NCBI GenBank assembly: GCA_007026445.1
Contig: VDMD01000044.1
Span: 169,334-233,333 of the forward strand
Length of the DNA stretch: 64,000 bases
Direction: 5' to 3'
Source of the DNA: Schizophyllum amplum
Taxonomy: Eukaryota > Basidiomycota > Agaricomycetes > Agaricales > Schizophyllaceae
The translations under genes were made by a program, and so were the position numbers. Positions 1-64,000 of this stretch are shown here, in pieces; positions within the stretch are counted from its first letter, which is position 1, and every line of letters starts with the position of its first letter. The notes below the pieces were generated by a model. That model searched no databases, was not told where the DNA came from, and was given only the letters and a program-made list of their open reading frames with translations.

Positions 1-3000
1 GAAGAGGCGAAGCCGACTGCGTCGAAGAGGCGAAGCCAACGGTCTTGAAGGGGCGAACCTGACGGCGGTCTTGATAAGCGAAGTCGACTGCGTCGTTGAG
101 GACGAAGCCGACTGCGTCGTCGGGGGGCGAAGCCAACCGCGATGTTGAAGGGGCGAAGTCGACTGCGGCTCTGTAGGACGAAGTCGCCTGCGTCGTTGAA
201 GGGCGAAGACGATCTTGAAGAGGCGAATCCGACAGCGGTGTCGAAGGGGCGAAGACGACGGCGGTCTTGAAGGGCGTAGACGGCAGCGTCGTCGAAGGGC
301 GAAGCCGACGACGTCGAGGCGAAGCCAACGGTCGTCGGGGGGCGAAGCCGACGGCGGTCTTGAAGAGGCGAAGACGACGGCGGCGACGTTGAAGGGGCGA
401 AGCCACGGCGGCGGTCTTGAAGAGGCGAACCTGACGGCGGTGTTGAGGCGAAGCCGACTGCGTCGTCCTGCGTCGTCGAGGGGCGAAGCCGACTGCGTCA
501 TCGAAGGGGCGAAGCCGACTGCGATGTTGAAGGGGCGAAGCCGACTGCGTCGTTGAGGCGAAGCCAACGGTCGTCGAAGGGGCGAAGACGGCGACTGCGT
601 CGTCGAGGCGAAGCCGACTTTGTTGTCGAAGGACGAAGACACCGATCTTGAAGGGGCGAAGCCAACGGTCTTGAAGGGGCGAAGCCGACGACGCTGGAGG
701 GGCGAAGCCAACGGTCGTCGGGGGGCGAAGCCGACTGCGTCGTCGGGCGAGAACGGCGGTCTTGGAGGCGAAGCCGACGGCTGTCTTGAAGAGGCGAAGC
801 CGACTGCGTCCCTGAAGAGGCGAAGCCGACTGCGCTGTCGGGCGAGAGGGGACGGCGACGCTTGAAGAGGCGAAGAGGGGACAGTGACGGTGAAGGGCGA
901 AGCCGACTGCGTCATCGGGGCGAAGCCGCCTGCGTCGTCGAGGCGAAGTCGACTGCGTCGTCGAAGGGGCGAAGTCGACTGCGTCGTCGGGGGGGCGAAG
1001 CCGACTGCGTCGTCGAAGGGCGACTGTGTCGTCGAGGGGCGAAGCCGACTGCGTCGTCAAAGGGCGAAGCCGCCTGCGTCGTCGAAGGGGCGCAGGACGG
1101 CTGTCTTGAAGGGCGAAGATGGCGACTGCGTCGTCGAAGGGGCGAAGTCGACTGCGTCGAAGAGGCGAAGCCGACTGCGATGTTGAAGGGACGAAGGACA
1201 GCGATCTTGAAGGGGCGAACCCGACTGCGTCGTCGAAGGGGCGAGGACGGTAGCGACGCGTAGGGCGAAGCCGACTGCGTCATCGGGCGAGAGGGGACTG
1301 CGTCGTCGAAGGGCGAAGCCAACTGTGTCGTCGAGGCGAAGCCGACTGCGATGTTGAAGAGGCGAAGCCGACTGCGTCCGTCGGGCGAAGTCGACTGCGT
1401 CGTCGGGGGGCGAACCTGACGGCGGTCTTGAGGGCGAAGCCGACGGCTGTCTTGAAGGACGAAGCCGACTGCGTCGTTGAGGCGAAGCCGACTGCGTCGT
1501 CGAGGCGAAGCCGACTGCGACGTCGAGGCGAAGCCGACGGCGACGCGTAGGGCGAAGCCGACGGTCGTCGGGGGGCGAAGCCGACGGCGTCGTCGAAGGG
1601 GCGAAGACGGCGGTCGTCGAAGGGCGAAGCCGACTGCGTCATCGGGCGAAGCCGACTGCGTCATCGGGGGGCGAAGTCGACGGCGTCGTCGAAGAGGCGA
1701 AGCCGACTGCGTCGTTGAGGACGAAGCCGACTGCGCTGTCGAAGGGCGAAGACGGCGGTGTCGAAGAGGCGAAGCCGCCTGCGTCGAAGAGGCGAAGCTG
1801 ACTGCGTCATCGGGGCGAGAGGGGACGGCGACGCTTGAAGAGGCGAAGCCGACTGCGACGCGTAGGGCAAAGACGGCGGTCTTGAAGTGGCGAAGTCGAC
1901 TGCGTCGTTGAAAGGGCGAAGCCGACGGTCGTTGAGGGGCGAAGCCGACTACGTCGTCGAAGGGGCGAAGCCAACGGCGTCATCGGGGCGAAGCCAACGG
2001 CGGTCTTGAAGGGCGAAGCCAACGGTCTTGAAGGGGCGAAGAGGGGACAGTGACGGTGAAGAGGCGAAGCTGACTGCGTCATCGGGGCGAGAGGGGACGG
2101 CGACGCTTGAAGAGGCGAAGTCGACGGCAATCTTGAAGGGCGAAGCCGACCACGTCATCGAAGGGGCGAAGCCGACTGCGTCGTTGAGGCGAGGACGGCT
2201 GTCTTGAAGAGGCGAAGCCGAGGGCTGTCTTGAAGGGGCGAAGAGGGGACAGTGTCGAAGGGCGAAGCCAACGGTCCTGAAGGGCGAAGCCGACTGCGTC
2301 ATCGAAGGGGCGAAGCCGCCTGCGTTGTCGGGCGAAGACGACGGCGGTGTCGAGGGGCGAGAGGGGACGGCGACGGTGAAGGGACGAGGGCGCCGGTCTT
2401 GAAGGCAGGCGAAGCCGACTGCGCTGTCGAAGGGGCGAAGCCGACTGCGGTCTTGAAGGGGCTAAGCCGACAGCGTTGTCGAAGGACGAAGCCGACCGCG
2501 GTCTTGAAGGGGCGAGGCCGACTGCGTCGTTGAGGCGAAGCCGACAGCGACGTCGAAGGGCGAAGCCGACTGCGTCGAAGGGGCGAAGCCGACCGCGTTG
2601 TCGAAGGGCGAAGCCGACGGCGGTGTTGAAGGGACGAAGCCGACAGCGACGTCGAAGGGCGAAGCCGACAGCAGCGAAGTTGAAGAAGACGGCGGTGTCG
2701 AAGAGGCGAAGCCGACTGCGATCTTGAAGGGCGAAGCCAACGGTCGTCGGGGGGCGAAGCCAACTGCGGTGTTGAAGGGGCGCAGGACGGTCTTGAAGAG
2801 GCGAGGACGGCGGTGTTGAAGAGGCGAAGCCAACGGTCGTCGAAGGGCGAAGCCAACGGTCTTGAAGGGCGAAGGACAGCGATGTTGAAGGGGCGAAGCC
2901 GACTGCGGCTTTGTAGGACGAAGACGGCAGCGAAGTTGAAGAAGACGGCTGTCTTGAAGGACTAAGCCGACGGCGGTCTTCAAGAGGCGCAGGACGGCTG

Positions 3001-3495
3001 TCCTGAAGGGGCGCAGGACGGCAGCGAAGTTGAGGACGAAGTCGACTGCGTCGTCGGGCGGAAGCCGACTGCGTCATCGAAGGGCGAGAGGGGACGGCGT
3101 CGTCGAAGGGGCGAGAAGGGACCGCGAGGTCGAAGAGGCGCAGGACGGCTGTCTTGAGGAGGCAAAGCCGGCGAGTTGGAAGGCGATGGGCGGCGGTCTT
3201 GATAAGCGAAGCCGACTGCTGTCTTGAAGGCAGGCGAAGCCGACCGCGTCATCGGGCGAGAGGGGACAGCGTTGTCGAAGGGGCGAAGACGGCCTTGAAG
3301 GCAGGCGAGGCCGACGACGTCGTCGAAGGGGCGAAGCCGACAGCGATCTTGAAGAGGCGAAGGGCGCCGATCTTGAAGGGGCGAAGCCGACGGCGGCGCT
3401 GAGAGGCGAAGACGGCGGTCTTGAAGGGCGAAGGGCGAGAATGGTCTTGAGGGGGTGAAGGGCGCCGGTCTTGAAGGGCGAGGGGACCGCAATAT
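1..3495. repeat. Degenerate CGA-rich minisatellite field
   Basis: The whole stretch is built from diverged copies of a unit of about 24-30 bp with core GGCGAAGCCGACTGCGTCG and variants (GACGGCGGTCTTGAAGG, AGAGGGGACGGCGACG). The spacing of the GGCGAAG cores is irregular. Long open frames occur on both strands only because TAA and TAG are rare in the unit; the proteins they would encode are arginine/serine/alanine monotony in several overlapping frames. I see no gene here. The array runs off the left edge of the window. Confidence 0.9.
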
Positions 3496-4374
3496 TGTAG
3501 GGGGCGTCCAACGTGATTCGAAGATGGCGTCCGAAGTGATTCGAAGATGGCGTCCGAAGTGATTCGAAGGTGGCGTCTAGGGGGGCGTCTGTGAGTCGAA
3601 GGGGGCGTCTTCTTCGGTGGTCCGGGGGCGGTGTGCGGGGGGTCGGGGGCGGCGTCTGTGAGTTGTGGGGCGCCTCGAAGCTTTGCGTTCGACGAGACGG
3701 ATCGAAGCTTCGTGTGAGACGGGTCGAAGCTTCGTGTTCGACGAGATGGGTCACTTCGCCGTTGTAATATCCCAGGACCACTCCCCGCATCGAATCTGCG
3801 TACTGCCCGCGTCGAATCCGAGACTATGTCGCATCGGACGACGGTGGGTTGGACGACAAGTGGTATGGCGCGTCTGACGATGTCGATGTTGGGTTATGGC
3901 GCGTCGGACGCAAGGCCGGGATCCGTGCTTGTGGGCCGGTGATGTTGAGCTCTGACCGAGGTCTTCGCGGGCTATCCCGAGGTCTTCGCGGGCTATCCCG
4001 AGGTCTTCGCGGGCTATCGCAAGGGTCAACGGGTGATCATGAGGATAAGAGCAGTATGACGCACCAAGCCCGCTCCCCTACTCTAGATCTCTCCCCGAAA
4101 CCCCAGCACGCACTCCAGTCAGCCCGCCGCGCCGTCTTCATCCGCTCGTTTTACGGTCTCGCGCCAAAGTGTTGAGTATCGAGCTCCCGTCGCGTCTGAG
4201 AGTTTGTCCAGAGCAAGAAGAAGCTGAGAGTCAAGAAGAAGCTGAGAGTCAAGAAGAAGCTGAGAGTCAAGAAGAAGCTGAGAGTCATGAGCGTCGATGA
4301 TAATGGCAAACCGGAAGGACAATGACATGGCCAAAGCCTACTGTCAATGACATGGCCAAAGGGGGAGAGCATTG
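3496..4374. repeat. Short tandem repeats without a gene
   Basis: At about 3505-3580 a GTGATTCGAAGATGGCGTC-type unit is repeated about four times and then decays into GGTCGAAGCTTCGTG copies up to about 3745. At 3957-4020 a 21-bp unit with core GAGGTCTTCGCGGGCTATC is present three times. At about 4208-4287 an 18-bp unit with core AAGAAGAAGCTGAGAGTC is present four times. No coding sequence is supported between these arrays. Confidence 0.75.
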
Positions 4375-6985
4375 CAGAGTGCGTCATCAAGTCACGTGAT
4401 ATCATGTTCGATTTCCTTTCAAGTTGAAGTTCACAATTAATGAACTTCAAGCTCGGGTTCGATTTCCTTCAAGTTCGGGTTCGCACACAGTAGAAGCTCG
4501 GGTTCGCAAGCAGTAGCGGCGCGGCGCGCCCGGGGAGGGGAGGGACGGCTGTCGCGTACCTGCATGGCATGTCGCACACCTGTATGGCATGTCGCGTACC
4601 TACATGGCATGTCGCGTACCTGTATGGCATGTCGCACACCTGCATTGCATGTCGCGTAAGTACCTGCACTGTGGCATGTCGCGTACCTGCATGGCACGAT
4701 AGTTGACCAAACCGTGAGAGAGAGAGAGGAGCTCACGCTCACCTGCGGGCCATCCAGTCGGCTCCTTCTCACCTGCGGGCCATCCAGTCGGCTCCTTCAA
4801 CGTCGATGGGACAGGATATATCGGACCGCAGCTTACATAGCGGGAAATTGAGCGTTCTGGGAGGTCCGATGGGCGGCAGAGAACTCCGACGGGCGGTTGG
4901 CCTGGCTCGCTCTCGAGCGCTGAATTACTGATACGCAGCAGCCGCGTTCTCTCGAGCTCGACGCATTTCCTCGAGCTCAACGCACGTGTCATCGGGCTCA
5001 ACAGATCCCGCAGGTCTGCCGGTGCTCGCTTTCGGAGGTTTGCCTCAGCAGACGTCGAGATGGCCTCAAGAGATTTTCATCGACGTGCACGAATTTGCCA
5101 CGCAGACATATGAGTTTGAATATCGGATAGGGTGAAGACATGATGGTAGAATAGAGTGAAGACACAGTGATCACATGTCGTGTACGTCAATCATCCTGGT
5201 AAAAGCGAGGTCACCGTCCGTCGTGCAGGGAGCGAGGTCACCGGCCGTCGTGCAGGGAGCGAGAGATGAGTCCACAACGCGATGTGGCATCGTGCGAAGG
5301 AAGGGCAGAGTCGTGCGAAGGGAGGGCATCGTGCGAAGGAAGGGTAGAGTCGTGCGAAGGAAGGGCATCGTGCGAAGGGAGGGCAGGAAGACGTGGATAT
5401 CTTACAACCAGACGCGGATATACTAAAGACAGACGCTGTGTCGAACGGATATGCATACGGCGAGGATGTATGAGGCGAGGATGCATACGGCGAGGATGTA
5501 TGAGGTGAGGATGCACGAGGCAAGGATGCATGAGACGAGGATGCATGAGACGAGGATGCATGAGACGAGGATGCACGAGGCGAGGATGCATGAGGCGAGG
5601 ATGAATGAGACGAGGATGTATGAGGCGAGGATAAGTACATGAGGCAAGGATGCACGAGACGAGGATGCATGGGGCGAGGAACGACGAGCGAGGCGAACAG
5701 CCGAATCCACGACGAGCGAGGTGAACAGCCGAATCCACGACGAGCGAGGTGAACAGCCGGATCCCCCGACGGGCGAAACAGACGAGTTCATGACGCACAA
5801 GCCGAAAGGTCAAACGCACGCACCACAGTCAAATCAATCGTCCCGTCGGCGGCGTAACGTATGGGTATACGCCGTAATGTATGGGTATACGCCATAATGT
5901 ATGGGTATACGTCGTAATGTATGGGTATACGCTCCCCTTGCTTGACCTGATGGAGCATCCGTCAGTAAGAGACATAACGAAGACCGAGTACGAGACATAG
6001 CGAAGACTGAACTACAAGACGTGAGGGTTTCGGACCAGTGGACGCAAGACCGAACTACAAGACGCAAGAGTTTCGGACGAGCGCGACAGAAGGTGGGGGT
6101 AAACGAATGCGATGAGGCGGGAGAGGGAACGAATGTAAGGACGCGGGAGAGGAAACGAGTGCGACGAGGCGGGAGAGGGAACGAGTGCGATGAGGCGGGA
6201 GAGGAAACGAATAGAGGAAACGACTGCGAAAAGACATGAGAGGAAACAAATGCGACGAGACATGAGGGAAAACAAATGCGAAAAGACATGAGGGGAAGCG
6301 GATGGCGCGACGTGAGGGCCCCGGACGAATGCGTCAAGGCACGAGGGTCAAAGGGCGATGACAACAAAGCGAACAACAGGACGCAAGCGCCTTGAACGAA
6401 CACGATGGGAGCTGAGGTACGCAACGAGACGTGAGGGACGCGAGGAGACGTGAGGGACGCGAGGAGACGTGAGGGACGCGAGGAGACGTGAGGGTAAAGC
6501 AATCGACAGGAAGTGAGGGCCACGATGGGAGGTGAGGGCCCGGACGAATGCCGGGACACAACGAGACGCGAGGGAATGAACGCAACAAGATGTAAGACGT
6601 GAGGGACGAGATGAGATGTGAGAGGAAATTGTGACATGAGGGTGAAGGAATACCACGAGACGCAAGGGAGAACAAGCACGACGAGGCACGACGGTAAATC
6701 TGGGATGCTACGCCAGATAAACCTCCACAGCGCCCCGGAAACGCACTCCGACTTCAGAAAAGTCCCCGACGCGCAGAGGGAGGGGGGTGACGAACCGCGC
6801 ACATCGCCGGCCTCGGACGCGATCCATCCCATCGACGACTTCCGTGCCACGTCCGTGGACTCTGTGTCGTACACCATCTGTCTCAACTCGTGTGGTGAAC
6901 CGTTCGAATGAACAAGGATGCGCGTCTGTTCGAATCGACTCGGAGGTGGTGGACAGGAGCAAGGTGGTGAACAAGAGCAAGCCGC
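4375..6985. repeat. Left arm of the 7.7 kb inverted repeat
   Basis: Read as its reverse complement, this arm matches 10493-12065 in order. Examples are GTGCGTCATCAAGTCACGTG at about 4380 against its complement near 12058, the CGTATCAGTA...CAGCGCTCGAGAGCGA block (about 4905-4940 against 11690-11730), the CAACAGATCCCGCAGG block (about 4995 against 11645), and the block near 5830 against 11150. Within the arm are minisatellites: a 20-bp unit (CATGTCGCGTACCTGCATGG type, about 4550-4700), a direct repeat at 4740-4800, a 16-bp GGCGAGGATGCATGA unit (about 5450-5660), a 28-bp unit (about 5690-5765), a 20-bp unit with GTATGGGTATACG (about 5850-5935), and GAGACGTGAGGGACGCGAG copies (about 6425-6495). 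Confidence 0.8.
6690..6985 (-). pseudogene. Truncated DUF7918 gene remnant
   Basis: The reverse strand carries the start of a DUF7918-like gene. Short in-frame pieces such as RFTTRVETDGV and, in the next frame, GWIASEAGD correspond to FTAWIEIDGV and GWIASEAGK of the intact-looking copy at 8904. The reading frame breaks between the two pieces. After the N-terminal part the sequence jumps directly to the block encoding GAVEVYLA, which in the other copy lies just 3' of the last recognised exon (about 10545). The centre and C-terminus of the gene have therefore been deleted. It lies head to head with the 8904 gene, on the other side of the central element. It is almost certainly non-functional. 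Confidence 0.65.
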
Positions 6986-7040
6986 AATGATACGATAAAG
7001 TCAGCACCAGAAGTTGACCAGAAGACAGAAGCGCGCGCCG

Positions 7041-8775
7041 CACTGTGGACCCAGCGTCGGGTTACGGTCACCATGCAGTCACCGTGCCACTACCCTATAA
7101 TTGGGTAATTGACACTATTCACCCAGCTATCGGGTGAGGGGAGGGTGAAGGGAGGGTGACTTTTGCACTGGGTGAATTTCACCTGAGTTCGGGCATTCAC
7201 TCGCCGCGGAGGTTATTGTCACTGCATGACTTCAGCGGGTCCGACCGGTGGGTGACTGTTGACACCTTCTACAGGTCGCTTTGACGGTCACGTAGACCAC
7301 ATCTACAAGTATATACATCACGTTCTATCCCTCTTTGTCACATAGTATGGGCTTGATTTATCTTGCCGGCACTGCGTCTATGTTCATCTTCGGCCACGTG
7401 CAATGGACTGCACAACAAAGAATAACAAAAAAATCGTGCTCGGCCGCGACTCAGATACTTATGTCGCACTGACGTCGAGATGCACACGATTGAAGTCAAC
7501 AACAAAGAACGAACGGGAACTGAACCGCGTCCTGTCACAGGACGTGATAGATCACGTGAGCTGACGTGGCGCCATCTGTAGTTCCGAAAACTCTAAGTCC
7601 GTCTTGCTGCTGTCCACCATCGCTCAACGTCAACGGCTCTGAGTCTCCGCCAGGCTGGACGTAGGAAGATGTGACCGCTTCGACCTCGCTTACTGAACTC
7701 TCCTCTGTCTATGGTCTCACAGCTTTGTCCAGCACCAACCCTCCTCGTTCCAGATTGGCGCGTACGCCGTATCGACACTTTGCCTCGCCAGCCCAAGACC
7801 ACGGACTACTCAGCCCGCGGGCAGCCCGTTGCCGGAGCTCATCAAGCAGGTCGACACGTACCAGCGAGGAGATCGTCAAGAAGGTCGTCGCTGCGGGCGA
7901 GTGTATGCCGCGTCGACGTCAGGCAGCGGCTTATTAGCGTCGGTGTCGACAGCTGACCACTCGGCCATACCAGCTTGATCTTGAAGGGTTCCCGATGTTG
8001 GTTTCTACGGCGCTGCTGAACGCGTCAGCTGTCATCGCCGTGCCAGCTCTCACTGCCGCAGCCCCGCGTTGGGTCGGCTGTCTCGAGTTCTCGAGGTACG
8101 TCGTCGTCAAAAGATAATGTATATTCACTCACTTGTTGCTTTCAGCGACCGTATAGCGCACTCAGGTACCCGTTCAGCCCCACCGCCAAACCTCCCGCTC
8201 GGCCACCCGATCTACCGGCTCTTCTCCCCGTCGAACCCTTAGCTGTACCCCCCATTCAGGCTACGGCTCTGTCCTCTGACGATGTTGCTCGACGTCATGC
8301 ACGACATCCACCGATGCCCAACGATCACGTTGCTAGCGGCGGACGCAGCGTCGACGGTGACCGCGACGAACTCGGCCAGGCCAGCCCCCGCTCTGGTGCA
8401 GGCCGCCGCTGAGGTTGTCTGTACATCTTAGGCCTGCAAGGAGTGCTAGAAGCAAGGCGGTTGATTCTAAAATAACCTTTCATGTGCTGCCTGTAATCAC
8501 CGTGTATATGGGTGACAATTGCCGTTAACCAAGTCATTCAGTGAAAACACACGGCGACGACGTTGGGTGAAAACGGACAAATGCCTGGTTTGAACTACCC
8601 TGTTCTCACCATGCCATTCACCCGTCTTTCACCCGCTACGTATTCAGTGGCATTCACCCAATAATTTGGTGGATGCCCGGTGGGACGGGTTATCCGAACT
8701 GAATTTTCAAGTGATTGTGACTGAGTATTCGGGTGGTTTTTTGGGTGAGTGTAACCCGGCTTCGGGTCCACAGTG
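7041..8775. mobile_element. Non-autonomous CACTA-like DNA transposon
   Basis: Left terminus 7041-7072 and right terminus 8743-8775 are inverted repeats of about 33 bp: both begin CACTGTGGACCC and share CGGGTTAC and TCACC further in. The flanking trinucleotide is CCG on both sides (7038-7040 and 8776-8778), which fits a 3-bp target duplication. The outer few hundred bases at each end (7041-7260 and 8500-8760) are crowded with GGGTGA/TCACCC motifs in both orientations, like the subterminal repeats of CACTA (CMC/EnSpm) elements. The interior of about 1.2 kb contains no frame I recognise as a transposase, so I call it non-autonomous. The superfamily assignment is inferred from termini only. It sits between the two DUF7918 copies at the centre of the large inverted repeat. 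Confidence 0.6.
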
Positions 8776-8903
8776 CCGCCGGTCCAGGCCGGTCCGTGAT
8801 TCGGAACCGCAATTCGCGTGTCGTCATGTGCCCGTGACTCGTGCGGCTTGCTCCTGACGTCCACAACTGTGACTCGAACGCAGACGCGCCTCCTCCTTTC
8901 GTT

Positions 8904-10492
8904 ATGAACTCCTTGGCTGTCGACCAGTTCACCGCTTGGATCGAGATAGACGGCGTTCCGGCCCCTGTATACGATGCAGCAACGGACGCGGCAGGGAAGT
9001 CAGCGACAGGATGGATCGCGTCCGAAGCAGGAAAGGGGCGTGGATGTTCTCGCCAGTATCTTCCTAGTCGGCTCACGCACTATGCAGTCCTTTACCGTGT
9101 GCTGGAGAGACATCTCGTGCGCATTTGACACGTCCGGCAAGGTCACCGTTGACGGCCATAAATGCGGGGCGACGCTCCACAGGGCGTCCGCCGGCCAACG
9201 CACCGTTCATCGCGGGGGCTTGCGTGTGTCCAAGACCTCCAGGCGCCCGTTCGTGTTCGCGCCCTTGACAACCACCGGTGCGCCCCCCTTGCGCTGTCAT
9301 GGAGCTCTGCTCACTTCAACTCTGCCCACCTCAACTCCAACTCTGCCAGACGACGATCGGTACCTCGACGCGTCCCTCAACGGCCTTGGCGACGTTTGTC
9401 TGAAGATATACCACGTGGATAACATTGTCAGGGCCCCATTCAAACCTGGGCGAGCCATGGATGCTCCCAAAGTCCACGAGCGCGCGAAAAAAGCGGCAGG
9501 CCATCACGTCCAGTGCGTCAATCAGAAATCTAGACAATTACGCACCGCGCCCCCTCCTGCAACGTCAACCTCCTGTATCGTCTTGATGATCCTCATCATT
9601 CCATAGACTCGGCACCCTGATCCGCGCTCACACACAACAACGAACCCAATCCAAGCACGTCGCCAAGGTTGCCGATTTCGTGTTCCGTTATCGGCCGTTG
9701 GGTGAGTTGAGCGCATGCGTAGTCGAAGGCGTCCAGTTTTCGCCGAGTTATCGCATGACATGTCGCTTTCCTGACATTGCATGACATGTCCCTTTCCTGA
9801 CAAAGCTTGACTGTCGCTTCCTTGATAACGCTTGACTGACGTTTGCCCAGCACGACTGCAGGCCGACGGTATCGCACCACTAGCCGAGGGCGCTGCACAG
9901 TCGAACGATGATGCGTTCGTCGAAGAGTCTGGAGACGCGGTCGACGAGTCTGGAGACGCGGTCAACGAGTCTGGAGACGCGGTCAACGAGTCAGGAGACG
10001 CGGTCAACGAGTCTGGAGATGCGGCACGGATACGGCAGCTAGAGGTGCTTTCCGCTTGTTGACTATGTCCTACGCGTCGTCTATTGTTCCGTTTCTGCGG
10101 GTGTCGTTCCCCGTGCCACACTTTGTGCGCTTTCCGTCGGCCGATCTTGCACCTCACGTCGAACTCATCCCGCACTTTCATGCCTACCAATCTTGCGTCC
10201 CCCGTCGACTACTTATCTCGCATTCCACATCGACTGAACTCTGACCTCGCCGACTGAACTCTGACCTGGCCAACAGGCTGAGCTCGCTGAGCTACGGGGG
10301 CGCCGCCGCGAGGGGAGATGCGTCAAACACGAAGGGCGAGGAGGAGGCGTAAAGCGTGAAGCGCGAGGAGGAGGCGTCAAGCGTGAAGCGCGAGGAGGAG
10401 GCGTCAAGCGGGAAGGGCGAGGAGGAGGCGACAAGTCCGAGGTGAAGCAGGAGGCGGATACGAGCATGGGTGAGGTGATTGATATGACGGAG
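8904..10492 (+). CDS. DUF7918 family protein, possibly frameshifted in exon 1/2
   Basis: The protein matches the Agaricomycete DUF7918 family, whose biochemical role is unknown. Recognisable blocks in order are FTAWIEIDGVPAP, GWIASEAGK, FTVCWRDISC, GKVTVDGHKCG, RRPFVFAPL, DDDRYLDASLNGLGDV, KVHERAKKAAGHH, FVFRYRPLARLQADGIAP, and a basic tail ending GEVIDMTE. Exons I can close are: about 9085-9277, 9350-9512, 9607-9701, 9851-10044 and 10277-10492. Introns 9278-9349, 9513-9606, 9702-9850 and 10045-10276 have GT-AG ends and keep frame. The first exon starts at the ATG at 8904. It changes frame between about 9036 and 9085 and no intron of suitable length fits, so a one-base indel is likely. Exon 9851-10044 holds five copies of the heptad ESGDAVN (21 bp). 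The last recognised exon holds four near copies of VKREARGGG. The 3' end is unresolved beyond 10492. Confidence 0.7.
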
Positions 10493-12065
10493 GTGCGTGT
10501 TACCTTCATTCTGTTCGTCGTGAAGTTCTCCTTGGTCCGGGGTGCTGTGGAGGTTTATCTGGCCATGCCGGAGGTTCTTGGTGGTGGTGGAGACCAGCAT
10601 CCCGGATTGACCGTCGGTTCTCGTCGTGTGTGTTCTCCCTCACATCTCGTGGCATTCCTTAACCCTCACGTCACGTCGCCTCTCGGTTTCCTTTCACGTT
10701 GCGTCGCGTTCGTCCACGCTCATGTCTCATTGCGTCCCTCACGTCTCGTTGCGTACCTCAGCTCCCATCGTGTTCGTTCACGGCGCTCACGTCCTTTTGT
10801 TCGCTTTGTTGTCATCGCCCTTTGACCCTCGAGCCTTGACGCACTCGTCCGGGGCCCTCACGTCGCGCCGTCCGCTTCCCCTCATGTCTTTTCGCATTTG
10901 TTTCCTCTCATGTCTCGTCGCAGTCGTTTCCTCTATTCGTTTCCTCTAATGGCTCGTCGCATTCGTTCCCTCTCCCGCCTCGTTGCATTCGTTCCCTCTC
11001 CCGCCTCATCGCATTCGTTTACCCCCACCTTCTGGTGCGCTCGTTCGGAACCCTCATGTCTTGTATTTCGGTCTTCGTTATGTCTCTTACTGACGAATAA
11101 GTCGCATCAGATCAAGCAAGAGGAGCGTATACCCATACGTTGTGCCGCCGACGGGACGATTGATTTGACCTCGGTGCGTGCCTTTGACCTTTCGGTTTGT
11201 GGGTCATGAACTCGTCTGTTTTGCCCGTCGCGGATTCGGCTTTTCCCCTCGCTCATCAGTCCTCACCTCATGCATCCTCGCCTCGGGCGTCCTCCCCCCA
11301 TGCATCCTCGCCGTATGCATGCCCGTTCGACGCAGCGTCTGTCTGTAATATATCCGCGTCTTTCTGCCCTTCCTCTGCACAATGCCACATCGTGTTGTGG
11401 AGTCATATCTCTTGCTCCCTGCACGACGCTGACCTCGCTTTCACCAGGATGACTGACGCGGTATTCTGTACTACCATCATGTCCTTACTCTATTCAATAT
11501 TCAAACTCGAATGTCTGTGTCGCCAATTCGTGTGTGTCGCCAATTTGTGTGTGTCGATGAAAAAATCCCTTGAGGCCATCTCGATGTCTGCTGAGGCGAA
11601 CCTCCGAAAGCAGGCACCTGCACCTGCAGAACCTGCGGGGTCTGTTGAGCCCGATGACATGTGCGTCGCGTTCGAGGGAACACAGGTGATACGTATCAGT
11701 ATTCAGGATTCAGCGCTCGAGAGCGAAGCCAGGCCAACCGCCCGTCGGAGCTCTCAGAAGGCTAGATCTCCCGCTAAGCTGCGGTGCGATATCCTGTCCT
11801 GTCGACGTCGAAGGAGGGGACTGGACTTGAAAGAGTTGACTGGACTCGAGCCTGCAGGTGAGTGCGAACCCGTCTTCCTCTCTCTCGTGTCACTGTTTGG
11901 TTGAATATACTGCTACACAGGTATGGGACAGCCGTCTCTCACCAAACTCGCGCTCGCCGTCTCTCACCAGGCTCGCGCTCGCCGTTACTGCACGCGGACC
12001 CGAGCCCTGCGAGCAGGAAATCCGAAATCGAACGTTGTATCACGTGACTTGATGACGCACGCCCA
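10493..12065. repeat. Right arm of the 7.7 kb inverted repeat
   Basis: This is the inverted counterpart of 4375-6690. It starts with the GGTGCTGTGGAGGTTTATCTGG block just 3' of the DUF7918 gene. It then carries CTCACGTC-rich repeats (10620-11040), one copy of the CGTATACCCATACG motif (about 11125) that is present four times in the left arm, a few copies of the GCATCCTCGCC unit (about 11260-11320), and the block matching 4905-5100 in reverse. Open frames here (for example 11197-11904) have no recognisable domain and their homologous frames in the left arm are disrupted, so I treat the arm as non-coding. Confidence 0.75.
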
Positions 12066-12124
12066 CAACAAACACCAACAGGAAACGGCGGAGCGCCACG
12101 AGCATGATTTGGTGATGCCTACTT

Positions 12125-12212
12125 TTTACGGTTATGACACCTATTTCTATCATGGGTCGCCTATTTCTAGCGCGGGTCGTCTATTTCTAGCGCGGGTCAC
12201 CTAATTCTAATG
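12125..12212. repeat. 22-bp tandem repeat, about four copies
   Basis: The unit CTATTTCTAGCGCGGGTCGT and variants repeats from about 12135 to 12212, between the end of the large inverted repeat and the next long open frame. Confidence 0.65.
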
Positions 12213-12280
12213 TGAGTGCACAGCACTATTGTAACGGCAGGTGGTGGCTTGCGCGTTTTTATTGTGTTTTATAGCCTCTG

Positions 12281-14347
12281 ATGGCATTCATTTATGGCGG
12301 TGGCCTGGTCTTGGGACACGCCTTTTTAGGGAGCGAGGGGAGCGTGGTCATCACAACGAGCGTGGTCCACCGCTTTCCTTGCCCAGCTACTCCTATCGAG
12401 AACCACTGGGCTGTCGAGAACCACTGGGCTGTCGAAGATAGCTGGTGCAGGACGCAAATCTTGATCGGAGAGACGCGTCCAGTAGATCGGAGAGACGGCG
12501 TCTGGCGCGAGATGTTCAACCGACACACGTCCTCGGCGTCCCCGGTCGTCAACACATCGGAGTACCCCATCCTGCAGTCACCGCAAGGAAGGCGCGTTCT
12601 TTTGCCCGATCACGTTTTACGGGACTACCGCGACCGCGCATCACAAGACTACCGAGACTACGCTTCACCCGTCTACCGCGACTACGCTTCATCAGACGAT
12701 GTCGCTTCACCAGACGACCACGCCTCACCAGACGACCACGCCTCACAATGGGACCGAACCCCACGACGGGACCACGCCCCACAACGGGACCACGCCTCAC
12801 TCGGATTGAACGTTGCCTCGCCATGGGGCGACGCCTCAAATCACAATGCGGGCGACGGCGCAAATCACAATGCGGGCGACGGCGCAAATCGCAACAGTGA
12901 AGGTTTTTCTGGTCGCTCCGCCCCGCCACAAATATCTCGCGGGCGTTCTTCTTCGACATCTGGATATGCGGCGCGGCCGGAGGAGACGCTGCGCTCTGCA
13001 CGGCAGGAGGGACCGCGTTCTGAGGGACCGCGCTTTATACAGCAAGAAACCCCACGTTCTGCGCGACAAGAGAGCCGACGTTCTGCGCAACAAGAGAGTC
13101 GACGTTCTGCATGGCAGGAAGCCCCACGTTCCTCATCGCGCACGGCGGCACATCCTCAACCCACTACCGCACCGAGTCGGTATCCTCCATCAGCACCGAG
13201 ACGATATCCTACATCAGCACCGAGACAATATCCTCCATCAGCGCCGAGTCAATATCCTCCATCAGCACCGTCGCCTCTACGTCCACCGCCTGCGGCGTGG
13301 CCTCGACAGCCAGTATCGTCGTCTCAACGTCCATTGCCACAATCGTTGCCTCAACGTCCTCCGCCTGCGGCGTCGTCTCAACGTTCTCAGCCTGCGACGT
13401 CGTCGCCACCAAATGTCCATCCGCGAGCGGCTACTCAGCCCCAGCGCGAGACGCGAGACACATTTCATCTGGAGACGAGACCTGGCCTGCGGCGCGAGAC
13501 GCGAGCCGTTGTTCAGCGAGAGACTATGACTACAGCTCAAGGCGAGACGGTGATCACTGAGACGGTAGCCGTCGCTCAGCGCGAGGTGCCAGACGTCGCT
13601 CAGCGCGAGACGCCAGACGTCGCTCAGCGCGACATGCCAGCCGCTACTCACCGCGGGATGCCAGCCGCTACTCAGCGCGAGATGCCAGATGTTGATCAGC
13701 GCGACACGCCAGCCTTTACTCAGCGCCGCGAGATGCCAGCCTTTCCTCAGCGAGCCTATGCCGAGCGCGAGAGGGAAGCTGCTTTTGCCTCCAGGACGCC
13801 ACGCTCTGATCCACCGATGCCCTGGCAGTATGGTCCACCGCTGCCTCACTGGTCTGCCCCGCCGACGGCTCGCCCAGCTCCGCCGACGAATCATCTAGGT
13901 CAATACAGCGCGCCTTCAGCTCGATACGACGCACCTTCGGGTCGACACGACGCGCCTTCAGGTCGGGAAAACGAGCCTTCTGGTCGATACAACACGCCAT
14001 CAGGTCGACACGGCATGCCTCCTGGTCGATATGATGCGCCTTTCGGTCGATACGGCGCGCCTTCGGCTCCACACGACGCTCCTTCTGGTCGATACGACGC
14101 GTTTTCTGGTCGATACGGCGTGCCTCCGGCTCGATACGACTCGCCTTCGGGTCGATACGGCGCGCCTTCGGGTCGATACGATGCACCTTCGGGTCAATAC
14201 AACGCACCTTCAGGTCGATATGATGCGCCTTCACCAGATTCAACTAACGTGCCTTCGCCAGATTCAACTGACGTGCCTTCACTAGATCAATCTGACGTAC
14301 CTTCGCCAGATCACGCTGACGCGTGTACATGCTGTTCGATCTGTTAG
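12281..14347 (+). CDS. Long intrinsically disordered repeat protein (putative)
   Basis: An uninterrupted ATG-to-TAG frame of 688 codons. The first ~100 residues are non-repetitive. The remainder is a succession of short in-frame tandem repeats: DYRDYAS and SPDDHA blocks (about residues 110-165), QESRRSA/QEAPRS blocks, a proline/serine/glutamine stretch containing YPPSAPR copies, QREMPAxAT/PDVAQRET blocks, then about 15 copies of a 7-residue GRYDAPS unit (21 bp, about 13900-14220), and finally PSPDSTDV copies (24 bp). No domain or signal peptide is recognisable. Support for a gene is that the different repeat families all have periods divisible by three and none breaks the frame over 2 kb. Against it, other frames of the same stretch are also long and open, and I see no homologue. 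No function is assigned. Confidence 0.45.
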   Translation: MAFIYGGGLVLGHAFLGSEGSVVITTSVVHRFPCPATPIENHWAVENHWAVEDSWCRTQILIGETRPVDRRDGVWREMFNRHTSSASPVVNTSEYPILQSPQGRRVLLPDHVLRDYRDRASQDYRDYASPVYRDYASSDDVASPDDHASPDDHASQWDRTPRRDHAPQRDHASLGLNVASPWGDASNHNAGDGANHNAGDGANRNSEGFSGRSAPPQISRGRSSSTSGYAARPEETLRSARQEGPRSEGPRFIQQETPRSARQESRRSAQQESRRSAWQEAPRSSSRTAAHPQPTTAPSRYPPSAPRRYPTSAPRQYPPSAPSQYPPSAPSPLRPPPAAWPRQPVSSSQRPLPQSLPQRPPPAASSQRSQPATSSPPNVHPRAATQPQRETRDTFHLETRPGLRRETRAVVQRETMTTAQGETVITETVAVAQREVPDVAQRETPDVAQRDMPAATHRGMPAATQREMPDVDQRDTPAFTQRREMPAFPQRAYAEREREAAFASRTPRSDPPMPWQYGPPLPHWSAPPTARPAPPTNHLGQYSAPSARYDAPSGRHDAPSGRENEPSGRYNTPSGRHGMPPGRYDAPFGRYGAPSAPHDAPSGRYDAFSGRYGVPPARYDSPSGRYGAPSGRYDAPSGQYNAPSGRYDAPSPDSTNVPSPDSTDVPSLDQSDVPSPDHADACTCCSIC

Positions 14348-14947
14348 TTGACTTCAACTCGCCACACCGCCACCCGGTCGAGCAAGTTGTTGGTGATACG
14401 ATCGCGCAGGCAGGTGAGCACTGCTACCAGTGGCCCCCCTCGACCGCGTTGGCTATTCGCGACCGTTGACTATTCACGGCCTCCCGTTTCCACCTCATTC
14501 GTGAATCGTTGTGTCTAGGAAAGCTCGTCGTTCCTACTCATCGTATACCTACGTAGCTAGCTATCGCTAATGATCCCTCGCCTTCGGAAACCCCTCCTTC
14601 TTCGCTTCCCCCGCCACTCGCTCAATGTTTTCAATACATTTCCTCACGAGTCACCATCACCTGACGCGTCGGACGGCGGACAGCCCCCGTCACCCGGTGT
14701 GGTTATATCGCGTTCACTACCACCCTGTTGCGGCATTGTCTGCTAAAATAAAACTGAGGTACGGAGTATCGTCGCGGGCTGAACAATGAATGGGCGCGGA
14801 GCAATAAAAGAACAATGGATGTAATATTTGTTCCTGCTTGCTCAATTTCTCACGATCCGATTTTCCTTCGAACCATCATCGCTTCGCGCAAATTACTGTC
14901 CAGTCGCTGTCCACTTCGGTCTGCTTCCTGATTTTTGACGCGCAACT
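14348..14947. other. Intergenic, no feature seen
   Basis: Unique-looking sequence between the repeat-protein frame and the next open frame. I see no gene, tandem repeat or terminal inverted repeat in it. Confidence 0.5.
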
Positions 14948-15484
14948 ATGCTCTCTGTGTCATGTTATCACCCCCACCCATGCGACAATCACCATCTACA
15001 CGAAGAATACAAAAGGATAGAAGTGCTGCGCGAGCTTGCTCTTCAGCTCGTAGGCCGGCGACCGTTCTCCTCGGGAACAACCCAAAAGACCACGCTCGCA
15101 ATGGTCAAAACTCGTATCGGTCCTACATTCACCACGCTCGCCTCAGAACCTCCATCTAGCGCGATCGTATACGACGAAGATCTCCTCGCTGTCGTCCTCG
15201 CGTCGTTCAAAACGTGCTACATCATCTGGAATGCCTCTAAGGCTGCAGGCAACGGAACTCTTGCGCCCATGATGCGTACACTATGGTCGCATATCATCGG
15301 CTGGTCTGTGTTCTTCCATCCCTCACAAGACCATATCATAGATGTCGACGGTCTTGGACACGCCAGATTTTTTCAAGTGGATGGCATCGTGCAGGTATAT
15401 CATATGATCATCGAGTCGGATGACCAGGCGCACGTCAAGCAGTTTCTGCACATTGCTCGTCCGACGTCGCTCTCCTCGCCCTAG
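14948..15484 (+). CDS. Hypothetical protein, possibly an N-terminal fragment
   Basis: A 178-codon frame starting at an ATG. After about residue 65 the composition becomes protein-like, with aliphatic and aromatic blocks such as LLAVVLASFKTCYIIWNASK, MMRTLWSHIIGWSVFFHPSQ and DGIVQVYHMIIESDD. This resembles helical hypothetical proteins common in Agaricomycete genomes, but I cannot name the family with confidence. The first 60 residues are less convincing and the true start may lie in another exon. Downstream pieces that could continue the protein are broken (see 16249-16698), so it may be the 5' part of a decayed gene. No signal peptide or catalytic motif is visible. Confidence 0.45.
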   Translation: MLSVSCYHPHPCDNHHLHEEYKRIEVLRELALQLVGRRPFSSGTTQKTTLAMVKTRIGPTFTTLASEPPSSAIVYDEDLLAVVLASFKTCYIIWNASKAAGNGTLAPMMRTLWSHIIGWSVFFHPSQDHIIDVDGLGHARFFQVDGIVQVYHMIIESDDQAHVKQFLHIARPTSLSSP

Positions 15485-16248
15485 GATTGATTCATGTCTC
15501 AGTCGCTTGAAGTTAAATATTCTGAAAGCTCGACACGGGCGGACTCGCGAATTCACATGAGGGTAGCGGATGGCGGCGGCCAGCGACGATGTCGAGGACC
15601 GACGCCTTCGCCTGTCTTCACGGCCACTTGCGCCGAAGCTTGCTACTACGTCTCGCCGTCAAAAGGCGTACTCATGACTCCATGTCTTGGTCTCCACTAT
15701 GACTATCAAACCGAACACGCTCTCATCCTCAGGTGACCATCCGAACTTCGCCGAGTACCCTGTTTTGTGCGCGCGCCCTCGATCGGGATGCGCATATCGT
15801 GCTCGTTGTTCCGGTTATCTGTCTACGTGCTCTCATATGTCTGCTTACCTGATTGCCAGCGTCAGTAAATGTGGTGCGCGAGAATCGTGACACGGATCGA
15901 AAGAGAGATTATGACCGACCACTGGAGATCACGCGTCGAATTCGAGGCTCAGAGAGACCGTCTTGCGCGCTCCGGTGAGAGGTACGCGGGCTCGCGGTAG
16001 GCGCTGCTGCATATGAAACTGACGTGCGTCATATTCAGCGAGATGTTCGGCAAGCTGCAATTGACCACCCACCGGCCGCGCGCCTTGTGGTAGAGCCCAC
16101 CCAGCTCTCTCCGCTCTCGCTGAACTATAGGCTCTCCGCTCTTCGGTAGTATCAGCTCTCGCTAGACCGCCTCCTCCGCCTTCACCGCTTGCCCTCCTCC
16201 TAAATTCTGCCTCGCCCATCCTCTTTGCCTTAGTCGCTCTCCTCGGTT
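15485..16248. other. Intergenic, no clear feature
   Basis: Only short overlapping frames without recognisable domains. No repeats of note. It might contain missing exons of the decayed hypothetical gene that starts at 14948, but nothing shows this directly. Confidence 0.4.
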
Positions 16249-16698
16249 ATGCGCCAGTCTGCGCATTTCTCCTCGCCTCTTCCGGATACTAGGCGACAGA
16301 CTGCGATGTCAGACACGACGTCTTCGACAATGCAAAAGCAGACGCTTCTTCTGTCGGTATGGGAGACCCTTGACATGCCTGCGAGATGTGGGCCAACTGG
16401 GGAGCTTATCCTCATGACGTGCGGCACGTCGGCGGAGCTGCAGCGCACGCACACTGCGCAGAACAAGCGGGTCGACGTCATCTCCAGCGTCTTTCTTGAA
16501 GCGGCCGAACGAGGATAAAGGGAGTTGTGGGTGCATGTGCTGGTTATTCCGTCGATACAACTGCGCTCGATGGTGACCGCACGTCTCACGTCTGTATACG
16601 AGGCCGTCGTCACGGGCACCAGTTTCGACTCCACCCAGTCACTCGAGATGCGCCATATCTTCGTCGACAATGTATGGGCAGGGGTAAATCAACGGTGA
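16249..16698 (+). pseudogene. Broken hypothetical coding remnant
   Basis: One frame reads through 16249-16515, meets TAA at 16516-16518, and then continues open in the same frame to a TGA at 16696-16698. The part after the stop is protein-like (blocks LWVHVLVIPSIQLRSMV, LTSVYEAVVTG and LEMRHIFVDNVWAG), which suggests a once-continuous gene with a nonsense mutation. No splice pair removes the stop neatly. Function unknown. It may belong with the frame at 14948. Confidence 0.35.
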
Positions 16699-17226
16699 GC
16701 CGGATTCAGAGTGCCGACCTCCACGGCGGCTTGACGCGCGACTTCAGCGGCATTGAAGCGAACTGCGACTAAGACGGGGACTTGAAGCGTGAGTCCAACG
16801 GCAACTCGACGCGCGACTTGAGCTGAATGCCAAAGAGCGAACCCCCGTGCAGCTCTCTTCTCACGTTGGACATCTCGTTCGCGAGGGACAAGGTCACGGA
16901 GAATATCTAGGCTACGATCCGGCCCGAGCTGAGCATCTGCATCAATCCACAGCCCGGACTTGTAAGTTCTTCGCCTTCTTTCTCCGCCGTTGTTGTGGCT
17001 GAGCAGGCTTCATCCCCAGTGTCCACTATCCCTGGATTCTACGACGCCGGGTAGCTCCTACGGCGCGGGTGGCTCCGACGTCAGTGCAGAGGAAGTCGAT
17101 GTCGACGGGTGATTTCGAAGTCAGTGCAGATGAAGTCGATGTCGACGGGTGATTTCGATGTGGAGCTCGCAGGTCTCTCGGCCGGCATCGCGTCAAATCC
17201 ATTTGCACAACTGTCTCGAGGCCGCG
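16699..17226. other. Intergenic with a 44-bp direct duplication
   Basis: At about 17078-17160 a 44-bp segment containing GTCGATGTCGACGGGTGATT is present twice in tandem. The rest contains GACGCGCGACTT/GGCGGCTTGACG imperfect repeats at about 16720-16820. No gene is supported. Confidence 0.55.
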
Positions 17227-18209
17227 CTACAGTTCAGCTCCAAAGCTGTCAGTATGGCTTCGTCGCCGTCTCGAGCGTTTGCCTGCAGCAGTTGAACACC
17301 GACTTTCGCCTCCTCTGACTATCTCGCCTGCAACTTCCAGGTTCCGCAGCCCACGTCTCATGTGTGCGTATTGCCTTTCAATGTACCATTGTTTCCATTT
17401 CTGACGCGAGTCCAATAGCTTCGAGGGTATCGCGAGCGAGTACGATACGTCGCGGGAAAGAGGGCTACGGACGACCACTCGAAATCGCTTGATTGCAACG
17501 CTCCTCATATGCTCGACCCCAGCGACCCGCAAATGTTCGACGGCAGTGACATGTACGAGCTGAATGCGCGCGGGAGGTATCATGCCGTGGTCATCGACTC
17601 GTCTTCTACGCTGGCATCTCCTCGGGCAGTACTTCGGCGACGACCTTGCCAAGGTCGAGGCGAAACGCAGATGGATTACGTCGATCCTTGGCTGGCTTGG
17701 AGATATCTTCGGAAGCGCATTTCGACAGCGTCCTGCAGAACCCTACAGACGACGTCGCGGATCTTGCTTTGTTATGGCCCTGCGCGGGGGCGCGGCTGTC
17801 GTGTAGACAGTTCTAGAGCTCCAAGCAGGCCTCCATCACCGCCTTTGTGCTTTTGAATGTTATCTCCTTCGTCGTCAGTCACTGTAGTAGGCGGGCGAAC
17901 CGATGAGTCGTCTTCAGACATCTCGTCTGCATCGAGCGCTTCGATCGCAGTGAAGGCCCACGATTTCAGAAGAGGCCCTAGATACGGATATAGCAAATCG
18001 CGGACGAGCTCGCGAGACAAAGTGTCGAAAGAGACGGCATTTCGGCGATGGGGCACGTGCCGCAGGCCGAGGTGGCGTTGCCGCGCCGCGCGTCGCGCCT
18101 TTGTTGCGTCTTTCCTCCTGCGTCCATCCTCATCGTCCGCGAATCCTAATACCTTGACCTTAGGACAGTAGAAAGGTGCGTCGTGCCACGACAAGTGGCT
18201 CACGCTCAT
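17227..18209 (-). CDS. Hypothetical protein, copy 1 (divergent from F-box copy 1)
   Basis: Two reverse-strand open segments, 18209-17772 and 17652-17227, in different frames. They are joined as one continuous frame in the second copy at 41026-41814, so an intron or indel separates them here; this copy has about 25 extra bases near 17700. Conserved in both copies are LSRELVRDLLYPYLGPLLKS, TDDEGDNIQKHK and DHGMIPPARI, then VKRFRVV-type and SRDVS blocks and a WYIERQYAHMRRG block. No known domain is recognised. The ATG at 18209 lies only 43 bp from the F-box start on the other strand, so the two may share a promoter. It may be a decayed gene, since the N-terminal frames of the two copies disagree. 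Confidence 0.45.
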
Positions 18210-18252
18210 AGCTCAGCCATCGAACTCATAGCGCACATATCGAAGATCCCAG
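18210..18252. promoter_or_regulatory. Very short divergent intergenic region
   Basis: Only 43 bp separate the proposed reverse-strand start at 18209 and the F-box ATG at 18253. In the inverted second copy the corresponding gap is 122 bp (40904-41025) because a different start codon is open there. If both genes are transcribed, their 5' UTRs must overlap or the true hypothetical start lies further in. Confidence 0.35.
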
Positions 18253-19608
18253 ATGCAAGACTGCGCTCCGCCGGCGGCGTCTCGACTTCCAGCGCTGCTC
18301 AAAGGGCCCATCACGCAGGAAGATTACGCCTCCCCTTCTATCTCTCTCATTCACGAGCTCCCCGAGGAACTCCTCTCAGAAATCTTTGTTGTCTTCGTAT
18401 CTCTGTGGCCACCGGAAGATCGTGCGCGTGTGGCGATCAGTACGGTCGCAAGCGTGTCTCCGCTATGGCGGATGGTGGCGTGGAGCACCCCGGCCCTGTG
18501 GACGTGCATTGACGTCAGTCCTCACCGTGGCTCACATCCCTGGGACATGCTCCTCGACGCTCAGATCCAAGCGTCCGGACAGCTTCCCCTCCAAGTGCAT
18601 GTCCGTCGATGCCCGATTGACTGGAAAATCCTCGAGCGGCTCAGACCATTCACATCGCGGTGGCAGGAGGCCTACCTAGTCGGCTCGTGCAAGACCTTCA
18701 CACAGATCCCTGACGTATATTCAGCGATAACCCCCGCCGGCACGCGTATGCCCTTCGCGCAGATCCCTCTTACATTCCCCTCCCTCACTCACGCCACGAT
18801 TTGCCTGCGATCGGATTTCGAACTTTACCCACAATCTAACCCACTCTTATTCCTCGACCGCGCTCCGGCTCTGCGATCACTATGCCTCGAGGCCACGTTC
18901 GATTTACCCGAGATCCAGGCATGGGTGTCGCTGCTGTTCCCAACCATCCCCTACCTCGCGAATCTCACCGACCTGCGTATCGACGGCCCAGTGTCGTACG
19001 CTGAGGCATTCAATAATGTGCTACAGCAGGTGTCTGAGCCGCTGCAGCGCTTATCCCTCTTCGCTGGCAAGTTCAGAGACATCAAGATGGATCTGCCAAG
19101 GATCCAGATGCCCAACCTGCGCGCGGTCGACCTCAACATTCACGCCCACCATATCCTTCATTACATCAACGCCCCAGCAGTCGAAAGCGTGGCGTTGCGC
19201 AACATACCGGAGGGTGGAAGATATCCACTTCAATGCCTCGTCGAATTCCTTCATGCCGCCTCTCCGCCTCTGCGCACCCTCGAGATCAGCAATGTCGCGT
19301 GCGGCGCAGAGTTCGACGACCCGATGCTACCGGAATACCACCGGCTGCTAGACGGCGTCCGCAAGCTGACGGTTCGAGAGGGCGGGTCACTTCTCGAGGA
19401 CGCACTGCTGAACGACATGCTTGGCACGCCAGACGTCGCGCCGCTGTTCCCGCAACTCGAGGAGCTCGTCTTGCATATCCCGCGTTCCCCGGTCTACGAG
19501 GAAACGCGGAGGGTTGCGCTCGCTCTGATTGCCTCGAGAAAGACCGCGACGGTGTGCGGCGGGCTCCAGGTCAAGGCGCTGCGTCACTGCGATATAGTCG
19601 AAGTGTGA
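18253..19608 (+). CDS. F-box protein, copy 1
   Basis: Intronless frame of 451 codons beginning at an ATG. Residues about 30-90 carry an F-box: ISLIHELPEELLSEIF followed by a hydrophobic stretch and WRMVAWSTPALWTCIDV, the usual fungal F-box ending. The rest is a divergent leucine-rich-repeat-like tail (for example NLTDLRIDG, LQRLSLFAGK, NLRAVDLNI, LRTLEISNV and LEELVLHIP). By family it would be a substrate adaptor for an SCF ubiquitin ligase, binding Skp1 through the F-box; the target is unknown. A highly similar inverted copy at 39530-40903 is also intact, so the pair is a recent segmental duplication. Importin alpha lies convergently downstream. Confidence 0.85.
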   Translation: MQDCAPPAASRLPALLKGPITQEDYASPSISLIHELPEELLSEIFVVFVSLWPPEDRARVAISTVASVSPLWRMVAWSTPALWTCIDVSPHRGSHPWDMLLDAQIQASGQLPLQVHVRRCPIDWKILERLRPFTSRWQEAYLVGSCKTFTQIPDVYSAITPAGTRMPFAQIPLTFPSLTHATICLRSDFELYPQSNPLLFLDRAPALRSLCLEATFDLPEIQAWVSLLFPTIPYLANLTDLRIDGPVSYAEAFNNVLQQVSEPLQRLSLFAGKFRDIKMDLPRIQMPNLRAVDLNIHAHHILHYINAPAVESVALRNIPEGGRYPLQCLVEFLHAASPPLRTLEISNVACGAEFDDPMLPEYHRLLDGVRKLTVREGGSLLEDALLNDMLGTPDVAPLFPQLEELVLHIPRSPVYEETRRVALALIASRKTATVCGGLQVKALRHCDIVEV

Positions 19609-19925
19609 ATCACACCGAACAGTTTGACATCGTACGGTCGGTCGCAGGAGAAGGGAGGCCCTGCGGTCGGCGGTCGCGGTACGCTACAATCGATGGCGCG
19701 TAGGACGAGGCATTGACGAAGCGGGGTAATACTGGTTTACAGTACGACTCGTATAGAATATCAGAGGAAGTGTAACGTTTTGGGAGAATACTTATGAACA
19801 TGACCTCGAGCAGACGCAAAGATTACCTAAATGCATGCAGTGACCCATGATTCCCAGCTTTATCTTCCCAAAAAAAGCAAATGATTTATACTACATACAT
19901 ACGTGGCTTGCATAGCGCACCTCAA

Positions 19926-21615
19926 TCAAAAATCATCGTCCAACTCCGAGAAGTACGTAGACATGATATGATACGCCAAATTGAACACGTCCACATTATC
20001 GTGCTCCAGCAGGGCATGCACCGCCTCCAGCCCGCCCGCCTCCTCCAGCAGCAGCGCGTACTGGTTCAGCGCCCACGGATCGTCCGGGTCCCGGTCCATC
20101 TCCCCCACCCGCAGCACGCTCGACAGCGCATCCAACACGACGAGCGTGATGCGCGCGTCGCCCATCGAAAGCATCCCGCATAGAGGCTCCAACAAACCCT
20201 CCGCGACGAGAAAGCGCACCTGCGTCGGCGCCCCAGCCGCTGCATTTGCGAGCGCCCAGCACGCCTCCTTCCGCAGCGCCGGGTCCCCGTGCGCGAGCGC
20301 GCGTATGAGGGGCGGGACGGCGCCCGCGTTGAAGGCCGCCTGGATCTGCGCGGGCGGCCCGGCGGTGACGTTTGAGAGAGCGAGGGCAGCGTCGCGCCGG
20401 ACAGCCTCGCCTGGGTACGTGAGCAAGGACACGAGCGCGGGGAGCGCGCCGGCAACGACGACGGCATCGGTGGCGTCGTCGGAAGAGGCGGTGATGTTCT
20501 TGAGGGCTAGGAGGGCAGGCGTGATCACGCTCGGAGACGGATGGGCGAGAAGGGTGACGAGCGGCTCGCAGACGCCGACGCGGGCGGCGAGAGGCGCGTG
20601 GGCCTTTTCGCAGAGGTCTGTTAGTGCCCAGCATACGTCCACGAGCATCTCGCCGTCGCGGGTGTCGAGTAGTCGTAAGACCACTGGAAGGGCCAGAGCG
20701 ACCTGCGCATGTTTTAGATGAATGTATCGCGCTAGTGAAAAGAGAAATAACATACAGAGGCACTGTCTAGTCGCCCGCTCATGTGGCGGCAGAGATTGCT
20801 CATCGCCCATACGGCGATCTTCAGGACGGCCTGTTCAGCGGGTTCGTCGAGTACGTGCAATATTCCTTTTAGGGCGCCGCGGTCCAAGAGATGCGCGCGG
20901 GCAGGCGGACCGTCGCCCGCGATGTTGCCGAGCGCCCAGACCGCCTGCTCGCGCACGCCCGCAGAGTGCGAGTACAGCAGCTGCACCAGTCGCGGCGCCG
21001 CGTTCGCGTCGAGCACGGCGCGCGTCTCCTCAGGGGTCCCGCCGGCGATATTAGTCAACGCCCACGCGGCCTCGAACTGGGCGTCTAAGTCAGCGGCTGC
21101 GTACCGCGGCGCAGCGGAGTCCTTGCCTGCAGTCGTTCGTCGTCGGACGCGAGCAGGTGCGTCAGCCGCGATACGACGCCGCGCTCGATCATGCGCTCGA
21201 CAGGCGGGTTCGCCGTAGTGAGGACCTTGCGAAGTGTGGCGGCCGAGGCGAGTTGGCGGAGGGGCTCCTCGGAGAAGACGCCCTTGATGGCGTCGTCGGT
21301 GGTCTATTGCGCATGTACAGTCTTGTGAGTACTCGAGAGCGGTCTGGGAAGCCAACCTCACGTTGGTGTCGACGCCCAGCGCTTCGTCATCGGAGTCGGC
21401 GCCCGACGAGGGCAGGAAATGGCGCCGCTTCGAGACCTGTTCCTCACGTTTCTGTCTGCGAATCGAGACCTGCTGCTCCTCGCGACGCTTTCTCCGATCG
21501 TCCGCCTCCATGGCGCCCTTGGCCTTGTAAGCTGCACGCGCGAACAGAGACCGTCGTCAGGTGTAAATTTGCGCGAGTAAATGAGGGAGCACTTACTATT
21601 TCGTCTTGACCGCAT
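19926..21615 (-). CDS. Importin subunit alpha (karyopherin alpha)
   Basis: Nuclear import adaptor that would bind classical NLS cargo through armadillo repeats and importin beta through its N-terminal IBB domain. Five exons close exactly: 21615-21597, 21531-21362, 21303-21127, 21076-20756 and 20702-19926, giving 487 residues. The IBB shows RRNTYKAKG then RKRREEQQVSIRRQKREEQ and SKRR. ARM repeats follow, with the family Trp/Asn pairs in AAWALTNIAGG, AVWALGNIAGD, AVWAMSNLCR and ACWALANAAAG. In one repeat of the minor NLS site the usual Trp is Leu (AALALSNVTAG). The C-terminus VFNLAYHIMSTYF plus acidic end is typical. Intron 21126-21077 starts GCAAGG and ends CAG, a GC-AG intron. At 487 residues it is somewhat shorter than the usual ~530, so it may be a divergent paralogue of the housekeeping gene. 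Confidence 0.88.
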
Positions 21616-23717
21616 CTTTGTAAAGCGCTGAAGGACACTTTACAGCCTTCTTTGACGGTATGTGTAGGTTGAGTAGAGTTTCACGAGGAAACGAGCTGGT
21701 TGATGTTTGTGCGTGACCGTTGGAATCAAACCTGGGCGCCGTGGGAATAAACTTACAACCGGCCGGCGGGTCGGACCGCCGGACCGCTAGCTCGGGGAAC
21801 AGTGAACATCCGCACGTATGTCCTGCGTACATCGGCCGCTGGCGATCATCTCCATGGTCAACCCGAAATCCTTTCCATGCGCACTCTAAACGCGCGCGCC
21901 CGACTTCTGGCATAACGCGAGAGCGCTATCCGTCAGATCCTCGACAGATGATGCGTGAGCTGCTAGCAGGGATGCTGGCGATCTGGAGATGTCGCAGGCG
22001 TCGTCACGATTGAATTCTTCGCACCTACCGAGGTCGATAAATAAGGACATCGGTATTAGAAGGTGCATGCGCGTAGATTGGAAAGGGCGTACGCATGGCT
22101 TGGAATGCATACACGCCGTACCCAACTATCCGCTTGAAGTCGACCACGTCAGTCTTGAAGGCGTAGACATCACGCTCGAAGGCGTAGACCTCACGCTCGA
22201 AACCGCTCGCGTCTCTCTCGCTCGAAGCCACTCGCGGCTACCGCTTGAAGCCAGGAGCTACACGACCACCTTTGGAACAACATCAGCAAGGGCGATCACG
22301 GCTTGGCTTCGCGCATGGCGTCCTACTCTCCTCGCCACGCCTTCCATTCACCCACCAGGCGCTTTACTCATTCATCCCTCGCCCATGAAACCCGCAACCT
22401 ACTCACATTCCTCAGCCCACGCATCGACAGCTGCCGTCAATCGCTATCGCGTGCATGAGGCGGTTACGTCGTCAACGTCCAGCTGTGTACGCCGCGACGA
22501 TTACCCGCCCATTTCATAGTGTACGGCTAGGCGCGGGTCAGGAGAAGCAAGGTACCGTGTTCTGCTTGGGATGGTCTAACATCAGACTGACGATTCGCGT
22601 TCAGGGACCGAGTTCAAGCTCGTCTGCGTGCCGCGTCGTCCACCACCCCCGCCCTTCTTTATCGAAGCTCAAAGCGCGCGATCGCGGGATGTCAACCAAA
22701 TCGCTAAGGAGATGCGATCTGGCAACTCCGTCCATCCCTTCGAACTAAGCGGACATCGACGCCTTCGGGCTTTCGAGCTACGTGGGAGGAACGTCGAGGC
22801 CACGGCGCCTTGAGCAACGTCGAAGCCACGGCGCCTTGATGCGGTGACCTCCGCGACCTGTACATCAGCTGGTTCGTTCTCTTTAGACGTGTAATCATCG
22901 CAACCGGTTGACTGACGATGACGTGGTCTAAAGGGTGGACGGAGGCGGTATGGCGCAGTCGTTCGCCCGTCTTGCGCCTCACGACCCCAAAGTATTGGTA
23001 TGTCCGCTACAATGTCGCGAAGGGCTTACTCTTATCCATACTACGCTTCAGGATGGCGCGATGCGCAGAGTTAACTCGCAGTGGAGGCGCTGCAGTAAGA
23101 TGGGTGACGGGCTGTTAGCGCCGTCGGAAGACAAGGAGCAGCCAGCTACGGCAGGAGCTTGCACACCTTTTCGGCTGAGCGAAGCTGGATAGCGCTGTGC
23201 TCAGAGGCTGGAGAGCCTATTGCGCAGAGCTGACACTGCGAAGTCCTGACGTGCGTACCGACCGTTCAATTACACCCAAGCGCGACACGCATTGACATAT
23301 ATTTCCCTAGGCCCGTGTCCGAACCGCACTTGACGAGCTATGTACGCAAATGTAATGGCCAGCCTTCTTTCAAGTTTAGCTCAATCCTCCATGTTAGACG
23401 GCGTCATTATGCGACATAGGAGCTGTGTCCGTCACGTGTCAATACAACCTCTAGTCCCGCCGGGTGCACCACGCTGTCCGTTAACTTTGGGCCCGCGCGT
23501 ATAGGGGCTCGTGAGCGCGGCTCCACGTCTATCGGAAGCGGCTCCACGTCTATCGGAAGGCGAAGGCTATGAGATTAGGAGTGTCGTTCTGAATGTCGGG
23601 CGCCTGCATTCTCTGCCCTTCCTTCTTCCCACCGTCATCTCAGTCCGACGTCGAGGTACGAGGCTTCCTGTTTGTCTTTGCTTCATGTGAACTGACTTCT
23701 CTCAGAACGCATCTAAC
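21616..23717. other. Intergenic with small tandem duplications
   Basis: No gene is supported in 2.1 kb. Short direct repeats are seen: a 21-bp CTCGAAGGCGTAGAC unit three times (about 22150-22205), a 25-bp AACGTCGAAGCCACGGCGCC unit twice (about 22788-22840), and a 20-bp GCTCCACGTCTATCGGAAG unit twice (about 23521-23560). The frame at 21989-22519 is low-complexity in its centre and has no recognisable domain. Confidence 0.55.
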
Positions 23718-24878
23718 ATGGCCTTGCTCGTGAGACCGCTCGACGAGTGCCCAGATTACGCCACGGCTTGCCAGCTGGACCTGCCGGGAAACCGCCCTTT
23801 GGAGGAAACGCCTTTCTGGAATGCACAGTCCGCCGTTCAACAAGCCATCTGCACTTCGGTGCCTTTCATAAAGCAAAGGCGAACTTCTCCCCAGCATCTA
23901 CATCACGACGACTCTACTCTATCCGCCTCGACAAACTCATCTCTCATCGATCCCGCTCGCCGTCTCTATCCGGAGCTCGTATCCGAGATATTCGCCCATG
24001 TTCACGCGCTCGCCCCCGTACTCCGTCGGTCGGACCAAATTAGCCACACCGTCGCCTGCGTCTGCTCGACCTGGCGCACGATCGCCCTTAGCACGCCGTC
24101 GCTGTGGTCGACCATCGCCGTCGGCTCCTGGACGGCGGACCCGGATGCATATCTCTCTCACCGCATCGCGCTCAGCGGCAGCGCACCGCTGGACATCTGG
24201 ATCATCGCCACGGATCAGGTCCTTCACTGGTGTCTATGGCGGCTCCTCCGGCAGGCGTCTCGGTGGCGGAGGGTGGTTCTCAGGGGGCACGACTCTGTCT
24301 TTCGGATGTTCCCTGTCCCGCAACTTCCGATTCTGGAGGCCGCGTTCATCGACATCGACTCGTCCGCAGTACAAGCGGCTGAGGCCGAGGCCGTGCCTAC
24401 CTTGACTTTTCTCGATAACGCGCCGAATCTGCGTACAGTCTCTTTCGGCTACAGCAGCCCATACGTAACCTACGGCGCTCCCCTCGCCTGTCAATCGACG
24501 TTGACCGCGGCGACGTTCATCGTCCTGGAAAAGACGCTCGAAGACATGATGTACGCGCTCGACAATCTGCGTGCTCTGGAACAGCTCGAATTACGCTTAC
24601 GCGCTCGCGGCGGGGCTGCTACACCCGCGCCGCCGATCCATTCGCTTCTAGCGCCCCCTGCACCTGCGCCTCCTCTGGCCCCCGCCACACTACCAGGTCT
24701 CGTTACGGCCTCCTCGACGACCGAGACCACTCGACAGCCACCATCACCCGCGGCCATCCTTCCCGCCCTCACATGCATCGTACTCTCCTTCGACGATCAA
24801 GTCTTCCCGGTGTTGGACTACATCATAGCTCCGAATTTGAGGACCGTAATCATCCGCGACGCCGGTCAGATGCAGTAG
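23718..24878 (+). CDS. F-box protein, unrelated to the duplicated pair
   Basis: A 386-codon frame from an ATG. Around residues 78-125 is an F-box-like segment: YPELVSEIFAHVHALAP, then HTVACVCSTWRTIALSTPSL and W, the usual 'CSTWR..ALSTPSLW' ending of Agaricomycete F-box proteins. Leucine-rich repeat-like blocks follow (NLRTVSFGYSSPY, LRALEQLELRL, NLRTVIIRDAG). A proline/alanine/threonine-rich insertion lies at about residues 305-345. The predicted role is an SCF substrate adaptor. The 3' end is uncertain: the frame stops soon after a possible donor, and protein-like sequence continues at 24980-25080 (block LGVRLKFLEVGTRKGAPMQ), so a last exon may lie beyond 24878. Confidence 0.75.
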   Translation: MALLVRPLDECPDYATACQLDLPGNRPLEETPFWNAQSAVQQAICTSVPFIKQRRTSPQHLHHDDSTLSASTNSSLIDPARRLYPELVSEIFAHVHALAPVLRRSDQISHTVACVCSTWRTIALSTPSLWSTIAVGSWTADPDAYLSHRIALSGSAPLDIWIIATDQVLHWCLWRLLRQASRWRRVVLRGHDSVFRMFPVPQLPILEAAFIDIDSSAVQAAEAEAVPTLTFLDNAPNLRTVSFGYSSPYVTYGAPLACQSTLTAATFIVLEKTLEDMMYALDNLRALEQLELRLRARGGAATPAPPIHSLLAPPAPAPPLAPATLPGLVTASSTTETTRQPPSPAAILPALTCIVLSFDDQVFPVLDYIIAPNLRTVIIRDAGQMQ

Positions 24879-25280
24879 CCTCCCCCGCTTCGACCTCCTT
24901 CGCGTTCTTCGAAAGCCGCACGACTCAGACAGCTCCTCACTAGACAACCCCTTACTCCCGCTGTTGTGTTCATACTTCTGAATGCTACTTGTATCAGCGC
25001 TCAGAACTCTTGGCGTGCGATTGAAATTCCTCGAAGTGGGAACTCGGAAGGGAGCACCCATGCAGCGCATATACTGGTGCGCCGAAACGCTTCCCCGCCT
25101 TCGTCTGTGTGCTCAGGATGCATGTGTGTCGACTCTCCGTTTTCCCTGTTCCGCGCGGCTACCCACGCACAAACGCCGAACATTCTATCTCCCGGTCACG
25201 CGCGAAGCACTCACGTCAGCAGATGGGAACGACGAAGACACGCCTATGCCTCGAGGCAATAGGCCTCTCTACCGCCCATC
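24879..25280 (+). other. Possible 3' exon of the F-box gene, otherwise intergenic
   Basis: Between the F-box stop and the BTB start. The segment 24982-25200 reads as a protein-like block in one forward frame but no splice pair joins it to the upstream gene unambiguously. Nothing else is seen. Confidence 0.35.
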
Positions 25281-26274
25281 ATGGCGTCCTCGAAACATGA
25301 TAGCGCTGCAGCCCCATCCAAGCAGTGCGAGCAATGTCAGTCTCCGTACTCTCCCAGTTTCAACGCCTGACCGCGCGCAGTCTCGGATACCGGTGACCAC
25401 ATTGTCGTGTTCCGCTCATCGGACAACGTCTTGTTCAACATCGATCGCCGCCAGCTGCAGGCGACAACGAACGGTCCGCTTGCTGTCGACCTTCCCGCTG
25501 GTGTCAGGGATGTGACACCGCTCGAGGAAGACGCCGATACGCTAGAGACGCTCTTTCAATTTGTCTATCCGCGTGGGTATCCGTCACTTGAGGAGGCGGT
25601 GTTCGAACGTCTGTACAAGGTCGCTGAGGCGGCGGAGAAGTACGATGTGTGCCCAGCGGTAGCCATAACGAAGATTTGGATGAGGTATGTCTTGAAATCC
25701 GCCAATATGGCTTTTATCCCGCTCACAACCTATCGTTTCTAGCGCGTCTCAGAAGGAGCATTTGCTCGAGGTAATGTCGTACGCCTACAGACACGGCTAC
25801 GCTGCGCTTTTGGACAAGGTTGCCCCTCGCACTGTCGACGTCTCAGTTGAGAAGGCGTTGGATCAGTTCGCTTGTCTTCCTTTGTTTATCGCTTGGGTGA
25901 TCTTGAGTCATCGTCTATACAATCTCATCGCTCATCATGTATCACAGACGCGGTACAAGGATGCCTTTCACCAGCTGTTCCTTCGCACAACCGCTTTTGA
26001 CTACGTCGACTCACATCATACGATCTGTTACAAGTTCACGGTAGCCAAAGAGATGGTACACATGAAGATGCACGATCACACGCCGACATCTGTGAGTGAC
26101 GGGGAAGCACTCTTCGATGGAAAAGTACTAGAGGAGGTGGTTTCCGAATGCCCCTCCGAAACTTTGCATTACGCGCCTAATTGTCGCAAAAGCACTCGAA
26201 GATGGAAGGAGTCTTTGAAGCAAAGGATACGGGATGTGCCCCCTCTCTCGAGGTTCGAACCTCGCCCTATATAG
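25281..26274 (+). CDS. BTB/POZ domain protein
   Basis: Three exons close in frame: 25281-25335, 25381-25684 and 25743-26274 (introns 45 and 58 nt, GT-AG), giving 296 residues. Exon 2 contains the BTB core: DHIVVFRSSDNVLFNIDRRQ, then VTPLEEDADTLETLFQFVYP, LEEAVFERLYKVAEAAEKYD and the start of the helical extension. Exon 3 contributes HLLEVMSYAYRHGY and a C-terminal region with several His and Cys residues typical of the large Agaricomycete BTB expansion. By family these are protein-protein interaction modules, some acting with cullin-3; the partner is unknown. The start follows from the first in-frame ATG and a good donor (GTCAGT) after residue 18. Confidence 0.82.
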
Positions 26275-26966
26275 CATTCTTCTATCTTTTACAACGACCT
26301 GGTATTGTCTACGTACCCTTTACGGCTACATATGATGGGGCGGCGTGCCCGCCTTTACGTATCTTTTGTGCCCTTGACACATTACATGTCACGACGGATT
26401 CCGCCCAAGGCTTCGTACCAATGTCTTATTATATTTCCCCGTCCCTTGAATGACCGTGATGTCCAGTCGAATATCATATTCCTACCTCTAGCGTACATGT
26501 CAAGCAATAAATACAAATAATACACGTACAGCTCGCCCGACGTCGTGCATAACATATATCCGCCTGGGCGCATAAGGAAGTCACCGCAGATCTCTCCCGC
26601 TGACTTCATCGCCCGTCCCGACTCCCCCGAGACTCCACATCGTCCGGGCCCGGTGCGTCGAAGCTCTTGATCGTGTCCACAGTGACTTGTATGCCGAAAC
26701 TGCCCAGATCGCGCTGGTCAGACGGTCAGTACAAAGTACATCTGCGCGGACAAGCGCATACCTCGTGGTCCTCTGTGTACGCCGAGAACTGAGAGGCATC
26801 ACTTGATGAGCAGTAGTGGGTAAAGTGACAGGGAACACGTTCACCTTGCCCGATCTCGGCGATCCGAGAGCGAGGAATTCGCTGCCGACAGTGGGTAGCT
26901 GGTTTCCTAGAGAGTTTGTCAGTATAATGTGCGACGCTCTTGCGCAGCCACCATAATCTGAGTCCC
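26275..26966. other. Intergenic between BTB and DUF6534 genes
   Basis: AT-richer sequence just after the BTB stop, with CCCTATATAG at about 26262. A reverse-strand segment at 26580-26844 reads as protein-like and could be an additional 3' exon of the DUF6534 gene, reached if the intron-like GTGAGCTG...CTCTAG segment is spliced. This is not resolved. Confidence 0.4.
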
Positions 26967-28745
26967 CTATACCCGACGAGGGCTGTCGTCCCTCGGCGCG
27001 AACGTTTCTGAACCATCCGGACCGTACAGCTCACCTCTCGACGACCGCGATGACCGCGAGACGGGCACTTCCGTCGAGCGCTTTGCCGCATCGCGGGTGC
27101 GTGAGTTGAGACTGCTCATCAAGCTCACGCTGTACAGCTTGGCGAGCGCAAAGTTGAAGATGAGGTGCCTGCGCGGGAGGTCAAAATTAAAGCGTTTGAG
27201 GTTATGGCAACATTTGAGCGAAAGAAGTACGTGTGGAGATAGACTCACAATCCCGCTTGCTACAGCCGTCGATTCGACAAAGAGATAGATCAACATAAGA
27301 GTAGTAGGTGACTCTCGGCGAGAGATGCGCACGTTCGATACTACAGCGGAGAGCTCATCAGCGACAACCCCCACCGATGTCGCGGTCGACTTACAGAAAA
27401 GCACGATATCAACGAAGGCGACAACCGCAGTAAACGCTCCGGTCGGCAGCGCAACTACAGACGAGCGTCAGTAACCTTGGCAACTCACGGTAAGGTGTGG
27501 TACGACTGACGTCTGATGACCTTATCCACCAGCTCGTCCGTCGGCCTGTACCCCGTCTTGTGGCGCTCCTAAATTGGAACTTCAGTAGGTCGTTCTTCGA
27601 AAACAGAGGCTCATCCGCGCACTCTATTGAGAAAGCTTGAGTTAGCTAGGCGCATCCCGTACGGACGGAAGCATTACGCACAGATAAGAGACCAACACCG
27701 CCGTGATCAGCACATCTGCCACGCACTCGCACATCAGCCAGACCGCCGGCCATGCCTATTCGTGAAGAACGTCATGTCAGTAGGCTCCCCATACACATGA
27801 ACCGTTGACTTACTCTGAACTTCTGCAAGTCGTCGAACAGTGGATACATATAACAGTTCACAGCGGTGCCCAATCCGCCGACTGCGTGGAACGTGGATCA
27901 GCCGCATTGGACGGGGATAAGGCAACTAGAGGACTTGCCCAGTCCTGCTATCGTTGTAAGGACGACAGCGCCGATGACGACGTATTGCTTCGTTAACTTC
28001 GTGAGCCGCCAGACGTAGAAGAATTGGACCATGGCCGCGATAACGCACTGCGAGGGATGGCCCTGTAAGTCCACGAGCTCCCAATGTGTAGTTGGCGTAA
28101 GGACTTACGGTCGCCGCCGGATCTGCAGTGAACACTGGAGGAGAGAGAAGAAGGTCAATGTACGATAGAGCTGCATTACCAGTCGCATACTGACTCCAAT
28201 TCCCGTTCCTGATGTACTCGACGTCACCTACCCAGACGTTAGCGTTGCCATCCGACGAGATATCCAGGTCGGACATACCAAAATGGATGATGACGGAGTT
28301 GTACAAGAACATTGCGTCGAACACGCTGTTCGCAATATTTGCGATGTAGAGCACGGCGACCTAGAGCGAGTACATTATCAACATCAGTCGAGCAAATCCA
28401 TACGCCCGGGGAAGCAAGCAACCCACGAAAATCTTCACCCAACGCGAGTCACTGCGCACAGATCAATCAGCAGCACACGCCAGAGGTCGGGTCATGAGAC
28501 TGCCCGCGCTGAAGACGCCACTCACTCCCTGTACCGCCGTGCATAGCTCCAGACCTGCGCGCTTAAAAGACCCAACAAGGTCGCGTTGAAGATGAAGCCA
28601 ATGAACATCGGCCCATGGCTGTTGACCGAATACGTCAACCAACAGCACCGCCTTGGAGACAGCCGAACACGTACTTGATCTCCGCGAGCTGACCCGGACT
28701 CGACGGCGTGTCGACCGGGTCCGCAGCCAAGGAAAGCAGCCACAT
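26967..28745 (-). CDS. DUF6534 seven-helix membrane protein
   Basis: Multi-exon reverse-strand gene of the Agaricomycete DUF6534 integral-membrane family (function unknown). Exons that close in frame: 28745-28675, 28618-28526, 28451-28427, 28360-28279, 28227-28195, 28134-28109, 28062-27939, 27881-27814, 27755-27678, 27568-27511 and 27454-27395; a last exon starts at 27168. The join between 27395 and 27168 is not resolved and an extra small exon is likely. Hydrophobic segments in order: MFIGFIFNATLLGLL, VAVLYIANIANSVFDAMFLY, CVIAAMVQFFYVWRL, YVVIGAVVLTTIAGL, VWLMCECVADVLITAVLV, FTAVVAFVDIVLF and HLIFNFALAKLYSVSLMSSL. The NWMFTADPAATG loop and the final LAKLYSxSLMSSLNSR block are family hallmarks. 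Intron 27938-27882 begins GCAAGTCC and ends CAG (GC-AG type). A fragment covering exons 3-4 is duplicated near 38000. Confidence 0.78.
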
Positions 28746-28969
28746 GGGACAGGCAGAAAGGTCGTACGGGAAGCAGGCGGTCGTGCGTGCAGCACGCAGT
28801 CGGGGAGAGCGAGAGGTGACCGGAATTGAGACACGGGCGGATGGTGCAGGCGATGATGGCCTGTCGAGGGAGGAAGGGCAGGGGACGGGGCGCTAGGCGC
28901 GCGTTTTGCCTCCCTGGCCTGATACTTATGCGCCGGGCGTGTCACCTTACGCAGGGTCGGCGCGGGGCG

Positions 28970-29770
28970 CTAGCGCGCGTCGTGGTCGCTGTCGAGGGCA
29001 GATGCGCTGATAAGTCTGCACCGATGGGGCTGGTCCCCCGCTCCCGCGCCATCACGACTGAGCAGCGAACAATGGAGAGAAGGGTCCGGGGTGATTCCGA
29101 GGCGGGAGTGGGGGAACAGCGGGGGTCGTCGCTGTGTCGCGTCGCCTGAGGTCTGATCGTCGCTGGAAGCAGTGTGACTCTGATCTGTATGCAATGTCTT
29201 GGGCGCAGATGCCAGCGGATGATGAACATACATACCTGGGTCTCGCACCGTAACAATCGCCGAAGATGTCGGCGGCTGCGCAAGCAAAGCAGCAATCGAA
29301 GGTGGAAAGGTCGTATTCGGAACAAGGGCGAGGTGGTATACCTTGAGTATACGATACTCTCCTATTGCGGATGGCCGAAGGACCTTGCCAAAGCCAGCAT
29401 GAGAGGAGCGCGAGCCCCGAGCCTCGAGGTCGTCTCCATCAAGCTTCAGTGATTCCCAAGACTGAATCCTGAGCAGATCTCCGGTAGATGTGCTCTCGTA
29501 ACAGAGCAGCATAGCTCCCTCTCCTATTCATCAGGTATCAGCGCCTGGTCGACGGCTCTTCAGGCTACACGTACCGTCGAGCGCGTCGTCGTATACAACG
29601 ATTGAACTTCGTCGTCCCGCAGATTCGAGCGAGCCCTGCGGCAGAATCGTGAATGAGACGGTTAGAATCTGTTCTCCGCTATGGCCGTCGACGACGTCGT
29701 CCCAACCGTCCGCCAGTGATGATGGGCGTGGACAAGCTGCATAATCGTGAGAACTCCCATCCAACGACAC
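28970..29770 (-). CDS. Hypothetical protein, 5' end unresolved
   Basis: A reverse-strand gene upstream of, and in the same direction as, the DUF6534 gene. Exons supported by frame: up to about 29574 (blocks GEQILTVSFTILPQGSLES and SSIVVYDDALD), then after a GT-AG intron GAMLLCYESTSTGDLLRIQS and GFGKVLRPSAIGEYRILK, then after a second intron PPTSSAIVTVRDPG, and a last low-complexity exon ending at 28970. No domain is recognised. The regular alternation of polar and aliphatic residues resembles beta-rich C-terminal regions of fungal F-box proteins, but this is only an impression. The first exon has no ATG in frame, so at least one upstream exon is missing. Confidence 0.45.
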
Positions 29771-30356
29771 TCAGGGGACAATCCGCACGCTCCCACGCAG
29801 AGCGCGAAGGCTCCCGGCGAAAGCTCGACCCAGCTCTCGCATCGACCCAAAGAACCAATAAGTCGACCACTCACATGTTATACGCGAACCGCGACCGACA
29901 ACCCAACAGCGCATCGCCTTCGCGCCACACCCTACCGCCACGCCTTCGCGCCCACACACTCGCACCAACCCGAAGGAAAACGGAATCTCAACCATATTAA
30001 CAGAGCGAGATTGAGAAAAACTTGATATTAGTTCAAGCAGAATACTACACCACGTATACATCGGGTAAGAGACACGGAGCAAGAGCATCGCGCCGTCAGA
30101 AGCACAAGCACCGCTCCGTCGGAGGCACAAGCATCGCTCCGTCGGAGGCACAAGCATCGCTCCGTCGAAGGCAAGAACAGTAAGATATCCGCCGAGCGCA
30201 GCGTCGACGGCAAGCAGCTGCATATCAAGACAGCGAGCAGCATATCAAGAAAGGGACATAGGAGGGACAGCAGTGGTATTGGGGGAGGGGCGCATATCGC
30301 TTTGGCATCGCGCATACGGAAAGTAGCCGGGCACGAGCGAAAGACTAGCCGGGCCT
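29771..30356. other. Intergenic with a 21-bp repeat
   Basis: At about 30098-30172 the unit GCACAAGCATCGCTCCGTCG repeats three to four times. No gene is visible. The 3' end of the PWWP gene lies at 30357. Confidence 0.55.
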
Positions 30357-32576
30357 TCACGGCGCCTCCGACATCGTCACGTCCGCGAGCATCGACTCGT
30401 CCGCATCCGCCGGCGCATCCGCGTCCTCCGCCGCCGGCGTAGCTGTATCGCGTCGTCAGCCTTGATCAAGCGAGTGAAGTTGAGGATGGACAGGAAACGG
30501 GCAACGGGAGAACGAAGGGGAGAGGGGAACACGGATGGGAGAGAGGAACACGGATGGGAGAGCATAGGCCGAAGGGAGGGAGCAAGACGAAGCCAGAGAA
30601 GCAAGACGAACGCAAAGAAGGCAGCCAGAGGTGAAGAAGCACGCCCGAGCCAAAGCAGCAAGCCGACGACAAAGAAGCAACGCAAACACAAAGCAACACA
30701 GCGAGCCAAACGCCAAACGAACAAGCCGAACCAAAACCAACGAAGAACACGCACCCGTCCCATTTAGGTTCATCGCCGCCGTCTCATCCGTCATCTCCGT
30801 CGTCTCCACCTTCATCTCCCCATCCGCCTTCTTCTCCCCATCCGCGTCGCCCTCCGCGTCCTTCTCGTCGTCGCCCATCTTCTCGTCGCCCATGTCCATC
30901 TTCACGTCGCCGCTGTCCATCTTCACGTCCGCCTTCGAGGCATCCCCGTTCGCCTCCGGCGCCTCCGACTTGCCCTTGCCGTCCGCGCCCTTGGGGTTCC
31001 ACGCGTCGATCAGCTTCTGCGCGCGCTCCGTGAAGTGGAACTCGTCGTCGCGCGGCTTCTGCGGGAGGTGTGAGTGAAGCGGCTCGACGGACGAGAGCGA
31101 GCAGGTGACGAGGGCGAGCGAGGGTTTCAACGGGGATGTATAGGCGGGAGATGGTGATACGAAAGAAGGTCGGAGTGAACAGGCAATTCGGGAAGTGTGA
31201 GCAGTAAGTTCGGGAGGTGTGAGCGAGGAGTTCGGAAGGTGTGAGCGAGGAGTTCGGAAGGTGTGAGCAAACGGTTCAAGGGTGTAGAGGCGGAAGGTAA
31301 CGGTGCGCCGTACGGGAGAAGGGCGGGAAGGGCGTGTGAGCAGGGATGAAAATTGACCCGAACGCGTTGTCCGAGCCAGACAACACGATCGACGAGCAGG
31401 AAGAAGTCTGACGGGTACATGGCAGGTCGGACGGGGACGAGGGAGGTCCTCAGAGGGTCACGAAGCCAAAGGAATGGATGCGACTCGAAGGACGAAAGAT
31501 ACGCGGATGCGAAGAGCCAAAAACGCACCTTGTCCTTCCCCAACTGCACGATATGCTTCATGACCTTGCCGATCTTGGAGTGCGTGAGCGCGACCGTCGG
31601 AATCTCCCCGTAGTTCTCGATCTTCGTGAGGATGGCGTCGATATCAGGCATGTCCGCCGCCTTCGCATCCGTCTTGCCGAGGAACGTCTTCTGCAGCTTG
31701 TGCCGCCACTCCTTGAACTTGACGGCTTCCTCGGAGTCTGCAAAGAGACGCGTCAGCAGGTAAAAGGAAACGCGGAAACACGGCCACGCACTCTCGCCGT
31801 CATCCTCGCGCTTGGGCCGTTTGGTGGGTGGCTCCTCCTTCGCGTCGGTCGGGCTGACCTCGTCCTCGCTCTCGACGTTCGCCTTCGACTTGGTGCCCTT
31901 GCGGCCGCCCTTCTTGCGCACCTCGCTCGTGGGCGCCTTCTTCGCCGCCGCCTTCTTGTTCCCGGCCGCCTTCTTGGCGCCCGCGTCGCTCTGGCGCTTC
32001 CGCTTCTTCGACTTGGACTCCGAGCTGCCCTCGCTGCCCTCGAGCTCGTCGACCTCGGGGTCCGGCTCGTCCTCCTCCTCCTCCTGCCCTGCGGCCTCGA
32101 TGCGCGCGTCGAGCTCGGCGGCCCAGGGTTCGGGGTTGAGCGCGATCCTGTACCCCTCTTGAAGTTCGCCCTTGGTCTTGCTCGGCGGGTCGGAGAGGTG
32201 GCCCTCGATCTCGTGCTTCTGGAGCTTGGAAATGTCTTTTGGGTAGAGCCAGGCGCTGGGAAGGGGCGTGGGGTCAGCGGCGGTCGATCACCACGCGCGC
32301 GGTGTACGCACTAGTCGCCCTTGGGGAAGAACTGCACGCAGTAGCAAGTCGCCTTCTTGCCGGGCGGGCGCTCCCTGGTGACAGTAGAAGGTACGGCGTC
32401 AGGGTCGACGATCTGAGGCGCGAGATTAGCGGTCTGAGCATGGACGCGACGCGGCGCGCGCGCGACAGACGCACCCTGCCTGGCCAAGAGGGGTAGCCGC
32501 GGACTTTTCCAAGAACGACGTCGCCCAAGGAGTACGTGGGCGACGTTTTGGGCGCCTTCGAGGCCTTTTTGCTCAT
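30357..32576 (-). CDS. PWWP domain protein with LEDGF/TFIIS-like helical domain
   Basis: Chromatin-associated nuclear protein of 421 residues. Six exons close exactly: 32576-32475, 32412-32312, 32255-31792, 31737-31529, 31058-30755 and 30442-30357. Residues about 15-75 form a PWWP domain: YSLGDVVLGKVRGYPSWPGR, then CYCVQFFPKGDYAWLYPKDI; PWWP domains read methylated histone lysine and DNA. An acidic run (EEEEDEPDPEVDELE) and a lysine/arginine NLS (KSKKRKR) follow. Residues about 223-310 match the LEDGF/Iws1/TFIIS N-terminal-like helical fold: FKEWRHKLQKTFLGK, DIDAILTKIENYGEIP, LTHSKIGKVMKHIVQLGKDK and RDDEFHFTERAQKLIDAW. The tail is acidic with KMDSGDVKMDMGDEKMGDD repeats. Two introns are long for this genome (470 and 312 nt); the first holds a GGTGTGAGCGAGGAGTTCGG repeat. 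A role in linking methylated nucleosomes to transcription or histone-modifying complexes is inferred from the domain pair. Confidence 0.88.
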
Positions 32577-34757
32577 CTTTTGGCGCGCGGGGAGTAGGAG
32601 AGTCGCGAAGGAACTGTCGCCGTTCAGTTCAAGAGGCAATTCTGATGGCCCGCTTGTCGTCACGTAAGATCACATGATGGTCACCTTTCGTCAACGTCAC
32701 GCACGGGCCCGCGTGCCGCCTTTGTCGCGTCGCGTCGAACATGAGAAAGGTCGTCTTTGCATGCATTGTTCTCGGAAAGGGATAATGGAACCGTAAACAA
32801 GAGCAGGAGAGGTTGCGAGAAGGGGGGAGATGGCTCCTTCAGGCTGCACGCGGCGTCTTTCTGGCGCGACGGAAGGCAAGGATCCAACGCTGGCTGGGGC
32901 GAGAAGCCTTCATCGGCAGGACCCTCCTTCGGTATTCTCGGTGATCTGGTCTCGGTTGAAATGCCATTGTGAGGTCAGCAAGTGACAACGACGACGGCGA
33001 ATCTCGCTCCCCATACTGAGATAGCGCATGCATACGCACACCTTCCTATCCCTCATCGTCTTCGTCGGCAGCGGTGGTGACGCCTAGGATTCACGCGAGG
33101 ACTTGTGCGTGCGTGGCGGGGTGCGCGTAGATCGTCGAGCCGAGCTTCACGACACGGGTCGTTCTCGTCCCTCGCCGTCGAGTCTGACGCTAAGGTTCCC
33201 GGCGCGTGCGCATATATCATCTCTTCAGCAGACCGCCCGCGACGCGTCTCGGCGTACCCCGCACGTCGCATGAAATCCGGATAATGTTTGTAACGCAGCG
33301 ACAGACTGACGAACGACGGAGCGACTCAGCTTTTGGTGACCGCAATCGCGTAGTCTTCGGTACCGCCAGCGCTTCAACGCGCATAGGTGTTGCGATCTTC
33401 GAGGCAGCGCGAAGACCTAGATGAGAGTCGCGAAGGGAAAGCGAAACATTGATGTCGAAAAGCATCCATCCGTCGCGCGGTCAGAGGGAGAAAGGGGAGG
33501 GATAACAGGGAGGGAAGAACGGGAGGGAAGAACGAGGGGGAAGAACAGGGAGGGAAGAAGGGGGGAAAGAAGGGAAGGCGAGGGAAGGAGCGAAGAAGGG
33601 AGGGATACATGAAAGCGTCGCCTCTACTTATATAGTCGCGCTGCATGGACCCACCGAGGACGGGCGTTCTGCGCGTCCCCTCATCCGATCGCGACCTGTC
33701 ACTGAAGCTCAAGTCTCGCGGTCGGGTTGGCACATGTCAAGTGTCAGTCCGAAAACAGGAATTGCGGGAAGCAAACTCGCCATCCCTTCGTTAGCTGTAA
33801 CGTGCCTGATTTCGAACACGGACGCTCTTCCGACCGGCGCGTGCCATTGACGCGTCGGATGTCGTTCAGAGCGCGCGCCGTGACATTGGTGTCGGAAGGC
33901 GCCAAGAGCGCGCGTCGGAAGGTCAGTACGCGTGTTCGGCCGTGCTTGAGTCACTTGTAGGTGCTCAGGGATTCGTAACCACAAGCTGAAGATGCCTCTA
34001 GAGAGTCCCCGTGCGCTTGAGATGGATCGAGAGAGGGCAGAGTCGACGCTCAAACTCGTGTTGAACAGGATCACTCAGACCTACAGAGCTACTTAATATC
34101 ATGGTTCTCTCTGCCGTTGCTTCGGACGGGTCGATCACCTGCCGTATACAGGCGTGAGGTAGCATGGGAGATCTCATAGAATAGCGAGAGTCAGCAAGTT
34201 ATGTGGCGGTGGCGGGAGGCAAGCAACGAACAGGCGGCGTTATCCGGCATCCGCCGCCTCGAGACAAACGCAAACAGACGACTCGCCACCGCGACTGCGT
34301 AGCTACTTCTGCGTCTGACTGTCCTCCCCCGCCCAGTAAAGCATCCCCATTTGATATTGGCCTTTGAACGAGCTCGACGAACCAGCTATGCTTCCACATG
34401 TTACAGCTCGCTTCGTTCCGAGACAATGAAAGAGTCGGACTTGTCGACATAGCTCACGAAACCCGTCGACGCAGCTCGCGGAAGACTCGTTGTACACCTC
34501 CTAGGTTCACTCAATATCACACAAGGCATTATGAGTCCAGGCAGCTCCGCATGCCATTCGCACCAGGGGTTGTACAACAAGCCCAAGCTAAATAAAATAG
34601 ATACGAATAAATAAATAAGTCAAGCGTGAAAGCTCGTTAGATGCTCGTCATCGCATGAAGAGGTTCATCGGCGTGCGTTACTCCGGGCGTCGCTCGAGCG
34701 CCGAGGCTCTTCGCAGCCTCAACATCCCCATCCACTCGTCCGCACAATACCAGTCGC
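32577..34757. other. Intergenic, with a polypurine tract
   Basis: No gene is supported in 2.2 kb. At about 33480-33605 the top strand is almost pure purine (GGGAGGGAAGAACGAGGGGG and similar). Several frames extend through it on the opposite strand as serine/proline/leucine monotony; I do not treat these as genes. 34140-34640 contains only short unrelated frames. Confidence 0.55.
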
Positions 34758-36112
34758 TTACAGCGCCCGGCTGTTCCAGTGCCGCTTGTGGCTCTGCATC
34801 GCGCGCTTGCGCGCCGCGCCCACGATCGCCCCGTCCTTGCACACCGTCCCGGCAGCGACGGAGCCCATCGAGATCCAGCCGCCCGAGGCGCACTGCGACC
34901 ACGTGGACTCGGTGTCGCAGCGGACGGCACCCTCGGTGCACGCGCCGCCGGCGGGGGCGGAGGTGGCGGGCGCGGAAGCGGAGGTGGCGGGCGCGGAAGC
35001 GGAGGTGGCGGGCGCGGAGGCGGAGGTTGTGGCGGGCGCCGAGGTCGTGGCGGGCGCGGACGTAGCGGGGGTAGAGGAGGTGGCAGGAGCAGAGGAAGTG
35101 GCGGCGGGCTCTGAGGTCGTGGCGGCGGGCTCTGACGTAGCCGGCGCCGAGGTACCGGCAGGCTCAGACGTAGCCGGGGCAGACGCAGACGTGGTCGCGG
35201 CGGGCTCAGACGTGGCCGGGGCAGACGCAGACGTGGTCGCGGCAGGCTCAGAGGTGGCCGGCGCCGACGCAGAGGTCGTCGCAGCAGGCTCCGACGTAGA
35301 CGCGGGAGGAGCGCCACCCGACGAGGCACCGCAGTCGCCGACGGGGGCGCCGAGCTTGCCCTCGACGCGCTCGACCTGCGTGCCGGGGTTCGGGTACTCG
35401 ACGTCGACGCCCTCGGGGATGGTGCAGGTGTTGATGTCGGAGAGCTGGGCGACGAGCATGTCGGGGTAGGCGGAGAGGCCCGCGCCGCCGCCGGAGATGG
35501 TGACGATCGCGCTAGGTGGGAGGTTAGCAGATGTCGACGAGGGGCGGGGGACAATGGGAGGGTCGAATACAGTAAGAGAATATGACTCACCAGTTCATGT
35601 ACATCTCGCGGTTGCCGGTGTTGTTGTTCCAGGTCCAGGCGAAGATGACGTCGCCGTCGGCGACATCGGTGGGGATGTCGACGCTGAGCGTCGTGCCCGC
35701 CGCGGCGGGACAGTTGCCCATGAAGGACTTGATGACCTTGAACGTCGCGCCGCCGTCCTCAGAAATGGACAGCTGGCACGAGCCGCCGTTGTGGATCGCG
35801 CTACCCTCGAGGCTGCAGACGATGCGTCAGCCATACACAATCAAACACAGGCAAGCGCGAGACGTACGTGATGGTCTGGCTGGAACCCGCCTGCCAGGTC
35901 ACGACGGACTCTTTGCCGGTGGAGTCGGCGAGGTAGCCCTTGCAGGGGAAGTTGGCGCCCGACGCGTCGAGCGGGCTGGTCATCGAGTAATCAATGTTCT
36001 GCCCCGCGTTCGGGTTGTGCTTGGAGCGCAGGGGAGGCGGGTCCGCCATCTCGATGTGGGCGGACGCGATGGTCGCAACGGCGGCGAAGATGGCGAAGAA
36101 GGCGGCCTTCAT
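34758..36112 (-). CDS. AA11-like lytic polysaccharide monooxygenase with C-terminal Cys-rich module
   Basis: Secreted copper enzyme, probably acting oxidatively on chitin. Exons 36112-35868, 35812-35591 and 35511-34758 close to 406 residues. Residues 1-18 (MKAAFFAIFAAVATIASA) are a signal peptide whose cleavage exposes His19, the first copper ligand of the histidine brace. The second ligand would be His89 in SAIHNGGSCQ. The axial Tyr is in NREMYMNCA, a block characteristic of AA11. SPLDASGANFPCKG and FAWTWNN also fit AA11. A threonine/serine/alanine/glutamate linker of about 100 residues (ATTSASAPATSEP repeats, 33-36 bp units at DNA level) leads to a terminal module with CTEGAVRCDTESTWSQCASG and GTVCKDG, similar to CBM19-like chitin-binding modules. 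The family assignment is from memory of motifs; the module call is less certain. Confidence 0.82.
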
Positions 36113-36249
36113 GATGATGACAGGGCGTTAATGAAGGTGAATGAGTGAATGAAAGTAAGGACGAGCTCGAAGGGGAGACCCGGTGCAAATAAAGAAAGGG
36201 AGGCGGAGCTGGGAGGGGGGTGAAAGATGAGTGAGGGAAGGGGAAGCGA

Positions 36250-36262
36250 AGGGCTTTATATA
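36250..36262 (-). promoter_or_regulatory. TATA-like box of the LPMO gene
   Basis: GCTTTATATACGC on the top strand reads as TATATAAAGC in the gene's direction, about 140 bp upstream of the ATG at 36112. A position of this kind fits a core promoter with a ~100-nt 5' UTR. Confidence 0.5.
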
Positions 36263-37924
36263 CGCACCCGGCGCTGTCGATGGTCGTCAGGCAGGCGACA
36301 ACGCTGGTCATGAGACGGTTGTGCGTTTGAATCAACGCGGAAGGCCACCTTGAGAGCTCCACTCTGCGGCCATCGTCACGTCGGCGCAGACGGATGTCGC
36401 TCGCGGCGGAGGGGACAGCATGCGGGTGCGAGCTGATGCAGAGTGACTGTCGCACCTCGTTGTCAAGGTGAGCTCATTTTGCATACATGGAGGACGGAAA
36501 CGGGGGACCTACCGGAAACTGTAGTTCAACGCGCCCGTCGGTGCGGCCGCTGCATCCTTCCGTGCTTGCTCGATGTCCTTCAAGCCTCAAGGACACTTTC
36601 CCATTCCATTTGAGGCGCGTAGAACGTATTTGAGAGGTCTATTGCATTGAAAGACGATGGTCACAGTGCTTTTCGAGCAACGCAGAGCAAGGACAAACGG
36701 ACGCGATGGCGGCGGGATACAAGGATAGTGAGGGTGCCTGATGCCGGATTAGGCCTGCGGCAAGCGCTTGGACCGCTATCGCCTTTTGATCAAAGACCAC
36801 ATCGAACTCCGTCCGAGACCACGCGCCTGCTCACCAGCTCTGCTTCCAGATCGTCAGTTCGTCTTCGAATTCAAGGAATTCAGAAAGATACTGGTGCACT
36901 CCGATGACTTTCAGCCGGGCCTGGATCTTTTTTCATCGTGTCTCTCAATCCCGGGCGACGACTCCTAAAGCTTTTGAATCAAAACTCATGAAACCGAGAG
37001 TCGAACGCGACGCCTGCCGCAATGAGTTCGTGCGAGAGTGGGGCTCGGCATGTGCAGCTAAATGAACATGCTCGCGAACCGTCGAGAGCGTTGAGGGTCT
37101 CACCCTCTACGGGGCGAGGCCGCTCCAGTATCACCGCCGCGACAGAGCTGACGGAGCGCTACTGAACGGTTGCCGCACGCGACACACAGGCAAGAACCCG
37201 CAGGTAACGCGACAGCGGTAAGTGACGACTTGTACAACTCGGCGACGCGCTGACTGAGAGACGACAGTGAATATCGGGTCTCAGTCGAGACGGATCGTAG
37301 CGCAGAACTTCTAGCCGGCGCAGCGCTGCTTTGTCGCCGTATTGTGCGGATACGCGCTCGCGCCATTCGGAGCGCCCCTGTGGGCGCTCGATATCTCGTT
37401 CTTGAGCTGCTTCGGTGCGACGTCAACACCAAATAGTTGACAAGAACCAACAGCCGGCGAGATGGAAGACGTGAGTGCGTCCTCTGCCGGCAGCGAATCT
37501 GAACGCTGACGACGCCGTATATCGAAGTAGCGCTGTATTCGTCGCAATACAGGTACCCGCTGTGTAAAGTGACCAATGGCGCTGCCGCAGCAGTTGCCGT
37601 TATCGTCAGAATCATTCGGCGAGCGCTTGTCAGAACCATTCGACGAGCGCTTGACCTCGTACGTCCCACCTTCTCGCCGACTTGATCTGCGTTTGACGAG
37701 TGGCACAGACTCGTCCACGGGACGCTTGGCTGGTGTACCGCATAAAGTCGCGATGGCGCCCTCAGCATTTGCCGTACTTGCTCGGAGCGTGTTGTCCACG
37801 TCCGAAATCGTCGGATTCATCCACCGGCGAGTGCGCATGACAGTGTAGGGAGCAAGTAACGCTTTGGGCGAGAGCGCAAGCAGCGTTATGTGCGAGGTCT
37901 AGCCTTCGACGTGTGCAGCTCTAT
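36263..37924. other. Intergenic; weak reverse-strand open frames
   Basis: No family is recognised. The reverse frame at 37838-37311 (175 codons, starting MRTRRWMNPTISDVDN) is serine/arginine-rich, with SSNGSDKRSPNDSDD in its centre. It overlaps another long reverse frame in a different register, so coding is not established. Confidence 0.4.
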
Positions 37925-38180
37925 TTTTTGTACGCAGTGACTCGCGTCGGGTGAAGGTTTTCGTAAGTTTCTCTTTCGAGGCGTACGAGTCTGTTGGACT
38001 GATATTGTTGTGCTTACTCTATTGTTTTGTTTACTCTACTAGGTCGCCTGATTCCACCTCGCAAATATCGCGAACAGCGTCTTCGATGGAAGGTGCTTGT
38101 ACAAGTACGTCATATTGTCTATCTGGTATCATCACCATTTCCTGTCGCAGAACTCTTACTGACGCTAGTCTGCAGATGTT
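37925..38180 (+). pseudogene. DUF6534 gene fragment (exons 3-4)
   Basis: The segment around 37938-38110 matches, in reverse orientation, exons 3 and 4 of the DUF6534 gene and the intron between them (about 28455-28280): GTGACTCGCGTCGGGTGAAG, then after an altered intron CGCAAATATCGCGAACAGCG and TGTACAAGTACGTCAT. Several substitutions destroy the frame. It runs directly into the importin alpha pseudogene, so one rearrangement joined the two. Confidence 0.65.
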
Positions 38181-38189
38181 CGAACGAAC

Positions 38190-39253
38190 CTCGCGCGAGG
38201 GTGTTCGCCGGCGGAATCCCTGAGGAGCCGCGCGCCGTGCTCGACGCGAATGCGGCACCATGACTCACGCAGCTGCTCTACTCGCACTCTGCGGGCGTGC
38301 GAGAGCAGGCGGTCTGGGCGCTCGGCAACATCGCGGGCGACGGTCCGCCTGCCCGGGCGCATCTCTTGGATCGCGGCGCCCTAAAAGGAATATTGCACGT
38401 ACTCGACGAACCCGCTGAACAGGCCGTCCTGAGGATCGCCGTATGGGCGATGAGCAATCTCTGCCGCCACATGAGCGGGCGACTAGACAGTGCCTCTGTA
38501 TGTTGTTTCTCTGTTCACTGGCGCGATACATTCATCTAAAACATGCGCAGGTCGCTCTGGCTCTTCCCGTGGTCTTACGGCTACTCGATACCCGCGACGG
38601 CGAGATGCTCGTGGATGTCTGCTGGGCACTAAGAGACCTCTGCGAAAAGGCCCACGCCCCCCTCACTGCACGCGTCGGCGTCTGCAAGCCCCTCCCATCC
38701 GTCTCCGAGCGTGATCACGCCTGCCCTCCTAGCCCTCAAGAACATCACCGCCTCTTCCAACGACGCCACCGACACCGTCGTCGTGGCTGGCGCGCTCCCC
38801 GCGCTCGTATCCTTGCTCACGTACCCAGACGAGGCTGTCCGGCGCGACGCCGCACTCGCTCTTTCGAACGTCACCGCCGGGCCGCCCGCGCAGATCCAGG
38901 CCGCCTTCAACGCGGGCGCCGTCCCGCCCCTCATACGCGCACTCGCGCACGGGGACCCGGCGCTGCGGAAGGAGGCGTGCTGGGCGCTCGCGAAAGCGGC
39001 GGCGGGGGCACCGACGCAGGTGCGCTTTCTCGTCGCGGAGGGCTTGTTGGAGCCGCTGTGCGGGATGCTGTCTATGGGCGACGCGCGTATCACGCTCGTC
39101 GTGCTGGACGCGCTGTCGAGTGTGCTGCGGGTGAAGGAGATGGACTGGGACCCGGACGATCCGTGGGCGCTGAACCAGTACGCGCTGCTGGTGTTCAATT
39201 TGGCGTATCATATCATGTCCACGTACTTCTCGGAGTTGGACGATGATTTTTGA
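38190..39253 (+). pseudogene. Importin alpha pseudogene
   Basis: Inverted, truncated copy of the gene at 19926-21615. It begins in the middle of exon 4 (block GGIPEEPRAVLDANAAP) and lacks the IBB domain and the first two ARM repeats entirely. An in-frame TGA stands at about 38261 where the source has CGA. The intron corresponding to 20703-20755 is retained at its place. After RVGVCKPL a deletion shifts the frame. Near the 3' end about 20 codons (source block LEEAGGLEAVHALLEHDNVD) are missing. The last residues VFNLAYHIMSTYF and the stop are conserved. It cannot make a functional karyopherin. Confidence 0.85.
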
Positions 39254-39529
39254 TTCAGGTGCTAACCTCGCTATGCAAGCCCCGTATGTAGTATGAATCA
39301 TCCGCATTTCCAAAAAGATAGAACTGGCATGCAGGTAAACTTTTCTTCTGCTCGAGGCCATGTTCATAAGTGTTCATCCAAAATTTCACACTCCCTCTAG
39401 TATTCTATACAACTCGTACTGTAGAGCAGTATTCCCCCGTTTCGTCAATTCCTCGCCTCACGCGCAAAGACCTGCGTACCGCGACGTGCACCGCAGGGCC
39501 TCCCATTCCCTGCGACCAACTGCACAATG
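39254..39529. other. Convergent 3' region in the duplicated block
   Basis: Matches in reverse the 19609-19925 gap between F-box copy 1 and importin alpha. It has no gene of its own. Confidence 0.6.
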
Positions 39530-40903
39530 TCAAGCTGTTCCATCAAGAGGAATATCCCCTTCGACTATATCGCAGTGACGCAGCGCCTTCACGGGGAGCC
39601 CGCCGCACACCGTCGCGGTCGTTCTCGAGGCAGCCAGAGCGAGCGCAACCCTCCGCGTTTCCTCGTAGACCGGGGAACGCGGGATATGCACAGCGAGCTC
39701 CTCGAGTTGCGGGAACAGCGGCGCGACCTCTGACGTGCCAAGCATGCCGCTCAACAGTTCGTAGTCGAGGAGTGACCCGCACTCTCGAACCGTCAGCTTG
39801 CGGACGCCGTCTAGCAGCCGGTGGTACTCCGGTAGCATCGGGTCGTCGAACTCGGCGCCGCACGCCACAGTATCGATCTCGAGGGTGTGCAGGGGCGGCG
39901 AGGCGGCCTGAAGGAATTCGACGAGGCATTGAAGTGGATATCCCCCACCCTCCGGTATGTTGCGCAACGCCACGCTTTCGACTGCTGGGGCGTTGATGTA
40001 ATGAAGGATATGGTGGGCGTGAATGTTGAGGTCGACCGCGCGGAGGTTGGGCATCGGGATGCGCGGCATATCCATCTTCACGTCCCTGAACTTGCCAGCG
40101 AAGAGGCATAAGCGCTGCAGCGGCTCAGCCACCTGCTGTAGCACAGTGGTCAATGCCTCAGCGCACGACGACGGGCCGTCAATACGCAGGTCGGTGAGGT
40201 TCGCGAGGTAGGGGATGGTTGGGAAGAAGAGCGACGCATCGTTCCACCCGGGGATCTGAGGTAGATCAAACATTGCCTCGAGGGATAGGGATTGCAGCGC
40301 CGGAGCGCGGTTGAGGAATACGAGTGGGTAATGCTCGAACTTCGACTGCAAATGAATCGTGGCGTGGGTGAGGGAGGGAAAGGTGAGAGGGATCTGCGCG
40401 AAGGGCATACGCGTGCCGGCGGGAGTTATCGCTGAATATACGTCAGGGATCTGCGCGAAGGTCTTGCACGAGCCGACTAGGTGGGCCTCCTGCCACCTCG
40501 ATGCGAATGGTCTGAGCCGCTCGAGGATTTCCCAGTCAATCGGGCATCGACGGACATGTACTTGGAGGGGAAGCTGTCCGGACGCTTGGATCTGAGCGTC
40601 GAGGAGCATGTCCCAGGGATGTGAGCCACGGTGAGGACTGACGTCGATGCACGTCCACAAGGCCGGAGTGCTCCACGCCACCATTCGCCATAGCTGGGAC
40701 ACGCTTGCGACTGTACTGATCGCCACACGTGCACGATCTTCCGGTGGCCACAGAGATACGAAGACAACAAAGATGTCCGAGAGGAGTTCGTCGGGGAGCT
40801 CGTGAATGAGAGAGATGGAAGGGGGGGCGTAATCTTCCTGCTTGATGGGCTTTTTGAGCAGCGCTGACAGTCGAGACGCCGCCGGCAGAACGCAGTCTTG
40901 CAT
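39530..40903 (-). CDS. F-box protein, copy 2
   Basis: Intact intronless frame of 457 codons, paralogous to the gene at 18253 along its whole length. The F-box is at residues about 30-90 (ISLIHELPDELLSDIF then WRMVAWSTPALWTCIDV). The leucine-rich tail is conserved, with substitutions (for example NLRAVDLNIHAHHILHYIN identical, LEIDTVACG against LEISNVACG), a few short indels around residues 195-235, and a longer C-terminus because the stop moved (VEGDIPLDGTA). That both F-box copies stay open while the adjacent importin copy has decayed suggests selection on the F-box paralogue, or simply that the duplication is young. Predicted role as for copy 1. Confidence 0.82.
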   Translation of the reverse strand: MQDCVLPAASRLSALLKKPIKQEDYAPPSISLIHELPDELLSDIFVVFVSLWPPEDRARVAISTVASVSQLWRMVAWSTPALWTCIDVSPHRGSHPWDMLLDAQIQASGQLPLQVHVRRCPIDWEILERLRPFASRWQEAHLVGSCKTFAQIPDVYSAITPAGTRMPFAQIPLTFPSLTHATIHLQSKFEHYPLVFLNRAPALQSLSLEAMFDLPQIPGWNDASLFFPTIPYLANLTDLRIDGPSSCAEALTTVLQQVAEPLQRLCLFAGKFRDVKMDMPRIPMPNLRAVDLNIHAHHILHYINAPAVESVALRNIPEGGGYPLQCLVEFLQAASPPLHTLEIDTVACGAEFDDPMLPEYHRLLDGVRKLTVRECGSLLDYELLSGMLGTSEVAPLFPQLEELAVHIPRSPVYEETRRVALALAASRTTATVCGGLPVKALRHCDIVEGDIPLDGTA

Positions 40904-41025
40904 CTGGGATCTCCGATATGTGCGCTACTTATGAGTTCGATGACTGAGCGATGAGCGTGGGCCACTTGTCGCGGCACGACGAACCTTTCACTGTCCTAAG
41001 GTCAGGATATTAGGATTCGCGGACG

Positions 41026-41860
41026 ATGAGGATGGACGCAGGAGGAAAGACGCAACAAAGGCGCGACGCGTCGCGAGGCGGCAATGCCACCTCGGCCTAC
41101 GGCACGTGCCCCATCGCCGAGATGCCGTCTCTTTCGACACCTTTGTCTCGCGAGCTCGTCCGCGATTTGCTATATTCGTATCTAGAGCCTCTTCTGAAAT
41201 CGTGGGCCTTCACTGCAATCGCAGCGCTCGATGAAGACGATACGTCTGAGCGCCACTCATTGGTTCGCCCGCCTACTGAGACTGACGACGAGGGAGATAA
41301 CATTCAAAAGCACAAAAGCGATGATGGAAGCCTGCTGGGAGCTCTAGAACTGTCTAGACGACAACCGCACGCCTGCGCAGGGTTACAACGAAGCACGATC
41401 CGCGACGTCGTCTATAGGGTTCTGCAGGACGTCGTCGAAATGCGCCAGTCAAGGATAGACGTAATTCATCTTCGTTTCGCCTCTACCTTGACAAGGTCGT
41501 CGTTGAAGTACTGCCCGAGGAGATGGCAGCATAGAGGACCACTCGATGACCACGGCATGATACCTCCCGCGCGCATTCGGCTGGTCTGTCTCACTGCAGT
41601 CGAACATTCGCGAGTCGCTGCGATCGAGCATATTGTGGTCAAGCGATTTCGAGTGGTCTTTCGTAGCCCGTTTTCCCGCGACGTATCTTCCTCGCTCGCG
41701 ACTACTGGACTCGCGTCAGAGATGGAAACAATATTACATGGAAAGGCAGTACTCACACATGAGACGTGGGCGCTGCGGGTACAGTGGCCTCGAAGTTGGA
41801 CGCAAGATGCTTAGAGAGGCGGAAGTCAGTGTACAGCTGCTGCAGGCGCACGCTTGAGAC
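41026..41860 (+). CDS. Hypothetical protein, copy 2 (divergent from F-box copy 2)
   Basis: Paralogue of the reverse-strand hypothetical at 17227-18209, here as a single frame of 262 codons from the ATG at 41026 to 41814. Shared blocks are LSRELVRDLLYSYLEPLLKS, TDDEGDNIQKHKS, DHGMIPPARIRLV and VKRFRVVFRSPFSRDVSSSL. Near the end the frame departs from copy 1: the WYIERQYAHMRRG block of copy 1 appears here (YYMERQYSHMRRG) in a different frame at about 41720-41790, so one copy has an indel. No domain is recognised. The ATG is 122 bp from the F-box start on the other strand. Confidence 0.45.
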
Positions 41861-41879
41861 GGCGACGAATGCTCAGAAA

Positions 41880-42459
41880 CCTGCAAAGCGAGGAGATAAT
41901 GACGGAAAAACATGCCTGGAATCATATCATTGCAGCCCCAAAAACGACGACGGAGGGCCGAAAGCGATGACGGAGGCTCGAAAGCGACAACGGAGGGTCA
42001 AGAGCGACGACAGAGGGTAAAGGGCGACGACTGAGGCTCGAGAGTGGCGACGAAGGCCCAAAAGCGGCAGCCTCAATAAGCACGTCGTTAGGCAACATTG
42101 GACTCACTAGAGCTCGATTTTCGTCTATCAGCGCCGTGGGGATCGACGGGTCGGGCACCGAATGGCAGAACTCTGAGCAGGTGCACAGACTGTAGGTACA
42201 GGACGCGTGCTACTTGTCGTTGCGGCGCCGCGAGGAGTTTAAGTTAATCACAAGAAGGAGTCATAGACGACTGCGGCTGCAGTCACGAGTGGCGGTCCAG
42301 GGACTAGGAGAGCTCGCGCTTGACTGGAGGAACTGAAGCTTGAAGGGAGGAGGTGCAACGGCTTACCACTGTGAGGTAGTGTTCCGTGCAGATAGAAGAT
42401 CAGCGCGTCAAGGTTCGCGTACATGCGAGTTCGGACCTTCGCGCGTAAGAGAGCGGTAT
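41880..42459. repeat. 22-bp CGA/GGCTCGAAAGCGAC repeat and flank
   Basis: From about 41935 to 42075 the unit ACGGAGGCTCGAAAGCGACA repeats about six times with drift. 42080-42459 holds no gene that I can support. Confidence 0.6.
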
Positions 42460-43320
42460 GATATACGACGTCGCTTCCGATAACGTTGTAGCACGAGTCA
42501 TTCATATTTATACAAGCGAGTCCGACGGGGTAGACTTGCGAGAAGATGGGCGTCGAGGTCAAGGACCGTTTGTTGTTTGGTCGCATTTGGCATCAGCGAT
42601 CATTGTACTCGATCATTGTACTCGATTTGGCCATGTCCCATTGTTCTTCTGCTTCTCGCCATCACCTCGCACCGACGGACAACTTCCCTCCTGCCGAATT
42701 CAAAGCAGCTCTTCTGCTATCCTGAACTAATTCACTCCATGTTCGTTCGCGCCATCAAACAAAGGCTTTCACTTTCGAACCGAATCGTTCTGCAGTCGCC
42801 GCCTACGAGACGACGGGAATTCGGACCATGGCTCCTGCCGAAAGCGCTCAGCGCAGTGCCTTGACGGAGCGCGTACATCTGTACGACGAGCGCGTGCGCG
42901 CCGCTGGCCTTCATGATCGACAATCTATCGGTCCAGTACACCGGGAATCGCGATCGGCGAAGTGCGTTATATGTTTTATTGTACCTCAAAGCTCTTGCTG
43001 ACGCGTTTCGATAGCGGGAGGACTTTGTCTATACCTCACAAGGCTTGGGAGAGTATCATTGTCACCGTCAAGCCCCCGATTTACAAGTTCTGCTGCCCGC
43101 GCCGCCGCCGTTCTTCCCCTCCTCGTACCATACGAGAGCGTCCAATCACGACGAGGACATGGACGTTTGAGAAGACGGGCTGTTCGACTATATCTACGGA
43201 GCTGTGCAGCTCCTTCCTACGGGCTCTGGGTGTTCCGCGTAATGTGCGTCTCCGAATTCTTCGCTTCTTTCCCTTCCTTACCATGACACGCAGCTCTCTT
43301 TTGTCTCTGGACTGAAGTGA
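42460..43320 (+). pseudogene. Remnant hypothetical gene, copy 1 of a dispersed pair
   Basis: Paralogous to 50716-51420. Shared blocks include GTCGAGGTCAAGGACCGTTTG against GTCGAGGTGAAAGACTGGTTT and a downstream TCTGCCG/TCTGCTGCC...CGCCGCCG block. Protein-like stretches here are LTERVHLYDERVRAAGLHD and, after a possible intron ending GATAG at about 43015, a short tail. The equivalent stretch in the other copy reads YLGTQEVYDKRMRHIRLHD. The two copies do not share one continuous frame, so at least one is decayed. No function is assigned. Confidence 0.4.
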
Positions 43321-43329
43321 GCGATGCTG

Positions 43330-45350
43330 GCCGGTCCCCTCGTGCTCGCGCCGCGCTCGAATGCGCGATCAAAGTCAAGACAATCGGATCCCGATCATCC
43401 TGCAATCTCTTCCTGCGGACTCGGAGATTCGACGGTCGCGACGCGGTTCTGCTTCTGCAAGCGCAGATACTGCACGCTCTCCTCACCATCGTCGTCGTCA
43501 TCCACCCTCGCCGTCGTCGAATTCGTGGCCTGCACTCGCCGTTCCTTTCCTCGTCTCACCGCTCGCCCACGTACATCGAAGGACCCGGCGCTCGACCCAT
43601 ATTCGAACTCAATCACTCGATGTACTCGCATCCACGATGACGAGGTGCCCGGCATCCCACCGACACACATCCAGCCTCACGCCGACGCGCATCTAGCTTT
43701 ACCACCAAGTGCTTTCAGCTTCACCACGACGCGCATCCAGCTGCACCACGACCCGCAATCAGCCTCAACTAGATGTGTACATAATTCAGCGTCTACCAGA
43801 CGCGTGTTCAACGTCTGTCCGACGCGCATCCAGCTGCCCTTCCACTCGCTTCCACCCGCATCGCTCGTCCAGCACCCACGTCGCGTTGCTCGCGCAGCAC
43901 CCGCATCACTGGTGTCATAGCCGTTGCATCGCTCGTGTGTAGGCGAGCCCGTCGCATCGTTCGTCCAGCATCGCGCATCGTGCGCCTCGTGCGGCGTTGC
44001 GCCTCGGGCGCGCGTTCGCCTCTGCAGCACCCGCGTCGCCCGAGTGTATGCGAGCCCGTCGCCCGAGTGTATGCGAGCCCGTCGCGTCGCTCGTTTACCA
44101 GCTGCATCGCGCGTAGGGCCCTCGTAGCGTCGCCCGTGCAGCACACGGCCACCTCAGGCAGCACACGACCACCTCAGGCAGCACACGGCCACCTCAGGCA
44201 GCACTCGGCGAGCTCATCCAGCGGCCGCCGCATCGTCCATCAGCCGCATCGCGCGTAGGGCCCTCGTCGCGTCGCTCGTTTAGCACACGGCGAGTTCAAG
44301 CAGGACCCGGCGAGCTCGAGCACTCGCTTCACCCGAGTGCACGAGCAGGCGTGCTCGAGTGCAGCGGCTGCATCGCTCGTGCAGAAGCCGGCGTCTCACC
44401 CTCGAGTGCGACAGCAGCCATGTCGCTCGTGCAGCAGCCGGTGAGCTCGTTTGCCAGCCGTGTCGCTCGTTTATCAGCCGTGTCGCTCGTGCAGCAGGGT
44501 AAGCTCAAGCACCCGGCGAGCTCGAGAGGCAGCGCCCGACGGGCGAGCTCTCGTCAAGCAGCAGCTGCCCAAGTCGCCCCTCGTGCAGCCGACGAGCTCG
44601 TCCAACAGCACCCGACGCGAGCTCGTTTAACACCAGGCCGGCCCAGACTGCAGCGGCTGGAGATCGCCCCCAAATGCAGTACTGGGCGAGCCCGTTCGGC
44701 ACCTCGAGTGGCCGCACCCGGCGAGCTCGTGCATCCGGCGAGCTCGTGCATCCGGCGAGCTCTCGTCCAGCAGCACCCGCCCGAGTCGCCCCCAGTGCAG
44801 CACCCGCGTCGCTCGTGCAGCAGCCGGTGAGCTCGTTTGCCAGCCGGATCGCGCGTGCAGCACCCGGCAAGCTCGTTTAGCAGCCGCCCTGCGAGCTCGC
44901 TGGGCAGCCGCCGACGAGCTCCAGTGCAGCCGGCGAGCTCTCGCCTAGCAGCACTCAAGGCGTTGCTCGTCCAGCAGCACTCAAGCAGTTGCTCGTCCAG
45001 CAGCACTCAAGCAGTTGCTCGTCCAGCACTTACGTCAACTCGTGCGTCACCCGTCGCATCCCTCGTGCGCGCAGGGGCAGCCGGCGAGCTCAAATAGCAG
45101 CCTGCGAGCTTGAATAGCAGCCGGCGACCTCGAGTGGTAGTGGGCGAGCTCGAGCTCGTGCAGCCGGCGAGCTCGAGTGGCAGTCGGTGAGCTCGAGCTC
45201 GTGCAGTCGGTGAGCTCGAGCTCGTGCAGCTGGCGAGCGCGAGTGCATCAGCTGTTGGCGAGCGCGTGCAGCAGCTGCCCGGCGAGCTCAACTGTAAGCA
45301 GCTGCCCGGCGAGCGCAGTGGCGGCATCCGGCGAGCTCGAATGGAGTAGA
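43330..45350. repeat. GCTCGT/CAGC minisatellite field
   Basis: From about 43660 diverged 15-20-bp units of the type CGTCGCTCGTGCAGCACCCG and GGCGAGCTCGTTTAGCAGCC alternate over 1.7 kb. ACGGCCACCTCAGGCAGCAC copies occur at about 44150-44205 and TTGCTCGTCCAGCAGCACTC copies at about 44960-45030. Sac I-like GAGCTC is in almost every unit. Reading frames on both strands are long but consist of alanine/arginine/serine monotony. Confidence 0.8.
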
Positions 45351-45660
45351 AGGCGTGAGCGACGTGATTCAGCGAACGGGAGGGAGACAGCGAGGCGGGG
45401 AAGGGGAGGGGGGCAGTCAGAGTGGGGAAAGGGGGTTCATGAGCGCGAGGGAGGGGAGGGGAGGGGAGGGGAGGGGAGGACGGAAGCTGAGGGGGGAGGC
45501 GGAAGGCGAGGGAGGCGAGGACCGAAGGCGGGGGAGGGGCGATGGCGGGGGAGGGGGGAGGCGAGGACGGAAGCCGAGGGGGGAGGGGGGCAGCCAGAGT
45601 GGGACAAAGGGGCTGGTGAGCGCGAGGGAGGGTGTGAGGTGGTCGGCGAGGGGGGAGGGC
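45351..45660. repeat. G-rich purine tract (quadruplex-prone)
   Basis: The top strand is nearly all G and A, with many runs of four or more G (for example GAGGGGAGGGGAGGGGAGG at about 45452-45478). The motif satisfies G4-forming patterns several times. Confidence 0.8.
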
Positions 45661-46059
45661 TCTCGTCGCGTCCCTCGTGCAGCACCCGGCAAGCTCGTAC
45701 TGTATCCGCGTCGCTCGTCCAGCACCCCCGTCGCGTCGCTCATTCAGCACCCCCGTCGCGTCGCTCGTCCAGCACCCACGTCGTGTCGTTGTGTCGCTCA
45801 TTTCCCAGCTGCGTCGCGTAGGGCGCTTGCGCAGCACCCACACCGCTCGTGCGCCCGCCACGTCGCTTCTCCAGCGCTCGGCGAGCTCAATCACCCGTCG
45901 CCTTCGACCATTGGGTGGCTTTTGCTGCAGAAGGCGGGCATGACAGATGAAGGCCACGGAGCACCCTTCAATGTAAGTCAACATTTTCAACTCCTGCTCG
46001 TCGTCGTTCGTGGCGGGTCCTGCCCATCCTGCCTCCCTCACCTCCCTCACCTTCCTCAC
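45661..46059. repeat. GCTCGTCCAGCACCC repeat and transition
   Basis: A few more copies of the CGTCGCTCGTCCAGCACCC unit (to about 45890) followed by a short unique-looking stretch. No gene. Confidence 0.6.
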
Positions 46060-46665
46060 CTCCCCCTTTACCATGTTCCCTCCGCTCCATCGCTCGCCCA
46101 GTCCGTCACCTCTCCCCCCTCCCCCCTCCGCGCTTCAGCACCCCCCATTCATCGCTCTGCTTATCTTCTTGTTCCCCTCCCTCTCGTTCCTCCCATCCCC
46201 GCCAATCTCTCACTCCCCTCGTTCTCTGCTTCCCTCCTCGTCTGACCTTCCCCCGCACTCTCGCCCCCTTCCCCTTTTCCTCCGTTTCATTTTTTCTCTC
46301 GCCTTCCTCGCTCTCCTCCCGCTCCCCATCCTCTTGTTTTCTCGCATCCGGTCTCTTGTTTTCCTCGTTCCCACAGTTCTTTTCGTGCCCCCTCTTTTTT
46401 TCCTCTGTTCCATTCGTCCCTACATCCCACTATCCTCCCTCCCTCGCCTCCCTCCCTTCATTGCATCCCTCGCCTCACTCCTTGAGCGCTTATCCCCCTT
46501 TTCTTCATGCCCTCTCCTCCCCCCATTCCCTTGTTCGCTTCCGGTTCCCCCTCCCCTTTTTTTAGTCGTTCCCCCTCCCCTTTTCCTCCGTTTTCATTCG
46601 TCCCCCTCCACCTTTTCCTCTGTTTTATGTCTTTTTTTCTCCCCCTTTTCTCTGTTCCTTTGCTA
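46060..46665. repeat. 600-bp polypyrimidine tract
   Basis: The top strand is almost entirely C and T (CTCCCTCACCTTCCTCACC, CCCCTCCCCTTTTCCTCCG and similar). It is open in several frames because stop codons need purines; the resulting proline/serine/phenylalanine translations are not convincing proteins. Confidence 0.85.
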
Positions 46666-46679
46666 ACCTCACACCCCGC

Positions 46680-48550
46680 AGGTCACCGACGCGCACGCAA
46701 GTATGGCCACACGCCGGACACGTCATGTCGTTTTCTGACATTCTCCATCGGAGGCGAACACGGCGAGCTCGAGTGTGAGGCGATGCGAATGCGAGGAAGA
46801 CCGGTGGCGATGCGCGCCCCTCAGGTTACCTCGGATGTGCAGGCGGATGGGAGGCGCGACGCGGGTGGGGGCGAAGGGGTTGGTCAGGGCAATGGAGGCG
46901 AACGCAGAAGTGGGGTGGAGATGGGAGAGGGCGAGGAGGAAGGGGTGGGGAAGAAGGAGAGAAGGGAGATGAAGGTTGTTGACCCCGAGGGCGCCGATGA
47001 TGGAAGTTTTGTCTCTTGTAAGCTAGTTTCTTGTACCGAGTACGAAATATCAACATTGACTTCGCAATTTGAAGGGCCGGTGGTCCTTCGCTCGCAGCAT
47101 CCCCTCCCTCTCCGTCTCACGCTCGCGGCGAGGACGTACAGCGCGCTCGGCGTCGACAGGAATGCTCCCACTTGCTGGGCCTCGACGGGAGCGCTCCCAC
47201 TTATCGGGCCTTCCCCTCCCGCTCGCCGACCCTCGCCCATTGAGTTTCCGCGCTCACAGAACGTCGTCGCGAGTCCTCCGCCTGTGCGGCTCAGGCACGG
47301 CCCTCCTACTTTCGTGGCATCGACCCTCCTCCCTCCCGCACAGGGTTGCCTCTCCGCTCTCTCGTGCTCACGGCGTCAAGACGGCTCGCCGGGCTGCGCC
47401 GACCTGCCCCTCCCTCACAGCAGCGAGCCGGGTGGTTCCCGTTTGCCGAGCGTTGATGCGGGTGGTCTTTTGTTTGTGGCGTCAACCTGGGTAGTCCTCC
47501 CGCTCACAGCGTGTCCATCCTCCTCACGTGCGGTGTCGACGCGGGTGGTCTTCCCGCGCTCGTGTACTCGACGCGGACGCGATCCGCGCTCGCCCCTCCC
47601 GCACTCGTGGGGATGCGTGCGCTGGCGACGTCGACTTGGCTCCTTACATGCCCGAGGCCTCCCCCCTTCCTGCGCGGCATCGAGCTGTTCCCTCCTCCAG
47701 CTCGCCGTGCGTCGACCTTCTACGCGGGTGGTTCCTCCCGTGCGGCGTCGTTCATCCTTTCCGTACCGCACTCGTGGCGTCGACGCGAGGCCTGCCGCTC
47801 GACGGGCGCGTCGTGGAGCTCTCCGCTTGACGAGCGTCGACCGGAATGGTCCTCCCCAACCATCGCGGAGCCCCCTTCTGCGCGGCGTCGTCGCGAGCTC
47901 TTCCCATGGCTGCCAGGCCTCCCGCGTCTATGCGGGTGGTCCCCGCTCGCAGCAGCGTCGACCCTCCATCCGTGTCAAGTCAAGTCCGCCCGCACGAAGT
48001 CCAGCTTACATCTCCCTCCGCTCGGCGGGCGTCAACCCAGGTGGTCTTCTTCTCGTGGACTTGCTGGTCCTCCGTTCTTGAATATCACCTCCTCCTGCTG
48101 TTGTGGTGTCCCCTATCCTACATCCCGCGCTCGTCGGTTCGACTCGGATACAATACACGCTCGCCGTGCATCGACGGGAGTCCCCCTTCGCCCGCCGGGC
48201 ATCAACGAGAGTCCTGATGTGCATCGTCCCCTCTGCCCTTCGCTTGTGGCCTCAAGCTGTGACTTCCTCCATTCGTGGCGCTGGTCACCGTCCAATGTGA
48301 TGGGCGTCTATCGTTCGCCAGGCGTCGACCGGAGGCTAGGATGTGCGCGCTCGTGGCGACGTGGGCGTGTGAAGGCCCAAGGGAGAGGAGGCGGACGGAG
48401 GCGAGGTGAGAAGAAGGAGAGAGGCGAGTGGGAGGCAATGCGAGGACGGCACGAAATGGGTGGGAGGCGACGCGAAGCGGGTGGAAGGGAGACGTGAGTC
48501 CTCCTTCTCCGGTGGCGTCAACACGGGTGGTAATTGCGGCGTCTACCGCA
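46680..48550. repeat. GTCGACGCGGGTGGTC minisatellite field
   Basis: Diverged copies of a roughly 30-bp unit with GCGTCGACGCGGGTGGTCTT and CTCCCGCTCGTGGCGTCGAC variants, most regular at 47450-47800 and 47880-48060. The long forward frame through 46507-48497 has no domain and overlaps equally open frames, so I treat it as repeat-derived. Confidence 0.7.
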
Positions 48551-48589
48551 TCGGCTAAGTGAGATCTATCCCAATGTATCAACGGTCGC

Positions 48590-50270
48590 GCTCACCTGGT
48601 TCCCGCCGCCGCCGCCCCACGACGTGTGCGAACGATGACTCGAAGCAGGTTTCGTCTCGGAGGCTCCTTATGACCGCGTACCACCTTGATTCGTCGAGAG
48701 TCCTCGAGAGCAACATGCGGAACTCGTTGTGGTTCGTCCCGAGAGCCGCTGAGCATCCTCGAAGGATTTGCCACGAATTCAGTCAAGCCTTGTCCCGGAA
48801 GTCGCCGTGGCTTGCCGAGACCTCTGTTGACTATGGTAGAGAAGATCGTCGACCCTCGCCTTGAATACTCACCGTCACGAATTGTCGAGAACATTGGTGC
48901 AGCGCGTCGCGTTTTGTTGCGGAAGCCGTCCGAGCCTCGTCGCGAAAGCCATCAAGCGTCATCGCCAACGCCATCGCGCGTCGTCCCAGAAGTCGTCGAT
49001 CGTCAAAAGCGGTGTCGAGATTCGTCGAGCGTCTCTGAGAGCGTATTGGGAACATGATAAAGAGCGCCGTTGCGAGAACCGTCGAACCTCGTCTATCCTC
49101 ATGGAGATACTCGTGAATCCTCGTCACAAACGCCGACAAGAGTTGCTGAGAACAAGGGTGTCGAGAATTCTGTCGAACTTGCCGAGAAGCTCGTCGTGCC
49201 TCGCCGAGAGCGTCGAGCTTTGTGCCAAGCACCGTCGCGCATTGTCGCAAACGCCATCGAGATTCGTCGCGAGCAATGTCGAACTTGGCCACGCGCACTA
49301 TCAAACCTCATCGAGAAACTCGCCAATCCTTGTCGAGAACACCGTCGCGGTTCGCCGAGAACTGTCGCCCGTCGTAGAGAGCCATGGCAACTTGCCACAA
49401 ACTCTGTCGAACTTCGTCGCCGACACCGTCAATCCTCGTCCTCGTCGAGAAATCCGTCGATACTCATTGAGAGGCTCGTCGCGAACGCCGACAAGGGTCG
49501 CCGAGAAATCTGTTGCGGCGTGTCGAGGATGCCGTCGAACTTGTCGAGAGCGTCGAGTTTTGTCCGGAGCACCGTCGGGCCCTGTAGCAAACTCTGCCGA
49601 AACTTGTCGCGAGCCTCGTCGACCACCCTCGAGAAAGCCCTGACAGCGCGTCAAGAACGCTGTCGATCCTCGTCGCGAACACCGACATGAGTTGTCGAGA
49701 ACACCATCAAGATTCGTTGAGGATTCGGTCGAACTTGTCGAGAGTGTCGAGTTTTGTCACGAGCACCGTCGCGCCTCGTCGCAAACGCCGTCGGTCGTTG
49801 TCGCAAACGCCATTGATCCTCGTTGAGAACACCATCGCAGCACGTCGTGAAAGCCGTCGCAGCCGTTGAAAGAGCCATCAAGCCTCGTCGAGAAAGTCTT
49901 GGAGAATATTTCCGAAAACGCCGTCGCAGCGCGTCGCAAGAGCTATCGTAGCGCGTCGAGAACACCGTCGAGTCTCGTCTAGAAAGCCATCAAGCGTTGT
50001 TGAGAACACCGTCGAGTTTCGTCGAGAAAGCCATCAAGCCTCGTAGAGAACGCCGTCAAGACTCGTCGATATTCGTCTCGAGGGACCTTGAGAGCATGGG
50101 CGCAGCCCGTCGAGACCGTCAGTGTATCGGTGCAGCCCGTCGGAGCCGTCAGCGCAGCGTGTTGAAATCGTCGTCAGAACGAGCGCGCTCGAGCACGCCG
50201 TCACAAATACCGCCGAGCCTCGCTGCAAATATTGGCGCAGCCTGTCGAGAGCATTAGTGCAGCGCGTCAG
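48590..50270. repeat. CGTCGAGAACACCGTCG minisatellite field
   Basis: Irregular copies of a 15-18-bp unit of the types GTCGAGAACACCGTCGC, GTCGCGAACGCCGTCG and AAGCCATCAAGCCTCGTC over 1.6 kb, with larger higher-order similarity (for example about 49540-49640 against 49735-49830). At about 50100-50150 a GTGCAGCCCGTCGGAGCCGT unit repeats. Confidence 0.75.
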
Positions 50271-50715
50271 ACTTGATAGTTCGAAGTCTCGAGATCATGT
50301 ATAGGCGACATGGGTTGGCTGAGAGGTGGGAGCGAAGTGAAGGTCCGTGTTCGGAGGCGGGGCGGAAAGGAGGTGAGAGTTGAGGCGAGATGGAGGTGCG
50401 TGTTCGAAGATAGATCGTGGCATGTGTTGGTGCCGGTGCGTGTTGAGGGAAGTGGATGAGGGCGAGACTCGGAGATGGATGATGCGGGAGGTGGATGTTG
50501 AGATGAGGGCAGGCAGGTGAGTATTGAGTGAAGGGAAGGAGTAAATTCAGCGGGGATGGTGAGAGGAGAGCAGTAAGAACAGACGGAGGGGAGCAAGAAG
50601 ATGGCTGCTGACGAGGAACAGGTAAGGCGGCGAGTTTGCGGCGTGGCGCGTACAGGGAGTTATGTTTTCGACGTGTGACAGAACTGGGTCAACATTTGAA
50701 TGATGATATTATTGG
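50271..50715. other. Intergenic, purine-biased
   Basis: GAGGTGGGAGCGAAGTGAAGG-like purine-rich sequence, no gene seen. Confidence 0.45.
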
Positions 50716-51420
50716 AGTAAGATCCCTATATTGCGCAAGCGAGTTTGACGGGGCGGAATTCTAAGAAGATGTGCGTCGAGGTGAAAGACTGGTTTTTGTT
50801 TGGTCTCATTTGGCTTCAATGATGAGATTACTCGATTCGGCCATGATCCATTGTTCTTTGAGTTCTGCGTCTCGCCGTCACCTCAGAGTCACCCTTGCTT
50901 TGCGTCTCGCGCCGACGGGCATTGTATCTCCCCTTTCAACCTGTTTCCCGTCTCTGGGACCCCTCGACGTCTTACTTCTCTCCATTCGCAAGCTACAGCT
51001 TACCCACTTTCAATTCATGCGCTACACGATCGCACATCCGAGCCGCTTCACAGGCACGGGACGACGGGGACGTATGTCTATCGCGGCTCCTACCTGGGTA
51101 CTCAGGAAGTCTACGACAAACGCATGCGGCATATTCGTCTTCATGATCAACAAGCAGAGGGCGCAAGGGCCGCCGGGATGGAGCACGATCGACGAGGTGC
51201 GTTGTACGCTTCATCACGCTTCAGAGTGCTCGCTGACGCGTGTAGACAGGGTCATGACCCTGTCGTGATCTCTCAAGACGCCCAATCCTCCCATTCGCGA
51301 GTTCTGCCGTCCGTGTCGCCGCCGTGAGCGCGTGAGCATCAAGATCAGGACGAGGACAGGGCGTGCCGTATAATGTGCGTCCCCGAATCCTTCACCGGTC
51401 ACCTTTTCCACTTACTAACC
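50716..51420 (+). pseudogene. Remnant hypothetical gene, copy 2 of a dispersed pair
   Basis: Counterpart of 42460-43320. The most protein-like piece is at about 51060-51200: TGTYVYRGSYLGTQEVYDKR then HIRLHDQQAEGARAAGMEHD, ending at a good donor (GTGCGTTG at about 51196) with a possible acceptor GCGTGTAG at about 51245. The following exon is short. I recall similar small Agaricomycete hypothetical proteins ending in a zinc-binding CxxC...H..C tail, but here the tail is not intact. It is probably decayed. Confidence 0.4.
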
Positions 51421-52790
51421 ACAATATGTAGCTTCCTCTCATGCGAGGCTGACCGGCTCACCTCAACATCAACGTCGTCGGCTTCGCCGCTCGCCGCCTG
51501 CAGCACCATGCCCTCCCCGACATCTCGCTCCTCGCCCCTGCCCGGCCTCGCCCCCTTGCCGCCCTCAAACTATGCTCCCGCCATGTCCGTCGACGCCCGC
51601 CCCCACACACCGAAGGCCCAAGCGTTCGACGCGTGATCGACGCACTGCACTGCGCAGCGTCTCTTTCGCGTGGACCGAGCGCATCTACGACAATGCCCCC
51701 AGCTTTACTACGACCGAGCGCCCGACTTCATCCCGACGCGCATGCTTAGTCCGACGCGTTCCTACCAACGTCGCTCGTCTGGTACTCGCAGCATCCTTCG
51801 CTTCGCCTGTAGGGTCCTCGTCAAGCGCATCGCCCATAGGGCGTTCGGTCAAGCGTCGCATCGCCCTCTGCGTCGCCAATGCGCTGAACTGCCACGACCC
51901 TCGCCCGCGGCCGCTGACTCTGGAGACACCGAACTGCCGGATCGACCTCGTGCAGCACGCAGCGCGTCACTTATCCAAGGGCGGCTCGGCCAATTGCCCG
52001 CGTGCGTCACTCCGCGTCTCCCGCAGAACGCTTCGTCTTGCGCATAGGGCCCCTGTAGGCACCCGCTGCAATACACGAGTGCAAGCGCGTTGCCCCCGAG
52101 TGCGGCACGCCGGCGAGCTCGCTCAGCAGTCCGGAGAGCTGGCGTCAACCCGGCGTGTCGCACGTAGGACCCTCGTCGAAGAGCCCGTACATGCCGCAAA
52201 CACATCGCTTCTCGTTCCGCACGCGTTGCATCGCCCTCATGCAGCAGCTCGGCACGTCGTCCTCGTGCGCCAACCCACATCGCGTATACAATCCTTTTCG
52301 AACAGCCGCATCGCGCTTCGGGCGCTCGTGCTGCACGACTTCCGTTCGGCACCTGCCACGTTGTCCTCCTTCAGCATCCATCGCATCTCCCGAGTGCAGC
52401 AGCTCGGCATGTCTTCCTCGTGCATAAACCACGTCGCCCGTACGGCACCCGTGCAGCCTCGTGCCCAGAGCGTCGTCCCGCATCGCGCGTAGGGCGCTGG
52501 TCCATCAGCCAGACCGTCTTCGTGCAGCACCGCGCGTCGTCCTCCGGTGAGCTCTTGCGAGCAGCAGTTCAGCAGCCGGCGAGCGTACGTCCCTTGCACA
52601 AACCGGCGTGAGCTCGAGTGGCAGACGAAGAGCTCGTATAGCACCCGGCGAGCGCGTTGGGTAGCCGTCCGCGAGCTCGGTTAGCACTCAGCGAGCGCGT
52701 GCAACAACCGAGCCGCTCGTATAGCATCCGGCGAGCTGGTTCGACACCCAGCGAGCTCAAGAACGGTAACGGGTGAGCTCGTGCATCGAG
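51421..52790. repeat. Second GCTCGT/CAGC minisatellite field
   Basis: Same class of units as 43330-45350 (GTCGCTCGTGCAGCAC, GCCGGCGAGCTCG), again directly downstream of the duplicated remnant, so remnant plus array moved or expanded together. No gene. Confidence 0.7.
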
Positions 52791-53000
52791 CCAATGTGCT
52801 TATATATGACCATCTGCCCCTGGATCTAACCAGGGCATCAGTTTGCAAGTGCCTTGGATATAACCAAGGCCTGGCTCCTGGCCTTGTCTTCAGCCCCACA
52901 GTAGGAATATGCTAGGGGTATTGCTTAGGATAATTTACTGGCTTATCTAGGGGTTATCCCTGGGTATATATCCCTAGGTGCCATCAATACGGCTCTACTG
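52791..53000. other. AT-richer boundary with matched imperfect palindromes
   Basis: CCCTGGATCTAACCAGGG (about 52815-52832) and CCTTGGATATAACCAAGG (about 52852-52869) are two 18-bp stem-loops with 6-bp stems and the same WTMTAA-type loop, about 37 bp apart. GGCCTGGCTCCTGGCC and GGGGTTATCCCTGGGTATATATCCC follow. The GC-rich minisatellites end sharply here. Confidence 0.5.
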
Positions 53001-53817
53001 CCCCTTCGAGCGTAGCAAAATATACACGCAGAATACGGGGACCGCCTCCCATCAATTTGATGGGAAATTCATTTTCCCTCCTGCCCGATCACGTTGCTGC
53101 CCGCCCCCGGCGCTCACCCCGTTCCCCGTTCCCCGTTCCCCTCCCGCATGCGAGCGTCCTTGCTGGATCACTGCCAGCACGATGTGCTTTGTTTTTGGCT
53201 CTTCTTGTGACGGATACGGCGCGTTAGCCGCTACGCTGGATGGAAAAGCGGTTGCGCGCGCTGCGGCGCAGCGCAGCTGCGATCGCTGTTTGGCTTTGCA
53301 CAGCTGGAGCGGGACAGTATGGTGCGTCGCGAGGACACCTTGCTTGTCTTCTCGTATACTGACCGCATTGACAGGCGTCGCCGCTGATATTCTCGCCCCT
53401 CCGATCGGCGCCGCAGCCAATTTTCGCACCATTCGCTCCCGCCGTTCTCCAGCTTCGAGAGGACGGCCACTGTTATACTCCCCTATCATAGTATGAATAT
53501 TGTAGACCCGCGCCGGCATTTATTATGACCGTGTATCCGGGTGAAGCGTACTCCATAACCCTGTACATGTAGACAGCCAATCATATCATTATTCTATGTT
53601 GCATTTGCTCTCATTATTATATGATGGACGACAGTGAAGGGCAGAAATCGTGCGCTACGTGGTGAGATACGCGTCGGCCTTCCGTTCACTGTCCGAATGC
53701 TCTAAGCTCAATACACCTGGCGAGCAGTAAGCACGTGACTACGTGTTCGTTTTGCCACTCAAGGTCTACGTGTACGACCCAGACTACATACATAGATAAT
53801 CAACATGAAATACTGTA
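53001..53817. other. Intergenic, no supported gene
   Basis: Forward and reverse frames of 155-170 codons overlap at 53000-53520 and neither shows a domain. 53520-53817 is AT-richer and empty. Confidence 0.45.
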
Positions 53818-54599
53818 CTACATGTCCATGAGTTCCTCGCAAACCCAGCGTACGTCAGCTAAAAAACGGTGCCATGACTGACTTTGCGTTGGCGGCAGCG
53901 CAAGGCCCCACCAGCACAGAACGGCGACGGCGTTGAGCATCCCGTTCTGGCCGTATATGCTGAGTAGCCCCCAGTCCCCCTCCCCGATGTCGCGGTCCTC
54001 GGATGGACGGCCGTCAGCATCAATCTTACGCCACTCGGGCTGCATCGCAGTCCACCACAGCCAAACCTCCGCCTCGAACTCCTTCGCATCGGAGACGACA
54101 GGCAGCTTCTTGACACGCGGCGCGCGACCGCTACGAATCCACTTCTCCAGCAGTTCAGGGCGGGGAGCACTGCCCTTCGAAGTAGCGCCCTTGTTTGCGG
54201 CGAAGCCGTGCTTCAACTCAAGCGACGTCCAAAGTTCTACGACGTCGAGATAGTCCTATCCACCTTACCCGCGGTTCTGCTAGGAGAACCGGTTCTGCTT
54301 CAGCCTGGCACTGCTTAAAAATAGATTATTCCGAAATTTAACCGTCTGACGTCTGTCACCCGTCAAGCCGGCTGTTCCCTCACCCCCTTTCTCGGCCTTA
54401 CCTCGGCTCTTCTGATCGCTGTCGGGGCTGTCTCGTCATCGCTCAACGTGGTCCGGACGCTTGCCGCCGCCCAATAGGCATCTCCCGGGTCCGAATCGGG
54501 GTATCCTCGCACGCACTCGATGAGCATCTCAAAGGGGTGTATTTGGCCTGGCTTGGCATGCGTACTGGATCTGCCTCCATCAGCCAGGGTGTCGCTCAT
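53818..54599 (-). CDS. Hypothetical protein with WW..LQPEWR-like core
   Basis: Two exons close exactly: 54599-54402 (66 codons) and 54255-53818, joined across an intron of 146 nt with a canonical GTAAGG donor and GATAG acceptor, phase 0, giving 211 residues. Exon 1 begins MSDTLADGGRSSTHAKPGQ and contains IHPFEMLIECVRGYP. Exon 2 contains LDVVELWTSLELKHGF, ELLEKWIRSGRAPRVKKLP, VWLWWTAMQPEWRK and a hydrophobic AVAVLCWWGLALP. The 'WW..MQPEWR' and 'NGM..V.VLCWWG' blocks are found in a very widespread Agaricomycete family that automated pipelines often mislabel as SERTA-domain proteins and that is frequent near transposons. The function is unknown. Confidence 0.65.
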
Positions 54600-55123
54600 T
54601 GTACTGCTTATAGCAGTACTCATTGTACTCCTTACAGTACCGCTTACGGTACTGCTTACAACCTCGGCACTACTGACACGTATATGGCTTTGGCACTCCT
54701 AATCATGTATTGTGCGCATCCGACTAGCCAGCCGTCAACATAGTATTAGCGTGTGCGCTTGAAGTCAATATACACCATTCAATAGCCCTTCTCGCTGTTG
54801 CCATCTAGATCTTGCAGTCAAAACCTGCTTATCTGGGTACTGGATCTGCATCTATCAGCCGACTGATAGGCGTCTTTCAGGTCCAGATTGGGTCATCTGA
54901 TGATTGCTCGGCATCTCAAAGGTATGCTTCCCGATGCGCTACATTGATGTCTCACCCTGCATATCACACTTATCTGGGTACCCAATCCTGATGTGCGGGT
55001 GCTCATGCACAAGCTAATCACTCAAGCTAATCATGCACTGATGCGCGTCTACGATGTCACTGCTGCTAACATGCTAACGGAGATGTCTATGCCACATCCC
55101 ATGTACGCCAGTCAACAACCCTA
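54600..55123. other. GTACTG repeats and a fragment of the upstream gene
   Basis: 54600-54665 holds alternating GTACTGCTTA/CAGTACTC motifs able to fold on themselves, immediately upstream of the 54599 start and containing TATAAG in the gene's direction. 54840-54960 is a diverged duplicate of the first exon region (GCATCTCAAAGG and TACTGGATCTGC blocks). The rest is empty. Confidence 0.5.
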
Positions 55124-55694
55124 CTAGGGCTTAGCTGATGCGCTTATGCAGCGGATACGGAAGGGGCTGCCGATGTTGACGCTTGCGCCGAGCGCTGCCT
55201 GATGTTAGCGCACTAATGAGCAGCTGTTGGGCTAGACGCACCATAGCCTTGTCGTCCGCTGCTGCTGCCAAATGAGATGCCTTCCAGTCGGTCGTAGTGA
55301 TTCCGTGGCGCTTGGCCGAGTCCAATGTCTCTGCAGCGTCCTGGTTCCCATTAGCGCACTGATGAGCTGCGATCTGCGGAGGCGCACCTCGCCCGTTATC
55401 ATCTCAGCTAACGAAGACGTCTTCCATTCTGTCGTGGTGATGCCTTTGCGCCTCGCTGACTGCCACTCCTTTACTGTGCTGATGGCCTTCTCCATGCGCT
55501 CCCGCAGCACATGCCACTCCTTCTGCTTGCTCTTCCTTTCCTTGAGCTCACGGCGTAGCAGCTCGGCTTCGATGTCCTGAGAGGCGTGAGCTTGTGATCC
55601 CAGCAAGATGGAGGACACGAACAAACGACTTGCGGTTGGGGTGGTTGAACGCTTGCGCGAGCGCGCAGTCCGGGGCCGCACAAGTAAGACACAT
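55124..55694 (-). CDS. MCxxC mini-protein A (four exons, duplicated C-terminal module)
   Basis: Member of a local nine-gene family of unknown function. Exons 55694-55623, 55576-55388, 55340-55242 and 55198-55124 are all multiples of three, so every intron (46, 47 and 43 nt) is phase 0; total 144 residues. Exon 1 starts MCLTCAAPDC (M-C-x2-C-x4-C). Exon 2 is a charged helix (DIEAELLRRELKERKSKQKE, then RERMEKAISTVKEW) ending in the family motif WQSARRKGITTTEWK. Exon 3 is a diverged tandem copy of that motif (LDSAKRHGITTTDWKAS). The introns after exons 2 and 3 both contain CAGCT..TCA(G/T)TAGTGCGCTAA-like sequence, so exon plus intron were duplicated together. It is head to head with gene B, 135 bp apart. 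Confidence 0.72.
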
Positions 55695-55829
55695 GAGCGC
55701 CGGGGGATGGTGGTAAGAAGCAACCTGGGAGGCGTGAGAAAGCAGCCACACGATTATTTAAGCCATCAAGCCTTGATCGCATACGCTACCTGCCTTTATC
55801 ATCCCACCATCACCACAACCTATCCGCCA
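55695..55829. promoter_or_regulatory. Shared divergent promoter of mini-genes A and B
   Basis: 135 bp between the two ATGs. It contains a central GATTATTTAAGCC, TATA-like in both directions, about 70-80 bp from each start. Pyrimidine-flanked ACCACCATC/CCACCATCACC lies just upstream of each ATG. Confidence 0.5.
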
Positions 55830-56161
55830 ATGTGTGTTATCTGCACGAATCGAAAGTGTGAGGTCATTCGACTATTGAAATGCATGCTGCGCGCTGAAAA
55901 GGTGCGAGAACATGTGCGCGCTACAAGCTCAACACTAACGGTGTCCTTTAGACCCCAGCTAGTGTTGCCGAAGCCAGGCAGAAGGAACGCGGGAACATGG
56001 AACGGCTGGACCAGGAGCTATGCGAGATGCGCAAGGTCTTTAACGACCTTCACACCAGGTATCCCCGAGCGTTTTACGACACTGAGGACACGGATGCGAG
56101 GGACGCGGAGGAGAGGGCGGAGGGCGCCATGGCTGATGAGCCGCAGTTGCAGCACGAATAG
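55830..56161 (+). CDS. MCxxC mini-protein B
   Basis: Exons 55830-55901 (24 codons) and 55952-56161 (69 codons plus stop), intron 50 nt, phase 0; 93 residues. Exon 1 starts MCVICTNRKC (M-C-x2-C-x4-C) and ends LLKCMLRAEK. Exon 2 is a strongly charged predicted helix (SVAEARQKERGNMERLDQEL, then RKVFNDLHTRYPRAFYD) with an acidic end DTEDTDARDAEERAEGAMAD. No signal peptide or membrane segment. The three-cysteine cluster could bind metal in a dimer or form intermolecular disulphides; this is inference. Confidence 0.72.
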
Positions 56162-56246
56162 CATTAACGGTCATGTAATCCTGTATGCTGCGCGCGTCTG
56201 CAAACAATCAGCTGCTGCTGCCAAGCGAGGTTTATCCACGCACCTT

Positions 56247-56546
56247 TTACGCCCCACCAGCGTTGAACCACTCCTCATTCCACTTGCTTATCGTCTTTCC
56301 CTGCGCCTTTGCTGTCTCCCACGAGCTGGTGGCCTCTCTCAAGTTTGCAAGCACGCTTTTTTCCAACTCGTACTGCTCCTGCGTCAGGCGCAATTGCTCC
56401 TCGAGCTGCAGCAGCTCCTGCACCTGCCGCATGCAGCACAGGTCAGATAAGCGGATGCTCCCCACGCAAAGAACACGCACAAGGGATGCTTGCATTGGAT
56501 ACGCTCTTGCCAGATCGCAGTCGAGTTCGGCACAAGCAGGGCACAT
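56247..56546 (-). CDS. MCxxC mini-protein C
   Basis: Exons 56546-56481 (22 codons) and 56423-56247 (58 codons plus stop), intron 57 nt, phase 0; 80 residues. Exon 1 starts MCPACAELDCDLARAYP. Exon 2 is glutamine/leucine/glutamate-rich and heptad-like (VQELLQLEEQLRLTQEQYEL), ending in the family C-terminal motif WETAKAQGKTISKWNEEW. It is read through without a stop across the intron in one frame, so a retained-intron isoform would also be translatable. Head to head with the following gene, 100 bp apart. Confidence 0.72.
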   Translation of the reverse strand: MCPACAELDCDLARAYPMQASLVRVLCVGSIRLSDLCCMRQVQELLQLEEQLRLTQEQYELEKSVLANLREATSSWETAKAQGKTISKWNEEWFNAGGA

Positions 56547-56646
56547 GGTGGCGCAAGGCAGAATGTGGCGAGCGGTGTCATCTTATTGGCAATATGCGAC
56601 CGACGCACGCCCCTTTTCCCGATCGTCCATCTCACCCGCTTTCACC
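56547..56646. promoter_or_regulatory. Shared divergent promoter of mini-genes C and C'
   Basis: Only 100 bp separate the two ATGs. GCGCCACC and TTTCACC precede the two starts. GGCAATATGCG lies centrally; a clear TATA box is not seen. Confidence 0.4.
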
Positions 56647-56992
56647 ATGTCGACGTGCGCTGTCAACCAACAACTGCACTCTATGATCCAGTCGGGCACG
56701 GTAGAAGCTCCCTGCCTATCCTACCTCTTACACCTCTGACAGCCTTGTCCAGCCTCTCTGCCATGTGGCGCAAGCCATCATTGTAAAGCGCGAGCTGCTC
56801 AAGCGGCTGGAGCAGGACCTGGAGGATGTGCAGGAATCTGTGAACAACCTCGAGAGAATGTACTCGGATGTGCTGTATTATCCTCTGAATTGTGATTATG
56901 ACGAGGAGGAAGACGACGACCGCAACGAGCAGCAGGAGGAGCAGCATCAGATGGTTCAGGACAAAGACAGGGCGGCGGACGCGCAGGTGTAA
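56647..56992 (+). CDS. Mini-protein C' lacking the first two cysteines
   Basis: Exons 56647-56700 (18 codons) and 56753-56992 (79 codons plus stop), intron 52 nt, phase 0; 97 residues. Exon 1 reads MSTCAVNQQLHSMIQ and aligns with residues 8 onward of gene G (NTCAVKQNLQSMI), so the third cysteine is kept and the M-C-x2-C part is missing. Exon 2 is a charged helix (RELLKRLEQDLEDVQESVNN) with an acidic/glutamine tail (DYDEEEDDDRNEQQEEQHQM). It could be a degenerate or diverged member. The acceptor choice (GTCCAG at 56752) is set by frame. Confidence 0.6.
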
Positions 56993-57116
56993 ACATTATG
57001 TATCTTCAACATCGCTTACAGCGTGTATATCTGCATTGCATGCGCGTGAGCGCGCTCACTCTCTGGTTGCCCGTCAGCAGCGTGCTTGCTTTCGGACAAG
57101 TCACTCACAGCGGATG

Positions 57117-57378
57117 CTACGAGCCCTTCTTATCCACGTACTCCCTGACCGCCTTCTGGTAGTAGTCAATCTCATCGCGGACGTTGGCCTCCTCCTCCTC
57201 GCGCTTCTTTCTGGTGGCGTGCATCTTGCGCCACTTGTCCTCGACGCGGACGTATTCCTGATCTCGTTGTCAGCTGCGCACCCAAGATCCACGCGCGCCC
57301 TCTACGCACGCTGATGTGCACTTGCGGTCCTATGAACTGCGCCATCTCACACGTCTTCTTGTCACAAAACTGGCACAT
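57117..57378 (-). CDS. MCxxC mini-protein D
   Basis: Exons 57378-57310 (23 codons) and 57257-57117 (46 codons plus stop), intron 52 nt, phase 0; 69 residues, the shortest of the family. Exon 1 starts MCQFCDKKTCEMAQFIGPQ. Exon 2 is dominated by charge (VEDKWRKMHATRKKREEEEA, then VRDEIDYYQKAVREYVDKKG). A TATA-like AATATATAAGG lies about 90-100 bp upstream (top strand CCTTATATATT near 57470), and TCTCTTACCACCACC lies between it and the ATG. Confidence 0.72.
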
Positions 57379-57506
57379 GCCGGAGGTCGCGGTAGCTGCG
57401 ATTGCTGTTGGTCCGACACGATGGTGGTGGTAAGAGACAAGATGGGTTTCACGTTGCATCCTTCCTTATATATTCGTGCTCCCCTCCATCCCGATCTGTC
57501 ACTGGT

Positions 57507-57798
57507 CTATGGATCGGCGCTCGAGGTGCTTTCAGCGCCGACACCCCTCCTGTTCGCAGCCTTCCAAGCCTTGATGCGCTCCTTATACATCGCAATCTTG
57601 CTCTCTTCCTCCTTGTTTTCCATCTCCACACGGGTTCTGACTTGGCGTATGCCCTCGAGGGCGCGCATGGCGTACACGTAGTGCTGCGCTGCCCATCAGC
57701 AGCGTACAGGCAACCTTTCGGCCACGCACATAAAGGCTCACGGGTTCCGTCATCGTTTGCTGCAGCTTGCATTCCGCGTCGTAGCATTGATTGCACAT
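57507..57798 (-). CDS. MCxxC mini-protein E1
   Basis: Exons 57798-57730 (23 codons) and 57683-57507 (58 codons plus stop), intron 46 nt, phase 0; 81 residues. Exon 1 starts MCNQCYDAECKLQQTMTEP. Exon 2 is a predicted helix (YAMRALEGIRQVRTRVEMEN, then KEEESKIAMYKERIKAWKAA) ending NRRGVGAES, a relaxed version of the W-x-x-A-x-x-x-G motif. CATCTTGCCTTAGACCACC lies upstream of the ATG, similar to the CATCTTGTCTCTTACCACC upstream of gene D. The next gene upstream (E2) ends only 43 bp away, so its 3' end and the E1 promoter must overlap. Confidence 0.72.
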
Positions 57799-57841
57799 CT
57801 TTGACGGCTCGAGATGATGGTGGTCTAAGGCAAGATGGAGC

Positions 57842-58178
57842 TCAAGTGCACTCCTCGATATCAGGGACCAACAGCATGCCTTCCACCTCGGCCTCCTCCT
57901 CCAGCTCTTCGGCTTCCTCGTCATCTCCCTCTCCCGACGCAAACACCTCTGGACAGAGCTCTGCCAGGTTTTTCATTCGCACCGCCAAGTGGCCCCGCTC
58001 CAGGTACCGCTCGCACAGCGCCTTCTTTTCTGCTTCGTATTGCTCCCAGAGCTCGGCGTACGTCTGCGCTGCGTTAGGGAGTCACCCAGGGCGATCTGAC
58101 GCTCACCATTCCCATCTCGAGCACTTGGGTAAGCACTTTGCGCCTTCCGCACTCGCTGCTGTCGCAAACGTGGCACAT
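57842..58178 (-). CDS. MCxxC mini-protein E2
   Basis: Exons 58178-58107 (24 codons) and 58063-57842 (73 codons plus stop), intron 43 nt, phase 0 using the second of two adjacent CAG acceptors; 97 residues. Exon 1 starts MCHVCDSSECGRRKVLTQV. Exon 2 is a charged helix (TYAELWEQYEAEKKALCERY) followed by LAVRMKNLAELCPEVFASG and a very acidic segment (EGDDEEAEELEEEAEVEG). If the first CAG is used the frame would be lost. Same family architecture as its neighbours. Confidence 0.7.
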
Positions 58179-59164
58179 GGCTATGCGGTTTCAATGGGTG
58201 TGGGAAGCAGGTTGTGTTTCCCTAAAGGGTCTATTTAGCCACTCCTAAATCTCCCACGGCTGGCACCACCTCGCCTAACTATATACTTTCCGCGAGGCAC
58301 TTGTCCCGCACCTTTCGGTCAGTAAAAAGTGACCCAACAGTGACCTTTGGGGCAGCCAAAGTAAAGGGCCGATGGCGGGTGCCGAGGCACTAGAGGTTTT
58401 AGTGATCAAGTGCCTCGCCACATCACTAAAAGTGGTTCGCCTATTAGGCCGGTGGACGGTAGGATTGCAGTCACTGTGGGGTGCAGAAGAGCCAGCAGAT
58501 GCAAGTCTAGAGTCAAAAAGTGTTCACCGAAGCACTTGAGGGTCAAAAAAGTGTTCACCGAAGCACTTGAGGGTCAGAAAAGTGTTCACCGAAGCACTTG
58601 AGGGTCAAAAAGTGGGCAGCGAAACACTGTTAGGCCAAGCTGAATGACTGTTTGGGGCTTACAGTCTACGCGCTGTGTATATATGGGGTGAGGAGACATA
58701 TGGCACCCCAAGTGGGCTACCTGGTGTGATATACAGGCCATGGGGCAGCTTGGGACATGGTGGGCATGCGATTGGGGGTATGACAATAGAAGGCCGTGCA
58801 GGCTGGCAGTCAACCTCGGGGCCAAAGTCGTAGAGCAGCGATACTTGCACACAACAATATAGAAACAAATAGTGGTCCCACAGCCATCTGGGGTATGAGA
58901 CATGAATATATCACCCCAAACATGACCCTAGTGAATGCCAACAATAGTGTTTATTGCTTTTTTCATTAATGAATTCCGCAGCCAAATAGCTGCGGAATTC
59001 GTTTTTGCCAGAGCCCTCTATAGGCTTTTAGGGTGGGTGTGGCAGCATTCTGGAGGATTGTTGGGGCATATAGGTGAATGGGGTAGGCCAAAATAGGGTG
59101 AGACTTGTGCTGGGTGCTGCTGGAGCATGGGGTCCACTGATCGTAGGCTAAGCAGAGTGCCATT
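58179..59164. other. Inverted repeats around GCGAGGCACTTG and a short tandem array
   Basis: GCGAGGCACTTG (58292-58303) and its inverse (58407-58418) bracket about 100 bp, with a further GCCGAGGCACT at 58381. At about 58510-58615 a 30-bp unit containing AAGTGTTCACCGAAGCACTT repeats three to four times. 58620-59164 has short reverse frames only. No gene. Confidence 0.6.
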
Positions 59165-59640
59165 GAGGGCTATTTGGTGTGCGCGCATGCAGCCAATCGT
59201 CCACGGACCAAAGCAGGCACACAGATGGGGGTATATAGTGCAGAAGAGGTGCTACATTGATATTTGAGGTACGCAGAGAGGCGCGACTCATCTTGTTCAC
59301 CCAGTTCCCTGCGATCGAGGGCTATTTGGTGTGCGCACATGCAGCCAATCGTCCACGGACCAAAGCAGGCACACAGATGGGGGTATATAGTGCAGAAGAG
59401 GTGCTACATTGATATTTGAGGTACGCAGAGAGGCGCGACTCATCTTGTTCACCCAGTTCCCTGCGATCGAGGGCTATTTGGTGTGCGCACATGCAGCCAA
59501 TCGTCCACGGACCAAAGCAGGCACACAGATGGGGGTATATAGTGCAGAAGAGGTGCTACATTGATATTTGAGGTACGCAGAGAGGCGCGACCCATCTTGT
59601 TCACCCAGTTCCCTGCGATCGAGGGCTATTTGGTGTGTGT
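59165..59640. repeat. 152-bp tandem satellite, three copies plus partial
   Basis: The block GAGGGCTATTTGGTGTGCGC recurs at 59165, 59317, 59469 and 59621, a constant 152-bp period. The first three copies are nearly identical; the fourth breaks off after about 20 bases and continues as diverged sequence. Each copy contains GGGTATATAGTGCAGAAG and TTGTTCACCCAGTTCCC. Confidence 0.9.
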
Positions 59641-60633
59641 GTGTGCTACTGATTGCCCACGGACCACAGTGGCTATCCAGATAGGGGCATAGGGTGCAGA
59701 AAAGACAATCAATGTGGTCAAAACGGTTATTTTGGCACTGTGTGGGTCACACAAGGAAAGAAAGGACAGGTAGAGTATTTCTCAGAAAAGAGCTGGCCCT
59801 AGTGTGGGAACAAGATGGACTCTGCATATGGGTCAAAGTGTGACCTGGTAGCGCTTTGTTTACTGATTATTTTGCAAAAAAAACCGAGTTAATCCAGGCT
59901 GGTTTGAGCCCACAATGACATGCAGAACCAGCCAGAGCTAGAAAAGGATTGATGGCATCAAAAAGCTTGATCAGCAGGCAATTTTCATCCTTTCTCCTTG
60001 CCTCCTCCCACCATCTGAGCTGCTTTGGTCACCCCCTTGGCCTGTTTTCATTGCCTAAAGCCCTTTGCCCTCATCTAGAGGCCTTCTAGCCCTTTCCTTT
60101 GGCTGGTCTGGCCAAGTTGACAGACTGGTAGGTGGATGTACTTGTGATCATGGCCTGTTCTGAGCCCTTGTTGCCCTCCAGCCTCCAGAAGCCCAGCTAT
60201 ATATCTTGTGTAGGGGTCATTTGCAAGAGGAGCTGCCCTAGGTGAGTGGCCTGCTGTCCTCCTTGGGCTGTCCTGACTCTTTCTCATTACAGAACTGCCC
60301 AAGTCTGATACCCTGCCCCCCTCCCACCTGTCCTTCCTTCATCCCTAGGTGGGTAGGCTGCCCATGGTTGCCCAGCCCTCTTTTCTGACCATCCTATCAT
60401 CATGCCCTCCTCTTGCCCATCTCCCTTCATTGCTCTATCAGTCAATTCAACCCCTTCTTCTTCACCTCCTAGACTTTTGAGGGGTTCCAAACTCTTGAGT
60501 ATGTGACCTGCTCATCCCTGTTCTCCCTCTTCTGACCATGCTTGCCTTTCAAGGTTTGCACCCTCACTATATACCTTCCCATATTCTGTTTGGCCACCCC
60601 TTGGCCTGTCTAGTCTTTATTGCCTATACCATC
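59641..60633. other. CpG-free region upstream of the ATG-only-exon gene
   Basis: No convincing gene. From 59886 to 60694 there is not a single CG dinucleotide although the sequence is roughly half G+C. CACTATATACC at about 60567 is a plausible TATA box for the gene starting at 60634. Confidence 0.7.
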
Positions 60634-61184
60634 ATGGTGAGTATTGTTACTAGATTCAGCTTTCACCTCTGATGGATTTCTTTTTTGCAGTCAGACGATG
60701 AATATGTTGTTGTTTCCTCAGATGAGGGGTCGCAAAACTTTGTCCTGGTGGAGGTTGGACCACCGGCTGCTCCTGCTGTGGCCCCTCTGCCAGAGGATGC
60801 TGCTGACGAGTCAGAGTCCGATGTGTCTGGCTCTGTCAAGTCGGACGTGTCTGGTTCTGTCAAGTCGGACGTATCTGAGTCTTCAGACTCCGATGATGAC
60901 CTCCTGGCAGGGCCTCCCCAGGTGTATCGTGCACGGCGTTCGGCTGGTAGGCCGTCTTCAGACCCCAAGCCTGTTGCTGAGGGTGCTGAAGGGTCTGGCC
61001 CCTATCCCTCGTATTCTGGTTACTGCATGCAGGCAAACGTTTGCTACCATGGCCACATGTGTGAGCGTTTGGTAAGGTGTCATGCATTAGGGCATGAATT
61101 TGGGTGAATGCGACCATTATCTGCTAACGTTTCATTTGAACTCAGCCGATAGACATCAATAATGAGGTTATGTACTCATGTTAG
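60634..61184 (+). CDS. Acidic serine-rich small protein with ATG-only first exon
   Basis: Proposed exons: 60634-60636 (only the ATG, followed by GTGAGT), 60691-61071 and 61146-61184; introns 54 and 74 nt; 140 residues. The start is set this way because exon 2 has no ATG near its 5' end, follows a strong TTTTTTGCAG, and ATG|GTGAGT sits 54 bp upstream below a TATA box. The protein reads MSDDEYVVVSSDEGSQNFVL, has SGSVKSDV repeats and an SESSDSDDD acidic run (casein-kinase-like sites), and ends with a Cys-rich piece (YCMQANVCYHGHMCERL) and a final Cys. No family is recognised. It lies inside the mini-gene cluster but lacks its N-terminal motif. Confidence 0.6.
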
Positions 61185-61540
61185 AGCTTGCGAGGCCTAT
61201 TGCCTGCTATCGCGGTGACATGCTTAGGACTCGAAGACTGTAGGACTGACACCAATCTATGCTACACTTGTTGGTTAAGCATAAGCATTCGTGAGGATCG
61301 TATTCCGCGCAGACTAAACTATGCCTTAACTCACTATAGTTTAGTTAATTTGAGTTTCAATTATAAGTGACTAGATTTATTTCGCTTGAGCGGTGGGAGA
61401 TCTTTCACTAAACTATGATCATTAAGGCGATAGTTTAGTGTTTACAATATTAAGGTCAATAGCTATTTCGAGTGGGCGCTGGGAGCTGTTTGACTAAACT
61501 ATAAGCATTCAGGCCATAGTTTAGTGTTTACAATATTTCA
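61185..61540. repeat. Three related hairpins in tandem
   Basis: ACTAAACTAT...ATAGTTTAGT stems of 10-11 bp occur at 61313-61322/61336-61345, 61406-61416/61430-61440 and 61493-61502/61516-61526, with loops of 13 nt. The second and third are embedded in an 86-bp direct repeat that ends GTGTTTACAATATT. AT-rich, no gene. Confidence 0.75.
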
Positions 61541-61630
61541 GACTCTCATTCGCCATCAACAAAGAATATGCGCAGATATATCCTCGACAATGAAGTGCAG
61601 GGTGAGCAGCTTTGATCCAAGCCATCTGTA

Positions 61631-61942
61631 TTAAATGTCTGACCCCGGCGCACTCGCCTGTTGAGCAGCCTTCCACTCCTCCAATGACTCCCCTCGCTGC
61701 TTTGCTGCCTCCCATGACGCCAGCATCTCCCTCGCCTCATCGAGGTCGTCTTGACAGTCTCGGAGCTCTTTCTCCTTGTTCTCGCGATACACCCTTTCCT
61801 GCGCAAGCAGCTTCAGAGCCCGTTTATGATCCTAAGATAGGTGAGATAAGTAGAAAAGCGAAAGAAACAGACATACATAGCCGTCTTGAAGCGGGTACGC
61901 CTGAGCGAGTGCGCAGTCCTGCGAGGAACACGGTTTGCACAT
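61631..61942 (-). CDS. MCxxC mini-protein F
   Basis: Exons 61942-61877 (22 codons) and 61831-61631 (66 codons plus stop), intron 45 nt, phase 0; 88 residues. Exon 1 starts MCKPCSSQDCALAQAYPLQ, very close to genes A (ALAQAF) and C (DLARAYP). Exon 2 is a charged helix (LLAQERVYRENKEKELRDCQ, then DDLDEAREML) ending with the full family motif WEAAKQRGESLEEWKAAQQ. Head to head with gene G, 204 bp apart. Confidence 0.74.
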
Positions 61943-62146
61943 TCTCCACAAGTGGTGGGCGTTGCGTTGAGTGGGTAAAGTTCTCGTCAATGTGATGATG
62001 GCAGGAAGCAAGGGATTGATTATCAGACAGGAGGCGCACATGCATCGATTCGTACCGATCGCCTGCGATCATTCCGATCAGTCTCTCCTTTTGCTCATTA
62101 GCGCACACAAAGGACATCCTCTGTTACCTCGCCGTTTACTACCGCG
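61943..62146. promoter_or_regulatory. Shared divergent promoter of mini-genes F and G
   Basis: 204 bp between the two ATGs. TTACCTCGCCGTTTACTACCGCG precedes gene G's start; CCCACCACTTGTGG precedes gene F's start. No clear TATA box. An incidental M-C-x2-C peptide frame at 62041 on the reverse strand lacks the third Cys and is not taken as a gene. Confidence 0.4.
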
Positions 62147-62448
62147 ATGTGTCTGATCTGCGACGACAATACTTGCGCAGTCAAGCAAAATCTGCAATCC
62201 ATGATCCTGTCGACAATGGTGAGCACCATCGTGAACTCAGAGCGTTGTTGGGCGCTGACCAAGCTTACCAGACCGCTCCCGCTGTCGAAGAGGCCACACA
62301 GAAGGAGCTCGAGCGTATCAAGGAGCTCGAGATCGAGCTGCGTAGGATACGGCAGGCTATTGCTCACCTGCACTCTCGAAACTACGAGGTCTTTTACGAA
62401 ACATCGGATCAGGCAGACCAGGACGAGGAAGCGGATGGTGAAAGCTGA
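62147..62448 (+). CDS. MCxxC mini-protein G
   Basis: Exons 62147-62218 (24 codons) and 62272-62448 (58 codons plus stop), intron 53 nt, phase 0; 82 residues. Exon 1 starts MCLICDDNTCAVKQNLQSM. Exon 2 is a charged helix (VEEATQKELERIKELEIELR, then RIRQAIAHLHSRNYEVFYE) with an acidic end (DQADQDEEADGES). The exon 1 sequence is nearest to gene C' and the acidic tail resembles gene B. Confidence 0.74.
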
Positions 62449-62869
62449 GGCGAAACGAGGAAGGCAATGATAGCCACAGAGGATATGACGAGGGAATCAA
62501 CGAGGCGGACACCGAATAACACAAGACGGGCAAAGGGATGAAGTAGCATAGGAATAGACTCAGTTGTAGCGCATGTAAAGGGGTTAGATGCGATCTTCCA
62601 TATATCCTGACTTGCGGGCTATGCGAGCAAGGCAAATCAGAGCGAGATCTCACTTGGTAGCCCGGCGGTGGCCCGGCTCAGCATTACGAAGCGCAAGTCT
62701 TCTGAAAAGACAGAGCCCGCACGTGTCGCTTCTATCAAGTGCTGGTCTTGGAATGGATGTGGAGCTGGGCGGAGATGTACTTTGTGAGCTGTGCGCGTCT
62801 GCGATACGGGCGCGCGGCAACACTTGCGACGATAGAGGCGCTGCGCAAAATTTGAGTCGGCCATGCAGA
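62449..62869. other. Transition to the terminal satellite
   Basis: No gene supported. The first diverged satellite copy begins at about 62870 with CGAGTTCCAACGCAATATGG. Confidence 0.5.
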
Positions 62870-64000
62870 ACACGGGCGGTAGATACGAGTTCCAACGCAA
62901 TATGGTGTTGGAGGGGCTGCTGTGGGACGAGTGGGTGGGCTCCGATAGGTGCGCGCTGGCAAAACGGACGCGCGGGCCGTTGTCGACAATTGTGGCGCCA
63001 CGCGAGGCGAGACTCGTCCCCGCGAAAGGCGATCCGCGCGTGCGAGTTCCAACCCAATGTGGTGTTGGAGGGGATGCTGGGGGACGAGGGGGTGGGCTCC
63101 GATAGCTGCGCGCTGGCAAAACGGACGCGCGGGGCCGTTGTCGACAATTGTGGCGCCGCGCGAGGCGAGACTCGTCCCCGCGAAAGGCAATCCGCGCGTG
63201 CGAGTTCCAACCCAATGTGGTGTTGGAGGGGATGCTGGGGGACGAGGGGGTGGGCTCCGATGAGTGCGCGCTGGCAAAACGGACGCGCGGTGCCGTTGTC
63301 GACAATTGTGGCGCCGCGCGAGGCGAGACTCGTTCCCGAGAAAAGCGTGCCGCCCGTGCGAGTTCCAACGCAATGTGGTGTTGGAGGGGATGCTGGGGGA
63401 CGAGGGGGTAGGCTCCGATAGCTGCGCGCTGGCAAAACGGACGCGCGGTGCCGTTGTCGACAATTGTGGCGCCGCGCGAGGCGAGACTCGTTCCCGAGAA
63501 AAGCGTGCCGCCCGTGCGAGTTCCAACGCAATGTGGTGTTGGAGGGGATGCTGGGGGACGAGGGGGTAGGCTCCGATAGCTGCGCGCTGGCAAAACGGAC
63601 GCGCGGTGCCGTTGTCACAATTGTGGCGCCGCGCGAGGCGAGACTCGTCCCCAAGAAAAGCGTGCCGCGCGTGCGAGTTCCAACGCAATGTGGTGTTGGA
63701 GGGGATGCTGGGGGACGAGGGGGTGGGCTCCGATAGCTGCGCGCTGGCAAAACGGACGCGCGGTGCCGTTGTCAACAATTGTGGCGCCGCGCGAGGCGAG
63801 ACTCGTCCCCGAGAAAAGCGTGCCGCCCGTGCGAGTTCCAACGCAATGTGGTGTTGGAGGGGATGCTGGGGGACGAGGGGGTGGGCTCCGATAGGTGCGC
63901 GCTGGCAAAACGGACGCGCGGTGCCGTTGTCAACAATTGTGGCGCCACGCGAGGCGAGACTCGTCCCCGAGAAAAGCGTGCCGCCCGTGCGAGTTCCAAC
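62870..64000. repeat. 157/158-bp tandem satellite, seven or more copies
   Basis: TGCGCGCTGGCAAAACGGACG recurs at 62950, 63107, 63265, 63423, 63581, 63738 and 63896, a period of 157 or 158 bp. Each unit contains TTGTCGACAATTGTGG (truncated or altered to CACAATTGTGG or CAACAATTGTGG in some), GGCGCCGCGCGAGGCGAGAC and GGTGTTGGAGGGGATGCTGG. The array continues past the window edge. The long reverse-strand open frames here are products of the repeat, since its period alternates between register-changing lengths and has few stops. Confidence 0.92.

Follow-up and report, generated by a model that had tools for sequence, protein, structure and literature searches.

Cysteine clusters are found beside helical dimerization segments in Zn2Cys6 proteins, where the pattern Cx2Cx6C..Cx2Cx6-8C lies within one chain, and in the CxxC dimers of the Rad50 zinc hook; the CCHC zinc knuckle follows the pattern Cx2Cx4Hx4C. 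At the level of gene arrangement, two reports describe the HD1/HD2 mating-type genes of basidiomycetes as divergent pairs, with several paralogous pairs (PMC4915694, PMC8305134), and two others describe the TLO (Med2) genes of Candida albicans as lineage-specific, amplified towards chromosome ends and divided into structural subgroups (PMC9713401, PMC10721199). The locus considered here belongs to the basidiomycete Schizophyllum amplum and lies in the window, a term that denotes the whole analysed stretch of 64,000 nucleotides of contig VDMD01000044.1. It harbors nine mini-genes (Table 1), which are members of a larger, six-class family.

Table 1. Mini-genes and the interrupting stretch at positions 55124..62448 of the window
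Feature	Class (lineage)	Positions	Strand	Details
Gene A	1 (alpha)	55232..55694	-	Exon 1 55694-55623 (MCLTCAAPDC), intron 46 nt, exon 2 from 55576
Gene A, further exons				Second donor at offset 307, next exon at offset 354 from ATG
Gene B	2 (beta)	55830..56161	+	Exon 1 55830-55901, intron 50 nt, exon 2 55952-56161, acidic tail; divergent partner A
Gene C	1 (alpha)	56247..56546	-	Exon 1 56546-56481, intron 57 nt, exon 2 56423-56247
Gene C'	2 (beta)	56647..56992	+	Intron 52 nt; exon 2 open, acidic tail; divergent partner C
Gene D	3 (alpha)	57117..57378	-	Exon 1 57378-57310, intron 52 nt, exon 2 57257-57117
Gene E1	4 (alpha)	57507..57798	-	Exon 1 57798-57730, intron 46 nt, exon 2 57683-57507
Gene E2	5 (beta)	57842..58178	-	Exon 1 58178-58107, intron 43 nt, exon 2 58063-57842; after splicing identical to P0003
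Module-breaking stretch		58277..61000	.	Homology to other copies ends at 58276 and resumes at ~61000 with the F/G loci
Gene F	1 (alpha)	61631..61942	-	Exon 1 61942-61877, intron 45 nt, exon 2 61831-61631; after splicing identical to P0015
Gene G	2 (beta)	62147..62448	+	Exon 1 62147-62218, intron 53 nt, exon 2 62272-62448; divergent partner F

The nine genes proposed by the earlier note were recovered at their places. Their first exon spans 22-24 codons, or 18 in C', and is separated from a charged exon 2 by a phase-0 GT-AG intron of 43-57 nt; cysteine occupies positions 2, 5 and 10 in eight of the genes. The exception is C', whose truncated exon 1 starts with MSTCAVNQQL and is devoid of the first two cysteines of the tag; the same start is carried by 6/6 C' copies in the fetched loci and the window, one of which (L017) is frameshifted inside exon 1. 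Eleven of 17 public proteins agree letter for letter with a two-exon model, and the other six (P0001, P0002, P0006, P0012, P0016 and P0017) are fused, partial or provided with more exons. The structures proposed for E2 and F are matched by public models, that of F, with the intron removed, coming from the source 'lgn' only, and for gene C, three near-identical copies have a spliced model equal to P0005. The extra exons claimed for A are present in P0017, the public model of a near-identical copy, which has one more intron and carries the GITTTxWK exon in duplicate. The second exons, earlier said to be almost without shared identity, are indeed so between classes but are 39-83% identical within them (19 pairs), while the likeness noted among the second exons of A, C and F holds without being exclusive to them, as B, C' and G likewise share one second-exon class.

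The family extends beyond the window to 107 exon-2 places in the fetched sequence of S. amplum. When exon 2 was searched first, the M-C-x2-C-x4-C exon was encountered upstream at 98 of these places and in 0 of 20000 random stretches; the nine places without it comprise six C' copies, two contig edges and one interrupted gene. Genome-wide, 167 matches to the motif were obtained versus 68 to the reversed pattern, which places the motif beyond chance; 103 of the 167 reside in the fetched cluster loci and the window, none of them at window positions 1-54000, and the remaining 64, outside the clusters, approximate the control number. Met is directly followed by Cys in 41/41 distinct exon 1 sequences, a count that belongs to a motif search which itself required Met-Cys, and position 10 is Cys in all 41 as well. 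At position 15, L, A, T, F or V prevails, the class 1 gene of contig C275 having Cys there, and a conserved fourth metal ligand was not seen within residues 1-18. Among the cysteines, conservation is confined to those of Cx2Cx4C and does not extend to the additional ones of some members, and the CCHC knuckle does not fit, with Cys at position 10 and mostly non-Cys at position 15. For six of the 93 distinct copies no gene model was obtained, L015 3626 missing the score limit only narrowly, and in the class 5 copy L008 9353 exon 1 is interrupted. The suggestion of a paralogous family with birth and death is borne out by the absence of class 6 (E3) from the window module, the truncation of C' and the damaged copies elsewhere.

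Purifying selection acts on both exons. Over 19 within-class pairs from different clusters, which re-use genes and are not independent, the pooled dN/dS was 0.28 in the first exon and 0.35 in the second with exon ends fixed, automatic donor choice having set exon 1 too short in many genes of classes 3, 4, 5 and 6 and in one of class 1. The ratio was below 1 in both exons wherever computable and above 1 in no single pair, on account of which adaptive diversification is rejected for these non-independent pairs. The picture of a coiled coil that diversifies behind a constant cysteine tag was not upheld, since within classes the constraint on exon 2 comes close to that on exon 1. The small size of the genes and the repeats nearby might evoke chance open reading frames or non-coding repeats, an artefact whose probability is practically negligible and which is refuted for the family as a whole by the motif controls, the codon-level constraint, the exon-2-first test and the public record of a spliced product.

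When one representative of each class was searched against the whole genome, every credible match fell in a cluster no farther than 41 kb from a contig end, and all 103 cluster motif places lie at most 40.6 kb from such an end; among ten contigs, C275 alone is terminated by TTAGGG repeats. A module order recurs in which classes 1 and 2 are divergent and classes 3, 4, 5 and 6 follow in tandem. It is present on C30, C164, C254, C275, C291 and C301, including a damaged class 3 gene on C30 and a damaged class 5 gene on C254. Paired neighbours of classes 1 and 2 are always divergent, and C275 also carries one class 2 gene without a class 1 partner. Several module types are found together in one assembly, and six contigs, including that of the window, carry copies that are 96-98% identical over pieces of 1.2-3.3 kb. 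These copies, the proximity to contig ends, the damaged members and the lack of any relative outside S. amplum in word-based searches would suit a selfish or passive amplicon, the cassettes of which spread by chromosome-end exchange and bring the host little or no advantage. Such an origin is nevertheless considered unlikely, because dN/dS below 1 in both exons at a pooled dS near 1, combined with the kept gene order, indicates long functional constraint.

The six classes encode proteins of roughly 70-130 residues, and a tree of 34 of them separates an alpha half (classes 1, 3 and 4) from a beta half (classes 2, 5 and 6) at 100/99. In the same tree, alpha1 and beta2 branch alike, with A or B outside and F/G together with C/C' inside (91/83 and 87/73). 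Linkage alone could give rise to such parallel subtypes. With whole proteins, hhalign linked classes 1-3-4 at probabilities of 94-96 and classes 2-5-6 at 95-97, whereas between lineages 1-2 reached 79, 3-5 reached 83 and the other seven comparisons 3 to 66. With exon 2 alone the links are weak even inside a lineage (top probability 21), and since 1-2 and 3-5 come close to the within-lineage values, the division into two lineages depends in part on exon 1. The core charge is +1 to +5 in class 3, 0 to +6 in class 4 and -2 to -5 in classes 5 and 6; 5/7 class 1 members lack a basic core, and one class 2 core is +4. Acidic tails are displayed by most beta members, the tail charge being -6 to -20 in class 2, -9 to -15 in class 6 and 0 to -16 in class 5, where 3/6 rows are near neutral.

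Pfam scans of 6 and then 30 members yielded scattered weak hits and no credible match. The families that the 30 members matched at E <= 0.1 contained no homeodomain, the weak hits HNF-1_N (0.031), Meis_PKNOX_N (0.034) and PBC (0.095) being other domains, and Med2 was not among the 25 families listed, where single weak hits concerned Med30 (0.0029) and Med9 (0.035). Sequence searching of the PDB gave no credible match, its best hit (prefoldin subunit 4, E 0.013) standing amid generic helix matches, and Foldseek against the PDB found no match to the class 5 model and a single one (E 6.2) to the class 1 model. Protein searches (6, 8 and 6 hits) disclosed no homologue outside S. amplum, all species-named hits belonging to that fungus, and, as they relied on shared exact 5-residue words, distant relatives in S. 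commune or elsewhere could be missed. The earlier remark that no described system of this architecture was known to its author agrees with the lack of a matching family in Pfam, the PDB and the literature (titles and abstract starts). That no description turned up may reflect the small size of the genes, their division by introns and their being seen, to date, in a single species.

In the predicted structures, an N-terminal loop bearing the cysteines is followed by a short helix and a long helix, and confidence is low for the cysteine segment (residues 1-10 average a pLDDT of 66 and 50). The coiled coil envisaged earlier is only partly supported: long helices are predicted, but the heptad hydrophobic periodicity (near 3.5) is significant in one class of six, namely class 2 (P 0.02; class 1, 0.07; others, 0.15 to 0.97). 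Upstream of the genes, a motif scored 123.8 versus 31-43 in six shuffled sets, the real set having been given more starts, with shuffled sets rather than annotated S. amplum promoters serving as controls. It was counted in 22/41 versus 34/5000 and 0/46, a comparison that includes the training sites, and is weak in 8/9 class 2 genes.

The explanation favoured here, at a probability of roughly 40%, is that alpha and beta chains assemble into helical heteromers, the N-terminal three-cysteine segments of which share a predicted bound metal. Classes 1, 3 and 4 would pair with classes 2, 5 and 6, the cysteines of both chains would nucleate the complex through the shared metal, probably zinc rather than a disulphide, and the jointly expressed partners would act as an intracellular scaffold or regulator displaying acidic tails. 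With three conserved cysteines from each chain, a tetrahedral site still lacks one ligand. Far more doubtful is the bolder proposal that each pair forms a six-cysteine (three plus three) binuclear zinc cluster split over two chains, and that the module of six classes represents a novel combinatorial helical machine evolving as a unit at chromosome ends. Alternatively, the cysteines may act in each chain singly, the N-terminal one serving after Met removal as a lipid anchor, an oxygen-sensitive degron or, with its own amine, a chelator, so that the helices are only spacer or bait and alpha and beta need not meet. The Met-Cys start of the 41 sequences and the presence of the tag at all but nine otherwise explained places agree with this alternative, which is still judged improbable: Cys 5 and Cys 10 are equally fixed, an N-degron needs fewer fixed cysteines than Cys 2, 5 and 10, and the divergent alpha/beta layout and the parallel subtypes would stay unexplained.

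As in HD1/HD2, the heteromer candidates of S. amplum are encoded by divergent pairs of two unlike partners, of which several paralogous pairs exist. Together with the several subtypes and the sequence variation between modules, this arrangement would accord with nonself recognition, whereby variant alpha/beta pairs dimerize selectively, in the manner of the HD1/HD2 proteins, and the modules label different nuclei or strains. That role is a long shot, in view of the lack of a homeodomain or other effector domain in the Pfam scans, of positive selection in the 19 pairs, and the coexistence of several module types in one assembly. In further contrast with HD1/HD2, the S. amplum genes are far smaller, bear an N-terminal three-cysteine exon, lie near contig ends and occur as up to three pairs in a row accompanied by tandem genes of four further classes. 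With TLO they share the character of a lineage-specific family with structural subgroups and may share the amplification towards chromosome ends; however, TLO are single genes for a Mediator subunit, whereas S. amplum possesses six-class modules without a known domain. As in Zn2Cys6 proteins and the Rad50 zinc hook, a cysteine cluster adjoins a helical segment, but the tag consists of three conserved cysteines at the extreme N terminus, and its Cx2Cx4C fits neither motif, the Zn2Cys6 pattern included. Amplification near chromosome ends marks a known kind of family; nothing found matches a module of six old paralogous classes in two lineages, with a kept order and a near-invariant three-cysteine exon, which would offer a compact case of a heteromeric assembly arising and diversifying by joint duplication of its subunits.

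All nine mini-genes could be rebuilt from sequence with the architecture described in the earlier note: exon 1 is short, the intron that follows is of the GT-AG type, in phase 0 and 43-57 nt long, and many residues of exon 2 are charged. Cysteines at residues 2, 5 and 10 were confirmed in eight of them. The ninth, C', starts with MSTCAVNQQL, while its relative on contigs C242, C243 and C291 of the same genome begins MCNICGQSTCNINQ; C' has therefore lost the first part of the cysteine tag. The shortened start is common to all six C' copies in the fetched sequence, one of which is frameshifted in exon 1.

Among seventeen public proteins retrieved for the family, eleven (P0003, P0004, P0005, P0007-P0011, P0013, P0014 and P0015) equal the two-exon models letter for letter, and the other six are fused, partial or longer. 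The named proteins identical to locus models are annotated as Schizophyllum amplum with BD626DRAFT numbers. P0015 corresponds to gene F, in the window and on C223, minus its 45-nt intron, and the unspliced frame of F meets a stop after 36 residues. The only source of P0015 is 'lgn', with contigs of at most 933 bases, which were taken as assemblies of public sequencing runs; the simplest reading is that P0015 is the product of a spliced transcript, the source not stating how 'lgn' proteins were predicted.

The motif Met-Cys-x2-Cys-x4-Cys occurs at 167 places in the 49.65-Mb genome, versus 68 for the reversed pattern. Of these, 103 lie in the fetched loci and the window (together about 215 kb), with none in window positions 1-54000, and the 64 elsewhere approximate the control number. 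When this sequence was searched for exon 2 instead, 107 places were found, 98 of them with a cysteine exon within 260 nt upstream, versus 0 of 20,000 random 260-nt stretches from window positions 1-54000; the remaining nine comprise six C' copies, two cuts at contig edges and one interrupted exon 1. When one member of each of six classes was searched genome-wide, credible matches among those listed fell in the ten cluster contigs only, the lists being lower bounds since only the best candidates are scored; two matches with E about 0.22 in one search, on C300 and C212, were taken as chance. The proposed dN/dS comparison gave pooled values of 0.28 for exon 1 and 0.35 for exon 2 (dS 0.96 and 0.90, respectively) over 19 within-class pairs, which share genes and are thus non-independent. 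The mini-gene family is real and constrained; it has so far been found in one species and, within the searches made, is undescribed.

The usual module consists of divergent classes 1 and 2 followed by classes 3, 4, 5 and 6 in tandem. Three 1/2 pairs stand in a run on C242, C243 and C291, and C275 carries two tandem modules; classes 1 and 4 are missing from the second, and its class 5 is damaged. In a tree of 34 proteins, classes 1, 3 and 4 (alpha) separated from classes 2, 5 and 6 (beta) with support of 100/99, all classes forming single groups except class 3, which is not one resolved group. In class 1, F and C group together to the exclusion of the A type (91/83), and in class 2, G and C' do so to the exclusion of the B type (87/73), the pattern that duplication of whole pairs would produce. 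Comparing profiles of whole proteins agreed with the tree (94-97 within lineages, 3-83 between); with exon 2 alone, every link was weak.

Features of the mini-gene clusters (L, fetched locus; other positions refer to the window)
Feature	Position	Description
Class 1		A, C, F
Class 2		B, C', G
Class 3		D
Class 4		E1
Class 5		E2
Class 6		E3; not in window, present on near-identical copies C164, C243 and C301
Replacing stretch	58277-61000	stands in place of the class 6 gene
Part searched	58300-59300	one further full occurrence, on C72, 100% identity
Inner repeat	59158-59637	152 bp, 3.2 copies
Terminal tandem array	62886-64000	158 bp, 7.1 copies, 96% matches; adjoins gene G and reaches the contig end; C223 and C242 matches to the window continue into it
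Left minisatellite	1-3110	long, degenerate; units about 23-26 bp and multiples
C' relative, C242	L005:5450	interrupted in exon 2; beyond, C242 matches the window from 61001
Class 2 copy, C243	L006:7531	GC donor would be needed at usual exon 1 end; a GC-AG intron or else gene damage
Open frame, C275	L012:6045-7154	reads like reverse transcriptase, directly adjoins TTAGGG repeats; reminiscent of telomere-linked Penelope-like elements
Interstitial run, C275	about L012:4943	three TTAGGG

The replacing stretch is a low-copy insertion or exchanged segment, since the part searched was found in full only once more. The exon 2 interruption on C242 and window position about 61000 mark a common exchange breakpoint.

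The 103 cluster motif places are spread over ten contigs, all within 40.6 kb of a contig end and 81 within 16 kb; the window itself ends exactly where its contig, C249, does. C275 ends in a TTAGGG run 2.8 kb past its last gene, the one such end among cluster contigs, so a chromosome-end position is shown once and is only likely for the other clusters. C7, C172 and C240, with longer TTAGGG runs, had no match in the motif lists.

A 14-base element with the consensus TGCCTCCTACCACC precedes the ATG of many members, scoring 123.8; six shuffled sets, run with fewer starts, scored 31-43. Class 1 has it in strong form, as do four of five class 3 genes and four of six class 5 genes, and it is weak in eight of nine class 2 genes. 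A matrix made from 22 chosen sites passed 22 of 41 upstream stretches, a training-biased count, versus 34 of 5000 random ones and none of 46 before other long ORFs. The element suggests that some members of the family are regulated in common, but it may be a general core promoter element.

AlphaFold2 predicted for E2 (7 rows, mean pLDDT 70.5) an N-terminal loop, helices 11-21 and 26-60 and an unstructured end, with two short low-confidence helices at 62-66 and 72-85, and for the class 1 protein P0005 (2 rows, pLDDT 83.3) helices 9-15, 17-62 and 67-76, its first ten residues being at about 50. Fold comparison of both models against the PDB found nothing useful. The coiled-coil body proposed earlier is partly supported, in that long helices are predicted, but heptad periodicity was significant in class 2 only among six classes, and 'coiled coil' is therefore better read as 'long helix'. 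Strongly acidic C-terminal tails mark class 2 proteins, class 6 proteins and three of six class 5 proteins; in classes 3 and 4 the cores range from neutral to basic.

The most economical reading is that alpha pairs with beta as helical heteromers, which would bring the cysteine tags next to each other. With three thiols per chain, a tetrahedral zinc site would lack its fourth ligand, which might come from the partner chain or the N-terminal amine. The cellular role of the family is approachable through testable predictions. No homeodomain was found in the family, and the layout of alpha/beta pairs resembles that of HD1/HD2 pairs in logic only.
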